Assembly: GCF_000739655.1 (NCBI RefSeq)
Contig: NZ_BATR01000094.1
Coordinates: 1 to 64,000 of the forward strand
Origin: Verrucomicrobium sp. BvORR106
GTDB lineage: Bacteria; Verrucomicrobiota; Verrucomicrobiia; Verrucomicrobiales; Verrucomicrobiaceae
Direction: 5' to 3'
DNA: 64,000 nucleotides
Shown here: piece after piece, positions 1 through 64,000 of the stretch
How positions within the stretch are numbered: position 1 is the stretch's first letter
Layout of the letters: every line of letters begins with the position of its first letter
Made by a program: the position numbers and the translations under genes
The notes under the pieces: model-generated
The model's database searches: none
What the model was told of the DNA's origin: nothing
The model's input: the letters and a program-made list of their open reading frames with translations, nothing else

Positions 1-9015: not shown

Positions 9016-10619
9016 GCAGGGGGTGGGATCGGGGCGCTGACCGGCCGGACCAAATCTCTCAATAAGGTGGCCAAGTCATCCATCAGGAGCCTCACCTTGG
9101 CGGGATCATACATCTTGATGTCGAAGTGGGCGTGTAGGTCCGTGCTCTGGTTCGTCTCCAGCCCCACGAGATTCATCCCCCAGGGAATGGATGGTGTGCC
9201 TTCCTTGGTTCGCCAGTTACCCAACTTCAACCCGGTGGCGAATTCTTCCGGCAGATCCGGACGACGTCGGTGGTTGATGATGATCATCGGGTGAGGTGCG
9301 AAGCGGTTGTCCTTCTGGCGGGCCAGAACCAGTTCTTCAAAAGGCAGATCTTGGTGCAGGGTCATCTCGTGCACCAGAGCCGACAGCTCTTGCAGCGCTT
9401 CGCGAAAGGTGCCTTTCAACTCCGGCAAGGGCATGACCACTAGATTGACGTAGAGTCCTGGCAGAGGATTCAGCGCAGGACGGCGACGGTCCGTCACGTA
9501 GCGCCCGATGAGTGCTCTGGGGGCGGTGCCATGCCGGCCCAGTGCAATGAGCATGGCCGTGAAGATCACGTTCGCGAGGGTGGTGCCCTCAGCCAGGGAC
9601 AGATCTCTCAAGCGTTGCACCTCCTCCAGGGGAATCGTGTTCTTCACCCGACATTGGCTTACGTCCGGAGTCGCGGGTGGGTCATTTTGCCAGCGGAGTC
9701 CGGTGCAGGCGGGGGCGGGTTCCTTTTTGCCCAGGAGTTGGTTCCACCAGTTCACATGTCTGCTGTAGGCCGGGCCGGTGGGTTCAAGCCATCTACGCTG
9801 CCAGCTGGCAAAGTCGGCAGTCTGGACCGTGAGGTGGGGCAGGGGCGTGCTTGCCGCATTGTCTTCTCCCATGCGTTCCCGGTATATCTGGGAGAGGTCT
9901 TCCAGAAGAATGTTTACAGACTCCCCATCACAAAGGATGTGATGGAGGATGATGCAGAACCGGTAGTCACCTTCACCCACCTTGATGAGATAGAATCGTG
10001 CCAAGGGGCCGGTCGTGAGGTCGAACGGCAGGCGCTTGAGTTGAATCAGCCGGGACTTGGCCTGTTGTTCAGCATCCTCCTGGTCGGAGAAGTCAATAAT
10101 CTCAAGGGGACTTAACGGCGTAGGATGAACGCGTTGGGAAGGGATGCCGTTCTCGTCAGTGAAGGTGGTGCGCAGCGCCTCGTGCCGCTCGATCAGCCGG
10201 GTCACACTTGCAGAGAGTTGCTCCAGGTGGAGTTCAGCCCCTGTCAGAGTGAGCTTTCTCAGCACGGTTTGCCGGGGGTCGGGACCTTTTTCCACGTACT
10301 CCCTCCACATGCGTTCCTGGGCAAAGGTTTGAGGAATTGCGGAGGTCCGGGCGACGGGGATGATGGGAGGTTCGTCGAGTTCGGCAGGAGAGACGCTGAG
10401 ATGGGTGGCCAGGGCATCAATGGTGACGTGCTCCCACAGCAGGGAGGGGGGCAGCTCCCTTCCCAGCCAGGAGGCGAGGTCACCCGTGATCTCCAGCATG
10501 GCCATGGAGTCCATGCCGAGGCTGGTGAAGGGTTCCGCAGCCTCGATGTAGCGCTCAGGCTGCTGGAGGATGGTGGCGATACGAGTCGTAAGCCAGGCTG
10601 TTATTTCCTCTTTGGTCAT
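8979..10619 (-). CDS. NRPS-like didomain: peptidyl/acyl carrier plus condensation domain
   Basis: A 546-residue protein with two domains. Residues about 1-80 form a phosphopantetheine carrier with the GMDSMAML attachment motif (serine 38). Residues about 100-530 are a non-ribosomal peptide synthetase condensation domain with FAQERMW at the start and HHILCDG (residues 226-232), a good match to the HHxxxDG active-site motif. Later core motifs include GRYVTDRRRP and HQDLPFEELV. The gene overlaps the FAAL gene by four bases (ATGA at 10616-10619), which implies translational coupling. The carrier probably takes the acyl chain activated by the ligase and the C domain joins it to an amine or alcohol; no adenylation domain for an amino acid is nearby. 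Confidence 0.88.
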   Translation of the reverse strand: MTKEEITAWLTTRIATILQQPERYIEAAEPFTSLGMDSMAMLEITGDLASWLGRELPPSLLWEHVTIDALATHLSVSPAELDEPPIIPVARTSAIPQTFAQERMWREYVEKGPDPRQTVLRKLTLTGAELHLEQLSASVTRLIERHEALRTTFTDENGIPSQRVHPTPLSPLEIIDFSDQEDAEQQAKSRLIQLKRLPFDLTTGPLARFYLIKVGEGDYRFCIILHHILCDGESVNILLEDLSQIYRERMGEDNAASTPLPHLTVQTADFASWQRRWLEPTGPAYSRHVNWWNQLLGKKEPAPACTGLRWQNDPPATPDVSQCRVKNTIPLEEVQRLRDLSLAEGTTLANVIFTAMLIALGRHGTAPRALIGRYVTDRRRPALNPLPGLYVNLVVMPLPELKGTFREALQELSALVHEMTLHQDLPFEELVLARQKDNRFAPHPMIIINHRRRPDLPEEFATGLKLGNWRTKEGTPSIPWGMNLVGLETNQSTDLHAHFDIKMYDPAKVRLLMDDLATLLRDLVRPVSAPIPPPAHKGTYWSNFFR

Positions 10620-12361
10620 GAAACGGGTCTGCTTTTCAGGTGTTGATCAAGGTAGAGGCGGCGGGCGGCGTGCCGCTGGATCTTGCCGCTGGAGGTTTTG
10701 GGCACGCCCATGGGCGGGAGCAGCACGAGGTCATGCACGCTGATGCCATGTTGCTCGGACACGCCCTGGCGGACGCTTTTCAGGATTTCGTTCCGCAGTG
10801 TTTCTGCGTTTTCCACGGCGGGCGGAGAAACGGATTTCTCTGGGAGTTTTTCAGGGCGTCCCAATTCTGCCAGGACCACCAGCCGCTCGGTGCCGTCCAC
10901 TTCAACGGAGAAGGCCGCACTGGCATTTGATCTCAGGCGGGAGTGACTTGCCTCGACCGTCTGTTCGACGTCCCCAGGGTGGTGATTTTCCCCGGCGATG
11001 ATCATGAGGTCCTTGAGGCGGCCTTCCACCCACAGTCCGTCTTGCGTCACGCATCCCAGATCGCCAGTGCGCAGATACGGGGCGTCATCGCCCTCGGCCA
11101 GCCGCGCCTGGAAAGTGAGCGAGGTTGCTTCTGGTTGATTCCAATAACCGGCGGCGACATGTGGGCCTCGCACCCAGATTTCACCGGTGGTGTCGGGAGG
11201 CAACTCGGTCAATTGCTGGGGATCGACGATCAGGATCTCGCTGTCGAGCCAGCCTCGTCCACAGGAAACCTTGTCGGAGCCTGGACTCGCTCCATTGCCC
11301 CGTGTGACGGGAATTTGACCGGGAGTTCCACCAGCAACAAACAGGGTGGCCTCAGCAAGCCCGTAGCAGGGATACAGCGCGGTCTCCCTGAATCCGAAAG
11401 AGGAAAATGCCCGGGAAAAGTTTCTGAGCGTCTCCGCGCGGACGGGTTCTGCCCCGTTAAATGCGACCTTCCAGCAGGAGAGATCCAGACCCTCCATTTG
11501 CGCGGGGGTGACCTTTCTTGCGCACAGGTCATAGCCGAAGTTCGGGCCTCCGCTGGTGTGGGCCCGGTAGCGGGAGATGGCACGGAGCCAGCGCACCGGC
11601 TTGGTGACGAAGGTCTCCGGCGGCATGAGCACCGCGTGTGCACCCAGATAGAGAGCCTGCATCACGTTTCCGATCAAGCCCATGTCATGAAACAACGGCA
11701 GCCAGACGACGATGGTGGAGCTCGCGTCCTGGGCGAATGCATGTCTCAGCATCTCATGATTGGCCATGAGATTGGCATGAGTGACAATCACCCCTTTGGG
11801 CGCTGAAGTGGACCCTGAGGTGTACTGGAGAAATGCGATGCTTCCGGCGTGCAGAGCAGGTGGTTGCCAATGCCCGGCCGTGTGGATGGATAGCGTCTCC
11901 GTGGCCATCCAGGGGATGCTCTGCATCTCTGGTGCCGCATCCCTCTTCGAGAGCATGGCGGTGGTGGTAAAGACGCAAGTGGGCCGGGCGTCGTCGAAGA
12001 TGCACTGGAGCCGCTGGAAGTTGCGGTTCATTCGCGGCGGGAACGCGGGCACGGCAATGACGCCGGCGTAGAGGCAGCCAAAGAACGCGACCATGAACTC
12101 CAGGCCTGAGGGGTAGAGCAACAACACCCGCTCTCCCGGCAGAATCTGCGCAGCCTGGAGATGCGCCGCGATGGATCGCGCTCTCTCGTCCAGCTCGGCA
12201 TAGGTGACTTTTGCGGTCTCGTTTTCACCATCACCCAGGAGGGTGAGAGCGGGAGAGTCACCGTGGGCTGCCGCGGCACGTTGCAGGTGCTCCACCCAGG
12301 TGCACGAGGGCGATAGACCGGGGGTATCGGGCAAGGCGGAGTTGGCGAACAAGGCTGGCAA
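10616..12361 (-). CDS. Fatty-acyl-AMP ligase (FAAL)
   Basis: An ANL-superfamily adenylating enzyme of about 581 residues. VLLLYPSGLEFMVAFFGCLY followed by GVIAVPAFPPR is characteristic of FAALs, which pass fatty acyl-adenylates to carrier proteins rather than CoA. The P-loop-like core is LQYTSGSTSAPKGVIVTH; WLPLFHDMGLIG, FNGAEPV, YGLAEATL, TGDLG and a C-terminal PKTSSGKIQRH with the catalytic lysine all follow in order. The open frame runs upstream to 12793 but that part lies inside the P450 gene and has no similarity to FAALs. The TTG at 12361, two bases after the P450 stop codon, gives the normal family length. It is the middle gene of a three-gene operon. Confidence 0.9.
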   Translation of the reverse strand: MPALFANSALPDTPGLSPSCTWVEHLQRAAAAHGDSPALTLLGDGENETAKVTYAELDERARSIAAHLQAAQILPGERVLLLYPSGLEFMVAFFGCLYAGVIAVPAFPPRMNRNFQRLQCIFDDARPTCVFTTTAMLSKRDAAPEMQSIPWMATETLSIHTAGHWQPPALHAGSIAFLQYTSGSTSAPKGVIVTHANLMANHEMLRHAFAQDASSTIVVWLPLFHDMGLIGNVMQALYLGAHAVLMPPETFVTKPVRWLRAISRYRAHTSGGPNFGYDLCARKVTPAQMEGLDLSCWKVAFNGAEPVRAETLRNFSRAFSSFGFRETALYPCYGLAEATLFVAGGTPGQIPVTRGNGASPGSDKVSCGRGWLDSEILIVDPQQLTELPPDTTGEIWVRGPHVAAGYWNQPEATSLTFQARLAEGDDAPYLRTGDLGCVTQDGLWVEGRLKDLMIIAGENHHPGDVEQTVEASHSRLRSNASAAFSVEVDGTERLVVLAELGRPEKLPEKSVSPPAVENAETLRNEILKSVRQGVSEQHGISVHDLVLLPPMGVPKTSSGKIQRHAARRLYLDQHLKSRPVS

Positions 12362-12363
12362 GA

Positions 12364-13719
12364 TCAGGCGGCGATGGAGGGTTTCCGCGGCAGGATGCGA
12401 CTGGGCAGGCCATGCCTCTGTCGGAGGGTGAGGAGGGGGGCGATTTCCACCGAATGGGCACAGGGCACCACCTGGAAGCGCTGTGCCAGTGCTGCGAGAA
12501 TGAGCGGCCCCTCCAGCATGGCGAAACCCATGCCGAGACATTGGTGCCGGCCTGCTGAGAAAGGCAGGTGGGCGTACTTGTGCCGGGTGGAGGAGGGTGC
12601 TTCCTCGAACCTTTCCGGGCGGAACTCCCAGGGTGAATCCCAGTGCACCGGATGACGGTGGGTGGTGTAGGGGCAGATGAGCACCGAACCTCCGGCAGGG
12701 ATCTCCTGCCCCCCGATGCTGGCGGCTGAAAGCGATTTGCGCATCATGAACCACACTGGAGGATAGAGCCGCATCGCTTCTTGAAACACACAACGGGTGT
12801 AGGTGAGTCGGCCCAGATCAGCATGAGACGGCGGAGCTCCCATCAGCGTCTGTTCCAGCTCCTGGACCAAGCGGGTCTCCACCTCGGGATGAGAGGCCAG
12901 CAAGTGCCACGCCCAGGTGAGGATCACGGCCGTGGTTTCATGACCGCCCAGGATCATGGTCACCACCTCATCCCTGATCTGTTTTTCCGTAAGCGGCTCG
13001 CCCGTGGTGTTGTCGATTCCCCCCATCAACAGCGGCATCAGGTGAGATTCGTGCACGCCATCCGACGATTGTTTCCTCGCTTGTTCCATGATGCCCTGCA
13101 CCAGAGCGTCGAGCTCCGCCAGGGCTGACTTGAAGTCTGTGTTCCTTCCAGGGGAGAACTTGTGGGGCTGGTTGAAGAAGGTCCCGGCAAGCTGTCCCAA
13201 GTCGTCGATGATCGAGGTGACTGATCGGTCCACCCGGGCCAGATCCTCTCCGAGCCCCGTGGAGAACAGGCATTGCAGAATGATATCGAGGCTGAGTTGC
13301 CGCATGTGTGCCGACACATCGATCACCTCTTCCGCACCGGCTGCGCTTTCCCAGCGCCTGAGCCAATCATCCGTGCAACGTCTGACCACGGGAAGAAAGG
13401 AATGAACGCAAGGCTCGCGAAAGGCCGGCTGCATGAGCTTTCGCTGGGATTTCCAGTAGGGGCCGTCACTGGCCAGCAACCCTTGCCCGAGCAAGACGGT
13501 CACCAGCGGTGTCCTGACAAAATTCTGGCTTTGCAGGATATTGCGGATGTCAGTTGGGTCGTTAAAGAAACTAATTTCTCCATAAGCAGACCGGTACCGG
13601 GCTTGATCTCCTTGTTCGTCCAGAAGGGTGAACAGAAACTCAAGGGAACCCGGAAGAGGAGGGCGCTGGTTGGTCGCGGTGGCGGACCTGGAGGGCGTGT
13701 CTTGCGGCGCTATGAACAT
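12364..13719 (-). CDS. Cytochrome P450
   Basis: A 451-residue heme monooxygenase without a membrane anchor. The I-helix motif is GGHETTAVILTWAW, the K-helix ExxR motif sits in FQEAMRLYPPVW, and the heme-binding loop is FSAGRHQCLGMGFA with the proximal ligand Cys394. Overall it resembles the CYP102/CYP110-like group of bacterial fatty-acid-type P450s, but subfamily assignment needs alignment. It is the first gene of the operon with FAAL and carrier-condensation genes, so oxidation of a fatty chain, free or carrier-bound, is the natural inference. No dedicated ferredoxin or reductase gene lies beside it. Confidence 0.95.
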   Translation of the reverse strand: MFIAPQDTPSRSATATNQRPPLPGSLEFLFTLLDEQGDQARYRSAYGEISFFNDPTDIRNILQSQNFVRTPLVTVLLGQGLLASDGPYWKSQRKLMQPAFREPCVHSFLPVVRRCTDDWLRRWESAAGAEEVIDVSAHMRQLSLDIILQCLFSTGLGEDLARVDRSVTSIIDDLGQLAGTFFNQPHKFSPGRNTDFKSALAELDALVQGIMEQARKQSSDGVHESHLMPLLMGGIDNTTGEPLTEKQIRDEVVTMILGGHETTAVILTWAWHLLASHPEVETRLVQELEQTLMGAPPSHADLGRLTYTRCVFQEAMRLYPPVWFMMRKSLSAASIGGQEIPAGGSVLICPYTTHRHPVHWDSPWEFRPERFEEAPSSTRHKYAHLPFSAGRHQCLGMGFAMLEGPLILAALAQRFQVVPCAHSVEIAPLLTLRQRHGLPSRILPRKPSIAA

Positions 13720-13772
13720 GCGTGGGCTAAATTCCCATCATGATCATTGATCGATCTCTTGCCAATCTTCAT

Positions 13773-13810
13773 ATAATTGCATCATGACAATTATTGCATG
13801 TTCGATGCAA
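13773..13810. promoter_or_regulatory. Dyad-rich putative operator/promoter of the P450 operon
   Basis: Two adjoining inverted repeats lie 50-90 bases upstream of the P450 start: ATAATTG (13773-13779) with CAATTAT (13788-13794), and TTGCAT (13794-13799) with ATGCAA (13805-13810). The stretch is AT-rich in an otherwise GC-rich window. This is the expected place for a regulator of the operon; the ArsR gene 70 bases away is the obvious candidate, but the link is inferred. Confidence 0.5.
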
Positions 13811-13854
13811 ACATCCTGCTAATGCATCCAGCTTCTCCATGATGGAGAGGCTTA

Positions 13855-13870
13855 AGAAACTATAGTTTCT
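13855..13870. promoter_or_regulatory. Perfect 16-bp palindrome between ArsR and P450 genes
   Basis: AGAAACTATAGTTTCT is a perfect palindrome eight bases past the end of the arsR coding region, with a second dyad TCTCCAT-G-ATGGAGA at 13834-13848. The pair could bind a dimeric repressor or form a weak transcript end for the ArsR gene; no U-tract supports the latter. Confidence 0.45.
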
Positions 13871-13877
13871 CTTTTGG

Positions 13878-14180
13878 CTAGGTCTCTTTCTCGACCAATT
13901 TCAAAAGGCCGGGGAACCGCTCGTCCAGCTCTTTCTTCCTGAGAGAGCTCATGCAGCGGGTGCCCTCAGACTGTGTGTGGATGATGCCGGCCTGACGCAA
14001 TACGTCGAAGTGGTGTGACCGGGTGGCCTTGGAGATCTCCAGCGGCACTTCATGACAGGCCAGGGACGCATCTCGCGAAAGCAGCTCCCGCACGATCGCC
14101 ACGCGGCATGGATCCGCCAGTGCCTGCATCACAGCAGGCAGGGTGACATCTTCCATGGCAGGGTGGTGGTACGTTTTCAT
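13878..14180 (-). CDS. ArsR family winged-helix repressor
   Basis: A 100-residue winged helix-turn-helix protein. ALADPCRVAIVRELL is the typical ArsR first helix; EISKATRSHHFDVLRQAGII is the recognition helix and start of the wing with the SxHxxxLRxAG pattern. The usual metal-sensing ELCVC motif is missing (LACHEVPLEIS stands there), so a non-metal signal is likely. It is transcribed divergently from the Old Yellow Enzyme gene; this layout is common for repressors of electrophile-responsive reductases. It could also control the P450 operon downstream of it. Confidence 0.88.
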   Translation of the reverse strand: MKTYHHPAMEDVTLPAVMQALADPCRVAIVRELLSRDASLACHEVPLEISKATRSHHFDVLRQAGIIHTQSEGTRCMSSLRKKELDERFPGLLKLVEKET

Positions 14181-14246
14181 TTCTTTCGGACTTTTGATTT
14201 ACCACTGAGGGTGGAGTTCGACAATGGATGGAAATTTTTTCACGGA

Positions 14247-14278
14247 ATGGATGCGTCCATGGTTCGACGAAGTTCGAA
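14247..14278. promoter_or_regulatory. Putative ArsR operator upstream of the OYE gene
   Basis: Two imperfect dyads occupy the divergent promoter region: ATGGA-N4-TCCAT (14247-14260) and TTCGA-N6-TCGAA (14263-14278). They end about 22 bases before the OYE start codon at 14301. Position fits a repressor site between the divergent genes; there is no direct evidence for binding. Confidence 0.35.
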
Positions 14279-14300
14279 CTTGCTGGGAATTCATTATCAT

Positions 14301-15371
14301 ATGCCTTCCCTTCAAGATCCTCTCCAAGTCGGCGCCTGGACGCTGCCCAACCGCATCATCATGGCTCCGCTCACGCGTTGCCGCTCCAGCGAGGGCCGGG
14401 TGCCCAACGCGATGATGCAGGAGTATTACGCGCAACGGGCTGACGCAGGACTCATCATCTCCGAGGCCACCTCCGTCACCCCAATGGGAGTGGGGTATCC
14501 TGACACCCCGGGAATTTGGTCGGAAGCCCAAGTGGAAGGCTGGAAAGGCGTGACCGACGCCGTCCACGCCAAGGGGGGGCGCATCATCCTACAGCTCTGG
14601 CACGTGGGACGTGTCTCGGACCCAGTGTATTTGAATGGGGAGTTGCCCGTGGCTCCCAGTGCGGTCCAACCCGCCGGGCACGTCAGCCTGATCCGCCCTG
14701 AGAAAGCATTCGTCACCCCGCGTGCGCTGGAGCTTGATGAAATCCCCGGCATCATCGAAGCCTACCGCAAAGGTGCGGAAAATGCCAAGGCGGCAGGCTT
14801 TGACGGGGTGGAGATCCACGGGGCCAATGGCTATCTTCTGGACCAGTTCCTTCAGGACAAAACAAACCTGCGGACGGATGAGTACGGCGGCAGTGTGGAG
14901 AATCGGGCCCGTCTGATGCTGGAGGTGACGGACGCGGTGATTTCAGTGTGGGGAGCAGATCGCGTGGGCATGCATCTGGCTCCGCGTGGGGACGCTCATG
15001 ACATGGGGGACAGCCACCCGCTCTCCACCTTCGCCTATGTGGCCAAGGAACTGGGCAGCCGGGGCATCGCTTTCATTTGTGCCCGCGAATCGCTGGGAGA
15101 CAAACGTATCGGACCGGCCCTCAAGCGCACCTTCGGGGGCGTGTACATCTCCAACGAGCGCTTCACGAAGGAAACCGCCGAGCAGGTGCTGACCGCCGGG
15201 GAGGCAGATGCCGTGGCCTTCGGCGTGCCCTTTATTGCCAACCCGGATCTCGTGGAACGCTTCCGCCAGGACGCTCCTCTGAACGCCCCGGATCCCTCCA
15301 CCTTCTACGGCAAGGGGCCTAAGGGCTACACCGACTATCCCACGCTGGAAGAAGTGACAGTTCTGGCCTGA
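14301..15371 (+). CDS. Old Yellow Enzyme family NADH:flavin oxidoreductase (NemA-like alkene reductase)
   Basis: A 356-residue FMN-dependent TIM-barrel reductase. LPNRIIMAPLTRCRSSEGRV is the classical OYE start. The substrate-binding histidine/asparagine pair is in EIHGANGYLLDQFLQD (His173, Asn176), followed by TNLRTDEYGGSVENR. FGVPFIANPDLVERF is the phosphate-binding end. These enzymes reduce activated double bonds and nitro compounds such as N-ethylmaleimide. I use ATG 14301 (MPSLQDPL) since upstream codons run across the divergent promoter. First of a gene series with DUF5069, alcohol dehydrogenase and MFS genes. Confidence 0.95.
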   Translation: MPSLQDPLQVGAWTLPNRIIMAPLTRCRSSEGRVPNAMMQEYYAQRADAGLIISEATSVTPMGVGYPDTPGIWSEAQVEGWKGVTDAVHAKGGRIILQLWHVGRVSDPVYLNGELPVAPSAVQPAGHVSLIRPEKAFVTPRALELDEIPGIIEAYRKGAENAKAAGFDGVEIHGANGYLLDQFLQDKTNLRTDEYGGSVENRARLMLEVTDAVISVWGADRVGMHLAPRGDAHDMGDSHPLSTFAYVAKELGSRGIAFICARESLGDKRIGPALKRTFGGVYISNERFTKETAEQVLTAGEADAVAFGVPFIANPDLVERFRQDAPLNAPDPSTFYGKGPKGYTDYPTLEEVTVLA

Positions 15372-15438
15372 GCCCCCAACGATTCCCCACCAAAGAACAC
15401 TGATAATTGCCACTTCACTGACAGAGACATCCCGAACC

Positions 15439-15894
15439 ATGAGCACCCTCTCTCACGCGCCTGACCTCACCCAGCGCCCACCCCGTAGTCCTCGCGTCCG
15501 TCTCGGAGGCTATGTCATCCTGCCTCGCATGCTCGACAAAGGGCGTGCTTCGCTCATCGGCAAGAGCGGCGAATACCACTATGCGTGTCCCCTGGACCAA
15601 CGGTTCCTGGCTTTTGCCGGCATCGACCAAGAGAAGCTGAAGGATCTGCTCGCCACTGGAGCGGGTGATGAAGAGGTTCTGAACTGGATCACCGAGAATA
15701 GCACCACCAAGCCTCAGGATTGGGAAATCGCCCACTGGACCCAACACCAGGAACAGCGCACCCCTTCCGACGTGGAGACGAAAGGTTATTTCATCAAGCT
15801 CCAGGCATCGGTGAGCGAAACCCGGGAGGACATTCTGACGTGGTTCGACCTGCTGGACGCAGAAGACTTTGTCAGCTTCGGCGGCAAACGGTAA
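15439..15894 (+). CDS. DUF5069 domain protein
   Basis: A 151-residue soluble protein. The segments PRSPRVRLGGYVILPRMLDK, LIGKSGEYHYACPLDQRFL and a C-terminal tract ending in TWFDLLDAEDFVSFGGKR match the DUF5069 family as I know it, which has no assigned function and is frequent in Verrucomicrobiota. It lies 67 bases after the OYE gene on the same strand, so it is probably cotranscribed. A strong hairpin follows it. Confidence 0.8.
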   Translation: MSTLSHAPDLTQRPPRSPRVRLGGYVILPRMLDKGRASLIGKSGEYHYACPLDQRFLAFAGIDQEKLKDLLATGAGDEEVLNWITENSTTKPQDWEIAHWTQHQEQRTPSDVETKGYFIKLQASVSETREDILTWFDLLDAEDFVSFGGKR

Positions 15895-15903
15895 GACGAA
15901 TTA

Positions 15904-15935
15904 TTCGGGCTCCAGGCTGAGGCATGGAGCCCGAA
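15904..15935 (+). terminator. Hairpin terminator after DUF5069 gene
   Basis: TTCGGGCTCCA (15904-15914) pairs perfectly with TGGAGCCCGAA (15925-15935), an 11-bp stem with a 10-base loop, followed by CTTTGT. It lies 10 bases after the stop codon and probably separates OYE-DUF5069 from the alcohol dehydrogenase, at least in part. Confidence 0.7.
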
Positions 15936-16020
15936 CTTTGTCTGGCCACTCTTCCCGCCGCCTGCTTCTTTAGACATTGCTGCAATCCGACCCACAAACC
16001 CTCCTCCGATCCATTCTCAT

Positions 16021-17082
16021 ATGAAAGCCGCCCGTGGTTACGCCGCTCAAAGTGCTGACAGTCCCCTCAATTTTTACTCGTTTGAGCGCCGGGATCCGCA
16101 GCCTCATGATGTGCAAATTGAGATCCTTTATTGCGGAGTCTGCCACTCAGACCTGCACCAGGCGCGCAATGAATGGCAGAACACGATTTACCCCTGCGTG
16201 CCTGGGCATGAGATCGTGGGCCGGGTGACGGCGGTGGGGGGCAGTGTGACGAAGTTCAAGGAAGGGGATCTGGCCGCTGTGGGCTGCATGGTGGACTCCT
16301 GCCGCGAGTGTGAGAACTGCAAGGCAGGGGAGGAGCAGTACTGCGACCACGCCCCGGTTTTCACCTACAATGGCCCTGACAAGCACTCCGGCACCCAGAC
16401 CTTTGGCGGCTACTCGGACAGCATCGTGGTGGATGAGGCCTTTGTGCTGAAGGTGCCCGCCAATCTGGATCTGGCCGCGGTGGCGCCTCTGCTCTGCGCC
16501 GGCATCACCACCTACTCCCCGCTGCGTCACTGGAAGGTGAAGAAGGGGCAAAAGGTCGGCATCGTTGGCCTGGGTGGGCTGGGACACATGGGGCTCAAGT
16601 TTGCCCATGCCTTTGGCGCGCATACCGTACTTTTCACCACCTCCCCCAATAAAGTGGAGGATGCCCTCAGGCTGGGTGCAGATGAGGTGATCATCTCGAA
16701 GGATGAAGATGAGATGAACAAACACGCGTTGAGCTTCGACTTCATTCTGGATGCGGTGTCCGCCCAGCATGATCTGAACGCCTATCTCAATCTCCTGAAG
16801 CGGGACGGCACGCTGACGCTGGTGGGCGCTCCGGAGCATCCGCTGCCCGTGTCCTCCTTCAGCCTGTTGTTCAAACGTCGTCAACTGGCCGGATCACTGA
16901 TTGGCGGCATTGCCGAGACTCAGGAGATGCTGGACTTCTGCGGCACTCACAACATCGCGTCGGACATCGAATTGATCAAGATCCAGCAGGTGAACGAAGC
17001 CTATGACCGCCTGCTGAAGAGCGACGTGAAGTATCGCTTCGTGATCGACATGGCTTCACTCAAGGAAACCACCGCGGCTTAG
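16021..17082 (+). CDS. Zinc-dependent NAD(P) alcohol dehydrogenase (cinnamyl-alcohol dehydrogenase group)
   Basis: A 353-residue medium-chain dehydrogenase. Catalytic zinc ligands are in YCGVCHSDLHQAR and GHEIVG; the structural zinc site is the four-cysteine lobe SCRECENCKAGEEQYCDH. The coenzyme-binding loop is VGLGGLGHMGLKFAHAFG. The set matches the CAD/YahK/AdhC branch, which reduces aromatic and aliphatic aldehydes with NADPH. Placed between OYE and an MFS exporter gene, an aldehyde-detoxifying role is a reasonable inference. Confidence 0.94.
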   Translation: MKAARGYAAQSADSPLNFYSFERRDPQPHDVQIEILYCGVCHSDLHQARNEWQNTIYPCVPGHEIVGRVTAVGGSVTKFKEGDLAAVGCMVDSCRECENCKAGEEQYCDHAPVFTYNGPDKHSGTQTFGGYSDSIVVDEAFVLKVPANLDLAAVAPLLCAGITTYSPLRHWKVKKGQKVGIVGLGGLGHMGLKFAHAFGAHTVLFTTSPNKVEDALRLGADEVIISKDEDEMNKHALSFDFILDAVSAQHDLNAYLNLLKRDGTLTLVGAPEHPLPVSSFSLLFKRRQLAGSLIGGIAETQEMLDFCGTHNIASDIELIKIQQVNEAYDRLLKSDVKYRFVIDMASLKETTAA

Positions 17083-17166
17083 CATGGGAGTGCGGAACCT
17101 GGGAAATCCTCCTCGCTCGCCTCGGAAGTGGTGTAAGAAGAGGGCGCACTGAATTTGCGCGTGCCC

Positions 17167-18351
17167 ATGACTTCCTCTTCAACTGCCCGTACGGCTGATG
17201 TCCTCCACCGTTCTACTCTGTGGATGATGGCGGCGGCGTGTGGGGCTTCAGCCGCGAACATCTTCTACAACCAGCCCCTGCTGGGGAAGTTCGCGCTCGC
17301 TTATCAGGCCAGCCCGTCGAAGGCGGGGCTGGTGGCGACTGCGGCGCAGGTGGGCTACGGTCTCGGGCTCTTCCTCTTTGTGCCCTTGGGGGACCTGCTG
17401 AACCGGCGCAAGGTGGTGCTGCTTCTCATGAGCCTGTGCACGGCGCTGCTGGCCGCCACGGCGGCTGCGCCAGGCCTGCAGACGCTGATCTGGCTGCACT
17501 TGCTCATCGGGATCACCACCATGAACGCGCAGATCCTCATCCCCTTCGGCATGGAGCTCTCCCCGCCGAAGGAGCGGGGGCGCACCGTGGGGGTACTCAT
17601 GGCGGGGTTGCTCTGCGGCGTTTTGCTGGCCCGGGTGGTCTCTGGCTTTGTCGGGGAGCACATCGGCTGGCGCACGGTGTACCTCCTGGCGACCGGCGTC
17701 ATGCTCGTCATCCTCGTTTCCTTGTACCGGGGGCTGCCGCACCGGCCGCCGGTGGCGGCGCACATGGGCTACGGGAGGTTCATGAAAGAAATGTTCCAGC
17801 TCTGGGCGCGGCTTCCGGCGCTGTGGACTGCGTCCGCGGTGAGCGGCCTTTCTTTTGGCTGCTTCACCGCGTTCTGGACCACGCTTTCATTCCTGCTGAT
17901 GGATCGCTTTGGCATGGGCGCCTCAGCCGCCGGGGCGTTTGGGGTTATTGGTCTGGCGGGCGTGCTGGCCGCACCGCTGGCGGGCAGGGTCTCAGACCGT
18001 CGCGGCCCCCGCTTTACTGTGACCGTTTCGCTGCTGCTGATTGCTCTTTCCTTTGTCGGCATGTCCCTGTGGCTCAGCCTGCCCATGCTGGTGTTGGGGG
18101 TGATCTTCATGGATCTGGGGGTGCAGGCCATCCAAGTGGCCGCGCAGACTCGCGTGATGTCCCTCGTGCCCGATGCCGGGAGCCGGCTCAACACTTTCTA
18201 CATGGTGTTCCGGTTTGTCGGGGGAGCCTTGGGTTCCTTCCTGGGCGCGACGGCGTGGGCCCACTGGCAGTGGGCCGGCGTCTGCTGCGTCGCGGTGGGG
18301 TTGGTGCTGGCGGCGCTGGTTGTTCATGCATTGGACCGGGGAGGTCGGTGA
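17167..18351 (+). CDS. MFS transporter (DHA1/AraJ-like)
   Basis: A 394-residue, 12-helix major facilitator. ANIFYNQPLLGKFA at the first helix is a hallmark of a MFS subgroup that includes YfcJ/AraJ-type and sugar-efflux-like proteins; the loop LGDLLNRRKVVL follows helix 2, and AGRVSDRRGPRF is its counterpart in the second half. ATG 17167 (MTSSST) is preferred to a TTG at 17155. It follows the alcohol dehydrogenase by 84 bases, so it may export an aldehyde, alcohol or drug. GC content is very high, which produces long shadow frames on both strands. Confidence 0.9.
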   Translation: MTSSSTARTADVLHRSTLWMMAAACGASAANIFYNQPLLGKFALAYQASPSKAGLVATAAQVGYGLGLFLFVPLGDLLNRRKVVLLLMSLCTALLAATAAAPGLQTLIWLHLLIGITTMNAQILIPFGMELSPPKERGRTVGVLMAGLLCGVLLARVVSGFVGEHIGWRTVYLLATGVMLVILVSLYRGLPHRPPVAAHMGYGRFMKEMFQLWARLPALWTASAVSGLSFGCFTAFWTTLSFLLMDRFGMGASAAGAFGVIGLAGVLAAPLAGRVSDRRGPRFTVTVSLLLIALSFVGMSLWLSLPMLVLGVIFMDLGVQAIQVAAQTRVMSLVPDAGSRLNTFYMVFRFVGGALGSFLGATAWAHWQWAGVCCVAVGLVLAALVVHALDRGGR

Positions 18352-18402
18352 TTCGGTAAAACGGTAAATCAGTAATTCGGTGAACCAGTAGCCCAGTGAT
18401 GG
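18343..18402. repeat. Octanucleotide array overlapping the MFS stop codon
   Basis: CGGT or CAGT recurs with an exact 8-base period at 18346, 18354, 18362, 18370, 18378, 18386 and 18394 (seven units). The array starts inside the last coding codon and the TGA stop of the MFS gene. A second array of the same type is at 34924. Confidence 0.85.
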
Positions 18403-18451
18403 ATGGGATAATCGTCTCGTGAGGCCGTTGGCAGGTTCAAATCTCGCGGCA

Positions 18452-18625
18452 GCGTCTTGGAGTACGGTGGCTCGACACCGTTTTCTGGCCGCAGACGCAG
18501 GCCTCCAGTCTGCTCGTAGTAACAAGGCGATACGAGCTCCAACCACCACCCGGCGGCTGCGTTCAATTAGGCCCACACCCTTCCGGCTGGCGAAAACGGT
18601 GTCGAGCCACCGTACTCCAAGACGC
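18452..18625. repeat. Palindromic-arm repeat element, copy 1
   Basis: A 174-base element whose first 34 bases (18452-18485) are the exact reverse complement of its last 34 (18592-18625). The interior is conserved with copy 2 at 19176-19350. No coding capacity in the interior. The form resembles a MITE or a REP-type bimer, but no target-site duplication could be confirmed. Confidence 0.9.
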
Positions 18626-18815
18626 TTCGCGACGGTTGAAAGTCTCAGGGTGGGTGGGAAGGGTATCGGTGCCGTACAAGAGTTGTGCCATGCAAAGGCA
18701 CGAGAGATGGTTGCTACCTCAAAGTGCATGCTCATCCAACAGCACGCGAACCTTTCTCGCGCCCCCTTCAAACTTCAAACACGCCCTAATCAATGATCGT
18801 AGTGACCAGTTAGTC

Positions 18816-19020
18816 CTATGACACCAAGTGGCTGCAGTGAATCTTGAGCCACTGGAGGACTTCCTCCTGGAGTTCTTTGGTGAAGCCCCGCAATTCTACC
18901 GCTTCAGAGCTGCTCACTGTGCCGACTGCGTCATATTCGGCAGTGTTCCGCTTGATACGGCAGACGTCCAGATAGTCTGCCGACCCCTGATGCTTGGATC
19001 CCAAGATGAGGGGTAGGGCC
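18816..19020 (-). pseudogene. Remnant of a HEPN-domain protein (C-terminal part only)
   Basis: The minus-strand frame ending at a TAG at 18816 encodes about 67 residues resembling the C-terminal half of HEPN-type proteins: HQGSADYLDVCRIKRNTAEY, then DAVGTVSSSEAVELRGFTKE and LQEEVLQWLK. The RxKRNxAEY segment is the RNase-like HEPN motif region of the SAV_6107-like group. The upstream residues are unrelated and pass into repeat copy 2, and no start codon with a proper N-terminal half is found, so the gene looks truncated. It sits between the two palindromic-arm repeats. HEPN proteins are commonly toxins or substrate-binding partners of nucleotidyltransferases; no partner gene is here. Confidence 0.5.
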
Positions 19021-19175
19021 GATCGGCAAGGTCGAGCGTTGGTCTTGGTTGCCTGCGCAACTTTGCTAGCAAAAAGCGAACGAATGTTCTCTGATTGTGA
19101 ACATTTTGTCCGATGCACTGCGCCGGATGGGGAACGATGAACTTTGCAGGAAGGGCAGGTGCAGACCTCGCGGCA

Positions 19176-19350
19176 GCGTCTTGGAGTACGGTGGCTCGAC
19201 ACCGTTTTCTGGCCGAAGTGGCATGTCTCCAGTCTGCTCGTAGTAACAAGGCGCTACCGAGCTCCAACCACTACCCGGTGGCTGCCTTCAATTGAGCCGA
19301 CCCCCTTCCGGCTGGCTAAAACGGTGTCGAGCCACCGTACTCCAAGACGC
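19176..19350. repeat. Palindromic-arm repeat element, copy 2
   Basis: Same family and orientation as copy 1, with 33-bp perfect inverted arms (19176-19208 and 19318-19350). Flanks are also shared with copy 1 (TCGCGGCA before, TTCGCGACGGTTG after), so the full repeat unit is about 205 bases. Confidence 0.9.
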
Positions 19351-19407
19351 TTCGCGACGGTTGGGAACACAGGGCGAATGGGAAGTCAGAGCGCGGAGGG
19401 GCGCAAA

Positions 19408-19439
19408 AAAACGGCGTCCCGGTGAGGGGGCGCCGTTTT
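19408..19439 (-). terminator. Rho-independent terminator of pyruvate carboxylase
   Basis: AAAACGGCGTCCC (19408-19420) pairs with the opposing GGGGGCGCCGTTTT (about 19426-19439). Read on the minus strand the hairpin is followed by a T7 run. It lies 32 bases past the pyc stop codon. Confidence 0.85.
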
Positions 19440-19470
19440 GTGAATCTGACGATGGGCAGTTGTTTCCTGC

Positions 19471-22400
19471 TTACTTCTCGAGCCGCACCATGAGGTCCTT
19501 GCTCTCCAGGGTGCTGCCCACGGTGACGAGGATTTCCTTCACCACGCCGGTCACTGGGGAGGTGACGGTGGTGAACATCTTCATGGCTTCAAGCGTCAGG
19601 AGGGCGTCCCCTTCCTTGACCTTGGCACCCACATTGACGGCGATGCTGGCTACCATGCCCGGCATGGGGGCACCCACCTGCAATGGGTCAGCGGGATCAG
19701 CCTTGAGGTTGGTCTTCACTTCCTTGCCCAGGGCCTTATCCCGGATCTGGATGTGGCGGGGGTAGCCGTTGAGCTCAAAGATGGCGGTGCGCTGTCCGGC
19801 GGGGTCTGCTTCGGTGATGTTGAGGAGCCGGGCAAAGAGGGTTTTGCCCGCCTCGAGGTTGATGGTGATTTCCTCTTTGTCTCTCAGTCCGTAGAAGTAG
19901 GCCGGGGTGGGCAGCACGCTCACATCGCTGTAGGAACTGCGGAACTTCACGAAGTCTGAGAAGACCTGTGGGTACATGAGGTGACTGTACAGATCGTCAT
20001 CGGTGACAGCGTCTGCAGCCACGCCCAGTGTGGTGGCGAGACCGGCGCGGGTCTTGGCCAGGTCAACCTTCTCGGCGCGTTCGCCTGGGCGGTTGGTGAA
20101 GGGCTTGCGTTTGCCCAGGATGATCTTCTGCACATCGGCAGGCCATCCGCCCATGGGCTGGCCCAGACCGCCCTGAAGCATGTCGATCACGCTTTCCGGG
20201 AAACTGGTACCGGAGGGCAGTTCGTGCAGATATTTGCGGGCCTCGCCGGACTTCACGCCGCGGGTCACCATGAACATACACATGTCACCCACGACCTTGC
20301 TGGAGGGGGTGACCTTGACGATGTCGCCAAAGAGATCATTCACCTCCGCGTACATGCGGGCGATCTCCGGCCAGCGGTGGCCGATGCCCATGCTCTCGGC
20401 CTGCTCCTTGAGGTTCGTGTACTGGCCGCCGGGCATCTCGTGGAGATAGACCTCTGCAGTGCCGTAGGGCTCGGCGGTATCGAAGGGCTTGTAGAAGGAT
20501 CGAACCGCAGCCCAGTAGTCGCTGAACTCCTGAAGCGCGTCAGAATCCAGGCCCGTATCGCGTGGCGTGTGCTGGAGGGCGGCGACGATGCTGTTGAGGT
20601 TGGGCTGGCTGGTGCAGCCGGAGAGGCTGGAAAGCGCGGCGTCACAGACGTCCACACCTGCCTCAGCAGCCATGAGGATGCTGCTGGCGTTCAAGCCGCT
20701 GGTGTCGTGCGTGTGGAAGTGGATGGGGATGCCGATCTCTTCCTTGAGCGCCTTCACCAGCTTCTTGGCGGCCATGGGGCGACAGAGGCCGGCCATGTCC
20801 TTGATGCAGAGCATGTGGGCCCCCATTTTCTCCAGTTCCTTGGCCAGCTTCACGTAGTACTGCAGGGAGTACTTGTCGCGCTTGGGATCGAGGATGTTGC
20901 CTGTGTAGCAGATGGTGCCTTCGCAGATGGACTGCGTCTCCTCACGGACGGCCTGCATCGCTTCGGTGAGGTTCGGCAGGTAGTTGAGGCTGTCGAAGAT
21001 GCGGAAGATGTCCATCCCGTTCTGCGCCGCGTGCTTGATGAAGCCGCGCACGACGTTGTCAGGATAGTTCGTGTAGCCAACGGCGTTGCTGCCGCGGAAG
21101 AGCATCTGGAAGCAAATGTTCGGGATGCGCTCGCGCAGATCGCGCAGACGTTCCCAGGGACACTCACGCAGGAAGCGCATGGCAGTGTCGAAGGTGGCCC
21201 CACCCCACATCTCCATGGAGAAGAGCTGGGGGGCGCGGCGCGCCACGGCATCGGCGATGGCCAGCATGTCATAGCTGCGCACACGCGTGGCCAGCAGGGA
21301 CTGATGCGCATCCCGCATGGTGGTGTCCGTCAGGAGGAGGCGCTTCTGCTTGCCCACCCACTCGGCGAACTTCTCGGGTCCGAGTTTAGTGAGGAGTTGC
21401 TTGGTGCCTTCCTGTGGCGTTTCCAGGTGGTTGTACGGCACCTTGGGGGCGGCGGCGAAGGCCTTGGCGGGTTTGTAGCCCTTGGCGTTCGGGTTGCCGT
21501 TCACCGTGACATCGGCCAAGTAGCCCAGGAGCTTGGTGGCGCGGTCCTTGCGCTTCTCGAACTGGAAGAGCTGCGGATTGTTGTCGATGAAGCGGGTCGT
21601 GGCCTGGCCAGCGGAGAAGATGGGGTTGGAGATGACGTTCTCCAGGAAGGGGATGTTCGTCTTCACCCCGCGGATGCGGAACTCACGCAGGGCGCGGTCC
21701 ATGCGGCTGAGGCTTTGCTGGTAGGTACGGCCGAAGGTGGTGACCTTGACCAGCATGGAGTCATAGTACGGCGTGATGACGGCGTTGTTCGTGCCCAGGG
21801 CACCATCCAGACGCACGCCGAAGCCACCGGCGCTGCGGTAGGTGAGGATCTTGCCAAAGTCAGGCGTGAAGTTGTTTTCTGGATCCTCCGTGGTGATGCG
21901 GCACTGGATGGCATAGCCGCTCTTTTCCACCTGATCCTGTGCGGGCAGCCCGATGGGCTCTTCATGAAGCTTGTGCCCCTGGGCGATGAGGATCTGGCAG
22001 CGTACGATGTCGATGCCTGTAACCTCTTCCGTCACGGTGTGCTCCACCTGGATACGGGGGTTCATCTCAATGAAATACCAGTCCCCGGAGTCCACATCCA
22101 CGAGGTACTCCACCGTGCCGGCGTGGGAGTAGTTTACCTCTTTGGCGATATTGACCGCAGACGCGCAAAGGCCGTCGATGATGTTCTGGTCAATGCCGTA
22201 GCTGGGGGCCTGCTCGATGACCTTCTGGTGGCGGCGCTGCACGGAACAGTCGCGCTCATGCAGATGCAGCACGTTGCCATGCTTGTCCGCCAGGATCTGG
22301 ACTTCAATGTGCTTGGCGCGGCCCACAAACTTCTCCAGGAAAACGGCACCGTTGCCGAAGGCTCGCTTGGCCTCTGTCTGGGCTTCGTCCAGCAGACGCT

Positions 22401-23001
22401 CCAGGTCTTCCACCTTCTGCACCACGCGCATGCCGCGACCGCCGCCACCGAAGGCGGCCTTGATGATGAGCGGGAAGCCGATCTTCTTGGCAGCGGAGAG
22501 GGCTTCTTTGCGGTTGTCGATCGGGTCGTGCGTGCCCTGCAGGGTGGGGACCTTCAGCTTGTCCGCCACGTTGCGGGCCGCGGTCTTGTCACCCATCATG
22601 TTCAGCACCTTTGGATCCGGTCCGATGAAGATGATGCCTTCGCGCTCGCAAGCGGCGGCGAAGTCCGGGTTCTCAGAAAGGAAGCCGTAGCCGGGGTGGA
22701 TGGCGTCCACGCCTTTTTCCTTGGCAAGGGCGACGATGCCTTCGATGTCGAGGTAGGCACCCAGGGGGCCTTTTTCCGTGTTGAGCTGGTACGCCTCATC
22801 CGCCTTGAAGCGGTGGGGGCAGAAGCGGTCCTCATTGGCGTAGATCGCCACCGTGCGGATGCCCAGTTCCGTGGCTGCCCGCATCACGCGGATCGCGATT
22901 TCTGACCGGTTGGCCACCATCAGCTTTTTGATCGGCCGGATCGCTGGGGCGGCGGACTCGGCGGCAGGTGCGGCAGTCTTGGTCTTGGCAGTCTTGGGCA
23001 T
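19471..23001 (-). CDS. pyc: Pyruvate carboxylase
   Basis: A 1176-residue single-chain biotin enzyme that carboxylates pyruvate to oxaloacetate in the cytoplasm. Order of parts: biotin carboxylase (residues about 25-480; KLMVANRSEIAIRVMRAA, GGGGRGMRVV, ERDCSVQRRHQKVIEQAP, FIEMNPRIQVEHTVTEEVTG), carboxyltransferase barrel (from about 560; LLLTDTTMRDAHQSLLATRV, MEMWGGATFDTAMRFL, HTHDTSG), and a C-terminal biotinyl domain with EAMKMF (biotinylated Lys1141). I start at 23001 (MPKTAKTK); the open frame continues upstream to 23694 but that part overlaps the divergent SDR gene and has no similarity. An alanine-rich N-terminal extension of about 20 residues precedes the enzyme core. Role: anaplerosis. 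Confidence 0.97.
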   Translation of the reverse strand: MPKTAKTKTAAPAAESAAPAIRPIKKLMVANRSEIAIRVMRAATELGIRTVAIYANEDRFCPHRFKADEAYQLNTEKGPLGAYLDIEGIVALAKEKGVDAIHPGYGFLSENPDFAAACEREGIIFIGPDPKVLNMMGDKTAARNVADKLKVPTLQGTHDPIDNRKEALSAAKKIGFPLIIKAAFGGGGRGMRVVQKVEDLERLLDEAQTEAKRAFGNGAVFLEKFVGRAKHIEVQILADKHGNVLHLHERDCSVQRRHQKVIEQAPSYGIDQNIIDGLCASAVNIAKEVNYSHAGTVEYLVDVDSGDWYFIEMNPRIQVEHTVTEEVTGIDIVRCQILIAQGHKLHEEPIGLPAQDQVEKSGYAIQCRITTEDPENNFTPDFGKILTYRSAGGFGVRLDGALGTNNAVITPYYDSMLVKVTTFGRTYQQSLSRMDRALREFRIRGVKTNIPFLENVISNPIFSAGQATTRFIDNNPQLFQFEKRKDRATKLLGYLADVTVNGNPNAKGYKPAKAFAAAPKVPYNHLETPQEGTKQLLTKLGPEKFAEWVGKQKRLLLTDTTMRDAHQSLLATRVRSYDMLAIADAVARRAPQLFSMEMWGGATFDTAMRFLRECPWERLRDLRERIPNICFQMLFRGSNAVGYTNYPDNVVRGFIKHAAQNGMDIFRIFDSLNYLPNLTEAMQAVREETQSICEGTICYTGNILDPKRDKYSLQYYVKLAKELEKMGAHMLCIKDMAGLCRPMAAKKLVKALKEEIGIPIHFHTHDTSGLNASSILMAAEAGVDVCDAALSSLSGCTSQPNLNSIVAALQHTPRDTGLDSDALQEFSDYWAAVRSFYKPFDTAEPYGTAEVYLHEMPGGQYTNLKEQAESMGIGHRWPEIARMYAEVNDLFGDIVKVTPSSKVVGDMCMFMVTRGVKSGEARKYLHELPSGTSFPESVIDMLQGGLGQPMGGWPADVQKIILGKRKPFTNRPGERAEKVDLAKTRAGLATTLGVAADAVTDDDLYSHLMYPQVFSDFVKFRSSYSDVSVLPTPAYFYGLRDKEEITINLEAGKTLFARLLNITEADPAGQRTAIFELNGYPRHIQIRDKALGKEVKTNLKADPADPLQVGAPMPGMVASIAVNVGAKVKEGDALLTLEAMKMFTTVTSPVTGVVKEILVTVGSTLESKDLMVRLEK

Positions 23002-23172
23002 GGTCGGTTGAGGAAGGAGGATGGGAGTCCAAATGGGAAGCTCGCGATTGTCGGATTGGATGCCGGGGTTTGCAAACAGATCATGGGAAACGTCAGAAAC
23101 CGACCCTATTTTGAGCAGGATTGGCCCAAGATGGCGATTGGCATTTTCCCCCGGGGGCGCTTCAATGGAGGA

Positions 23173-23862
23173 ATGAAGACGCCCGGAGTTGCCCTCGTCA
23201 CTGGAGCTGGAAAAGGCATTGGCCGGGAGGTGGCCCGGTTGCTGGTGGAGAAGGGGGTGGAAGTCTGGGTGGCAGCGCGCAACGCCGGGCAAGCCGCGGA
23301 GGTGGCGGAGGCCCTTGGACCGCAGGCGCACGCGCTCACCCTGGACGTCACGCATGACGGCTCCGTGCGGGCTGCGGCAGCGGAGGTGGAGCAGCGTTCC
23401 GGCCGGCTGGACGTGCTGATCAACAATGCCGCCGTCCTCCTGGACCGGGCGGATGACATTGCGGAGGTCTCGGTGGAGGTGCTGCGGCACACCCTGGAGA
23501 CGAATGTGGTAGGAGTCTGGCGGGTCATCCAGGTGTTCCTGCCTCTTCTGGAAAAGAGCACCGCGCCGCGGATCGTGAATGTCTCCAGCGGGGCCGGTCA
23601 GCTCAGTGACCCTGGCAACTGGGCACCCGCCTACAGTGTCTCCAAGACGGCACTCAATGGCGTGACCACCCAGCTCGCGGTGGCGCGTCCGCACATCGCC
23701 GTCAATGCTGTGTCTCCCGGCTGGTGCAGGACGGACATGGGCGGTTCCGGAGCAACCAAGTCGGCGGTGGAAGGTGCAGACAGCATCGTCTGGCTGGCGG
23801 TGGAGGCTCCCCAGAGTCTAAGCGGGAAGTTCATCGCGGACCGGCAGGAGATGGCCTGGTGA
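23173..23862 (+). CDS. Short-chain dehydrogenase/reductase
   Basis: A 229-residue classical SDR. The cofactor loop is VTGAGKGIG, the NNAA motif is in VLINNAAVLL, the catalytic serine in NVSSGAGQ and the YxxxK pair in YSVSKTALNG. The closing VSPGWCRTDMGG is typical of the carbonyl reductase-like group (compare plant and animal CBR1). ATG 23173 follows GGAGGA almost directly. It is divergent from pyruvate carboxylase with a spacer of about 170 bases that must hold both promoters. Confidence 0.92.
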   Translation: MKTPGVALVTGAGKGIGREVARLLVEKGVEVWVAARNAGQAAEVAEALGPQAHALTLDVTHDGSVRAAAAEVEQRSGRLDVLINNAAVLLDRADDIAEVSVEVLRHTLETNVVGVWRVIQVFLPLLEKSTAPRIVNVSSGAGQLSDPGNWAPAYSVSKTALNGVTTQLAVARPHIAVNAVSPGWCRTDMGGSGATKSAVEGADSIVWLAVEAPQSLSGKFIADRQEMAW

Positions 23863-23885
23863 TCAGGGGCGGGGGGGCGTTTTTT

Positions 23886-23923
23886 AGACAGGATTGACAA
23901 GATTCTTGAAGGATTAACAAGAT
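23886..23923 (+). repeat. Dispersed GATTAACA-type repeat, copy 1
   Basis: A 38-base sequence made of two imperfect copies of a GGATTRACAAGAT unit, starting AGACAGGATTG, 23 bases after the SDR stop codon. Three further copies are at 39939, 40434 (inverted) and 63830. Confidence 0.85.
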
Positions 23924-24007
23924 GGGGATTTGGGTTGCATCTTGAGGGGGGAGGAGACTATCGGCATGAACAGCTGTTTTGCCGAAAACTGAAAACTGTG
24001 CTCCCCC

Positions 24008-24481
24008 ATGTCGAAGCGATCTCACTATCTGGCGGTAACTGGTGCTTGGATACAGGTGTTCCCATTGGTGGGGATTGCGATCATGTCGGTGCAGATGAAC
24101 CGCGCGGTGAAGGACATGCGGTTCGAGGATCCTGACAACACCGGCGCGGTGGTCGAAAGCATTTCGAAGGTCGCCCAACGGTTGGGGGAGGCGTCTCAGA
24201 GCGCGATGATCTGGGGCTTGCTCGGGATGTTGGGGATGGCGATGTTCTTGTTCGCCCTGATCAAGCTGCGCTACCGGCGGGTGTGGGCGTTTTGGTTCGC
24301 GGTGGTTTACGGTGCCGTATTGCTTCTGAGTTTTCCGCTGGGCACCGTTGTGGGATTGATGTCGCTGTCCTACGCCCTTTTTTGCAGGCGTGAGTTCTTT
24401 GAACCGCAGCGGGTCATTCTGGTGAGTGAAGGTGCGGCTCGAGTTGGTCGCCCACCGAGCCGGCGCTGGTCACGTTTTTGA
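24008..24481 (+). CDS. Small membrane protein of unknown function
   Basis: A 157-residue protein with about four hydrophobic segments: residues about 8-28, 68-88, 95-112 and 113-128, with a hydrophilic, possibly coiled segment (AVVESISKVAQRLGEASQ) after the first. MVQ-type channel families (TolQ/MotA) were considered because of the helix-loop-helix shape, but no conserved motif is visible. The C-terminus RVGRPPSRRWSRF is basic. No family recognised; convergent with the large membrane protein gene, 17 bases apart. Confidence 0.6.
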   Translation: MSKRSHYLAVTGAWIQVFPLVGIAIMSVQMNRAVKDMRFEDPDNTGAVVESISKVAQRLGEASQSAMIWGLLGMLGMAMFLFALIKLRYRRVWAFWFAVVYGAVLLLSFPLGTVVGLMSLSYALFCRREFFEPQRVILVSEGAARVGRPPSRRWSRF

Positions 24482-24498
24482 AGGGCACAAGGCCCGGC

Positions 24499-27027
24499 CT
24501 ATTCCAGGTAGATGGCATCTCCCAGACGGAGTTCATCGAGGTAATAACTCTTCAGGTAACCGAGGGTGGGGTGCGTATCAAGATCGCCCGTGTACTTAAA
24601 GTGGACCGGCACCCATGGGTCACCGGTAGAGGGGAGCTGCACCGGGGATTTCAGGGAGCGACTGGTCTGCGTCAGTTCCACCGGAGCTGAGAGCAGCGGG
24701 GATGTGACAGTGAGGGCGGACTGGCTGCGGTTCTCTCCCATAAATCGCACGCGCAACTTCAGCACAGGTTCACCTATCAGATGGCGAGGCAGCTCCAGCC
24801 ACAGGGTGCCCTCTTGTTTGCCCCAAATAAGCAGATGACCGTCTTTGGTCCTGGGTTTGGTTGAAGCAAAGTCACCCCAGTGGATCTGAGGCTGCAGCCC
24901 CAGGTTCTGAGTCAGCGTGGGGGGCGTCAGACGAAAGAGGCGTTCCTCACCCAGCTGGACTTGATAGGCGCTGCCAGGGGTCTTGCGGAAGAAGAAGAGG
25001 CTGTCTCCAGCTTCGCCTTTCACGGGAGGTACGAGCTCGATGAGAGACATCTGGGGGTGCATCGCTTCAAGGGTGGATTCATGCCATTGGCGGCTGGCGA
25101 TGATGAACCCTCTTTCAGCGGGGTGATTGAGCACGGCGGTGCGTGAGAGCGCTCCGCCTTGAGGGCTGTACACCAACCTGGTATAGCTGCTGTTCAGTTC
25201 GAGATAGGGTGTCTTATCAGGGGCCTCCGAGTAGGTGAATAGAGGGAATTCGGCAGATGGCTTGCCGGGGCTCTCCTTGAGCGTGGTGCCGATCTGGCTG
25301 AGGACTGCTTTCGAATAGAGCGACATTTCGAGATGGCGATGGCCTCCCAGGTCGCTGAAATGGGCGCCTTGATCGAGGCGGAACATCATGATGCCTCGGC
25401 CCCGGCCAAACTGATGCCACCCGAGTGCGGCCAGAAACACGAAGCTCAGGCTGCCCGCGAGCAGTGGCTGCCAGCGTTCTGATTTGACCAGGATCCTGCT
25501 GCCGCGATCCACGACAACCAGCAGGCCTCCGAGTGCGGAGAACGTGGCTAGCGGCCCCCAGCACCAGTTGGGGATGTCCTTGGCCAGATCCCAGAGGTGT
25601 TGGGGGTGGAAAGGCAGGGGGACGTGGGGCAGATGGGCCACGACGAGCGATGGCAGCAGCGCCGCAAACGGGAATACAAGTATGGCAGCCAGGCCTGGTT
25701 GCCAAGGCTGGCGACGCCAGTGCACCAGCATCACGAGCATGCCCGCCAGGGCCACCCCCACATACGGACGTGTCGCCCAGTGGTTCAAAAAGAAAACGTG
25801 CGTGAAATCCGACTTCCCGTCCAGGGGCGAGCGGGAGCAGGGCGTGAACTCCACTGGCAGCAGCAGCCAGCAGGCCGCCATGGAGGCTACGAGTACCGCC
25901 ATGCCCATGCCAGCTTGTTTTCCTTGAACCCGCTGATGCCAGGAGCCAAGGATGGAGTCGATGGGTTTGCTCAAGAGCCAGAGAGCTGCCACCCCTACCA
26001 CGGTGCCCACGCCGGCAAGCCATTGGGGCTGGTGCAGCATGGTGGCCAGTGAGAAGGAGAGGGGGAGCCCACACCACCACGCGACGGCGAGCAGATGCCG
26101 GCCCGGCCGCGGCAGGGGCTGGAGCACGAGCACGAGACAGAGAAACACCGCCAGATAGGGGATGGTGATGGCTCCAAACCCAAAGGCCAGACTGAAGAGG
26201 GCCCCGGCCTCCACCCCGGCCTGGCCTGACTCACCCCGCGCAGCCGCCCAAACCCACCTGGCCATTCCGGCAAACAGGAAGAGCACGGCGAAGGGCGTCT
26301 CCTTGGCACTGATGAAGAGCCCGTAGTCCCCCATCATGGTCGTCAGGAAAAGGATGTAGAGGACGACCGGGGCCCATGCGCGGCTGGCACCGGGAAGGAA
26401 GGCGCACAGGCGTTTGGAACAAAAGAATGCCAGAAGATTGAGCACCAGTTTGCTCCCGGCTGCGACCGTGGCCGCAGGGATGGTTGGAGCCAATAACACT
26501 GAGGGCCAGTAGAGCCAGGCGATGTAACCCGGTGAACCTTGGGCCGCCAGAAAGCTCACGCCGGGCTTCATCACCGCACCCGCCATCCAATACAGGGCGG
26601 CGTTGTCCGAAGCGTAAGGGAACTGGAAAATGGCAAAGGCGGCAAATGACAGTGCAAGGACCATCCCTGCCAGGTTGAGAGGCTGGCAAAGCTGTCTCAC
26701 CAGACCCGTCAGCAGCCCGATGTAATTCTTCCAGAATCCCGGGCTGGACAGGCTGCAAAGAGCGATCAAGGCCGCATCCGTCCCTTGTTTGACAAGCCAG
26801 GCGGTCGCAGGCTGGCCCTTTAGATCCAGCGCCAGGGCATGCACCACGAAGAATTGCAACGTGGACCAGAGCAGGCCGAGGGCCATGGCGTGCACTGCGG
26901 TGTCTCCTGCGGCTGAGGAGAAGGGGATCCATTTTTCGCACCGGATCCGGAGGGCGTATCCCGGCAGCATCAATCCTGCGAGAAACCAAAAGACGGTAAG
27001 CGATGACGCAAGGATGAGAGCGGACAT
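24499..27027 (-). CDS. Large polytopic membrane protein of unknown function (GT-C-like topology)
   Basis: An 842-residue protein. Residues 1 to about 530 hold 12 or more hydrophobic helices; residues about 540-842 are a soluble region with beta-rich segments and a likely jelly-roll-type end (LKLRVRFMGENRSQSALTVT, WVPVHFKYTG). The many-helix N-terminus plus C-terminal extracytoplasmic part recalls GT-C glycosyltransferases and bacterial membrane proteins of surface-polysaccharide pathways, but I see no DxD motif in the first loop that I can trust. It stands alone, without glycan genes beside it. Start ATG 27027. Confidence 0.7.
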   Translation of the reverse strand: MSALILASSLTVFWFLAGLMLPGYALRIRCEKWIPFSSAAGDTAVHAMALGLLWSTLQFFVVHALALDLKGQPATAWLVKQGTDAALIALCSLSSPGFWKNYIGLLTGLVRQLCQPLNLAGMVLALSFAAFAIFQFPYASDNAALYWMAGAVMKPGVSFLAAQGSPGYIAWLYWPSVLLAPTIPAATVAAGSKLVLNLLAFFCSKRLCAFLPGASRAWAPVVLYILFLTTMMGDYGLFISAKETPFAVLFLFAGMARWVWAAARGESGQAGVEAGALFSLAFGFGAITIPYLAVFLCLVLVLQPLPRPGRHLLAVAWWCGLPLSFSLATMLHQPQWLAGVGTVVGVAALWLLSKPIDSILGSWHQRVQGKQAGMGMAVLVASMAACWLLLPVEFTPCSRSPLDGKSDFTHVFFLNHWATRPYVGVALAGMLVMLVHWRRQPWQPGLAAILVFPFAALLPSLVVAHLPHVPLPFHPQHLWDLAKDIPNWCWGPLATFSALGGLLVVVDRGSRILVKSERWQPLLAGSLSFVFLAALGWHQFGRGRGIMMFRLDQGAHFSDLGGHRHLEMSLYSKAVLSQIGTTLKESPGKPSAEFPLFTYSEAPDKTPYLELNSSYTRLVYSPQGGALSRTAVLNHPAERGFIIASRQWHESTLEAMHPQMSLIELVPPVKGEAGDSLFFFRKTPGSAYQVQLGEERLFRLTPPTLTQNLGLQPQIHWGDFASTKPRTKDGHLLIWGKQEGTLWLELPRHLIGEPVLKLRVRFMGENRSQSALTVTSPLLSAPVELTQTSRSLKSPVQLPSTGDPWVPVHFKYTGDLDTHPTLGYLKSYYLDELRLGDAIYLE

Positions 27028-27185
27028 GACAGCCCGCCCCCTCTACCCGTGGAAGGCCAAACGTGTCAACGCCCGGTGCGGAGATTCGAGATTCAGGAGT
27101 CTCTCGCAGGACGGTTTAGCGGCATGAGGATGGAATATTTGGCCGACTCTTTCGTATGGTGGTTGTTCGCAACCTCCAACACACC

Positions 27186-28373
27186 ATGACGCGCCGACAC
27201 TTTCTCTCTGCCACCGCTGCCGCTGCGGCATCCCTGCCCTCCCTTCATGCCGCCCAGGAAGGCAGGCTGCGGGTGGCCGTGGTCGGGCATTCGGGGCGCG
27301 GTGCCTACGGGCACGGACTGGACACCATGTGGCTGCAGGTACCGGAGACGGAAATCGTAGGGGTGGCTGATGCGGATGCAAAAGGGCTGACTGGTGCCGT
27401 GACGAAGCTCAAGCTGAAGGAGGAGCAGGGCTTTGCGGAGTACACCAAGATGCTGGCAATGGTGAAGGCTGACATCGTCGCCATCGGGCCGCGTCACGTC
27501 GACCAGCATCGCGACATGCTGATCGCCGCCATCAATTCTGGTGCCAAGGGCATCTACATTGAGAAACCGTTTGTTCGCACGCTCGCTGAGGCGGATGAAG
27601 TGCTGGCTGCGGCGAAGGCGAAGAACGTAAAGATCTCCATCGCGCATCGGAACCGCTTCCACCCCGTGCTACCGGTCGTGCAGAAGCTCATCAATGACGG
27701 GACCGTGGGGCAGGTGTTGGAAATGCGTGGTCGGGGCAAGGAGGACCAGCGTGGGGGCGGGCTGGATCTCTGGGTGCTGGGTACTCATGTGATGAACCTG
27801 GCCTGCTATTTTGGGGGCAAACCCCTGGAGTGCTCCGCGGTCGTATTGCAAAACGGAAAGCCGGTGACCAAGGCGGACGTGGTGGAAGGGGCCGAGGGCA
27901 TTGGCCTCCTGGCCGGGAACGAGGTGCATGCTCGCTATCAGATGGAGCGGGGCATGACCGTTTACTTTGATTCCATCCAGAACGCCGGAGTGAAGGAAGC
28001 GGCCTTTGGCCTCCAGATCATCGGCACCAAGGGGATCGTCGATTTCCGGATTGATGTGGAACCGCTCGCCCATTTTCTGCCAGGCAATCCCTTCCGTCCG
28101 GTCAAGGAGGCCCGGGCCTGGCAGCCGATCACCACTGCAGGCATCGGTCAGCCGGAGCCCATTGCAGATCTCGGCAAGAAAGTAGGAGGTCACCTCACGG
28201 CCGCGGCGGACCTGATCGCCGCCATTCGGGAGAATCGGGAACTTCTCTGTAGCGGGGAAGAGGGGCGCACCACCGTGGAAGTCGTGGCCGGGGTCTTCGA
28301 ATCCCACCGGCTGGGCGGAGCCAGAGTGGCACTGCCTCTGATTGATCGCGAGAATCCGCTGGCGAAGCTGTAG
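27186..28373 (+). CDS. Tat-exported Gfo/Idh/MocA family oxidoreductase
   Basis: A 395-residue NAD(P)-dependent dehydrogenase-like protein. The N-terminus MTRRHFLSATAAAAASLPSL is a twin-arginine signal. The Rossmann part follows with VAVVGHSGRGAYGHGLDTMW, VGVADADAKG and GIYIEKPFVRTLAEADEVL, where EKP is the family hallmark. The C-terminal alpha/beta domain carries GLDLWVLGTHVMNLACYFGG. I use ATG 27186; the frame upstream is untranslated leader. Periplasmic members are abundant in Planctomycetota and Verrucomicrobiota and act on sugars, but the substrate is unknown. Confidence 0.92.
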   Translation: MTRRHFLSATAAAAASLPSLHAAQEGRLRVAVVGHSGRGAYGHGLDTMWLQVPETEIVGVADADAKGLTGAVTKLKLKEEQGFAEYTKMLAMVKADIVAIGPRHVDQHRDMLIAAINSGAKGIYIEKPFVRTLAEADEVLAAAKAKNVKISIAHRNRFHPVLPVVQKLINDGTVGQVLEMRGRGKEDQRGGGLDLWVLGTHVMNLACYFGGKPLECSAVVLQNGKPVTKADVVEGAEGIGLLAGNEVHARYQMERGMTVYFDSIQNAGVKEAAFGLQIIGTKGIVDFRIDVEPLAHFLPGNPFRPVKEARAWQPITTAGIGQPEPIADLGKKVGGHLTAAADLIAAIRENRELLCSGEEGRTTVEVVAGVFESHRLGGARVALPLIDRENPLAKL

Positions 28374-28481
28374 AGAAAGAGAGGGGTGAGTATTCCAGAA
28401 ATTATTGACAAAGAGAGACGATCTTGTGCACCTTCTCAAAACTCGTGTTTGACAGGGGCGCTAAAATGAATTTCATCGCCT

Positions 28482-29939
28482 ATGGGCGAAATCTCATTGT
28501 CTCTCTCTTTCGACGACGTGCTTCTGCTGCCTGGCAGAAGCGAAGTGCTTCCTGGTGAAGTCTATTTGGGTACGCAGCTGACCAAGGCGCTGCCTCTGAA
28601 CATTCCCGTGCTGTCCTCCGCCATGGACACGGTCACGGAAAGTGAACTGGCCATCGCACTGGCTCGCGAAGGCGGCATGGGGGTCATCCACCGCGCCTGC
28701 ACCATCGATTTTCAGGCAGAGCAGGTGGCCCGCGTGAAGCGCTCTGAGAACACAGTGATCCAGAAGCCGCTCACAGTCCGCCCCGACACCACCCTGGCCG
28801 AGCTGGCCCGCCTGATGCGTGAGAAGGGCGTGAGCGGTTTCCCCGTGGTGGATGAGCACAACGTCCTGGTGGGCATGGTGACGAGCCGTGACATGTGGTA
28901 CCTCGAAGACGAGTCCACTCCCGCTCACAAGATGATGACCCCCCGGGAGAAGCTGGCGGTGGGTGAGCCGGATACGAACTGGGAAGAAGCTCTTAAGATC
29001 CTCTATATCAACCGTATTGAGAAGCTGCCGCTGGTGGATGCCGCCGGGCATTTGGCTGGTCTGATCACCAAGCAGGATATTGAAAAGCGCCAGATGTTCA
29101 CCAGCGCCGCCAAGGATGGCCAAGGCCGTCTCCGTGCTGGCGCCGCGGTGGGCGTGAGCGAGGACTGCGTGGATCGCGCCCTCGCCATGCAGGCTGCGGG
29201 TGCAGATGCCATCTTCATCGATGCTGCTACGGGGCACACCTCCCGTGTCATGAATGTGATCAGCCGGCTGCGTGAAGCGCTGGGCGATGGCACCCCAGTT
29301 ATTGCTGGCAATGTGGTCACGAAAGACGGGGCCAAAGACCTTTGCGACGCTGGTGCGTCCGCCATCAAAGTGGGTGTGGGCCCAGGCTCCATCTGTACCA
29401 CGCGTATCATCTCCGGCGTGGGGATGCCGCAGTTCAGCGCGGTGCAGGAAGTGGCTGAAATCTGCCGCCCTCGCGGTGTGACGGTGATCTCCGATGGCGG
29501 CATCCGCTTCTCTGGCGATGTGGTCAAGGCCATCGCCGCCGGTGCGGATCTGGTGATGCTGGGTTCACTCCTGGCGGGCACGGCGGAAAGTCCTGGGGCC
29601 ATGGTCAAGTGGCAGGGCCGCACCTTCAAGGAGTACCGTGGCATGGGCTCCCTCAAGGCCATGCGCAAAGGCGCTGGCGACCGCTACGGCCAGAACTCCT
29701 CTGGCAAACTGGTTCCTGAAGGCGTCGAGGCCCGAGTTCCCTACAAGGGTCCGCTTGCCGACGTCGTCTTCCAACTCATGGGCGGTCTCCGCTCCGGCAT
29801 GGGCTACGTGGGCGCTGACAATCTGCACGAACTGCGCGAGAAAGCCCGCTTCGTCCGCATCACCGCCGGCGGTCTCAAGGAAAGCCACCCGCACGATATC
29901 GTGATCACGGAAGAACCCGTGAACTACGAAGTGGGTTGA
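28482..29939 (+). CDS. guaB: Inosine-5'-monophosphate dehydrogenase
   Basis: A 485-residue IMPDH, which converts IMP to XMP with NAD in GMP synthesis. The N-terminus SFDDVLLLPGRSEVLP and PVLSSAMDTVTE are diagnostic. Two CBS domains (about residues 95-205: VRPDTTLAELARLMREKGVS and LVDAAGHLAGLITKQDIEKR) interrupt the barrel. The catalytic loop is GPGSICTTRI with Cys305; the flap contains YRGMGSLKAM. It lies alone, with a terminator downstream. Confidence 0.98.
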   Translation: MGEISLSLSFDDVLLLPGRSEVLPGEVYLGTQLTKALPLNIPVLSSAMDTVTESELAIALAREGGMGVIHRACTIDFQAEQVARVKRSENTVIQKPLTVRPDTTLAELARLMREKGVSGFPVVDEHNVLVGMVTSRDMWYLEDESTPAHKMMTPREKLAVGEPDTNWEEALKILYINRIEKLPLVDAAGHLAGLITKQDIEKRQMFTSAAKDGQGRLRAGAAVGVSEDCVDRALAMQAAGADAIFIDAATGHTSRVMNVISRLREALGDGTPVIAGNVVTKDGAKDLCDAGASAIKVGVGPGSICTTRIISGVGMPQFSAVQEVAEICRPRGVTVISDGGIRFSGDVVKAIAAGADLVMLGSLLAGTAESPGAMVKWQGRTFKEYRGMGSLKAMRKGAGDRYGQNSSGKLVPEGVEARVPYKGPLADVVFQLMGGLRSGMGYVGADNLHELREKARFVRITAGGLKESHPHDIVITEEPVNYEVG

Positions 29940-29977
29940 TCGTCGATCCGAGTCAATAAATCAGAGATCTGAGTTTG

Positions 29978-30022
29978 AAGCCTTCCGCATCGGTGCCGCT
30001 AGTCGGCTGGTGCGGGAGGCTT
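29978..30022 (+). terminator. Terminator after guaB
   Basis: AAGCCTTCCGCA (29978-29989) pairs with TGCGGGAGGCTT (30011-30022) with one G-U pair, followed by TGTGTTTA. It lies 38 bases after the guaB stop. Confidence 0.7.
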
Positions 30023-30139
30023 TGTGTTTAGAGCTTGCTCGCCAGACATTGAACCGCTGGTTCGCGAGTGGAGTGAAGAACTTGAGAGTTCTCCGATGCG
30101 GCAGTTCCCATTTGTTCGTGAAATGCTTTAGTGCCTCCT

Positions 30140-30601
30140 ATGGAACAAAACGCTTCTCCTGCCGCTTTTGAGTTTGCCTCGCTCTGGGAGCGACTGGCCG
30201 CGCATCTCATTGATGGCGTGATCATGATCGCCATTTTTCTTGCTTTCATGTTCCTGTTTACCCAGCTGGGCTCTTACAGTCCGCTTCCGGAAAACGCTGC
30301 ATTGGTAGGGACGATGGTCTTGGCAGTGGGGTATCGGCTTTTCGGGGATGCTTTAATGGGTGGGCGCGCGATTGGGAAGAGGCGGATGGGAATTAAGGTC
30401 GTTGACGCAACCACTCGGAAAGCTTGTGCTTTCTGGCAGGGTGCACTTCGGAACGTGCTGTTCTTCATCCCGTTGCTGAATCTCCTTGATCTCCTCTTTC
30501 TGTTGCTGGGGAGGCAGGAGCGACTTGGCGACAGACTCGCCCGTACTTATGTGATCCGGGATGAACTTCTAGGGCCCCGACCTCAGAAATCCCTGTATTG
30601 A
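30140..30601 (+). CDS. RDD family membrane protein
   Basis: A 153-residue membrane protein with the RDD signature: LWERLAAHLIDGVIMIA at the first helix (the arginine and aspartates that name the family), GRAIGKRRMGIKVVD in the central loop and RQERLGDRLARTYV at the end. Three hydrophobic helices. RDD proteins are widespread but poorly characterised; some are suspected Na+/Li+:H+ antiporters. ATG 30140 is chosen over a GTG at 30131. One of three paralogues in 5 kb. Confidence 0.92.
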   Translation: MEQNASPAAFEFASLWERLAAHLIDGVIMIAIFLAFMFLFTQLGSYSPLPENAALVGTMVLAVGYRLFGDALMGGRAIGKRRMGIKVVDATTRKACAFWQGALRNVLFFIPLLNLLDLLFLLLGRQERLGDRLARTYVIRDELLGPRPQKSLY

Positions 30602-30702
30602 AGGTGCCACCATCTGGGAAGGTTCGGCGTAGTGACGGGCTTGGGCAGCTCCAAGAGAATGGAAGGCCTGGATGCGTATCTCGCCGGACCTAGGCAACTC
30701 AC

Positions 30703-32103
30703 TTAACCCCTCCCCAATGCCTGATTCAGAGCCGCGATTGCTGTGTTGAGTTCTTGGAGATTACATCCTCCACCGAAGCCAATCACGCGATCGCTGAGGA
30801 CAATGATGCCACGGTGCTGGACCTCGGTGGTCTGTTGATTTCCAGAATTGGATTGGATGGTTTGGAAAATGCCGGTGCGGATGTCCTGAACCTCTGCAGC
30901 GGGGACGAGGGTTTCATGCTGGGTAGCTCCGCAGGTTTCCAGGACTTGCAGCGCCTCAGGCGTGGCCGTGATCTGGTGATGCGTGCGGCTCATACGCCAG
31001 CCTGTGATCATGACCCCCAGTCCCATGACGCCGAAGGTGGCCACTCCGCCGCACCAGAAGAGGCAGAATCCGTTCCACAGGAGTCTGAAGAACAGTGGTG
31101 GACCATCTGCAGAGGTAATCCACATGCGTGCTCCCATCACGATCATGAAGGTGGCCACCGCCACGAAGGCAGTCCCCATGATCAGAATGCCCTTACCGAT
31201 CTTTCCAGGAGAGATGTGGACCACGCTGCCGCGGCCCCGGCGTTCCACTTTGATCCGTGAGCTTGGGGCGGGGCCCAGTATGGAAGTGTTATCGCGCAGA
31301 GGGACCTCGGCAGATGCTGCCAGGGGGGCGGCCGTGTGGCGGAGGCTCACGGCTTGACGCAGTTCCTCACAAAGCCAGGCCTTCTCCTCCGCCGTCAGCG
31401 TGCTGCCAAACTTAATCTTCCTGGGGCCAGCCTTAATTTCAATGCCGTGGACCGGTTTGTAGTTTTCAGTGTAGAAGACCACAAGCTCGATGCTCGATAT
31501 ATCCTCACGAGGTAGTGATTTGCGCTTCGGTCGACCCAACGTCCGACGTTCATGGATGAGTTCCACAGCATCCACCTGCAGAACGTGAAAGCTGTGGGTT
31601 TGACGCAAGCCGGCATAGATCAACCCGACGCCGATCAGAACAAAGGTGCCGACGATCAAGATCGCTCCGAGGTCAATGCCCTCCGGTTTGTTCGCCGATA
31701 GCATGGCGACTACGAATAAGGAGGAGAACAGGAACCAGATGATGCCGAACAGAAGCATGCCGCTGCATCCGCCCTTTGCCGGAACCGTCCAGGTACGGGT
31801 GGTGCCGTTGTCTTCGACAGTGATCCGGGAACTGGGTGGCTGGACGGATTGGAGCCGTCCTTCTCCCAGCAAGTCCTCGGGAGTCTTGTCGCGATCTGCG
31901 GCGACTTCCATGAGCGATGTCGTGTGGCCGCAGTGGGGGCACGTGACCAGCATGTCCCAGACGGCATCATTTAACTGATGCGGGAGAGTTACGGCACCCT
32001 GGCATTGGGAGCAGGGGAGAGAGCGTTTTCCTTTGCGGATTTTACGTTCGAGGAACCAGCGCAACACGGCGCGCTGCCAACGGGGCAGAGTTTGGACTGA
32101 CAT
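30703..32103 (-). CDS. Zinc-ribbon membrane protein, paralogue A
   Basis: A 466-residue protein. The N-terminus WQRAVLRWFLERKIRKGKRS leads to a zinc ribbon CSQC ... CPHC (residues about 31-60). Two similar modules follow, each with a short beta-rich piece and a pair of helices: SSRITVEDNGTTRTWTVPAK then FGIIWFLFSSLFVVAML, and SSRIKVERRGRGSVVHISPG then IMGTAFVAVATFMIVMGARM. The C-terminal domain (ILVLDSRVIGFGGGCNLQEL-like end) is soluble. The 461-residue gene upstream is a full-length tandem paralogue. No known family is recognised. Position among RDD genes suggests a membrane function. Confidence 0.75.
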   Translation of the reverse strand: MSVQTLPRWQRAVLRWFLERKIRKGKRSLPCSQCQGAVTLPHQLNDAVWDMLVTCPHCGHTTSLMEVAADRDKTPEDLLGEGRLQSVQPPSSRITVEDNGTTRTWTVPAKGGCSGMLLFGIIWFLFSSLFVVAMLSANKPEGIDLGAILIVGTFVLIGVGLIYAGLRQTHSFHVLQVDAVELIHERRTLGRPKRKSLPREDISSIELVVFYTENYKPVHGIEIKAGPRKIKFGSTLTAEEKAWLCEELRQAVSLRHTAAPLAASAEVPLRDNTSILGPAPSSRIKVERRGRGSVVHISPGKIGKGILIMGTAFVAVATFMIVMGARMWITSADGPPLFFRLLWNGFCLFWCGGVATFGVMGLGVMITGWRMSRTHHQITATPEALQVLETCGATQHETLVPAAEVQDIRTGIFQTIQSNSGNQQTTEVQHRGIIVLSDRVIGFGGGCNLQELNTAIAALNQALGRG

Positions 32104-32253
32104 GGTTGTCAGATGAATGGCTTGTTACTGAAATGATGATCCTCATGGGATGGATCCAACTGGTTCGCTGGAGGGGCCATGGGGGATGGATTTGATCTGC
32201 TGGCAGAACCGCTGTGGCCCGGGGAGGGCTTGCAGGGATCGGTCAGGGGAAGG

Positions 32254-33639
32254 TCACTCATGTCCCAGCGCTTGCTTGAGCGCGGTCGTGGTGGATTGGA
32301 GTTCAGAAAGGCTGCACTCACCGCCAAAGCTGATCACGCGATCTTGCAGGACGATAAGGGCGCAGTGGTTCACCTTGGTGGCTCTTTGCCGGTCCGAACC
32401 GGAAGCCATGGTGAAATAGATGCTGGTGCGGATGTCCCTCACGCCTGAGGCAGGGACGAGTGTTTCATGTTGCCAGTTCCCACGGCTCTCCAGCACCTGT
32501 AGAGCCTGGGGGCTGGCGGTGATCTTGAAGTGGGTGCGCAGCATGCGATAACCCGTGAGAAGGGTGCCCAACCCCAAGCCCACGAACAGGATGACGCTGA
32601 GGCACCAGAGGATGAAGAGGCCGTTCCAAATCAACAAAAAGGGCAGGGGCCAGGATCCCGAGAGCGGCAACCACAGGCCCCGTGCCATGATCAGCAAGAA
32701 GGTCGTGAAGGCGAAGATCACGCTGCCGAAGATCATGATCCCTTTGCCCAACTTCCCCGGAGCCACGTGAACGACGCATCCCTGTCCGGGAGTCTCGATG
32801 ACCATGCGGGGTGCTGGTGCTGACCCGGGGCTGTCCGTGGTTGTAACCTCTGACGAGACGGGGTCCCGGCGCTGCCCCAGGAGGGTGCGACGCAGATCGC
32901 CACAGAGCCATGATTTTTCGTCGGGAGGGAGTGCGCTGCCGAACCGAATCCTCCCTGATCGACCCTTGATTTCGATCACATAGACGGGACGACGGTTCTG
33001 GGAGTACAGGCGCTCCAGCTCCACGCTGACGATGTCCTCACGGGGAAGAAACTGGCGTTTGGTGGAGCCGAAGACGTTCCTCTCGTGGACCAGTCCTGAA
33101 GCATCCAGTGACAAGACATGGCTTGAGAAACTCTGGAGCAGTCCGCCGATGAGCAGTCCGACGCCGAGCAGGACAAACCCCACGACGATCAGGGGTGGCA
33201 CGTACCCCTGACTGGCGGCTTTTTCAGAAGAGAGAATGGCAAACGCGACGAAGGCGCAGAACGCCGTCCAAAGGGTGCCGAATTTGAGCAGCGGGTTCCA
33301 ACTCTTGGGCGCGGGCAGCGTCCAGGTGTGAGTTGCTCCGTTGTGCTCGTGATGGATGTGCGAGGTGGCCGGGGGGCTCTCTTCTATGTGCTCCCCGGCA
33401 AATTCTTCTTTGACTCTCTTGTGGCGGTAGGAGGCGGTTTCCAGGACGGAGCACGCGTGACCGCATGCTGGACAGGTAACGACTGCCTCCCACAGGATTT
33501 CATCGCTCAGCCGATGCGGGGTGGGAATACTCCCCTGACATTGGGGACAGGGAAGAGAACGCACTCCTTTGCGGAGTTGTCGCTCTAAAAACCAGCGCAA
33601 CACGGTGCGCTGCCAACGGGGCACTAGGTGTACTGACAT
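32254..33639 (-). CDS. Zinc-ribbon membrane protein, paralogue B
   Basis: A 461-residue protein collinear with the neighbour at 30703-32103: same start (VPRWQRTVLRWFLERQLRKG), same ribbon (CPQC ... CPAC), the same two-module design with SHIHHEHNGATHTWTLPAPK and PRMVIETPGQGCVVHVAPGK, and a matching end (VISFGGECSLSELQSTTTAL). The two genes are head-to-tail with a 150-base gap and so stem from a tandem duplication that has since diverged well beyond recent copying. Function unknown. Confidence 0.75.
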   Translation of the reverse strand: MSVHLVPRWQRTVLRWFLERQLRKGVRSLPCPQCQGSIPTPHRLSDEILWEAVVTCPACGHACSVLETASYRHKRVKEEFAGEHIEESPPATSHIHHEHNGATHTWTLPAPKSWNPLLKFGTLWTAFCAFVAFAILSSEKAASQGYVPPLIVVGFVLLGVGLLIGGLLQSFSSHVLSLDASGLVHERNVFGSTKRQFLPREDIVSVELERLYSQNRRPVYVIEIKGRSGRIRFGSALPPDEKSWLCGDLRRTLLGQRRDPVSSEVTTTDSPGSAPAPRMVIETPGQGCVVHVAPGKLGKGIMIFGSVIFAFTTFLLIMARGLWLPLSGSWPLPFLLIWNGLFILWCLSVILFVGLGLGTLLTGYRMLRTHFKITASPQALQVLESRGNWQHETLVPASGVRDIRTSIYFTMASGSDRQRATKVNHCALIVLQDRVISFGGECSLSELQSTTTALKQALGHE

Positions 33640-33767
33640 GCATTGCCGGACCCTCCGGCACGGCTAGCAACGCGCATGGACGGAAAAAATCAACTCCTTC
33701 CTCGCGAAACCTTTGTCACTTGGTGGTGGATTCCCCGGGCGGTCGGTGGGACGGTGGCACCCCCACC

Positions 33768-34241
33768 ATGCGAAGAAAAGCCCTTTCGGATGCCGAGATT
33801 GCCACGCTTTACCAGCGGTTGGCAGCGCATTTTATTGATAGCTGCATCATGGTCGCCGTCATGCTGGCGTTCGTGATTTTTGCGGGGACGATGGAGGGCG
33901 TGAACCGCTATTTGGCGGAAGGGCTGCGAATCTTCGGGGCTCTTCTGGCTCTGGCCTACCGGTTGCTGGCGGATGGTATCATGCGTGGTCAGGGGATCGG
34001 GAAGAGACGGATGGGAATCCATGTGGTGGCTGTCTCGACGGGGAAGCCTTGTGTGTTGGGTCAGTCTATGGTGAGGGCGTTGCCGATTTTCATCCCCTTC
34101 ATCGGGCTGGTGGACGTGTTCCTGCTTTTGGTAAACAAGCGTCGACGTCTGGGGGATTTCCTCGCTCGAACAGAGGTGCTGCAGGGCAACCCGTCGCCAC
34201 CACCCTTGCGGAAAACGAGAGCGCGGGCAAAGAAGAGCTGA
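33768..34241 (+). CDS. RDD family membrane protein
   Basis: A 157-residue RDD protein, second of the group: LYQRLAAHFIDSCIMVAVML, RGQGIGKRRMGIHVVAVS and KRRRLGDFLARTEVL. Three helices. ATG 33768 (MRRKALSD) lies 128 bases from the divergent zinc-ribbon gene start; the longer open frame from 33720 adds residues that are not similar to RDD proteins. A basic tail (RKTRARAKKS) ends the protein. Confidence 0.9.
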   Translation: MRRKALSDAEIATLYQRLAAHFIDSCIMVAVMLAFVIFAGTMEGVNRYLAEGLRIFGALLALAYRLLADGIMRGQGIGKRRMGIHVVAVSTGKPCVLGQSMVRALPIFIPFIGLVDVFLLLVNKRRRLGDFLARTEVLQGNPSPPPLRKTRARAKKS

Positions 34242-34404
34242 GGATGGCGAGGGTGGTTTTGGGGTGTTGGCAACAAAATTGCTGCAACATGCCGCCAACC
34301 TGTAGAGAATCGGCGATGAAAAAAGTCAGCGGGGAAGGGCCTATCGTGTGTGTGGCCGTTGCCCGTGATCAGATAGCAATACCCTGGCACCTGCGATTTT
34401 CCCC

Positions 34405-34929
34405 ATGACTGAGATCATCAAACCGACTGAACTGGAAACCGCGTCTGTCGCTCAACGGGTGGTGGCGCATCTCATTGACCTGGCGGTGATGATGGGGATT
34501 TGGATGTTGCCAGCTCTGGTAGGGGCGACAGGAAACTTTGCCATCTTGCTGTACCTCGTCGCCCTGGTGGCTCTGCTTACCTATCGTCTACTGGGCGACG
34601 CGGTCTTCGGCGGGGCCGCCTTGGGCAAACGCCTGCTGAGACTGCGGGTGGTGGATGCGGAGACCCGTCATCCTTGCTCCTACATGCAGTGTGCCATTCG
34701 TACCGGCATCACGCTCATTCCGCTGGCTCCCGTGGTGGAGTTCATCCTCCTCGCCATTGATGGCCAACAGCGCTGGGGTGATCAGCTCGCTCGCACCTAT
34801 GTGCTGCGTTTGCACGCCAAGTCGGAGCCGTATCACGCTCCTTCGCATCCCATCGATTTTGCCGGGTTGAAGGAGACGGTGAGTCATCTGCATCCCCACG
34901 GTCATGCGGAGGAAGAGGGGAAGCGGTAG
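34405..34929 (+). CDS. RDD family membrane protein
   Basis: A 174-residue RDD protein, third of the group: SVAQRVVAHLIDLAVMMGIW, GGAALGKRLLRLRVVDAETR and GQQRWGDQLARTYVLRLHAK. Compared with the other two, it has a longer histidine-containing tail (HLHPHGHAEEEGKR) that could bind metal. It lies 163 bases after the previous RDD gene on the same strand and ends in an octanucleotide array. Confidence 0.9.
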   Translation: MTEIIKPTELETASVAQRVVAHLIDLAVMMGIWMLPALVGATGNFAILLYLVALVALLTYRLLGDAVFGGAALGKRLLRLRVVDAETRHPCSYMQCAIRTGITLIPLAPVVEFILLAIDGQQRWGDQLARTYVLRLHAKSEPYHAPSHPIDFAGLKETVSHLHPHGHAEEEGKR

Positions 34930-34967
34930 GTCGGTGATTCAGTAACTCGGTAGGTCAGTGCGTCAGT
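34924..34967. repeat. Octanucleotide array overlapping the RDD stop codon
   Basis: CGGT or CAGT recurs every 8 bases at 34924, 34932, 34940, 34948, 34956 and 34964 (six units). As in the array at 18343, it starts inside the final codons (AAG CGG TAG) of the gene. Confidence 0.85.
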
Positions 34968-35310
34968 TGGGGTTCGACGTAAGTTTCTTTGGTGCTGGTC
35001 TCGCAGGAGTCACTTCTGCTTGTGCCCTAGTGGCGGGTTTCCATCGAGCCTACGTTGGGAATGAGGGCGGGAGGTTTCTACTCCGAAGGAGTTGTGGCGG
35101 TCTGACGGCCTTTCGCATGCAAGGTTCCCTGGCAGGCACTCGCTAAGGCGCCTGCAACCTTCGCCTTCGCGTCACGTCACCAAGATTCGACAGACGTTGG
35201 GGCTCCACGAAGGAGATCTGAGGCATGCTTGACGAAGTTCAGCCCTCATCAAGGCCGGGCTAGAGCTTTGGACAGTTTTTACTGACAAGTCTTGAATGTG
35301 AGTGAGTGCT
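34968..35310. other. Gene-free spacer with repeat-like sequence
   Basis: No supported gene. It contains a small hairpin ACTCC-GAA-GGAGT near 35083 and GC-rich stretches of the style seen in other spacers here, but no second copy in this window that I can align. Short frames on both strands have no family features. Confidence 0.4.
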
Positions 35311-35733
35311 TCAGGAGGGCGAGGTTCGCGAATCTGAGCCGACCGATAGACGTTTGATTTCCTGCCGCAGAGCTTCGTTCTCATTCTCCAGCAACCGGAT
35401 CTGTTCGTAAATGGGGAGAGGTGGTGGGCCGGAACCTGATTGCACAACCCTCTCGTGACGGATCATGACATGGCGATGGGGGCCGGTCTGCGCAAGGGCT
35501 TCATGAATCCGGCCGGTCTGGTCCTGATATCTGATCCTGTAGGTGCGATACAGACTTCTCCCATTGAGGAATGCTTCGGAGTTGCATGACAGGAGGGTGT
35601 GTCCCAAGGCCGTCACATGGTGATCGATCAATCGGCGGCTTCTTCGACTCAACTCGCTGTAGCAGAGGACCGCCAGGGCCGCCATGAGCAACCAGAATGC
35701 AGGAAATAACACATGGAGAACGTCAGCTGTCAT
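35311..35733 (-). CDS. Small membrane-anchored coiled-coil protein
   Basis: A 140-residue protein with one N-terminal helix (VLFPAFWLLMAALAVLCYSE), a basic turn (RRSRRLIDHH), a soluble domain with YRIRYQDQTGRIHEALAQ, and a C-terminal coiled coil (YEQIRLLENENEALRQEIKR). The adjacent upstream gene has the same plan, with YTIRYRDAEGQEYEAVAS in the same place, so the two are paralogues. ATGA overlap at 35730-35733 couples them. No named family recognised. Confidence 0.65.
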   Translation of the reverse strand: MTADVLHVLFPAFWLLMAALAVLCYSELSRRSRRLIDHHVTALGHTLLSCNSEAFLNGRSLYRTYRIRYQDQTGRIHEALAQTGPHRHVMIRHERVVQSGSGPPPLPIYEQIRLLENENEALRQEIKRLSVGSDSRTSPS

Positions 35734-36260
35734 GCCGTTGTGGAGTGGCGTCGAGGTTCCTCGCTGCTCTGCAGCTCTGCCAGACGGTGTTTCAAGAGGC
35801 GATTTTCCTCCTGAAGCCTGAGGAGATGTTGCAGATCCGATTCTGAGGGCAGGTTGATCGCGCAGGTTGGCGTGTAGATGGGGGCCCAGTATTCCTGCGG
35901 TGCCTGATCCGGGGGGGCTTCTTCTTTGGAGTTGAGGGGCTTCTGTTCACCGATGAACACGCCAGCGATAGGAGTCACGGATGCGACAGCCTCATATTCC
36001 TGCCCTTCCGCGTCGCGGTAGCGGATCGTATAGAGCGCCCCATCCAAGACCGCGTGAGCATGCTGAGAGCGCCTTCCCGCAGTCAAAGTCAGGCCTCTGA
36101 GAGCCAGATACTCGCCGATGCGTCGAAGGTACTTCGGTTTTCCAACGCCGTACTTGCAGTAGAGAAAGGGCGGCAGAATTGCGATGGCCGCCAGAAGCGG
36201 CCAACCAATCGTATAGATGAGATTTCTGGCGAGCTCCGGTGCCATGCTTTGGTCGAACAT
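35730..36260 (-). CDS. Membrane-anchored coiled-coil protein, paralogue of the next gene
   Basis: A 176-residue protein: one N-terminal helix (NLIYTIGWPLLAAIAILPPF), a soluble domain containing YTIRYRDAEGQEYEAVASV, and a C-terminal coiled coil (LQHLLRLQEENRLLKHRLAE). I choose ATG 36260 (MFDQSMAPEL) since it follows the TAA of the upstream gene (36262-36264) by one base, the typical layout for coupled translation; the open frame reaches 36323. Function unknown. Confidence 0.65.
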   Translation of the reverse strand: MFDQSMAPELARNLIYTIGWPLLAAIAILPPFLYCKYGVGKPKYLRRIGEYLALRGLTLTAGRRSQHAHAVLDGALYTIRYRDAEGQEYEAVASVTPIAGVFIGEQKPLNSKEEAPPDQAPQEYWAPIYTPTCAINLPSESDLQHLLRLQEENRLLKHRLAELQSSEEPRRHSTTA

Positions 36261-36261
36261 C

Positions 36262-36576
36262 TTAGGGAATGCGAGTGACGGGGTCAAGATGCACCGGCAA
36301 GGCTGTCCTTTGCAAGTCGTCATCTAAGAGAGAGGGCTTGCCGAGTTCTGGGGAAACTTGAGATATGCGAGCTGAGAGCCGACCGTATCTCCTTGGCAAT
36401 TCTGGATGCTCATCAGGAGAGTTTTTTCGAAATGTGTAAAAGCCAACGATTTTGAGAAAGAGAAATTCAGCAAGAATGAACCCAAGGGAGGCGTAAAAAC
36501 CACGGAATATTTTGCCGATACGTGCTAAAAGTGTGTCGGTCACATTCGCCTGATCCAGTTTAATTATCTCCCCCAA
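36262..36576 (-). CDS. Small membrane protein, first gene of a three-gene unit
   Basis: A 104-residue protein with one clear helix (YASLGFILAEFLFLKIVGFY) flanked by basic residues and a charged tail (LPRRYGRLSARISQVSPELG). The region is more AT-rich than its neighbours. The tight junctions with the following two genes (one-base gap, then four-base overlap) make it likely to be expressed with them. The arrangement of helix plus tail resembles a shorter relative of those two, but similarity is too weak to assert. Confidence 0.5.
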   Translation of the reverse strand: MGEIIKLDQANVTDTLLARIGKIFRGFYASLGFILAEFLFLKIVGFYTFRKNSPDEHPELPRRYGRLSARISQVSPELGKPSLLDDDLQRTALPVHLDPVTRIP

Positions 36577-36586
36577 GTTCTAAATC

Positions 36587-37099
36587 ATGCGCTACTTGCT
36601 TTCCCTTGCCCTATTGAGTCTGGCCTTTGCCTCTGTTTGCACAGGGCAAACGGTTGGCCATTTCGACCAAAAAACGGCCAAGGGGGCATTCTATGTGTCG
36701 GTCGATGATCGGGCGACCCTTTACATCAATGGCATGCTCATTCACAGATGGTCGGTGGGGGAAGAACGTTCTCCTGAAATTGAGATTCGAACAGGAGATC
36801 GAATCACTGTGAAGCTGGAAGATGACGGTGGAGAAAAGAGGTTCATGATGATCTTCGCTTCCACAGATGGTCAGACGGTAGTGAGCTTTCGGAACCGGGA
36901 TTTCAAGATCATCCCGGAACTTGATGCGACGGATTTCACTCCTGAAGAGTTTGAGAAGTGGAAGAAGTTTGCCGTCCAGTTCAAACACAAAGACCGCTTG
37001 CCCATAAAGAGTTATTCAGACTGGGTTTGGGGAGATTTGAAGAACTCGATTCTTGGTTGCGTGCTCATGCCCAAGATGTTTACACAGAAACCCAAGTAA
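36587..37099 (+). CDS. Secreted protein of unknown function
   Basis: A 170-residue exported protein with a signal peptide (MRYLLSLALLSLAFASVCTG). The mature part reads like a PA14/carbohydrate-binding-like beta sandwich: KGAFYVSVDDRATLYINGML, HRWSVGEERSPEIEIRTGD, ITVKLEDDGGEKRFMMIFAS. The end holds tryptophan-rich YSDWVWGDLK. The DDxxxxYINGxxxH motif is typical of domains that bind glycans at a surface, but a family assignment is tentative. Divergent from the small-membrane-protein unit, with only 10 bases between start codons. Confidence 0.65.
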   Translation: MRYLLSLALLSLAFASVCTGQTVGHFDQKTAKGAFYVSVDDRATLYINGMLIHRWSVGEERSPEIEIRTGDRITVKLEDDGGEKRFMMIFASTDGQTVVSFRNRDFKIIPELDATDFTPEEFEKWKKFAVQFKHKDRLPIKSYSDWVWGDLKNSILGCVLMPKMFTQKPK

Positions 37100-37249
37100 C
37101 CCTTGTCAGCCCCCGTTTCTCAAGTTCCCTGGGGGATATTGCCTGGCGCTTTGAATTGAGACGCTGTGGATGGTGCTTGTGCTGTGAGGCATGGGTGCCA
37201 CCCACATGCTCGTTTTGACATGGTGTCGATAAACCGTCTCGACAAAATA

Positions 37250-37290
37250 AAACCGCTCCGCCGGAGCTAGGCTCAACAGCAGAGCGGTTT
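37250..37290. terminator. Bidirectional terminator-like hairpin in a 439-base spacer
   Basis: AAACCGCTC (37250-37258) pairs with GAGCGGTTT (37282-37290) over a 23-base loop containing its own small pairing. It lies between the convergent ends of the secreted-protein gene (37099) and pheT (37539). The remainder of 37100-37538 holds no supported gene. Confidence 0.55.
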
Positions 37291-37538
37291 AGAGTCCCAC
37301 TTGTGTCGTCTCAGAAGCTGGCTGCCGTTCCCAAGGAAAGCGACAGGGCGGGGACCTGCAAAAAGTACGTTTGCCTTCCAGTTAAGGCGTGGCAGCGGTA
37401 CCCAAAGCACAGTCCCCTTTGCTATCAATTATCGGTTCGGGCCATGTGCGTCTGTAAAAACGAACACTGCAGGAGAGGGGATTCCGTTTCCGGAAAAGTT
37501 GATGTCAAAGATCGGAGGGAGAGCTCCAAGAAGGGCTC

Positions 37539-39938
37539 TTACCGGATGGTAGCGGGGAGCGTGCCAACCAGCGTTTTCAGCACACGAGCGTGCGCTTCAT
37601 CCACTTCTTTCGTCGCCAAGGTGCGGTCGGACGCACGGTACGTCAAGCACCACGCCACGGACTTTTTGTCACTGGCGAGCTTTTGTCCCGTGGCGTCTGT
37701 GAACACGTCAAAGAGCGTGGCTCCAGAGAAGAGCGGCTCTTTGAGGGTGCTGAAGAAGGCGGCTACTTTGGCCGTGGCGAGGTCCGCCGGCACCTCCAGG
37801 GCGACATCGCGTGTCACGCTGGGGAAACGGGGCAGATCGGTGAACTTGGCCACGCCTTGAGCCCCCTGCTGGAGGGCGCTGATGGCAAGCTCTGCCACGA
37901 AGACAGGGCTGCGGGCATCCAGCGTGCGGGCGCGGGCAGGATGCACCTGCGCCACCCAGCCGAGCGTTTTGCTACCGCGCTTCACTTCAGCGCTCAGGAG
38001 CCAGCCCGGGAGGGGCTTGGGCACCAGTTCCAGTCCAAGTCCGGCCAGGCCGGGCAGGGACTCGAGAACGCCGCGGAGATCTGTGAATTCCACCACGGGG
38101 CTTTCCTTGGCATGCCAGCTGGGTGGCAGGGTGGGGCCACTCAGGAGGAGGGCCAAACGCTCTTCCTCACGAGTGCTGCCATTGGGGTTCTTCAGGAAGA
38201 CGCGACCGATCTCAAAGAAGCGCAGGCGCTGGAGGCTCTGACGGATGTTCAAGGCGGCGGTGGCAATGAGTCCTGGCACGAGGCTGGGACGCAGGAGGGT
38301 GTGATCCTCGCTAAGGGGATTCTTCACTCCCACGGCTTTCTCCGGCGTCAGAGCGGGGCCCAGAACGTCGGCAAGCTGGGCTCCGGAGATCAGGCGCAGA
38401 GTCTGAGCCTCAAACACGTCCCGGTTCACCAGGGCCTGGCGGAGGGTCATGGTGAAGTCGTAGGTGCGGTCAGGAGCGAGGCTGGGTGAGAAGGCGGCTG
38501 CCGTGCGGCTGGGCACGCGGTCCAGGCCGATGACGCGAGCCACTTCTTCCACCAGATCCACCGAGCGCTGGAGATCCCCACGGTAGGAGGGGATGTGCCA
38601 GAGGGAGGTGGTGTCTGTTTCGCTCTTCTTCGCCAGCCCAAGTCCGGTGAGCACTTCATGCATCTCTTCGCGGCTCAGGTCGGGGATGCCGATGAGATTG
38701 CGCGCCCGGGTTTCGTCAAAAGTGACGTCCTGGGTGAGTTGAGGGGCGGTGCCGGCCACGAGCAGATCTGCCTCAGCAGTGCCGCCGCAGATCTCAAGGA
38801 TGAGCTTCACCGCGAGGTCAGAGCCCGCCTGGGCGCCCTGCGGGTCCACGCCACGCTCAAAGCGGTAGCTGGAGTCTGAGCTGATGCCCAGACGGCGGGC
38901 GGAGCGGCGGATGAAGCTGGGGGTGAAGTAGGCGGACTCCAGCAGGAGGTCTGTGGTTGTTTCCGTGACACTGGAGGCTTCGCCACCCATGACGCCAGCG
39001 ATCGCCACCGGAGCGCTGGTGTCGGCAATGACGAGGTCATCCGTGGTGAGCGCATACGTGGCAGCATCGAGCGCGACGATTGTCTCACCTTCCACGGCTT
39101 GGCGGACGATGATGCCGCCGTTCAGCTTGTCGAGATCGAACGCGTGCAGGGGCTGGCCGACTTCGAGCAGGACGAAGTTGGTGATGTCCACCACGTTGTT
39201 GATGGGGCGCAGGCCCACGCTCTGGAGACGGCGCTGCAGCCATTCCGGGCTGGGGCCCACCTTCACGCCTTTGATGATGCGGGCGCTGTAGAGCGGGCAG
39301 CGATCAGTGGCGTCCAGCCGCACCTGGTCCGGTGTGGCCTCCTTGACGGTGGCCTGGGGTACGGGGGACTTTGGTTCGAGACCTCTCTTGGTCAGGGCGG
39401 CCAGTTCACGGGCCAGACCGGTGTGGCTGAGCAGGTCCGGACGATTGGGGGTGATCTCCAGGTCGAACACCACATCGGGAGGGACAACTTCTGTGAACGG
39501 CGTGCCCACCTTCAAAGAAGGATCCAGGATCATGAGACCTGCGTGGTCATCACCAATACCCAACTCACGGCCGCTGCACATCATGCCGTTGGAGACCACG
39601 TCGCGGAGTTTGCCCGCCTTGATCTCCAGTCCTCCGGGCAGAATCGCCCCCGGCAGCGCCAGCGGGATCTTGTCGCCCACCTTGTAGTTCTTCGCGCCGC
39701 AGACGATCTGGCGCGGGGTGCCGCTGCCATCATCCACCTGGCACACGCTCAGGCGGTCGGCATTGGGGTGCTGCACGGACTCAAGAACCTGCGCGACCAC
39801 GATCTTGTCGGAGTCAACACCCCGAACCTCAATGTCCTCCACCTCAATGCCCGCGAACGTGAGGAGATCACGCATGCTTTCAACGGTGGTGCCGGAGAGG
39901 TCGAGGTGCGTTTTAAGCCAGGAGAGGGAGACTTTCAT
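37539..39938 (-). CDS. pheT: Phenylalanine-tRNA ligase, beta subunit
   Basis: A 799-residue bacterial-type PheT. Order: a tRNA-binding (EMAP/OB) domain at about residues 40-150 (VVAQVLESVQHPNADRLSVC, VCGAKNYKVGDKIPLALPGA), B3/4 domain (VVDITNFVLLEVGQPLHAFD), B5 domain near residue 400 (DVTFDETRARNLIGIPDLSR), the class II-like core, and a C-terminal anticodon-binding FDX-ACB domain (FPSVTRDVALEVPADLATAK). It is separated from pheS by 531 bases holding a GxxExxY gene, whereas in most bacteria the two are adjacent. Confidence 0.97.
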   Translation of the reverse strand: MKVSLSWLKTHLDLSGTTVESMRDLLTFAGIEVEDIEVRGVDSDKIVVAQVLESVQHPNADRLSVCQVDDGSGTPRQIVCGAKNYKVGDKIPLALPGAILPGGLEIKAGKLRDVVSNGMMCSGRELGIGDDHAGLMILDPSLKVGTPFTEVVPPDVVFDLEITPNRPDLLSHTGLARELAALTKRGLEPKSPVPQATVKEATPDQVRLDATDRCPLYSARIIKGVKVGPSPEWLQRRLQSVGLRPINNVVDITNFVLLEVGQPLHAFDLDKLNGGIIVRQAVEGETIVALDAATYALTTDDLVIADTSAPVAIAGVMGGEASSVTETTTDLLLESAYFTPSFIRRSARRLGISSDSSYRFERGVDPQGAQAGSDLAVKLILEICGGTAEADLLVAGTAPQLTQDVTFDETRARNLIGIPDLSREEMHEVLTGLGLAKKSETDTTSLWHIPSYRGDLQRSVDLVEEVARVIGLDRVPSRTAAAFSPSLAPDRTYDFTMTLRQALVNRDVFEAQTLRLISGAQLADVLGPALTPEKAVGVKNPLSEDHTLLRPSLVPGLIATAALNIRQSLQRLRFFEIGRVFLKNPNGSTREEERLALLLSGPTLPPSWHAKESPVVEFTDLRGVLESLPGLAGLGLELVPKPLPGWLLSAEVKRGSKTLGWVAQVHPARARTLDARSPVFVAELAISALQQGAQGVAKFTDLPRFPSVTRDVALEVPADLATAKVAAFFSTLKEPLFSGATLFDVFTDATGQKLASDKKSVAWCLTYRASDRTLATKEVDEAHARVLKTLVGTLPATIR

Positions 39939-39975
39939 AGACAGGATTAACAGGATTTTAAAAGATTAACAGGAT
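39939..39975 (+). repeat. Dispersed GATTAACA-type repeat, left flank of the GxxExxY unit
   Basis: A 37-base copy starting AGACAGGATTAACAGGATTT and ending GATTAACAGGAT. It abuts the pheT start codon (39936-39938). The copy at 40434-40471 is in inverted orientation, so the two form terminal inverted repeats around the GxxExxY gene. Confidence 0.9.
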
Positions 39976-40039
39976 AGTTTCCTAGGTAAGGGGCAGCTTC
40001 GGAAGCTCTGGAGCTTGGCGATGACGAACGTGGTCTGAA

Positions 40040-40435
40040 TCAGCGCAAAGCTTGCTTCTGTTTAAATTTCCGGAATTTTCGTTTTGTTTGCAGGCTTTCG
40101 GAGCCGAAATTGAGAAGTAGTCCGACATCGATGCCGGTGGCGGCTAGGTAGTTGACCAGCTGAACTTCGTGAACAGGGTTGATGGTCTCGATGGCTTTGA
40201 GCTCGACGATCAACTTCGGAGGAATGAAAAAGTCGGCAATGAAGTTGCGTACAATCTTGCCCTCATAGAACACGTTGAGTTTTTTCTCCGACTCGAAGTC
40301 AATGCCGTGGGCGGCGAGCTCAATCTCCATGCTCCTGTGGTACACGGATTCAAGGAAACCATGACCCAGGGCGTTGTGAACCTTCATGCCACATCCAATG
40401 ATCTGGCGCGTTATTTCGTCATCAAAAGGAGCCAT
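40040..40435 (-). CDS. GxxExxY family protein
   Basis: A 131-residue protein of the GxxExxY family: the name motif lies in LGHGFLESVYHRSMEIEL. The PD-(D/E)xK-like core follows with NFIADFFIPPKLIVELKAIE, then VQLVNYLAATGIDVGLLLNF and the terminal KRKFRKFKQ. Members are thought to have a nuclease-like fold (ADFxxxxxLIVELKA matches the D...ExK pattern) but no activity is established as far as I know. It is inserted between pheS and pheT. The ATG at 40433-40435 coincides with the end of the right-hand repeat. Confidence 0.9.
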   Translation of the reverse strand: MAPFDDEITRQIIGCGMKVHNALGHGFLESVYHRSMEIELAAHGIDFESEKKLNVFYEGKIVRNFIADFFIPPKLIVELKAIETINPVHEVQLVNYLAATGIDVGLLLNFGSESLQTKRKFRKFKQKQALR

Positions 40436-40471
40436 CCTGTTAATCCTCTCGAAATCTTGTTAATCCTGTCT
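40434..40471 (-). repeat. Dispersed GATTAACA-type repeat, right flank of the GxxExxY unit
   Basis: Inverted copy of the repeat. On the minus strand it reads AGACAGGATTAACAAGATTT, then GAGAGGATTAACAGGAT with the final AT supplying the first two bases of the GxxExxY start codon and AGAGGA acting as a fair Shine-Dalgarno 8 bases upstream. At its outer end it overlaps the stop codon of pheS (40470-40472). Confidence 0.9.
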
Positions 40472-41486
40472 AGAACTGGGACAAGAAACGGACGTCGTTC
40501 TCAATGAGGTGGCGAATGTCGGTGATGCCGTGCAGGATCATCGCGAGGCGGTCGAGGCCCATGCCGAAGGCGAAGCCGGTGACTTCTTCGGGGTTGAAGA
40601 GGGTGTCACCACGCATCTGGGAGACGGCCTGGAAGACGGCGGGGTCCACCATGCCGCAGCCGGCGATCTCGATCCAGCGGGCTTCCTGGCCTTTCACCTC
40701 GAGCTTGATGTCGATCTCGAAGCTGGGCTCGGTGAAGGGGAAGAAGTGCGGGCGGAAGCGGACCTGGGTCTGGGGGCCGAAGATCTCCTGGAAGAAGGCT
40801 TCCAGCGTGCCCTTGAGGTCAGCGAGGCTGACGTTCTTGTCCACGTACAGACCTTCGAGCTGATTGAAGACGCTGAGGTGGGTGGCGTCGATCTCATCAC
40901 GACGATAGGCGGCGCCGGGGGCGATGATGCGCACGGGAAGCGCCTTCACGGACTCCATGGTGCGGATCTGCACGGAGGAGGTGTGGGTGCGCAGCAGGCG
41001 ACCGTCGGGAAGGTAGAAGGTGTCCTTCTCATTGCGGGCCGGGTGGTCGGCGGGCGTGTTCAGCGCATCGAAGCAATGCCATTCGGTCTCGATCTCTGGA
41101 CCATCGGCGACGGCGAAGCCCATGCGGCGGAGCGTCTGGATGGCACGGTCCCGGATACGGGAGAGCGGGTGGAGCGTGGCCCCGGGGGAGGGGCGGCCGG
41201 GCAGGGTGACATCGATGCCCTGAACGGAGGCTGCGTCCTTCTCGGCCTGGATGGCACCGAGTTTGTCCTCGATGCCAGCGGTCAGGGCGGTGCGCACCTC
41301 GTTGAGTTTGGCACCGACGGCGGCCTTTTGGTCGGGAGGGACGTCGCGCATCTGGGAGGCGACGGCAGTGAGACGGCCTTTTTTGCCCAGGAGATTGACG
41401 CGCAGGGCTTCGAGCGCGGTTTCATCGGTCACGGCGGCCAGGAGGGTCAGGCCTTCGAGCTGGATGGTGTCGAGTTCAGCGAGCAT
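40470..41486 (-). CDS. pheS: Phenylalanine-tRNA ligase, alpha subunit
   Basis: A 338-residue PheS. The N-terminal coiled coil (about residues 1-90) ends before HPLSRIRDRAIQTLRRMGF, the start of the class II catalytic core. Motif 2 is in VRFRPHFFPFTEPSFEIDIK and motif 3 in FGMGLDRLAMILHGITDIRH. It is preceded by a terminator-like hairpin that separates it from rplT (153 bases) and may work as an attenuator. Confidence 0.98.
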   Translation of the reverse strand: MLAELDTIQLEGLTLLAAVTDETALEALRVNLLGKKGRLTAVASQMRDVPPDQKAAVGAKLNEVRTALTAGIEDKLGAIQAEKDAASVQGIDVTLPGRPSPGATLHPLSRIRDRAIQTLRRMGFAVADGPEIETEWHCFDALNTPADHPARNEKDTFYLPDGRLLRTHTSSVQIRTMESVKALPVRIIAPGAAYRRDEIDATHLSVFNQLEGLYVDKNVSLADLKGTLEAFFQEIFGPQTQVRFRPHFFPFTEPSFEIDIKLEVKGQEARWIEIAGCGMVDPAVFQAVSQMRGDTLFNPEEVTGFAFGMGLDRLAMILHGITDIRHLIENDVRFLSQF

Positions 41487-41534
41487 TGGGAAGGGAGCGG
41501 AAAGGGGATGGGAGGACTAAGGCCAAAAAACAAA

Positions 41535-41562
41535 AAAGCCGGAGCAAAGCAGCCCCGGCTTT
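41535..41562 (-). terminator. Terminator between rplT and pheS
   Basis: AAAGCCGG (41535-41542) pairs with CCGGCTTT (41555-41562); read on the minus strand the hairpin is followed by a T-rich run (TTTTTTGTTTTTTGG). It lies 77 bases after rplT and 49 bases before the pheS start, so it either ends rpmI-rplT transcripts or attenuates pheS. Confidence 0.8.
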
Positions 41563-41638
41563 CGTTGAATCTTTTGGAGGGGTAAAGTGTGCTTTTCGTC
41601 GCGAAACCGGCACACCTTACAAGGTTGGCACCGGATGC

Positions 41639-42010
41639 TTAAGCAGCAGCCTTCTTCTCCAGGGCTTTTTTGGCTTGCTGGATGATGGAGGTGAAAGCAG
41701 CGGCGTCTTTGACAGCGATGTCAGCGAGAACCTTGCGGTCAATCTCAATGCCGGCGGCTTTCAGGCCTTCGGTAAATCGGCTGTAGCTCAGACCCTGGGC
41801 GCGAGTGGCGGCGTTGATACGCTGGATCCACAGCTTGCGGAACTCACGCTTGCGGACCTTGCGGTCGCGATAGGAGTAGGTCATCGCCTTGCGGACGGCG
41901 TCCTTGGCGTAACGGAACAGTTTCGAACGGAAACCGCGGAAACCCTTGGCTTTCTGAAGGGTACGCTTGCGGCGGGCGCGACTGGCGGGTGCGTTGGTGG
42001 CTCTTGGCAT
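41639..42010 (-). CDS. rplT: 50S ribosomal protein L20
   Basis: A 123-residue L20: [20 protein letters not shown] at the start, [40 protein letters not shown] and [13 protein letters not shown]20 binds 23S rRNA early in large-subunit assembly and in several bacteria represses its own operon. Here it follows rpmI by 140 bases rather than the usual short gap. Confidence 0.98.
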
Positions 42011-42024
42011 TTTCTTCTTTCCTG

Positions 42025-42068
42025 GATCAAGCTGTTGGTTTGGATCTCGACGGTGGCCTCACTTGATC
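42025..42068 (-). promoter_or_regulatory. Possible structured leader upstream of rplT
   Basis: GATCAAG (42025-42031) can pair with CTTGATC (42062-42068) over 30 bases, just before the rplT start. L20 autoregulates by binding an mRNA structure in other bacteria; whether this stem takes that role is not shown. Confidence 0.3.
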
Positions 42069-42150
42069 GAAGGTCTCGCTAAAAGAAGCGAAACCAGGCC
42101 GGGTCGTCGTGGCTGCAATAGCAGCCTTCATGGTCACTTGGAAGCGAGCA

Positions 42151-42360
42151 TCAGGACCAAGGCATGTTGGCCTTGACTGCTGCGGCGTCCGTGTGGTCCA
42201 CGAGGACGGTCTTACCGAGGGAGCGTTTCCGTTTGCGGCTCTTATTCTGGAGCAAGTGACGCTTGCCCTGCCGGCGACGGAGCACTTTGCCCGTTCCGGT
42301 GATTTTGAACCGCTTGGAAACTGCTTTCCGCGTTTTGGCGATGCCTGCGTTTTTGGACAT
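42151..42360 (-). CDS. rpmI: 50S ribosomal protein L35
   Basis: A 69-residue L35 with the expected KTRKAVSKRFKITGTGKVLR and RQGKRHLLQNKSRKRKRSL. A C-terminal part of about 10 residues (AAAVKANMPWS) is within family variation. It begins the rpmI-rplT-pheS-pheT series. The translation initiation factor gene infC, which usually precedes rpmI, is absent: the next gene upstream is the divergent kinase. Confidence 0.97.
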   Translation of the reverse strand: MSKNAGIAKTRKAVSKRFKITGTGKVLRRRQGKRHLLQNKSRKRKRSLGKTVLVDHTDAAAVKANMPWS

Positions 42361-42580
42361 AGGGGTCGCGAGGATACGGGAAAAGAGGTGCGACGCAAGG
42401 GAATTCTGCCCGGCTAGGCAAGATCCTTTCCGCCTGGGTGGCGGGAACGGAGACTGTTTCCATAAAAATCCCGCACTTCAATAACGCCTGCGTCGCATTT
42501 ACCATAATCTGGTCGAGAGCGAAAAAATGGCTTTGCCCAAAAGCTCGCAACATGCTAAAAGCTAAGGACTGTTAACTATT

Positions 42581-44272
42581 ATGGCCGACCAGTCCGCCCT
42601 CGCCGTCGAAACTCCCCGCTCGCGCGTCTGCGCAGCTGCCGACACGGGCGCAGATCCGTTGAAGACGGCTCATTTGGCCAACTCCTTTTTGCGTACCGCG
42701 CTCGATCAAGCGAGCGAAGGCATCATGATTGTGGAGGCGAACCTTTCGCATCGCCTGGGACCCCGCATCCTCCTTCATAATACCCGCATGGCCGCCATGG
42801 TGGGGGCCGAGCCCGAGTCTGGGTTGAGGGAGCGTTTTGTCACGCAGCTTGTGGCCTCCCAGAGTGAGGCGGACGATCTCATGCAGACACTGCGTGGGGC
42901 TGTGAAGCAGGGGGGTGCCTCCCAGTGGGAAGGCGGCCTGAAGACTCTCTATGGGGGCGGCACGCAACGCTGTGCCTGGCGGATCCGCGCGGTGCAGGAT
43001 GAGCACGGCAGTGTCTATAATTACACCCTCACCGTGGCCCCCGCGCTGGCTGCTCCGGCGGCGAGCCCGGCTGGTGGCCCTGGCGTGGTGGAGGTGGATG
43101 ACAGCCGCCGCCTGCGCAATGACAATCTGGCCACTCTCTCCCTGGGGGTTTTTCATGACCTGAACAACCTGCTGGGCATCATGATGACCAACCTTTCTGA
43201 GGCGGCCCGGCTTTCCCCGGGTGGCGTTCCGGCGGTGGGGCATCACGTGGACGAGGCCCTGGCGGCTTCGCAGCAGGCCCGGGCTTTCATCCAGCAGACC
43301 ATGAAGATGGCCAAGGATATCCCCGCCTCACGTGAGCCGGTGGACATGGCTGACCTGATCCGTGAGACCTCCCGTGTGGCGCAGAGCGGTAGCGGTGTCA
43401 CTCTGCACATGCATCTGCCCAAGGACCTCTGGTGGTCGGTGGTGGACGGTGCGAAGATCACTCAGGTCCTGCAGAACCTGATCATCAATGCCATTCAGGC
43501 CATGAACAACCATGGCTACATGGACGTGCTGGCCCGCAATGTGGTCGTGCCTCAGGGGCATCACCAGTTGCAGCCAGGGCCCTATGTGGAGCTGCTGGTG
43601 CGTGACCGCGGTTGCGGCATGGATCCGGATGTGGCCCGCCGCGTCTTCCAGGAATCCTTCACGACCAAGGCAGACGGGAACGGCATCGGCCTGACCACCT
43701 GCCGCCGCATCATTCTGGAGCACGCCGGCCACATCGTGGCTTCGTCCATGAAGAACGTCGGTACGGAAATCACCTTCTGGTTGCCGGCTACCCAGCCGCG
43801 CGCCAAGCAGCCTGCTGCTGCGCCTGCCAAGCCTGCCTCTCGCGGCCTGCAATCTGGTGTGGGCACGGTGCTCGTGGTGGATGATGAAAACCGTCTCCGC
43901 CAGGTGATTCTGGCCGTGCTCAAGCAGTGCGGTTATAAGGTGTACGAAGCCGAGAGCGGGGAACAGGCAGTCTCCACCTACCGGAGCCTTCTTCTGGAAG
44001 GCGAGCAGGTGGACACGGTGATTATGGACCTGACGCTGAAAGGCGGCCTCAACGGTGAGGAGTCCATGAAGGCCATCAAGGCTCTGGACCCCGCAGCCCG
44101 GGTCATCGCTTCCAGCGGTGGCATGGTGGAAGAGGCTCGTGAGAGCTACATCTGCCAGGGTTTCGACGACATCCTGCCCAAGCCCTACCTCGCGCCCGAC
44201 GTGGCGGCCGTGGTCCACCGGGTCCTGCATCAGGGCAAGAGTGCCCCGAAAGGCGACATGGTGGCGGCTTGA
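42581..44272 (+). CDS. Hybrid sensor histidine kinase/response regulator (soluble)
   Basis: A 563-residue cytoplasmic protein without membrane helices. Residues about 25-155 look like a degenerate PAS-type sensor (RTALDQASEGIMIVEANLS, YTLTVAPALA). The dimerisation/phosphoacceptor helix contains GVFHDLNNLLGIMM with His192. The ATPase core has N box NLIINAIQAMNN, G1 DRGCGMDPDVARRVF, and G2 GNGIGLTTCRRII. A receiver domain follows at about 430-555 (TVLVVDDENRLRQVILAVLK) with phosphorylatable Asp483 in IMDLTLKGGLNG. The alanine-rich linker between kinase and receiver is about 20 residues. No partner regulator is nearby, so its output is unknown. Confidence 0.92.
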   Translation: MADQSALAVETPRSRVCAAADTGADPLKTAHLANSFLRTALDQASEGIMIVEANLSHRLGPRILLHNTRMAAMVGAEPESGLRERFVTQLVASQSEADDLMQTLRGAVKQGGASQWEGGLKTLYGGGTQRCAWRIRAVQDEHGSVYNYTLTVAPALAAPAASPAGGPGVVEVDDSRRLRNDNLATLSLGVFHDLNNLLGIMMTNLSEAARLSPGGVPAVGHHVDEALAASQQARAFIQQTMKMAKDIPASREPVDMADLIRETSRVAQSGSGVTLHMHLPKDLWWSVVDGAKITQVLQNLIINAIQAMNNHGYMDVLARNVVVPQGHHQLQPGPYVELLVRDRGCGMDPDVARRVFQESFTTKADGNGIGLTTCRRIILEHAGHIVASSMKNVGTEITFWLPATQPRAKQPAAAPAKPASRGLQSGVGTVLVVDDENRLRQVILAVLKQCGYKVYEAESGEQAVSTYRSLLLEGEQVDTVIMDLTLKGGLNGEESMKAIKALDPAARVIASSGGMVEEARESYICQGFDDILPKPYLAPDVAAVVHRVLHQGKSAPKGDMVAA

Positions 44273-44469
44273 GGCAGAGGGGGGCGATCTCAAAGAGGCA
44301 TGGCACCAGCCGGGACAGGGGTGTCCCTATCTATTGGGTTGGCAGCAATCCAGGGTGGGTGCCATTCAGGCGCAGTCTTCTCTGGCGCTCTCCAGCGTCC
44401 CAGCTCAGGTCTTCTGTCTTGTGTCTTTTTTGAACTTGCTGCCTGCGGTCTCGCTGCGATAGAGACGCC

Positions 44470-45144
44470 ATGAATATCTGGGTTGCTGCCATCATTGCCA
44501 TCGCTCTGGCCTATTTGAGCGGCTCACTGCCATTTGGCTACTGGGCGGGATTGATGAAGGGCGTGGATATTCGCAAGCATGGCAGCGGCAACATCGGTGC
44601 GACCAATGTGATCCGTGTGCTGGGCAAGAAGACGGGCATTCCGGTCTTCATCCTGGATATGTTGAAGGGGTTGCTGCCCACGCTTTTCGCCCAGGCCTGG
44701 CTGAGCAGTCTCGGAGCTGCCGGGACCATGGTCACCACGGTGGCGGTGTTGTGCGCCGCGGCATCGGTCATTGGGCATAGCTTCACTTTCTGGCTCGGGT
44801 TCAAGGGGGGCAAAGGCGTAGCCACCTCGGCGGGGGCGTTTCTGGGCCTGGCTCCATGGGCACTGCTGGTGGCCTTCGTGGTCTGGTTGGTTCTTTTCTT
44901 TACCACGCGTTATGTGGCGCTGGCTTCCATCGGTGCGGCCATCAGTCTGCCGATCTCCATGTATGTCATCATGCTCATGGGCGGCGGGCTCAATGTGGGG
45001 GCTTACATCCTGCTGGCTCTGGGGCTGGTCATGGGCATCCTGGTGGTGGTGAGGCACCGCTCCAATATCAAGCGGATGATGGCCGGGACCGAGAGCCGCT
45101 TTGATCGCAAGTCCAAGGGCAAAAAGGGGGGCGCGAATCTATAG
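44470..45144 (+). CDS. plsY: Glycerol-3-phosphate acyltransferase PlsY
   Basis: A 224-residue integral membrane enzyme that transfers acyl groups from acyl-phosphate to glycerol-3-phosphate. The three PlsY motifs are clear: SGSLPFGYWAGLMKGVDIRK, HGSGNIGATNVIRVLGKKTG, and GHSFTFWLGFKGGKGVATSA. About five helices. It is followed after two bases by gpsA, so phosphatidic acid synthesis and its G3P supply are in one operon, a common pairing. Confidence 0.96.
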   Translation: MNIWVAAIIAIALAYLSGSLPFGYWAGLMKGVDIRKHGSGNIGATNVIRVLGKKTGIPVFILDMLKGLLPTLFAQAWLSSLGAAGTMVTTVAVLCAAASVIGHSFTFWLGFKGGKGVATSAGAFLGLAPWALLVAFVVWLVLFFTTRYVALASIGAAISLPISMYVIMLMGGGLNVGAYILLALGLVMGILVVVRHRSNIKRMMAGTESRFDRKSKGKKGGANL

Positions 45145-45146
45145 TC

Positions 45147-46166
45147 ATGGGGGCAGAAACGGCGAAGATGGAACGTGCGATCGTGATGGGCGCAGGCAGT
45201 TGGGGCACCGCCCTCGCAGCCATGCTGGCTCAACGGGGACTGAAGGTGCAGTTTTGGGGGCGCGACGAGGCGCTCATGCAGGAGATCGCGACCAGCAGGA
45301 GCAACGAGCGGTATCTGCCGGGCCTGATCATCGAGGGTGAGGTCGAGGCTACGCATGATCTCCGCCGTCTGCAGCCGGCGGATCTGGTCCTGTTTGTCAC
45401 CCCGTCCAAGGCTATGCGCAACGTGGCGGGGGCCTTGCGGGATGCCGGGGTGCTTTCTGGTGCGGAAGTGCTGGTTTCCTGCACGAAAGGAATCGAGCTG
45501 GCCACGGGGCGACGCATGTCACAGCTCTTGGGGGAGTACTTTCCTCAGCACCATCTTGCGGCGCTTTCCGGGCCGAATCATGCCGAGGAAGTCTCGCGCA
45601 AAATGCCCTCTGCCGCGGTGGTGGCCTGTGCGGATACTTCGTCTGCTGTGGCGCTGCAGAGCTGCTTCACGCTTCCGTGGTTCCGCTGTTACACCAGCGA
45701 AGATGTCTCGGGTGTAGAGTGGGCAGGGGCCTTGAAGAATGCGTACGCCATCGCCGCGGGCATCGCCCAGGGGTTGAATCTTGGCGACAATGCCATCGCG
45801 GCCCTCGTCACACGTGGACTGGCGGAAATGGTGCGTCTGGGCGTGGTCTCAGGCGGGCAGGTGGAGACCTTCTATGGCCTCAGCGGGGTGGGAGATCTGG
45901 TGGCGACCTGCTATTCAGAGCACAGCCGGAACCATCGGGTGGGTAAGTTGCTTGGTCAGGGCATGCCCCTGGCGGAGATTGTCGCCAGCACCCGCATGGT
46001 GGCAGAAGGCGTGCCTAATACGGAGAGCCTCTGGCACGCCGCCCGGGCTGCGAAGGTGCGCACCCCGCTCCTGGACGAAGTGTATGCTGTCCTCTACCAG
46101 AACAAATCACCGAAGCTCGCACTAAGGGAATTGCTCGGTCGGGACCCGCGTCCAGAAGTAGACTGA
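45147..46166 (+). CDS. gpsA: NAD(P)-dependent glycerol-3-phosphate dehydrogenase
   Basis: A 339-residue enzyme that makes sn-glycerol-3-phosphate from dihydroxyacetone phosphate. The Rossmann loop is VMGAGSWGTALAAMLAQRGL; further hallmarks are LVSCTKGIELATGRRMSQLL, LSGPNHAEEVSRKMPSAAVV, GVEWAGALKNAYAIAAGIAQ (catalytic lysine) and FYGLSGVGDLVATC. ATG 45147 follows the plsY stop by two bases; ATG 45168 (MERAIVMG) is an alternative that begins nearer the fold. Confidence 0.97.
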   Translation: MGAETAKMERAIVMGAGSWGTALAAMLAQRGLKVQFWGRDEALMQEIATSRSNERYLPGLIIEGEVEATHDLRRLQPADLVLFVTPSKAMRNVAGALRDAGVLSGAEVLVSCTKGIELATGRRMSQLLGEYFPQHHLAALSGPNHAEEVSRKMPSAAVVACADTSSAVALQSCFTLPWFRCYTSEDVSGVEWAGALKNAYAIAAGIAQGLNLGDNAIAALVTRGLAEMVRLGVVSGGQVETFYGLSGVGDLVATCYSEHSRNHRVGKLLGQGMPLAEIVASTRMVAEGVPNTESLWHAARAAKVRTPLLDEVYAVLYQNKSPKLALRELLGRDPRPEVD

Positions 46167-46433
46167 AACCGTAGTCACTATGATTTTGGAAATCACGTGG
46201 ACATGGAGTGATCGCTCAGGGTGCCAGTGTGACTGTTTCTTGTTCTAACACGCTGAATACTACTATTGGTGCTTTCGTGATTTAGTGGGATCAAGCGCTT
46301 GCAAGATGTGCTTGCCTGTTTCAAGCTCCCGCGCGCTCCGCCCTTGGAGCACCCTGAGTTTCTCTCTCATGCTCGACTTCAGCCCCATGCCCAGTAGTTC
46401 ACTTACCCTGCGGACGCGCCCCTTTATGCGCGT
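46167..46433. other. Upstream spacer of the stator-like operon
   Basis: Together with 46434-46560 this makes a gene-free stretch of 394 bases between gpsA and the ExbB-like gene. Short frames show no family features. No clear terminator for gpsA was found. The regulatory dyad is listed separately. Confidence 0.4.
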
Positions 46434-46459
46434 TTTGTACGGTATGTACAGGGTACAAA
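46434..46459 (+). promoter_or_regulatory. TGTAC-type dyad upstream of the stator-like operon
   Basis: TTTGTAC (46434-46440) and GTACAAA (46453-46459) form a 7-bp dyad with TATGTACA in the centre, so the TGTAC core appears three times within 26 bases, about 100 bases upstream of the operon's start codon. This looks like an operator for a dimeric regulator; the regulator is unknown. Confidence 0.45.
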
Positions 46460-46546
46460 CGGAGAGCTAAGGTCCCGCCGATGTGTGCCGCGTTCGTGGT
46501 CTCGCATTCGTCATAAATGTATCATTCGAAATTAACTGTTCATCCC

Positions 46547-46553
46547 AGGAGGT
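46547..46553 (+). promoter_or_regulatory. Strong ribosome binding site deciding a GTG start
   Basis: AGGAGGT, a full Shine-Dalgarno match, stands seven bases before the GTG at 46561. It settles the start of the ExbB-like protein; the open frame extends 78 bases further upstream. Confidence 0.9.
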
Positions 46554-46560
46554 CCCAAAC

Positions 46561-47967
46561 GTGAAGTTCAAGTGCCCATCATGTGACATGAGTCTGAAGG
46601 CCGAGCCGGAGTGGGCTGGCAAAGTGGTCCGTTGCCCCGGCTGCAATACAAAGCTGCAGATTCCTGAGAACATTGGTGGTGCACCCCCGCCTGCTGCCGA
46701 AGCGTCCGCTCCCTCTTTCAGCAGTGCCGCTCCTCTGCCAGACGCAGCCCCGCCGCCCATTGGTGGCGGCTTGGATAACTTCGTGCAGAAGCCTGACCGT
46801 CTTGGATGGAAGGAAAGCGATCCGACGAACCCGAATGGCTACCTGAGCTTTGCCATCGGCGTCGTGCTGACCATTGCGTGGTTCGGCATTGTGTATCCCT
46901 TCCAGGCTCCGGCTGCCAAGGCTGTGGCGGAGTACAGCTCCATGGAGACGATCGCGAACGTGTTCTTCAAGCACTTCCTGATCAGCTTCATCAACACGAT
47001 GTTCTTCTTCTGGGCGGCTGCCATTCTCTATCTCAAGCTCGGCAAGCTGAAGCATCAGCGTGAAGCGTTGTTCCTTGATGTGCTCCCGGCAGAACTGGGG
47101 CGCGAAATCAACGGCCAGAACGTTGGCAGCTTCATTGACCACCTCTACAACATGCCGACCCGTCTGCGTGACAGCTTGATGGTGAACCGCATTCGCAAGG
47201 CGCTGGAGCTCTTCGAAGTTCGCCAGAATACACCGGATGTCGGCTCCATGATGTCCAGCCAGTCCAGTATCGACGGTGCTCGTATCGGCGGCAGTTATAT
47301 CATGCTGAAGGCCTTCCTTTGGGCCATTCCGCTTATGGGTTTCATCGGTACCGTTATCGGTCTGTCCCACGCCATCGGCGGCATGAGCTTCGCCAACATG
47401 GATGACGTGAGCGCCATCGTGGGATCCATCAGTGCGGTGACGAGCGGTCTCGGCACGGCGTTCGATGCGACGCTGCTGGGCCTTGTGCTTGCCGTGTTCT
47501 TGAACTTCCCGATGAACGCCCTCGCCAAGAACGAGGACGAGATGCTCAACGAAATTGACGCCTTCTGCAACGAAGTGCTCCTGCCTCGTTTGAACGACGG
47601 CGCTGGTGCGGGTGGTGGCGATGTGGCGGCGATTGCTGATTCCGTGATGCGTGGCCTGGCCGGTGCTCAGAAGGAGTTCCTTGTGGATCTCAACGAGCTG
47701 TCCAAGCGGATGAACGAATACGCCGCCAATCTGGACAAACGCTCTGACGCCTTCCAACAGGTGGTCACCAAGGAATTCATCAACAACACCACCCAGATGC
47801 GCACGGAGATGCAGGAATCCCTCAAGGACTCCCTCAAAGTGGTTTCCCAGTACATGGGCGCGCTGGAGACGGGCGTTCGCGGCTTGAACACCGTGCTCAA
47901 AGAGCTGGGTGAGAAGCAGGTGATCGTCCAGCAGGTGAAGAAAAAGGGCTGGTTCGGCCGCGATTGA
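46561..47967 (+). CDS. Zinc-ribbon MotA/TolQ/ExbB-type proton channel protein
   Basis: A 468-residue membrane protein, first gene of a three-gene operon. GTG start VKFKCPSCD is set by AGGAGGT seven bases upstream. Residues 5-28 form a zinc ribbon (Cys5, Cys8, Cys25, Cys28; WAGKVVRCPGCNTKLQIP), then a proline-rich linker. Helices lie at about 95-114 (LSFAIGVVLTIAWFGIVYPF), 137-160, 246-274 (LKAFLWAIPLMGFIGTVIGL) and 284-322 (ISAVTSGLGTAFDATLLGLV). The last two match the ExbB/TolQ/MotA pore helices, including the threonine/alanine-rich face. A coiled tail with LAGAQKEFLVDLNELSKRMN ends the protein. A cytoplasmic zinc ribbon is not part of classical ExbB or TolQ. It likely forms the pore with one or both following proteins. 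Confidence 0.85.
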   Translation: MKFKCPSCDMSLKAEPEWAGKVVRCPGCNTKLQIPENIGGAPPPAAEASAPSFSSAAPLPDAAPPPIGGGLDNFVQKPDRLGWKESDPTNPNGYLSFAIGVVLTIAWFGIVYPFQAPAAKAVAEYSSMETIANVFFKHFLISFINTMFFFWAAAILYLKLGKLKHQREALFLDVLPAELGREINGQNVGSFIDHLYNMPTRLRDSLMVNRIRKALELFEVRQNTPDVGSMMSSQSSIDGARIGGSYIMLKAFLWAIPLMGFIGTVIGLSHAIGGMSFANMDDVSAIVGSISAVTSGLGTAFDATLLGLVLAVFLNFPMNALAKNEDEMLNEIDAFCNEVLLPRLNDGAGAGGGDVAAIADSVMRGLAGAQKEFLVDLNELSKRMNEYAANLDKRSDAFQQVVTKEFINNTTQMRTEMQESLKDSLKVVSQYMGALETGVRGLNTVLKELGEKQVIVQQVKKKGWFGRD

Positions 47968-48030
47968 TTTCTTTCCCTGTGCCCGTGCTGACATTCCCTT
48001 CGTGCATATTGAGCCGCTGATTGCTGATCC

Positions 48031-49032
48031 ATGAGCCGCCGCCGCCACAAGACTGAGGAGCTTCTCCTAATTCCCTTCCTGGACATTCTGTGTTCCCTGA
48101 TCGGGGTGCTGATCCTCATCATTGTGGTGCTGTGCGTGGCCCAGTCCCAGCAGACCAACGGCCGTACGCCAGAGGAGCTGGCGATGTCGAAGGAGTTCGT
48201 GGAACTCCAGAAGCAGCAAAAGCAGGACGTCAGCACGGAGACGCTCATTAAGGAAAGACTCGCCGCCCTGGAGAAGCTCAAGAAAGAGCTTCAAGAGAAG
48301 GAAGAGCGCTCGGCCAAGCTGCGCAAGCTGCTGAGCACCGGGGCGGACATTCAGAAGATGAATGAGGAACTGAGCCAGAACCTGATGAAGGAACTGGACA
48401 ACCTCCTCCTTGAAATCGAAGGCCTGACCAAGACACAGGCGGAGATGAAAAAGGAGATCGCCGCGCTCATGGATGAGCTGAAGAAGCTCCAGATTCCGCC
48501 GGACAAGAAGCCCCCGCCGGTGATGGTTCAGCCCGGTGGCTCCGGCTTGGCGAAGGGTGCCAAGGTCTTCTTTGTGGAAGCAGGCGGTGGCCGTATCATT
48601 CTCTATTGGGATGCCAAACAACGCACTCAGGTGAGTGCCGCGGCGGAGGTCATTGTGGCAGACGCCGCCTACAACCACTTCCTCAAGGAGGTGAAGAATG
48701 TGCCCAACTCCAAGATCATCTTCCTCATGCGTGATGATGGCACCGGTGCCTTCAACAACGCTGCAGGCTGGGCTCAGGCCACCTATGGCTATCAAGTGAC
48801 TCAGATCGGCAAGCTGCTCCTGCCGGGCCGTGGGGACGTGGATCTTCAGATGTTCAAGGATTTCCTCGGCACCCTGCCCCCACCGGCAGATGCCAAGCTG
48901 ATGCCACCTGCCGGGTCCACCCCGGCGGCTCCGCCAGCTGCTCCCAAGCCTGCCGCCGCGCCGGCCCCTGCCCCTGCAACGGCCGCCCCCGCCGCTGCTC
49001 CTGCTACCGCTCCCAAGCCGGCTGGTACCTAG
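48031..49032 (+). CDS. ExbD/MotB-like stator protein with long coiled coil, component 1
   Basis: A 333-residue protein with a single N-terminal helix, LLLIPFLDILCSLIGVLILI, holding Asp18 at the spot of the proton-carrying aspartate of ExbD/TolR/MotB. Residues about 55-160 are a continuous coiled coil (LEKLKKELQEKEERSAKLRK). A globular domain follows at about 180-290 (GAKVFFVEAGGGRIILYWDA, KIIFLMRDDGTGAFNNAAGW). An alanine/proline repeat tail ends it. It is much larger than ExbD (about 140 residues) and lacks the OmpA-type peptidoglycan-binding domain of MotB. 63 bases after the ExbB-like gene. Confidence 0.75.
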   Translation: MSRRRHKTEELLLIPFLDILCSLIGVLILIIVVLCVAQSQQTNGRTPEELAMSKEFVELQKQQKQDVSTETLIKERLAALEKLKKELQEKEERSAKLRKLLSTGADIQKMNEELSQNLMKELDNLLLEIEGLTKTQAEMKKEIAALMDELKKLQIPPDKKPPPVMVQPGGSGLAKGAKVFFVEAGGGRIILYWDAKQRTQVSAAAEVIVADAAYNHFLKEVKNVPNSKIIFLMRDDGTGAFNNAAGWAQATYGYQVTQIGKLLLPGRGDVDLQMFKDFLGTLPPPADAKLMPPAGSTPAAPPAAPKPAAAPAPAPATAAPAAAPATAPKPAGT

Positions 49033-49079
49033 TCCGGCCCCGGCAAGTCCCTAATTTTCAGCCTCAGCCCCTTACTGCC

Positions 49080-50225
49080 ATGGCCAAACGCAGAGAAGCT
49101 CATGACGAAGAATTGCCCTTCGTCGCCCTCATGGACACCATGACCAACGTGGTGGGCGTGCTGATCATCGTGCTCGTGATGATCGGTATCAGCCTTGCCC
49201 AGGCCGTGCGCAAGGTTCTCTCCGATCTGCCACCCGTCACTAAAGAACAGCTGGAAGAGCTGAAGAAGGTGGTGGTCAAGGATACTCCCAAGGAAGATCC
49301 CAAGAAGCTCGAAGAAGAGATGAAGGAGACTCAGCAGGCTCTTAAGAAAGCCACTGAAGAGCTCAAGACCATGGATCTTTCGACTACGAAGGACTCAGCC
49401 AAGCACATGGATTTGGACGAGCTCCGCAAGCAGCTTGAGGAGCGCAAGAAGGTGCGCGACACCAGCAAGGAGGACGTGGACAAGCTCCTGGCTGAACTGG
49501 ACCGGCTGAAAAAGGCCATCGATACCACTCCGCGCTATGTGCCCCCGCCCGCAACGGTGGTGAAGCTGCCCAACCCGCGTGAAATTCCAGAGAACGCCAC
49601 GGTGCAGCGGTTTATCGTCACCGGCGGCAAGGTGTATTACCTGAACGACATCGAGTTCATGAAATATATCGTGCAGGAGATTGAGAAGAATCAGAAGAGC
49701 CTCGTGTTCGGTGAGGTGCCGGTGAAAGACACCTTTGGCAACCCGGTTATGGAGAAGGTGCGCGGCAAGGACGTGCCCAAGATGAAGACCGTGTTCGACC
49801 AGAAGAAGATCGTGCAGCACTTCGTGAACTTACGGCTTCCGGTGCGCGATCTGAAGGTAGAGCTGGTGGAGGCGCCCAATGCCCCCCGTATGCCCATGCG
49901 CCTCACTCCCAATCCCCAAGGAGGTGAAAGCGTCGAGCAGTTCAAGAACCCGGCCTCCACGTATCAGCGTGCGGTCCGCAAGTTCAAGAGCGAGCCCAAC
50001 ACTGTGATGTGGTTCTACGTCTTCAAGGATTCGGTGGAAGCCTTCCTTGCTGCCCGTGACTATGCCGACACCGAAGGCGTGCCCGTGGTGTGGGAGCTCT
50101 ACGGCAACCCCTACTACCAGAGAAACGTGGCCGAGTATGAGGTGAACTTCACCCCGCCCAAGCCACAGCCGCCACCGCCTCCTGGGGCCGTGAAGATCGC
50201 TGCTCCAAAGATGACGGCGGACTAA
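49080..50225 (+). CDS. ExbD/MotB-like stator protein with long coiled coil, component 2
   Basis: A 381-residue protein with the same plan as its neighbour: N-terminal helix ELPFVALMDTMTNVVGVLII with Asp19 in the proton-carrier position, coiled coil at about 55-150 (LEEEMKETQQALKKATEELK), then a globular C-terminal domain from about 178 (VQRFIVTGGKVYYLNDIEFM) to 360, with WFYVFKDSVEAFLAARDYAD aligning to the FLMRDDGTGAFNNAAGWAQA segment of component 1. A short proline-rich tail follows. The two are probably distant paralogues acting as a heterodimer in one stator. 47 bases after component 1. Confidence 0.75.
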   Translation: MAKRREAHDEELPFVALMDTMTNVVGVLIIVLVMIGISLAQAVRKVLSDLPPVTKEQLEELKKVVVKDTPKEDPKKLEEEMKETQQALKKATEELKTMDLSTTKDSAKHMDLDELRKQLEERKKVRDTSKEDVDKLLAELDRLKKAIDTTPRYVPPPATVVKLPNPREIPENATVQRFIVTGGKVYYLNDIEFMKYIVQEIEKNQKSLVFGEVPVKDTFGNPVMEKVRGKDVPKMKTVFDQKKIVQHFVNLRLPVRDLKVELVEAPNAPRMPMRLTPNPQGGESVEQFKNPASTYQRAVRKFKSEPNTVMWFYVFKDSVEAFLAARDYADTEGVPVVWELYGNPYYQRNVAEYEVNFTPPKPQPPPPPGAVKIAAPKMTAD

Positions 50226-50286
50226 GCAAGACGAAAGACTTTATGAGCTGGGGCGACGATGAGTCGTCCCAGTTTGCGTTTGGGGA

Positions 50287-50893
50287 CTGCAGTCGGCGGA
50301 AGCTGAACCGCGAGGGAGTGATGGGTTGGAGATTTTCCTCGCTCTCAACGTCGGATGGCACCAACAAGCTTCACGACAGTGTCTTGGAGTGCTGGCGGCT
50401 TGACGCCGCTTTCGCCGAGTGAAGGGAGGTGTTGTTCACTGGAGCCGTGGCCTACTCTCTGGCCATCTGCTTTCACGTCCGCTCAACCATTGTCGTGGTG
50501 CGTTTGCTGACCGCGGTTAGAAAACGGTGTCAAGCCACCGTACTCCAAGACGCTTCGCGAGGTTTGGGGATGCTGGGGGTGGTGGAAGGGCTGCAGTCGG
50601 CGGAAGCTGAATCGCGAGCATGCGATGGGTTCGAGATTTTCCTCGCTCTCACTGTCGGCTGGCACCAACAAGCTTCACGACAGTGTCTTGGAGTGTCGGC
50701 GGCTTGACGCCGCTTTTCGCCGGGTAAAGGGAGGTGTTGTTCGCTGGAGCCGTGGCCTACTCTCTGGCCATCTGCTTTCACCTCCGCTCAGCCATAGTCG
50801 CAGGTCACCGAGGATCACGGTTAGAAAACGGTGTCGAGCCACCGTACTCCAAGACGCTTCGCGAGAATTGGGGGTGCTGGAGTTGGTGGAGGG
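50287..50893. repeat. Tandem duplication of a 304-base unit containing palindromic-arm repeats
   Basis: The sequence starting CTGCAGTCGGCGGAAGCTGA at 50287 starts again at 50591 and remains alignable to about 50893. Each unit contains a degenerate left arm (AGTGTCTTGGAGT..., near 50379 and 50683) and a well-kept right arm (50521-50553 with one mismatch; 50825-50857 exact) of the same palindromic-arm repeat as at 18452 and 19176. These are copies 3 and 4. The remaining bases of 50226-50986 hold no supported gene. Confidence 0.85.
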
Positions 50894-50986
50894 GCAGTCG
50901 TGGTGCGGACTGTCCATCCCCTTGGCGAGAATTCCTCTCGGGCTGAGCCGCACTTGTATTTTTCTACGTGGCAGACATGGTCAGGC

Positions 50987-51583
50987 GTGCACGCGAAGCG
51001 CCATATCAAACACTGGGCTTACATCATCGCGGCGACGTTGCTGATTCTGTGGGTCTTGCCCCTGGCATCAATCTGGCCTTGGCAACTGTGGCACGGATGG
51101 TGTTCGGTCAGCGCTACTTCCTCGTTTCGGGAGCTGGATCCCGCCACTCTGGCCCCAGAACTGCGCAATTCCTTGCAATCGCACCATCAAGAACTCGGAT
51201 TGCAACTTGAGGCGGTGGGTTTGTTGACTCACGAAACCGAGCGCCGCTATACCTTCACGGGCAGGATCGAGAAATCTTCGCTGACCTCCGTTCTCTGCTG
51301 CTATTCAATCGCTTCTCAGGGAACCCTCGCTGACGTGGTGCGATGGCAGAAGAGGAGCTACGCCCAGAACGAGATGAGGAGTGGGGGACAAGGGGGGCAC
51401 CCCGGCTGGTGGCCTGAGCGCGGGATGATGATTCCTCTCCGCAGGCATACTCTAAACCACCTGTACTGGTGCGAGCCGGGGAAGCCCAACAGGCTTTATG
51501 AGGAAGTTCATCTCGCGAACGTCACCCACCCGACGAATGCGAGCACGGGCACGAGCATGAGCAGTGAGTACCCGAACAAGTAA
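50987..51583 (+). CDS. Hypothetical membrane-anchored protein
   Basis: A frame of 198 residues from a GTG at 50987, with one strong helix near the start (WAYIIAATLLILWVLPLASI) and a soluble remainder (ELRNSLQSHHQELGLQLEAV, WCEPGKPNRLYEEVHLA). The open frame begins earlier at 50831 but that part lies in the repeat. The 3' 76 bases overlap the convergent antiporter gene, and the end (THPTNASTGTSMSSEYPNK) is antisense to it, so the C-terminus is suspicious. No Shine-Dalgarno is obvious and no family is recognised. Confidence 0.4.
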   Translation: MHAKRHIKHWAYIIAATLLILWVLPLASIWPWQLWHGWCSVSATSSFRELDPATLAPELRNSLQSHHQELGLQLEAVGLLTHETERRYTFTGRIEKSSLTSVLCCYSIASQGTLADVVRWQKRSYAQNEMRSGGQGGHPGWWPERGMMIPLRRHTLNHLYWCEPGKPNRLYEEVHLANVTHPTNASTGTSMSSEYPNK

Positions 51584-52863
51584 CCCAGAAAGCCGGGGGT
51601 GTGCACGCCGGTCTTTTCCGCGATGGCTTTCACCATGAAGTTCGGGCCATTGCCGATATAACTGCCAGCTCCAAAAAACACGGAGCCCAACGACACGGCG
51701 ACCACAAACGGAGCGTGGGTGGCAAGGAAGGCGCGAACATCGCCGACAGTGCCGACATCCAGTCCGGCATTTCCCATGGCAGCAGCGAGGAAAGTGAGAT
51801 ACGTGGGTGCATTGTCCAGAAACGCCGAGAGCGATCCACTTGTGAAGTAGTATTGGAGCGGGGTGCTGAGGTGTAGTCCCTGACCGGAACCTAGGAGTTG
51901 CAGGGCAGGCACCATAGTGAGGAAGATGCCGATGAACAGGAAGCCCACTTCTTTCACAGGGCCGAAGCTGAAATCATTGGCTTCATGCACCGGACGGGCG
52001 GTGGTGAAGTAGGAGATCGTGGCAGCGGCGACCATGACAAGTGATCCGATGCTCAGCGAGAAATGCTCTGTGCCCACTTTCCAGGTTTGTGGAAAGAACA
52101 CTGCCGCCAGCACGACCAGCAGAAGCGCGCCGTTTTGCAATCCGCGAAACTGCCAGGTCTCGTTAGATGTGTTCTCCTCAGCGATGCCCCTGGGCGCCCG
52201 GGCATAGTTCCGCCGGTCCAGGATGTAAAACAGCGCCAGGAGCAGGCCCATGGCCAGCAGCCATGCGGGCCAGACATGCTGAATCACCCACCAAAATGGC
52301 ACCCCGCGGAGAAAGCCAAGGAAGAGAGGGGGATCGCCGATCGGAGTGAGTGCGCCGCCCACGTTGGAAACTATGAAAATGAAGAACACCACGTGGAACT
52401 GCGTGATGCGGTACTTGTTCATCCGGATCCAGGGGCGGATCAGCAGCATGGAGGCGCCCGTGGTGCCCACGAGATTGGCCACGACTCCGCCCACCAGGAG
52501 AAAGAGAGTGTTGATTGCCGGAGTGGCTTCACCCTTCACCCGGATGTTGATGCCGCCCGAGATGACAAAGAGGGAGCCGATGAGGGCCATGAAGCTGAGG
52601 TACTCCATCATCGAATGGAGTATGGCATTGCCGTGGTGGAGGCCAAAGACGTAGTAGGCCGTGGTCACCAGGCCCAGGCTGATGGCGACTTTAGCGTAAT
52701 GATGCTCCCAGAACCGGGCTGCGAACAGCGGCATGAGGGCGATGCAGAGCAGCAGCACCACGAAAGGGAGAACCATCCACGGAGACGGAAGTGTCGTTGC
52801 GGTGGACGTGGACGTCGCGGTTGCAATGAAAGTGAGAAGACCCATGAGGATGCGCGTGTTCAC
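51508..52863 (-). CDS. Na+/H+ antiporter-like protein (NhaD/ArsB superfamily)
   Basis: A 451-residue polytopic protein of the ion transporter superfamily. Conserved pieces: GGVVANLVGTTGASMLLIRP, IFIVSNVGGALTPIGDPPLF (the SNVGGALTPIGDPP signature of NhaD-type sodium:proton antiporters and relatives), GSLSAFLDNAPTYLTFLAAA and GAGSYIGNGPNFMVKAIAEK. About 12 helices. The starting codon is GTG at 52863; ATG 52845 is an alternative. The SNVGG and DNAP motifs occur in half-site re-entrant loops in this superfamily. Ion specificity (Na+/H+ versus dicarboxylate or arsenite) is inferred. Confidence 0.85.
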   Translation of the reverse strand: MNTRILMGLLTFIATATSTSTATTLPSPWMVLPFVVLLLCIALMPLFAARFWEHHYAKVAISLGLVTTAYYVFGLHHGNAILHSMMEYLSFMALIGSLFVISGGINIRVKGEATPAINTLFLLVGGVVANLVGTTGASMLLIRPWIRMNKYRITQFHVVFFIFIVSNVGGALTPIGDPPLFLGFLRGVPFWWVIQHVWPAWLLAMGLLLALFYILDRRNYARAPRGIAEENTSNETWQFRGLQNGALLLVVLAAVFFPQTWKVGTEHFSLSIGSLVMVAAATISYFTTARPVHEANDFSFGPVKEVGFLFIGIFLTMVPALQLLGSGQGLHLSTPLQYYFTSGSLSAFLDNAPTYLTFLAAAMGNAGLDVGTVGDVRAFLATHAPFVVAVSLGSVFFGAGSYIGNGPNFMVKAIAEKTGVHTPGFLGYLFGYSLLMLVPVLAFVGWVTFAR

Positions 52864-52961
52864 ATCCTGACGGGGCGGGAGTCCAAGTCAAGGGGCGGCG
52901 ATGATGCCTCCAGCAAGGACAACGGTTGAAGGAAATACCTTGGCGGACGGTGGCAGGGCAG

Positions 52962-52995
52962 AAAAAAACCCGCGCCTTGTGCAAGGAAGCGGGGT
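52962..52995 (-). terminator. Terminator of the HTH-protein gene
   Basis: ACCCGC (52968-52973) and CCTTG (52975-52979) pair with CAAGG (52982-52986) and GCGGG (52989-52993) in a two-part stem; on the minus strand it is followed by a T7 run (rc of 52962-52968). It lies 46 bases past the stop codon. Confidence 0.75.
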
Positions 52996-53040
52996 GGGCT
53001 GGAGCCTGATTGATCTACCAGTGCTGCTGGTGTTGGACTC

Positions 53041-53658
53041 CTAGAGCAGCGCCCGCATGGTCACGGGAAGCGTTGCGGCAAGACGGTCGCGGCGGCTGAC
53101 AGGCAGCGGTGTGGTGAGCGCGCGCTGACCGGGCAGGACGATGCGCCGGGTGGGGGCGTCGGCACTGAGATCGTTCTCCATGGCTGCGGGGGCGACGAAG
53201 TTGGCACCTGCTGTCTCGACGATCATCCAGTAGCGGAGGGCGCGAAGAGGAACGGAGACTTCGAACTTCTCCATGAGCCATTTGCGGGTTTCTGTGACGT
53301 TTTGCCACTGATGGCGCTCGATGCCTTCGCGGAAAGCGAGCACCACGTGCTGGGGGAGACGTGAGACTGCTGTGCTGTCCAGGAGCTTGGCAAAGCCGCC
53401 ATTGCGCCAGGCGGCCAGGCAGCCAGCCACGCTTGCGCGGGACATAGTGCCAGCGTCGGCCAGGCGGGTGAGACTCCGCTCGCCCATCAGGGCCAGCCGG
53501 AGGACATTCAGGCGTTCCCTGTGGCGGCGGGGGCTGCGGGCGGCGCACAAAAGGCGTTCGACGGCAACTGCTTCACGGGACGGGGTGGGATGGTGGGGGG
53601 GCCGGTTTCGTGTCATGAGCAAAGGGGTTCGGGTTGTCATGCTCAGAGCATCGGCCAT
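53041..53658 (-). CDS. Helix-turn-helix protein resembling the N-terminal part of IS630-type transposases
   Basis: A 205-residue protein. Residues about 46-95 (LNVLRLALMGERSLTRLADA, TMSRASVAGCLAAWRNGGFA, KLLD) give a helix-turn-helix like the N-terminal DNA-binding region of IS630/mariner transposases and HTH_23-type proteins. A second winged-helix-like unit covers QNVTETRKWLMEKFEVSVPL and RALRYWM. There is no DDE catalytic domain and the end (RRDRLAATLPVTMRALL) is short, so this is not a transposase remnant by default; similar stand-alone regulators occur. Start uncertain among 53658, 53640 and 53616. Confidence 0.65.
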   Translation of the reverse strand: MADALSMTTRTPLLMTRNRPPHHPTPSREAVAVERLLCAARSPRRHRERLNVLRLALMGERSLTRLADAGTMSRASVAGCLAAWRNGGFAKLLDSTAVSRLPQHVVLAFREGIERHQWQNVTETRKWLMEKFEVSVPLRALRYWMIVETAGANFVAPAAMENDLSADAPTRRIVLPGQRALTTPLPVSRRDRLAATLPVTMRALL

Positions 53659-53773
53659 GCCATAAATGAAGCATTGAGGGGAGACCTTCGGGAAAATGAT
53701 TCTTTTGTGCTCGAAAAATTCGGGAGTTTTTGCATTGACCGTCCCCGTACAAGCATTTCTGTATTAGATCAAG

Positions 53774-53829
53774 TCACAATCCTGTTGCAGAGGTCATGTG
53801 CTTGTCCGCTCTTGCTCAACAGGTTGTGA
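53774..53829. promoter_or_regulatory. Inverted repeat upstream of rdgB
   Basis: TCACAATCCTGTTG (53774-53787) and CAACAGGTTGTGA (53817-53829) pair over 13 bp with one bulged base and a 29-base spacer, followed by GTTTTTCC. Either a stem in the rdgB leader or the end of an unseen transcript. It lies 75 bases before the rdgB start. Confidence 0.4.
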
Positions 53830-53903
53830 GTTTTTCCGGGGCACTGGAGAATGCCGCAGATTTTAGCCTGTCTTGCGTCACATTTTGGTGTTAGAACAAG
53901 AGG

Positions 53904-54509
53904 GTGAAATCACTTTTCGTCGCCACAGGGAACCCGCACAAAACGGGGGAGATTCGCAGCATGCTGGGGGATGCCTACGAGGTGTCTGACATGACCGCCC
54001 ATCCGCATCTGCCACAGCCGGAGGAGACTGGCGACACCTTTGAAGCCAATGCCACGATCAAGGCGCTCGCGGCGAGCATGGCACTCGAAGACGCGCTGGT
54101 GCTGTCAGATGACTCAGGTCTGGAAGTGGACATATTGGACGGTGCCCCTGGAGTTATTTCTGCCCGTTACGCTGGTGCCAATGCGACGGATGCCGACAAT
54201 CGCACCCTGCTGAAGGAGCAGCTCGCGGAGATCGCCAAGCAGACGGAGTCACCCTTGTTCACAGGTCGCTTTAGATGCTGCATGGTGCTCGCTCAGAATG
54301 GCCGGGTGCTGGGCGTGTTCGATGGTGCGGTGGAAGGCCGTCTGCTTCTGACGGAGGATGGCGCAGGTGGCTTCGGTTATGACCCCCTCTTTGTACCTGA
54401 GGGGCATGACAGCAGTTTCGGCGTGTTGCCAGTGGAGGTGAAGAACCAGCTCAGCCATCGCTCACGGGCCCTCGCCAAGGTGGTGGCCTGGCTGGCGGAG
54501 CAATCTTAG
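53904..54509 (+). CDS. rdgB: Non-canonical purine NTP pyrophosphatase (RdgB/HAM1)
   Basis: A 201-residue enzyme that hydrolyses dITP, XTP and related nucleotides to keep them out of DNA and RNA. VATGNPHKTGEIRSML is the HAM1 start; DTFEANATIKALAAS, LSDDSGLEVDILDGAPGVIS (Mg-binding DDSGL), ARYAG and FGYDPLFVPEG follow, and KNQLSHRSRAL closes the core. It begins with GTG. The next gene starts 29 bases downstream of the stop and may be cotranscribed. Confidence 0.97.
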   Translation: MKSLFVATGNPHKTGEIRSMLGDAYEVSDMTAHPHLPQPEETGDTFEANATIKALAASMALEDALVLSDDSGLEVDILDGAPGVISARYAGANATDADNRTLLKEQLAEIAKQTESPLFTGRFRCCMVLAQNGRVLGVFDGAVEGRLLLTEDGAGGFGYDPLFVPEGHDSSFGVLPVEVKNQLSHRSRALAKVVAWLAEQS

Positions 54510-54538
54510 TCCGACAAGTGCAAATGGAAGGCCAGCGT

Positions 54539-54868
54539 ATGAAATTTCGTCGGCCTTCCGTGTTGTTGGTGTTGTGCTTCACACTGGCTCTGTCGTGGTT
54601 GCCGGCAAGAGCGCTTCTGGCCGCGGACCGGGAGGTCGTTACCCTGGACACTGTTGTTTCCTTGGGCCGCGGTGCTTCTCTGGTTCGTCGATCGGTGGGG
54701 AGCGCGGGAAACCCGGCTGCGGCGGTGCGGTTTCAGGTGATCACATTTGACTCGTCCCGGGTGAGTCTGGTGGTGAACGCTCAGGGGAATCGGGGCACTG
54801 CGAAGAATCTGGACGAATGGATGAAGCAGCAAGGTGCCATCGCAGATGTGTGTCGCGGTCAGGTTTGA
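54539..54868 (+). pseudogene. Truncated phosphodiester glycosidase-like gene (NAGPA N-terminal part)
   Basis: A frame of 109 residues with a signal peptide (VLLVLCFTLALSWLPARALL) followed by a region that matches the start of the intact gene at 54991: VRFQVITFDSSRVSLVVNAQ versus NLIVFSAAKYDLRVVTQPDR, then KNLDEWMKQQGAIADVCRGQ versus SKMKALGAVAGCNGGYF. The match stops just where the conserved GCNGGYF motif should begin (here ADVCRGQV and a stop). The remaining two thirds of the domain are missing in all frames, so this is a truncated tandem paralogue. It may still be translated and secreted. Confidence 0.65.
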
Positions 54869-54990
54869 TGAGGTAGGCATTCATTCCTTGGGCGGTGCGC
54901 CAGGTTGGTATGATGCCGGACCTCTAATCCTTCTTGTTCCGCACCAGAACTCCCGCTTGTAAATCTGGGCGGTTCCCGTTCCTTTCTGGC

Positions 54991-55803
54991 ATGCGTCTGT
55001 CGGCCCGGCTGTCTTGTTTCCTTGTTACACTCTTCATGGTCTGGGTTTCCGGGCCGCTTTCGGCTCAGTCGGCGTGGAGGGTGAGCTCTCAGGAGGCCCC
55101 GGTCACATTGGTAGGTGGGGCGGTGCTGCTGAAGCGAGGTGTCTCCGGCCCCGTCGAGGCGCAGGTGAACCTCATCGTCTTCAGCGCGGCCAAATATGAC
55201 CTGCGGGTGGTGACCCAGCCTGATCGGGCCGGGGCAGTGTCGCTGGCTTCGAAGATGAAAGCCTTGGGCGCGGTGGCGGGGTGCAACGGCGGGTACTTCA
55301 CCCCGGAGTTTCAGCCTCTGGGGCTGGAGGTGGGTGATGGCGTGCGCACGGGTACCTGGGGGCGCGGTCCTCTGTTGGGTGGGGTACTGGTGGTGCGGCA
55401 GGGTAGGGTCTCACTGCTCTGGCGGGATGAGTATGCGGAGCAGAAGGGGGTGACCCAGTTGCTCCAGGCCGGGCCGCGCCTGGTCCACGCGGGGCAGGCC
55501 ATTCAGGGGTTGGAGCCCACCAAGCGGCGGGCGCGGACCTTTGTCCTGACGGATCAGGCAGGGAAGTGGGCGATTGGCACCTGCAAGAGCGTCTCTCTGC
55601 AAGAACTGGCCACGCTCCTGGCCACGCCCGGCTTGTTCCCGGAAATGCCGGTGAAGCGGGCGCTGAATCTGGATGGCGGCAGTTCCACCGCCCTCTGGTG
55701 GCGGACTTCCGGAGGAGAGGCTCGTGGCGAGAGTGAGTTTGGCCGGGTGCGAAACTTCCTCATGCTCACACCAAGGACATCCCCGATGAAGGGCTCGTCG
55801 TAG
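54991..55803 (+). CDS. Secreted phosphodiester glycosidase (NAGPA domain)
   Basis: A 270-residue exported protein. ATG 54991 gives a signal peptide (LSCFLVTLFMVWVSGPLSAQ); the open frame from a TTG at 54934 is less likely. NAGPA-family motifs: AGCNGGYFTPEFQPLGLEVG, VTQLLQAGPRLVHAGQ, RRARTFVLTDQAGKWAIG and ALNLDGGSSTALWW. The family is named after the uncovering enzyme that removes N-acetylglucosamine from phosphodiesters; bacterial members include YcbP-type exopolysaccharide and wall glycan enzymes. The substrate here is unknown. A truncated relative lies just upstream. Confidence 0.88.
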   Translation: MRLSARLSCFLVTLFMVWVSGPLSAQSAWRVSSQEAPVTLVGGAVLLKRGVSGPVEAQVNLIVFSAAKYDLRVVTQPDRAGAVSLASKMKALGAVAGCNGGYFTPEFQPLGLEVGDGVRTGTWGRGPLLGGVLVVRQGRVSLLWRDEYAEQKGVTQLLQAGPRLVHAGQAIQGLEPTKRRARTFVLTDQAGKWAIGTCKSVSLQELATLLATPGLFPEMPVKRALNLDGGSSTALWWRTSGGEARGESEFGRVRNFLMLTPRTSPMKGSS

Positions 55804-55967
55804 CGTCTTTTGCAGGTGCTTTCGCGCTGAATGCGAAACACTGGGGCTTGATTGATTCCTGCCCTTGTGCCCTGAGTCAGCTTTTGGTTTTAATGTGCAA
55901 GATCACGAAATAGAAACAACCTCCGGACGCTGCCCGTCCGCAACAACCTACCCACCGCCTGAGCCCC

Positions 55968-57047
55968 ATGCTTGAAGCTTCCGCCAAAGAGTTCCTCCTC
56001 GACTACCTCGATACCCCCAGCCCAACCGGCTTCGAATGGCGCGGTCAGCGCAAGTGGGCCGACTATGTACGCAAGTTCTCCGACAAGGTGGAGAGCGATG
56101 CCTACGGCACGGCCTGGGCCACCCTGGAAGGCAGCGGGAAGAAACCCAAGCAGATCATGCTGGAATCCCATGCAGACGAGATCGGCTTCATGGTAAAAAC
56201 GATCACCAAGGACGGCTTTCTGTACCTGGACCGAGTAGGGGGCTCCGATGCGGCGACGGCCCGGGGACGTCGGCTGGACATCCTAGGGGACAAGGGCGTG
56301 GTGCGCGGCATCATTGGCAACACGGCCATTCACATCCGCGATCGTGAGAACGAAAAAGCGCCCCAGGTACATGAACTGTATGTGGACATTGGTGCCTCGA
56401 ACCCGAAGGAGGTGGCTGAGGCGGGCCTCCGCGTGGGGCATCCGGCAGTGTATTCTTACGGCGCCGAGTTGCTGGGCAAGAATCTCATTCTGGGCCGGGC
56501 GCTGGACAACCGCATCGGCGGATTCATCATCGCACAGGTGATGAAGCGCCTGAGTGCGAAGAAAAAACGCCCGAGCGCCACGGTGGTGGCGGTAAATGCC
56601 ATTCAGGAGGAGATCGGTGGCAACGGAGCCAAGATGATTGCCAATCGCCTCATGCCGGATGTGGCCGTGGTTCTGGATGTCACGCATGCCACGGACACCC
56701 CGGGCATCGACAAAGCCAAGCACGGGGACGTGACCCTGGGCGGCGGGCCGAGCATCACGCACGGCACCTGCAACCACCCCATGGTGGTCCAGCGTCTCAT
56801 GGACTCCGCGGAGAAGGCCGAGGTGGAGATCCAGCACGAGTCCTCCTCCCGCTACAGCGGCACGGATACCGACAGCATCTTCACGGTGGGGAACGGCATC
56901 CCCAGCGCCTTGATCTCCCTGCCGCTGCGTTATATGCACTCGGTGGTGGAGATGGCGAACCTCAAGGACGTGCAGCAGGTCATCGATGTGCTGGTCGCGT
57001 TTGTCGAAAGCGTGGGTCCGGACGACGAGTTCAAGATCAAGATCTAG
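55968..57047 (+). CDS. M42 family metallopeptidase (glutamyl aminopeptidase/endoglucanase M family)
   Basis: A 359-residue di-zinc aminopeptidase of the M42 family. Ligands visible: His68 in MLESHADEIGFM, Asp180 in GRALDNRIGG, the catalytic Glu214 with Glu215 in AIQEEIGGNG, and the closing His in LRYMHSVVEM. LDTPSPTGFEWRGQ opens the fold. M42 enzymes form large tetrahedral dodecamers that trim short peptides in the cytoplasm. No signal peptide. Stands after a 164-base spacer. Confidence 0.94.
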   Translation: MLEASAKEFLLDYLDTPSPTGFEWRGQRKWADYVRKFSDKVESDAYGTAWATLEGSGKKPKQIMLESHADEIGFMVKTITKDGFLYLDRVGGSDAATARGRRLDILGDKGVVRGIIGNTAIHIRDRENEKAPQVHELYVDIGASNPKEVAEAGLRVGHPAVYSYGAELLGKNLILGRALDNRIGGFIIAQVMKRLSAKKKRPSATVVAVNAIQEEIGGNGAKMIANRLMPDVAVVLDVTHATDTPGIDKAKHGDVTLGGGPSITHGTCNHPMVVQRLMDSAEKAEVEIQHESSSRYSGTDTDSIFTVGNGIPSALISLPLRYMHSVVEMANLKDVQQVIDVLVAFVESVGPDDEFKIKI

Positions 57048-57134
57048 TCTTGAGGCCCGGTCTCGTGTAGAGGTGGGGCAGGATCTGGATCTTGATTCGA
57101 GTCTCGATCGTGATGTGAACCTCCATCTCCACTT

Positions 57135-57767
57135 GTGACGCCTCCGCCCGCCCCCCGTCTGCTTTTGAACCTCCGTGATGGCTCTCCCGTGCTGTTGCGG
57201 ATGTTCACCCCGGCAGACCGGGCCGCCGTGCAGGAGGCCTTCCGCCGGCTGTCACTGGATTCCCATTACTACCGGTTTTGGACCCAGCACCGCGAACTGC
57301 CTGACTCGCTGCTCACGCGATTTCTCAATCCCGAACCGGGATTGCACGAGACCTGGGCCGTTCTTGATCCTGCCCTGCCAGATGAACCGGGGCAGGGAGG
57401 GGGATCTTTTTGGCGGCTGGAAAAGGAGCCTTGGCGGGCTGAGATCTCTTTCACGGTCGCCGATGAGGTGCAGCATCGTGGGGTAGGTAGCATGCTCCTT
57501 GCCCTCTTGTGGGTGCGAGCCCGCGAAGCTGGCATCACCCAGTTCTTTGGAGTGGTGTTGCCAGACAACTACACTGTGCTGGACTGGTTTCGCGCACTAG
57601 GAGCCCGCGTGACGCTGCAGGGTGGGCAGTATGTGTTTGAGCTGGAACTGGAGGAGCCAAAGCTCAAGCCCACACCCACGACGGAGCGATTTAAGGAGCG
57701 TTTGCGGGAGGTGGAAGCCGCTCTGGCGCAAACCCAGGACGAGAAGCCTCAAGATTTGAGTTTCTGA
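57135..57767 (+). CDS. GNAT family N-acetyltransferase
   Basis: A 210-residue GNAT-fold protein. The acetyl-CoA loop is in FTVADEVQHRGVGSMLLALL (QxxGxG type), with the preceding strand EISFTVADE and the following PDNYTVLDWFRALGARVTLQ. The N-terminal part LRDGSPVLLRMFTPADRAAV, FRRLSLDSHYYRFW resembles the acetyltransferase domain of protein-acetyltransferase Pat/YfiQ-type proteins, but the large CoA-ligase-like domain is absent. A coiled tail of about 40 residues follows. It starts with GTG. Substrate unknown. Confidence 0.85.
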   Translation: MTPPPAPRLLLNLRDGSPVLLRMFTPADRAAVQEAFRRLSLDSHYYRFWTQHRELPDSLLTRFLNPEPGLHETWAVLDPALPDEPGQGGGSFWRLEKEPWRAEISFTVADEVQHRGVGSMLLALLWVRAREAGITQFFGVVLPDNYTVLDWFRALGARVTLQGGQYVFELELEEPKLKPTPTTERFKERLREVEAALAQTQDEKPQDLSF

Positions 57768-57783
57768 GCCGGGTCCTTTGTTC

Positions 57784-57960
57784 TCAATCGCCCAGCCCAT
57801 AGGCTTCCGCCAGAATCTCCTCGTCTTCCTCCCAGAAGGAGATGCTCATGGGGCGACAGCAGACTTCACAGTCGTAGTCCACCGTGCACGGCACTTCAGA
57901 AAAATGCGGGGCCGGAACCTCGAACTCCTCAAAACAAGTTGGGCAGGTGACGGAGGTCAT
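57784..57960 (-). CDS. CPXCG motif-containing cysteine-rich small protein
   Basis: A 58-residue protein, too short for most gene callers. It starts MTSVTCPTCFEEFEVPAPHF and continues with CTVDYDCEVCCRPMSISFWE, giving two cysteine pairs (CPTC and CEVC) spaced as in the Cys-rich CPXCG family, a probable zinc-binding fold common in gamma-proteobacteria and Verrucomicrobiota. It ends AEAYGLGD. It is convergent with the GNAT gene, with 16 bases between. The function of the family is unknown. Confidence 0.85.
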   Translation of the reverse strand: MTSVTCPTCFEEFEVPAPHFSEVPCTVDYDCEVCCRPMSISFWEEDEEILAEAYGLGD

Positions 57961-57971
57961 GGGGGAACGAG

Positions 57972-58079
57972 GTTAGGTGTTAGGCGTTAAGGGTTAGGAG
58001 ACCGGGCAAAGAAGTGTCACGTCTGATTGCTTCATGCCGCGAGCTTTTTTCTCATAACCCATAACTCATAACTTCTAAC
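57972..58079. repeat. Two heptanucleotide arrays in inverted orientation
   Basis: GTTA recurs every 7 bases at 57972, 57979, 57986 and 57993; on the other side TAAC recurs every 7 bases at 58055, 58062, 58069 and 58076. The two arrays are reverse complements and fill the spacer between the CPXCG gene start and the end of the L,D-transpeptidase-like gene. Confidence 0.8.
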
Positions 58080-58087
58080 CGGTTTCA

Positions 58088-58852
58088 TTACGGCAACTTC
58101 CACGCGGCGCGCATTTTCTGGTACTCGCTCTGGGGGAGGAGGACGTAGTAGGGGTATTTGTCCGTCTTGATCCAGCGGATCATGGATTCCAGGTTCTCAA
58201 GCGCCATGGTGGTGCAGCCGGCACTGGGGCGGGTGGGGCCGCGGCGGACGTGGAAGAAGATGGCGCTGCCGTACCCGGGTGAGGCGGGGTTGGTATTGTG
58301 GCGAATTTCCAGGAGCCACTTGTAGGCGTCATCTCCCAGGCGCATGCGCTGGCTCTCGAACCACGGGGGCACGTTCCGGGGATCCACCCGCACGTGCTCA
58401 TTATAGTGAGGCAGGCGGGGATCGTCCACCCAGGCATCCCAGGGGCCGACCTGCAGGTAGGGCCAGGAGGCACCTTTCGGTGGGGCGGTGGCTGCACCGT
58501 GGAGGCGACCCAGTTCGAAAACCCCGGCAGGGGCCTTCCCGTCCTTTTCCACCTTCCAGGGGATTTCGGGGTTACTAGGCTGGAATACTCCACGCCCCCA
58601 TGCCAGTCCGTTCCGACCCAAATTGACCGGCCACGCGTTTTTAAAGACCGGCCGCCATCCGCTCTCCGCTGTCGGGCGCTCCCAGCACTGGAGGGTGGCG
58701 GTTGGGCTCTCCCAACTGGGGGCCACGGCCACGATCACCTGCCGTGCCGAGTTGGGAATTTGAGAATATGCTCGTCCGGAAGACAAAAAATTCGCGATCG
58801 CCAACAAAACAGCGGCACATGTAAGGACGGAGTGATTACAATGAGGGGTCAT
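58088..58852 (-). CDS. Secreted L,D-transpeptidase-like protein (YkuD-related)
   Basis: A 254-residue exported protein. ATG 58852 (MTPHCNHS) gives a signal peptide (VLTCAAVLLAIANFLSSGRA); the open frame to 58951 is less likely. The catalytic region contains FFHVRRGPTRPSAGCTTMAL with His201 and nucleophile Cys213 in the SAGCTTM setting, as in the YkuD/COG3786 branch. The first half (VAVAPSWESPTATLQCWERP, GVFELGRLHG) fits that fold as well. L,D-transpeptidases make 3-3 crosslinks or attach proteins to peptidoglycan; members of this branch are less studied. Confidence 0.85.
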   Translation of the reverse strand: MTPHCNHSVLTCAAVLLAIANFLSSGRAYSQIPNSARQVIVAVAPSWESPTATLQCWERPTAESGWRPVFKNAWPVNLGRNGLAWGRGVFQPSNPEIPWKVEKDGKAPAGVFELGRLHGAATAPPKGASWPYLQVGPWDAWVDDPRLPHYNEHVRVDPRNVPPWFESQRMRLGDDAYKWLLEIRHNTNPASPGYGSAIFFHVRRGPTRPSAGCTTMALENLESMIRWIKTDKYPYYVLLPQSEYQKMRAAWKLP

Positions 58853-58931
58853 TGACGGGAAATCTTTGGTTAAGGAGCTGTAATGTAGAGATTTTTCTTT
58901 GCACAGAGAGGGTAAGTAGGTATTTTTGCAC

Positions 58932-59007
58932 AAAGCGATCCCGTTGATCATTGTCCTCTAGGTTTTGGGGGTTTTTTTTCCTAGAGTCAACCCAGCGGGA
59001 TCGCTTT
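58932..59007. other. Nested inverted repeat upstream of the L,D-transpeptidase-like gene
   Basis: An outer perfect 12-bp pair AAAGCGATCCCG (58932-58943) with CGGGATCGCTTT (58996-59007) encloses an inner 7-bp pair CTCTAGG (58956-58962) with CCTAGAG (58980-58986), whose loop holds G5 and T8 runs. It lies 80-155 bases upstream of the gene start on the minus strand, and between divergent genes. It could be a 5' leader structure or the trace of an inserted palindromic element. Confidence 0.75.
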
Positions 59008-59184
59008 TTTATGCCTAAATGAGATTTTCTTGGGTATCAAAGGGGTTGGGACGGGCGCACATGCCTTAATACGCATCCACTTTGGGATTGGACGGGGGGA
59101 GGATGCAACAAAAGCAAAAGGCAAGAATAGCCGGGTTGCGACGTATTTTTGCCTCCTCTCTCACGCGAATTCCGCGCTTTTTCC

Positions 59185-62100
59185 ATGATGGCTTTCCAGA
59201 TGCCTTCTTTGGTGACCACCCTATTGGTGGCATCCTCCGCAGCCCTACTCGCGGCAGGCGATGTCCCTGCTCGGCGCATCAGCTTCAACCGGGATATCCG
59301 GCCTATCCTTTCCGACAACTGTTTTGCGTGCCACGGCTTCGATGCCAAGCACCGGAAGGCAGGTCTTCGTCTGGATGTGGTGGAAGGTGCCAGGCAGCCC
59401 AATGACGATGGTCAGGTGGCGATCAAACCGGGGGATTTGGCCTCCAGCATCGCCTGGCAGCGCATCATTACGACCGATGCCGATGACCTCATGCCTCCTC
59501 CAGATTCCCACAAGACGCTCAAGCCGGAGCAGCGGGAACTCATCCGCCGCTGGATCGAAGAGGGTGGGGAGTATGAGCTTCACTGGTCTTTCATCGCACC
59601 CAGTTTGCCGAAGGTTCCCGGTATTCCGGCTGCGCAGACGGCCGTACCTGTCGGGGCCTTGGACGCCTTCGTGCAGGCACGTCTTGCCGCCGAAGGCCTC
59701 AAGCCATCTTTAGGGACAGATCGCGAGACTTTAATCCGCCGTGTGACCTTTGATCTCACTGGTCTGCCGCCTACGCCGATGGAGGTGGGGGCCTTTTTGC
59801 AGGATGCCACACCCCAAGCCTATGACCGGGTGGTGGACCGGCTGCTGCACAGCACCGCCTATGGGGAGCAGATGGCGCGCTACTGGCTGGATTTGGCTCG
59901 CTATGCGGATACGCATGGGCTGCATTTGGACAATGAACGGTCCATGTGGCCGTATCGGGATTGGGTGGTGCGGGCCTTTAACGAGAATCTGCCCTTCGAC
60001 GAGTTCACGGAGTGGCAGCTTGCAGGGGATCTGATTCCCCAGGCCTCTCGAGATCAGGAGATCGCCTCAGGGTTCAACCGTTGCAACGTGACCACCAGTG
60101 AGGGCGGCAGCATCAACGAGGAGTTCATCTTCCGATATGCGGTGGACCGCGCCTCCACGGCCGTGGAGGTCTGGATGGGGCTCACGGCGGGTTGTGCGGT
60201 CTGCCATGACCACAAGTTTGATCCCATCTCGCAGAAGGAATTCTATTCCCTGTATGCGTTCTTCAACAGCGCGGCGGATCCTGCCATGGACGGCAACATT
60301 CTGCTGACCCCGCCAGTGCTAAAGCTGACGAGCGCCGAGCAGGCCCGCCAGTTGAAGGAGTACGATGAAAAAATCGCTGCCCTGAGCGCGCGCGCGACAT
60401 CGATACTCGCGCAGATGCCGTACACGGACCCGGCGACGGTCCAGCCCCGGCCTCCGGTTCAGGAGTCGGAGACCGTGTGGGTGGAGGACGACTTTCCCGC
60501 AGGAGCCGCGGCGCAGCACGCCGGGCAGCACCCTCTGCAATGGATCGCCGACGCTGCGGGCAAGATCTTCAGTGGCAAGAGAGTCATCATGCGGAAGGAC
60601 ACGGGGCTGGCGCAGGACTTCTTCTCCGGGGTGAAGGATCCGTTCGTCATCCCAGCAGGCGGCCGGATCTTTGTTCATGTGTACCTCGAACCCGCGGACC
60701 TGCCCAAGGCGGTGATGCTGCAACTGCATGTGGATGGCTGGTCCCACCGGGCGGTGTGGGGTGATGTGAATGCGATCCCTTTTGGCGAGGTGAACACGGA
60801 GCAGCGCAAGAGCATGGGACCGCTGCCCAAGGCTGGCGAGTGGGTGCGTCTGGAGGTGCCGATGGAGGCGCTCAAGCTCAAGGCGGGAACGAAAGTGACC
60901 GGGCTGGCCTTCACGCAGCAGGGCGGCACCGTGTACTGGGACAAAGCTGGCGTGCAGAGCCGGGTGGATCCGGTGACCGCAGAGGAGGAGTCTGAGTCCG
61001 CCTGGCTGGCCAAGTGGCAGGGCAAGCGGCATCCTGAGGCTCCAGACGACGTGCGCGACATCCTGCGGACCAAGAAGCCCGAGGAGCGGACGGAGGAGCA
61101 GAAACAGCGGCTGCACACCTACTGGCTGGAAAAGGTGAGCCGGGCAGGACGGGCCTTGGTCGCGGAGCTTCAGGCCGAACGCTCGCCGATGGAGCAGGCT
61201 CGGAAACAGCTGGATGAGGCGATCCCGGCCACGCTCATGATGAAAGACATGCCCACTGCGCGGGACAGCTTTGTCATGAAGCGGGGCCAGTACGATCAGC
61301 CTGGAGAAAAGGTGTTGCGCGGTACGCCGGCCATCCTGCCCCCGCTGAAAAAGGATTCGGGGAATGGGGCGGCCGACTACAATCGACTGGACCTCGCTCG
61401 CTGGCTGATGAGCCCGGAACATCCGCTCACGGCACGGGTGGCAGTGAATCGCCTGTGGCAGCAGTTCTTTGGCATCGGTCTGGTGAAGACGAGCGCGGAC
61501 TTCGGCTCCCAAGGGGAGCCGCCTAGCCACCCGGAACTGCTGGACTGGCTGGCCGTGACCTATCGTGAGAGTGGTTGGGATACCAAGGCCTTTGTCAGAA
61601 TGCTGGTGACTTCCCAGACCTATCGTCAGAGCAGCCGGGTGACTCCGGAACTGCTGGCGCGGGATCCGGAAAACCGCCTGCTGGCCCGGGGACCGCGCTT
61701 CCGTCTGGACGCGGAGCAGCTACGGGACAACGCTCTGTTTGTGAGTGGGCTCCTCGATCCCACCATGGGTGGCAAGGGGGTGAAGCCCTATCAGCCGGAG
61801 AACATCTGGGAGCCGGTCGGCTTTGGGGGCAGCAACACCCGCAACTATATGCAGGACAAGGGGAGTGCCCTGTACCGCCGCACGCTCTACACCTTCCTGA
61901 AGCGCACCGCCCCGCCGCCCAGCATGACCACGTTCGATGCGCCGAACCGCGAGCAGAGCTGCACCCGGCGTGAGCGGAGCAACACGCCCCTGCAGGCGCT
62001 GCAGCTCATGAACGACGTGCAGCACTTCGAGGCGGCGCGGCAGTTTGCCCAGCGCATGATCAAGGAAGGCGGTCGTGCCGGGTGGGAGCGCCTCGCCTGG

Positions 62101-62331
62101 GGCTGGCGGGTAGCCACCTCACGCCTACCCACGGATGATGAAATGGCCGTGGTTCAGGATACGCTCAAGCTGCATCTGGACCGCTACCGCTCCAGCCCGG
62201 ACGCCGCGAAGCTGGTGATCAGTGCTGGAGAGTCGAAGCCCGACCCGGCCCTGGACCCCGGAGAGCTGGCTGCCTATACCATGGTGGCGAACCTGCTGCT
62301 GAACCTGGACGAAACCCTCACCCGGAACTGA
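59185..62331 (+). CDS. PSCyt1/DUF1549/DUF1553 domain protein (planctomycete cytochrome C-type)
   Basis: A secreted protein of about 1048 residues. ATG 59185 or 59188 gives a signal peptide ([16 protein letters not shown]). Residues about 40-110 are a PSCyt1 heme-binding domain with CFACH (Cys46, Cys49, His50) and [23 protein letters not shown]1549 follows ([57 protein letters not shown]), then a long middle part with a concanavalin-like region (about 440-590), and DUF1553 at the end ([57 protein letters not shown]). Its partner DUF1501 gene follows after eight bases. The pair is a hallmark of Planctomycetota and Verrucomicrobiota. Confidence 0.93.
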
Positions 62332-62339
62332 TTGCTTCC

Positions 62340-63815
62340 ATGAACCCGTTTGTTGACTATCACCAGCAGACCACGCGCCGCCGCTTCTTCCAGGGCACTG
62401 GCTTGCGACTGGGTGCTCTCGGCCTGAGCTATTGCTTGGGGGATCGCCTGTTGCTGGGAGCTTCTGGCGTGGGACCCGTGGCCCAGGTGCATCCTCCGCA
62501 GCCGGGATTTCCGCATTTTGCGCCGAAGGCGAAGCGTCTGATCTACCTGCACATGAACGGGGCTCCGTCGCAGCTGGATCTATTCGATTACAAGCCGGGG
62601 TTGCGGGAGTACTTTGACAAGGATCTTCCGGACAGTGTGCGCAATGGCCAGCGCATCACCGGGATGACTAGTGGGCAGTCCCGGCTGCCGGTGGCACCTA
62701 GCATGTTTGAGTTCAGCCAGTGTGGTCAGAGTGGCACCTGGATGAGCGAGCTGGTGCCGCACATGCAGACCGTGGCAGATGACCTGGCGATGATCCGCAC
62801 CGTGCACACCTCCGCCATCAATCATGACCCGGCTTGTACCTTTGTCATGACGGGCAGTGAGGTGCCCGGCAAGCCCAGCCTGGGCTCGTGGCTGAGCTAT
62901 GGCCTGGGCAGCGTGAGCAACAACCTGCCAGCGTTTGTCGTCTTCACACCCACCTTCCCGTCCACAGGCAATGCACAGGCGCTGTTCACGCGCATGTGGT
63001 CCAGCGGCTTCTTGCCCACCAGTCATAATGGCGTGGCGTTGCGCGGTCAGGGCGATCCGGTGTTGTACATCAAGAATCCGCCGGGCGTGGAAGGCGGAGA
63101 CCGGCGTACGATGCTGAACGCGCTGAACAAGCTCAATCAACAGAGCTTTGACCGCTTTGGTGATCCAGAGATTCAGACCCGCATTTCCCAGTATGAGATG
63201 GCGTTCCGCATGCAGACCAGTGTGCCTGAACTCACGGATTTGAGCACAGAGAGCAAGGCCACTCTGGACCTGTACGGGCCGGATGTGCAGCGCATGGGCT
63301 CCTTTGCCTCCAGCGCGTTGTTGGCCCGTCGTCTGGTGGAGCGTGGCACACGAGTGGTGCAGATCCTGCACCGCGGTTGGGATCAGCACAGTGGCCTGCC
63401 CAAGAACATCAAGGCGCAGTGCCTGGATGTCGATCAGGCTTGCGCCGGTCTGATCAAGGATCTCAAGCAGCGCGGTCTGCTCGATGACACCCTCGTGGTG
63501 TGGGGCGGCGAATTTGGGCGCACGGTGTACTCCCAGGGCACCCTGACCAAGGACAACTACGGTCGCGACCACCATCCACGGAATTTCTGCATGTGGATGG
63601 CCGGCGGCGGAGTGAAGGCCGGGACGACCTATGGCGAGACGGATGACTTCAGTTACAACATCGTGAAGGACCCCGTGCACATCAATGATCTCAACGCCAC
63701 CATTCTGCATCAGATGGGCGTGGATCACTCCAAGTTTAGCTTCAAGTTCCAGGGGCTCGACCAAAAGCTGACGGGCGTGGAGGAAGCCAGGGTGGTGAAA
63801 GCGGTGGTGGGGTGA
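62340..63815 (+). CDS. DUF1501 domain protein, Tat-exported (sulfatase-like fold)
   Basis: A 491-residue protein with a twin-arginine signal ([20 protein letters not shown]). The DUF1501 core reads [60 protein letters not shown] and [15 protein letters not shown], in a fold related to alkaline phosphatase/sulfatase. It is exported folded and acts with the preceding DUF1553 protein, probably on the outer or periplasmic side. The substrate of these pairs is unknown; polysaccharide processing is often suggested. Confidence 0.94.
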
Positions 63816-63829
63816 GCGTGGGCTTCTGG

Positions 63830-63867
63830 GGACAGGATTGACAAGGTTTTTAGAAGATTAACAAGAT
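63830..63867 (+). repeat. Dispersed GATTAACA-type repeat, copy 4
   Basis: A 38-base copy starting GGACAGGATTGACAAGG and ending GATTAACAAGAT, 14 bases past the DUF1501 stop codon. Same orientation as the copies at 23886 and 39939. Confidence 0.85.
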
Positions 63868-63935
63868 CGGGTGAATGGGAGTTGGTGTGGCTGCAAACGG
63901 AATGAAAGGGGTTCGCGGAGTTACGGTGTGGATCG

Positions 63936-64000
63936 TCAAGAGAACCTTGCCAGGGCAAGGAAGCCCAGCATGGCCAGCGCCACGACCGCGAGGCTCTTTG
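63936..64000 (-). CDS. C-terminal fragment of a minus-strand gene cut by the window edge
   Basis: The minus-strand frame ending in TGA at 63936-63938 reads KSLAVVALAMLGFLALARFS, a hydrophobic helix followed by arginine and a stop, as at the end of a membrane protein. Only 21 codons are in the window. A PEP-CTERM-like anchor is possible but not distinguishable from any other terminal helix. Confidence 0.35.
   Translation of the reverse strand, partial: KSLAVVALAMLGFLALARFS

Follow-up and report, generated by a model that had tools for sequence, protein, structure and literature searches.

What kind of machine is encoded by an operon that joins one channel-type protein to two different single-helix partners? 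The question is raised by three open reading frames, here called A, B1 and B2, that lie on the forward strand with spacers of 63 and 47 bases within the 64,000-nucleotide stretch of Verrucomicrobium sp. BvORR106 DNA analyzed here (the window). The coding region starts at 46561 and not at 46434 (Table 1). With a probability of roughly 0.7, we propose that the product of the operon is a single ion-driven rotary motor from the MotA/ExbB/TolQ superfamily, in which A forms the ring, B1 and B2 pair as a heterodimeric axle and the membrane parts of all three make up a co-adapted core.

The A subunit is composed of a zinc ribbon, four transmembrane helices and a helical cytoplasmic tail. It starts with GTG here and with ATG (MKFKCP) in most orthologues, and is 96% identical to its counterpart in Verrucomicrobium sp. 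BvORR034; the source genome belongs to the Verrucomicrobiaceae. With 45.8 bits against PF01618 (MotA_ExbB; cut-off 22.9), A falls in the MotA/TolQ/ExbB proton channel superfamily, and B1 and B2 each supply the single-helix partner with a carrier aspartate. Asp18 of B1 and Asp19 of B2 occupy the equivalent place, seven residues ahead of a conserved glycine, and the two proteins are distant paralogues with about 25% identity. The open reading frames, the PF01618 match and the AlphaFold models thus bear out the earlier note, which had described a pore protein with a four-cysteine ribbon and two single-helix partners with an aspartate each. The long coiled coils and C-terminal domains that it had described are likewise present in the models, as helices spanning residues 47-153 of B1 and 55-148 of B2 (interrupted) and as alpha/beta C-termini. 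A scan for promoters and terminators gave nothing beyond chance.

Table 1. Features of the A, B1 and B2 operon; positions are counted from the first base of the window.
Feature	Position	Strand	Basis
A subunit, 468 aa	46561..47967	+	ORF; PF01618, 45.8 bits; in 64 of 68 family genomes
Zinc ribbon of A, Cys5/8/25/28	46573..46644	+	Cys invariant where read
A membrane part, residues 81-360	46801..47640	+	haplotype linkage map; fixed differences; PomA/TolQ alignment
A T264, T304	inside 46801..47640	+	alignment with PomA and TolQ
A N145, haplotype-specific	46993-46995	+	fixed difference
A A303, haplotype-specific	47467-47469	+	fixed difference
A cytoplasmic helical tail, residues 361-468	47641..47964	+	linkage gap about 0; partly under the ZorA-like match
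B1 subunit, 333 aa, single N-terminal TM helix	48031..49032	+	ORF
B1 Asp18	48082-48084	+	carrier position
B1 membrane part, residues 1-60	48031..48210	+	haplotype linkage map
B1 long helix/coiled coil, residues 47-153	48169..48489	+	AlphaFold model, DSSP
B1 TolR/ExbD-like alpha/beta domain, about 175-265	48553..48825	+	topology; Foldseek top match TolR 5by4
B2 subunit, 381 aa, single N-terminal TM helix	49080..50225	+	ORF
B2 Asp19, invariant	49134-49136	+	carrier position
B2 V15, haplotype site	49122-49124	+	fixed difference
B2 membrane part, residues 1-60	49080..49259	+	haplotype linkage map
B2 C-terminal alpha/beta domain, about 170-350	49587..50129	+	AlphaFold model

When the three proteins were compared with Pfam, NCBIfam and PADLOC, A alone matched and the matches of the B proteins were coiled-coil noise; no PDB entry matched a profile of A1. 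HMM searches of the C-terminal domains against TolR and OmpA, which had been suggested as a check, left both B1 and B2 unmatched. PF02472 (ExbD/TolR) found neither protein at E<1, nor any match in the genome search or among 35 homologues, profile-profile comparison with the genome's own ExbD proteins (hhalign) stayed below 2% probability, and Pfam detected no OmpA-family peptidoglycan-binding domain in B1, B2 or 35 homologues. Membership of the plain TolQR systems, for want of an ExbD match by HMM or hhalign, and of the flagellar stators of MotB type, for want of an OmpA-family domain, was rejected. Although no HMM finds it, the outer domain of B1 appears to have a TolR-like topology in a single-chain AlphaFold model of moderate confidence (pLDDT 73): the predicted order bbb-a-b-a-b is that of the TolR/ExbD domain, and Foldseek against the PDB returned E. 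coli TolR (5by4) as the first match (E 0.014, probability 0.99). In the comparable model of B2 (pLDDT 70) TolR ranks only fifth, as a weak match (probability 0.41), and most matches are weak and integrase-like. The earlier claim that the short TolR fold is lacking is thereby weakened for B1, even though the HMM match named as its refutation did not turn up.

The three genes are inherited as a set. Of 68 Verrucomicrobiaceae genomes, 64 encode all of A, B1 and B2 and the remaining four encode none of them, which agrees with the three-gene stator unit originally put forward, and 45 of the 47 good genomes of the family carry the trio. It is normally present in single copy (the A and B2 matches are sometimes in two pieces) and, wherever contigs allow, the genes are adjacent and in constant order. 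Their surroundings vary by genus. The neighbours, going by gene names read from the sequences, are presumably plsY-gpsA in Verrucomicrobium and close kin and ribB/nusB/ftsY in Prosthecobacter-like genomes; the only conserved gene families at 31 loci are A, B1 and B2 themselves. The near-universal presence, the single copy and the position beside housekeeping genes speak for a routine task at the envelope and not for mobile defence. In the majority of the family B2 is 513-525 aa long, against about 365-395 aa in Verrucomicrobium and a few other members; the longer relatives, of about 510-520 aa, carry an insertion in the outer C-terminal domain, and its presence does not follow the core haplotypes described below.

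The carrier positions are less uniform than had been thought. Whereas B2 Asp19 is invariant in all 62 family sequences, residue 18 of B1 divides the 62 genomes into 40 with Asp and 22 with Ser, no genome having both, and outside the family the B1 site holds Ser, Cys, Ala or Asn. The proposal that both aspartates carry ions thus fails as a general rule. Moreover, the residue at B1-18 belongs to one of two haplotypes. The operon in the window represents haplotype Ia (B1-D18, B2-V15, A-N145, A-A303), and the other, Ib, has B1-S18, B2-D15, A-E145 and A-T303. Knowing B1-18 suffices to predict the other three sites in 62 of 62 genomes, without any mixing (A-145 is unread in two).

A linkage map, in which identity within minus identity between haplotypes was computed for all genome pairs in 20-residue windows, confines the excess within-haplotype identity to residues ~81-360 of A, 1-60 of B1 and 1-60 of B2. 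Elsewhere the excess falls to about zero: this holds for the zinc ribbon, for the cytoplasmic tail of A and for the outer parts of both B proteins. On the tree of the membrane parts the haplotype changes once, with 100% support; on trees of the outer parts it changes 13 times (B1 and B2 together), 11 times (B1), 14 times (B2) and 10 times (A tail), these trees being built on alignments of fast-evolving coiled coils and with many metagenome-assembled genomes (MAGs). Forcing the Ia outer parts into one clade was rejected (delta lnL 1525, p-AU 0.0004). All 11 independent switches on well-supported branches are concordant in the three proteins (p 0.001), as counted on the quick tree and, for B1 against B2, on the careful tree as well. 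Operons of opposite haplotype can share both site and neighbours: ribB is then 94-96% identical, and the operon proteins 63-71%. Between the co-switching segments lie the A tail, with about 300 bases, and the B1 body, with about 800, neither of which moves along. Inside each haplotype, the distances of membrane parts and outer domains correlate (r 0.88 and 0.90), as expected of two haplotypes that were transmitted side by side over a long time, with recombination between them in the remainder of the operon. This would amount to a trans-species polymorphism, with repeated transfer between species as the alternative.

Taken together, the sequences suggest that the parts outside the membrane recombine freely and that the core has been swapped at least eleven times. 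This argues for co-adaptation of the membrane helices of A, B1 and B2 as one unit, of which there are two incompatible versions. The simplest reason for three segments in three genes to switch together is that the ring and the helices of both B proteins fit and touch one another in one complex. Concerted switching is the best evidence presented here for a heteromeric motor, and would also fit a situation in which each B helix matches A on its own.

The zinc ribbon, cytoplasmic by topology, does not take part in these exchanges. All of 19 orthologues retain Cys5, 8, 25 and 28, as do all of the 62 family genomes in which the N-terminus was read, and the ribbon is independent of the core haplotype: as a part of the swapped module it was rejected, the identity gap being about 0 for residues 1-60 and 3 for residues 61-80. 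Only one other match to the ribbon, a weak one, occurs in the genome.

Some observations on the distribution of the haplotypes may be added. The titles of the records hint that engineered or sewage samples may be the more frequent source of Ser-type operons (L019, L023-L025, L027), and lakes and ponds that of Asp-type operons (L012-L018, L020-L022). In genome G269 (L060 and L156) the Ia operon is split, with A and B1 on one contig and an Ia-type B2 on another, where it adjoins unrelated genes. A phylum-wide link between a Glu in TM2 of A and the loss of the B1 aspartate (34 versus 52 loci, with L068 and L122 as exceptions) was set aside, as it comprises only three changes on the tree and is not significant by itself. 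Locus L122 has the Glu in TM2 together with an Asp in both B1 and B2.

In the mechanism that we propose, A would form the ring and B1 and B2 the heterodimeric axle, in a make-up that, by analogy, is likely A5:B1:B2. Ions would bind to B2 Asp19, and in Ia also to B1 Asp18, near Thr264 and Thr304 of A, and their flow would turn ring and axle against each other. The coiled coils would then pass this motion to the TolR-like outer domains, which would act on the cell envelope. The stoichiometry, the rotation, the proton coupling of Ia and the load at the envelope are what we infer beyond the observations, namely the three-gene unit, the positions of the aspartates, the two linked haplotypes and their repeated joint switching. 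More tentatively, and with less than even confidence, we picture a natural asymmetric motor with an obligate B1/B2 axle and two ancient trans-species core haplotypes, one with two aspartates and one with a single aspartate, that probably use different ions.

The last point can be developed into a refinement of the rotary-motor reading, in which the haplotypes are ion-selectivity versions, Ia for protons and Ib for sodium, with anchor and load kept. In an alignment that included TolQ, T264, A303 and T304 of A correspond to T158, T185 and T186 of PomA. In PomAB these three threonines bind Na+, and proton-driven MotAB has Ala at T158 and T185 (PMC10374538). Haplotype Ib thus reads T/T/T as PomA does and Ia T/A/T as TolQ does, which suggests a difference in coupling ion. 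The T/A/T pattern recurs in three ExbB/TolQ-type genes of the source genome, and the outer domains are untouched by the swap. Threonine is not diagnostic, however: the aligned site of ZorA is T/S, and ZorAB is described as proton-driven. Relatives in the phylum outside Ia are mostly T/T, whatever the state of their B1. We consider the sodium/proton division possible, though rather doubtful.

A homodimeric arrangement, in which B1 and B2 would constitute two separate motors sharing the A ring, has been discussed for AglRQ and AglRS, a system with two B proteins in which the dimer type of AglQ and AglS is unknown (PMC9389320). Such an arrangement would be served in Ia by the aspartate on both B1 and B2, yet in the 22 genomes in which B1 lacks it a B1-only motor would have no carrier. 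Across 64 genomes, furthermore, B1 and B2 never occur apart. We therefore regard two homodimeric motors as unlikely.

A Zorya-like defence motor is very improbable, even though ZorA is the best-scoring named subfamily for A and ZorA2 of PADLOC matches it with 37 bits over residues 250-447, tail included. No ZorC, ZorD, ZorE or other conserved partner was found in 31 loci, matches to ZorB are weak and cover only the transmembrane helix and coiled coil, and the trio belongs to nearly every good genome of the family, often beside gpsA/plsY or ribB/nusB/ftsY. Zorya membership, defined by ZorA and ZorB together with ZorC/D or ZorE, was rejected, and the earlier statement that the operon lacks both an OmpA domain and the Zorya partners stands. 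Least credible of all is that the haplotype pattern arose from chimeric assemblies, as the many MAGs might suggest, or from plain transfer of whole operons, since the mosaic also exists between 99%-complete genomes of few contigs (G188 versus G200 and G191), the intervening A tail and B1 body stay put when the membrane parts move, and none of 13 switches is mixed.

The rotary motor with a B1/B2 axle is not without relatives. Heterologous TolR-like pairs have already been reported in PVC bacteria, where tolQ-like genes occur with such a pair, a TPR gene and a vWA transducer, and where vWA proteins serve as axle in heterologous pairs (PMC12204202). These motors share the A superfamily and the presence of two different single-helix partners per operon; the trio differs in its zinc ribbon, its long coiled coils and its larger B2, and no TPR or vWA gene accompanies it as a conserved family at the 31 loci. 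The AglRQ/S gliding motor of Myxococcus also combines one MotA/TolQ-like subunit with two MotB/TolR-like subunits that each have an Asp, and differs in that its function, gliding, is known. We know of no zinc ribbon or long coiled coil in that system. With TolQ-TolR and ExbB-ExbD the trio has in common the channel family, the T/A/T pore residues of Ia and the predicted outer topology of B1, whereas its B1 and B2 are heterologous and unmatched to ExbD, and no TolA, TonB or Pal is conserved beside it. ZorAB resembles the trio in A, helical tail included, and in the long B helices, but the trio is without ZorC/D/E and an OmpA-like B domain. MotAB and PomAB share the four-helix A, the Asp on the B helix and the threonines aligned with PomA, and the trio is distinguished from them by the missing OmpA-like anchor, two different B proteins and the lack of conserved flagellar neighbours. 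The mBio 2025 survey of stator homologues mentions neither zinc nor heterodimers (PMC12505986), and in the part of the literature covered by our search we found no description of the zinc-ribbon trio or of motor-core haplotypes.

Across the phylum, 93 of 388 genomes encode a relative of A, mainly of three types, of which type I is the trio. Type II has an A of about 300 aa, a B1 with FQDI, a B2 with LLLDTMCN and, in several loci, a protein of about 1000 aa nearby; it is a second uncharacterized heteromeric motor and occurs alongside the trio in G188 and G200. The nearby protein (about 870-1040 aa at loci including L069, L071, L072, L075, L076 and L077) has one transmembrane helix near residue 320-370, and some type II loci also encode a small protein with a GYF-like appearance on visual inspection. 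At L084 (G118:C181) the carrier Asp of a type II B2 is replaced by Gly (DLLLGPMCN) with the B1 Asp kept, a mirror image of the Ser-type trio. Type III, with an A of about 500 aa, a short B1 without Asp and a short B2 with Asp, likely corresponds to the vWA/TPR motors of PMC12204202. At type III loci including L073, L074, L094, L099, L103, L111-L113 and L120 the B1 carrier site is Cys, Ala, Ser or Asn, and some loci have a protein of about 650-710 aa between A and B1. Multi-partner motors are also common in the source genome itself, to judge from tandem ExbD genes beside ExbB-type genes, three at G000:C43:46853-48442 and two at C166:8809-9622.

The axle of the well-studied 5:2 motors is a pair of identical helices, and paired B proteins, AglQ and AglS among them, may or may not form heterodimers. 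The Verrucomicrobiaceae provide a natural test that has been run many times, as the joint switching of three membrane segments, on at least eleven occasions, ties both B helices to one ring. With its single Asp, the axle of the Ser-type haplotype would be a natural variant by which the need for two alternating carboxylates in rotation becomes testable. The fixed differences between the haplotypes, which include one at an established Na+ site, provide a set of candidate residues for ion choice and for the fit of ring and axle.
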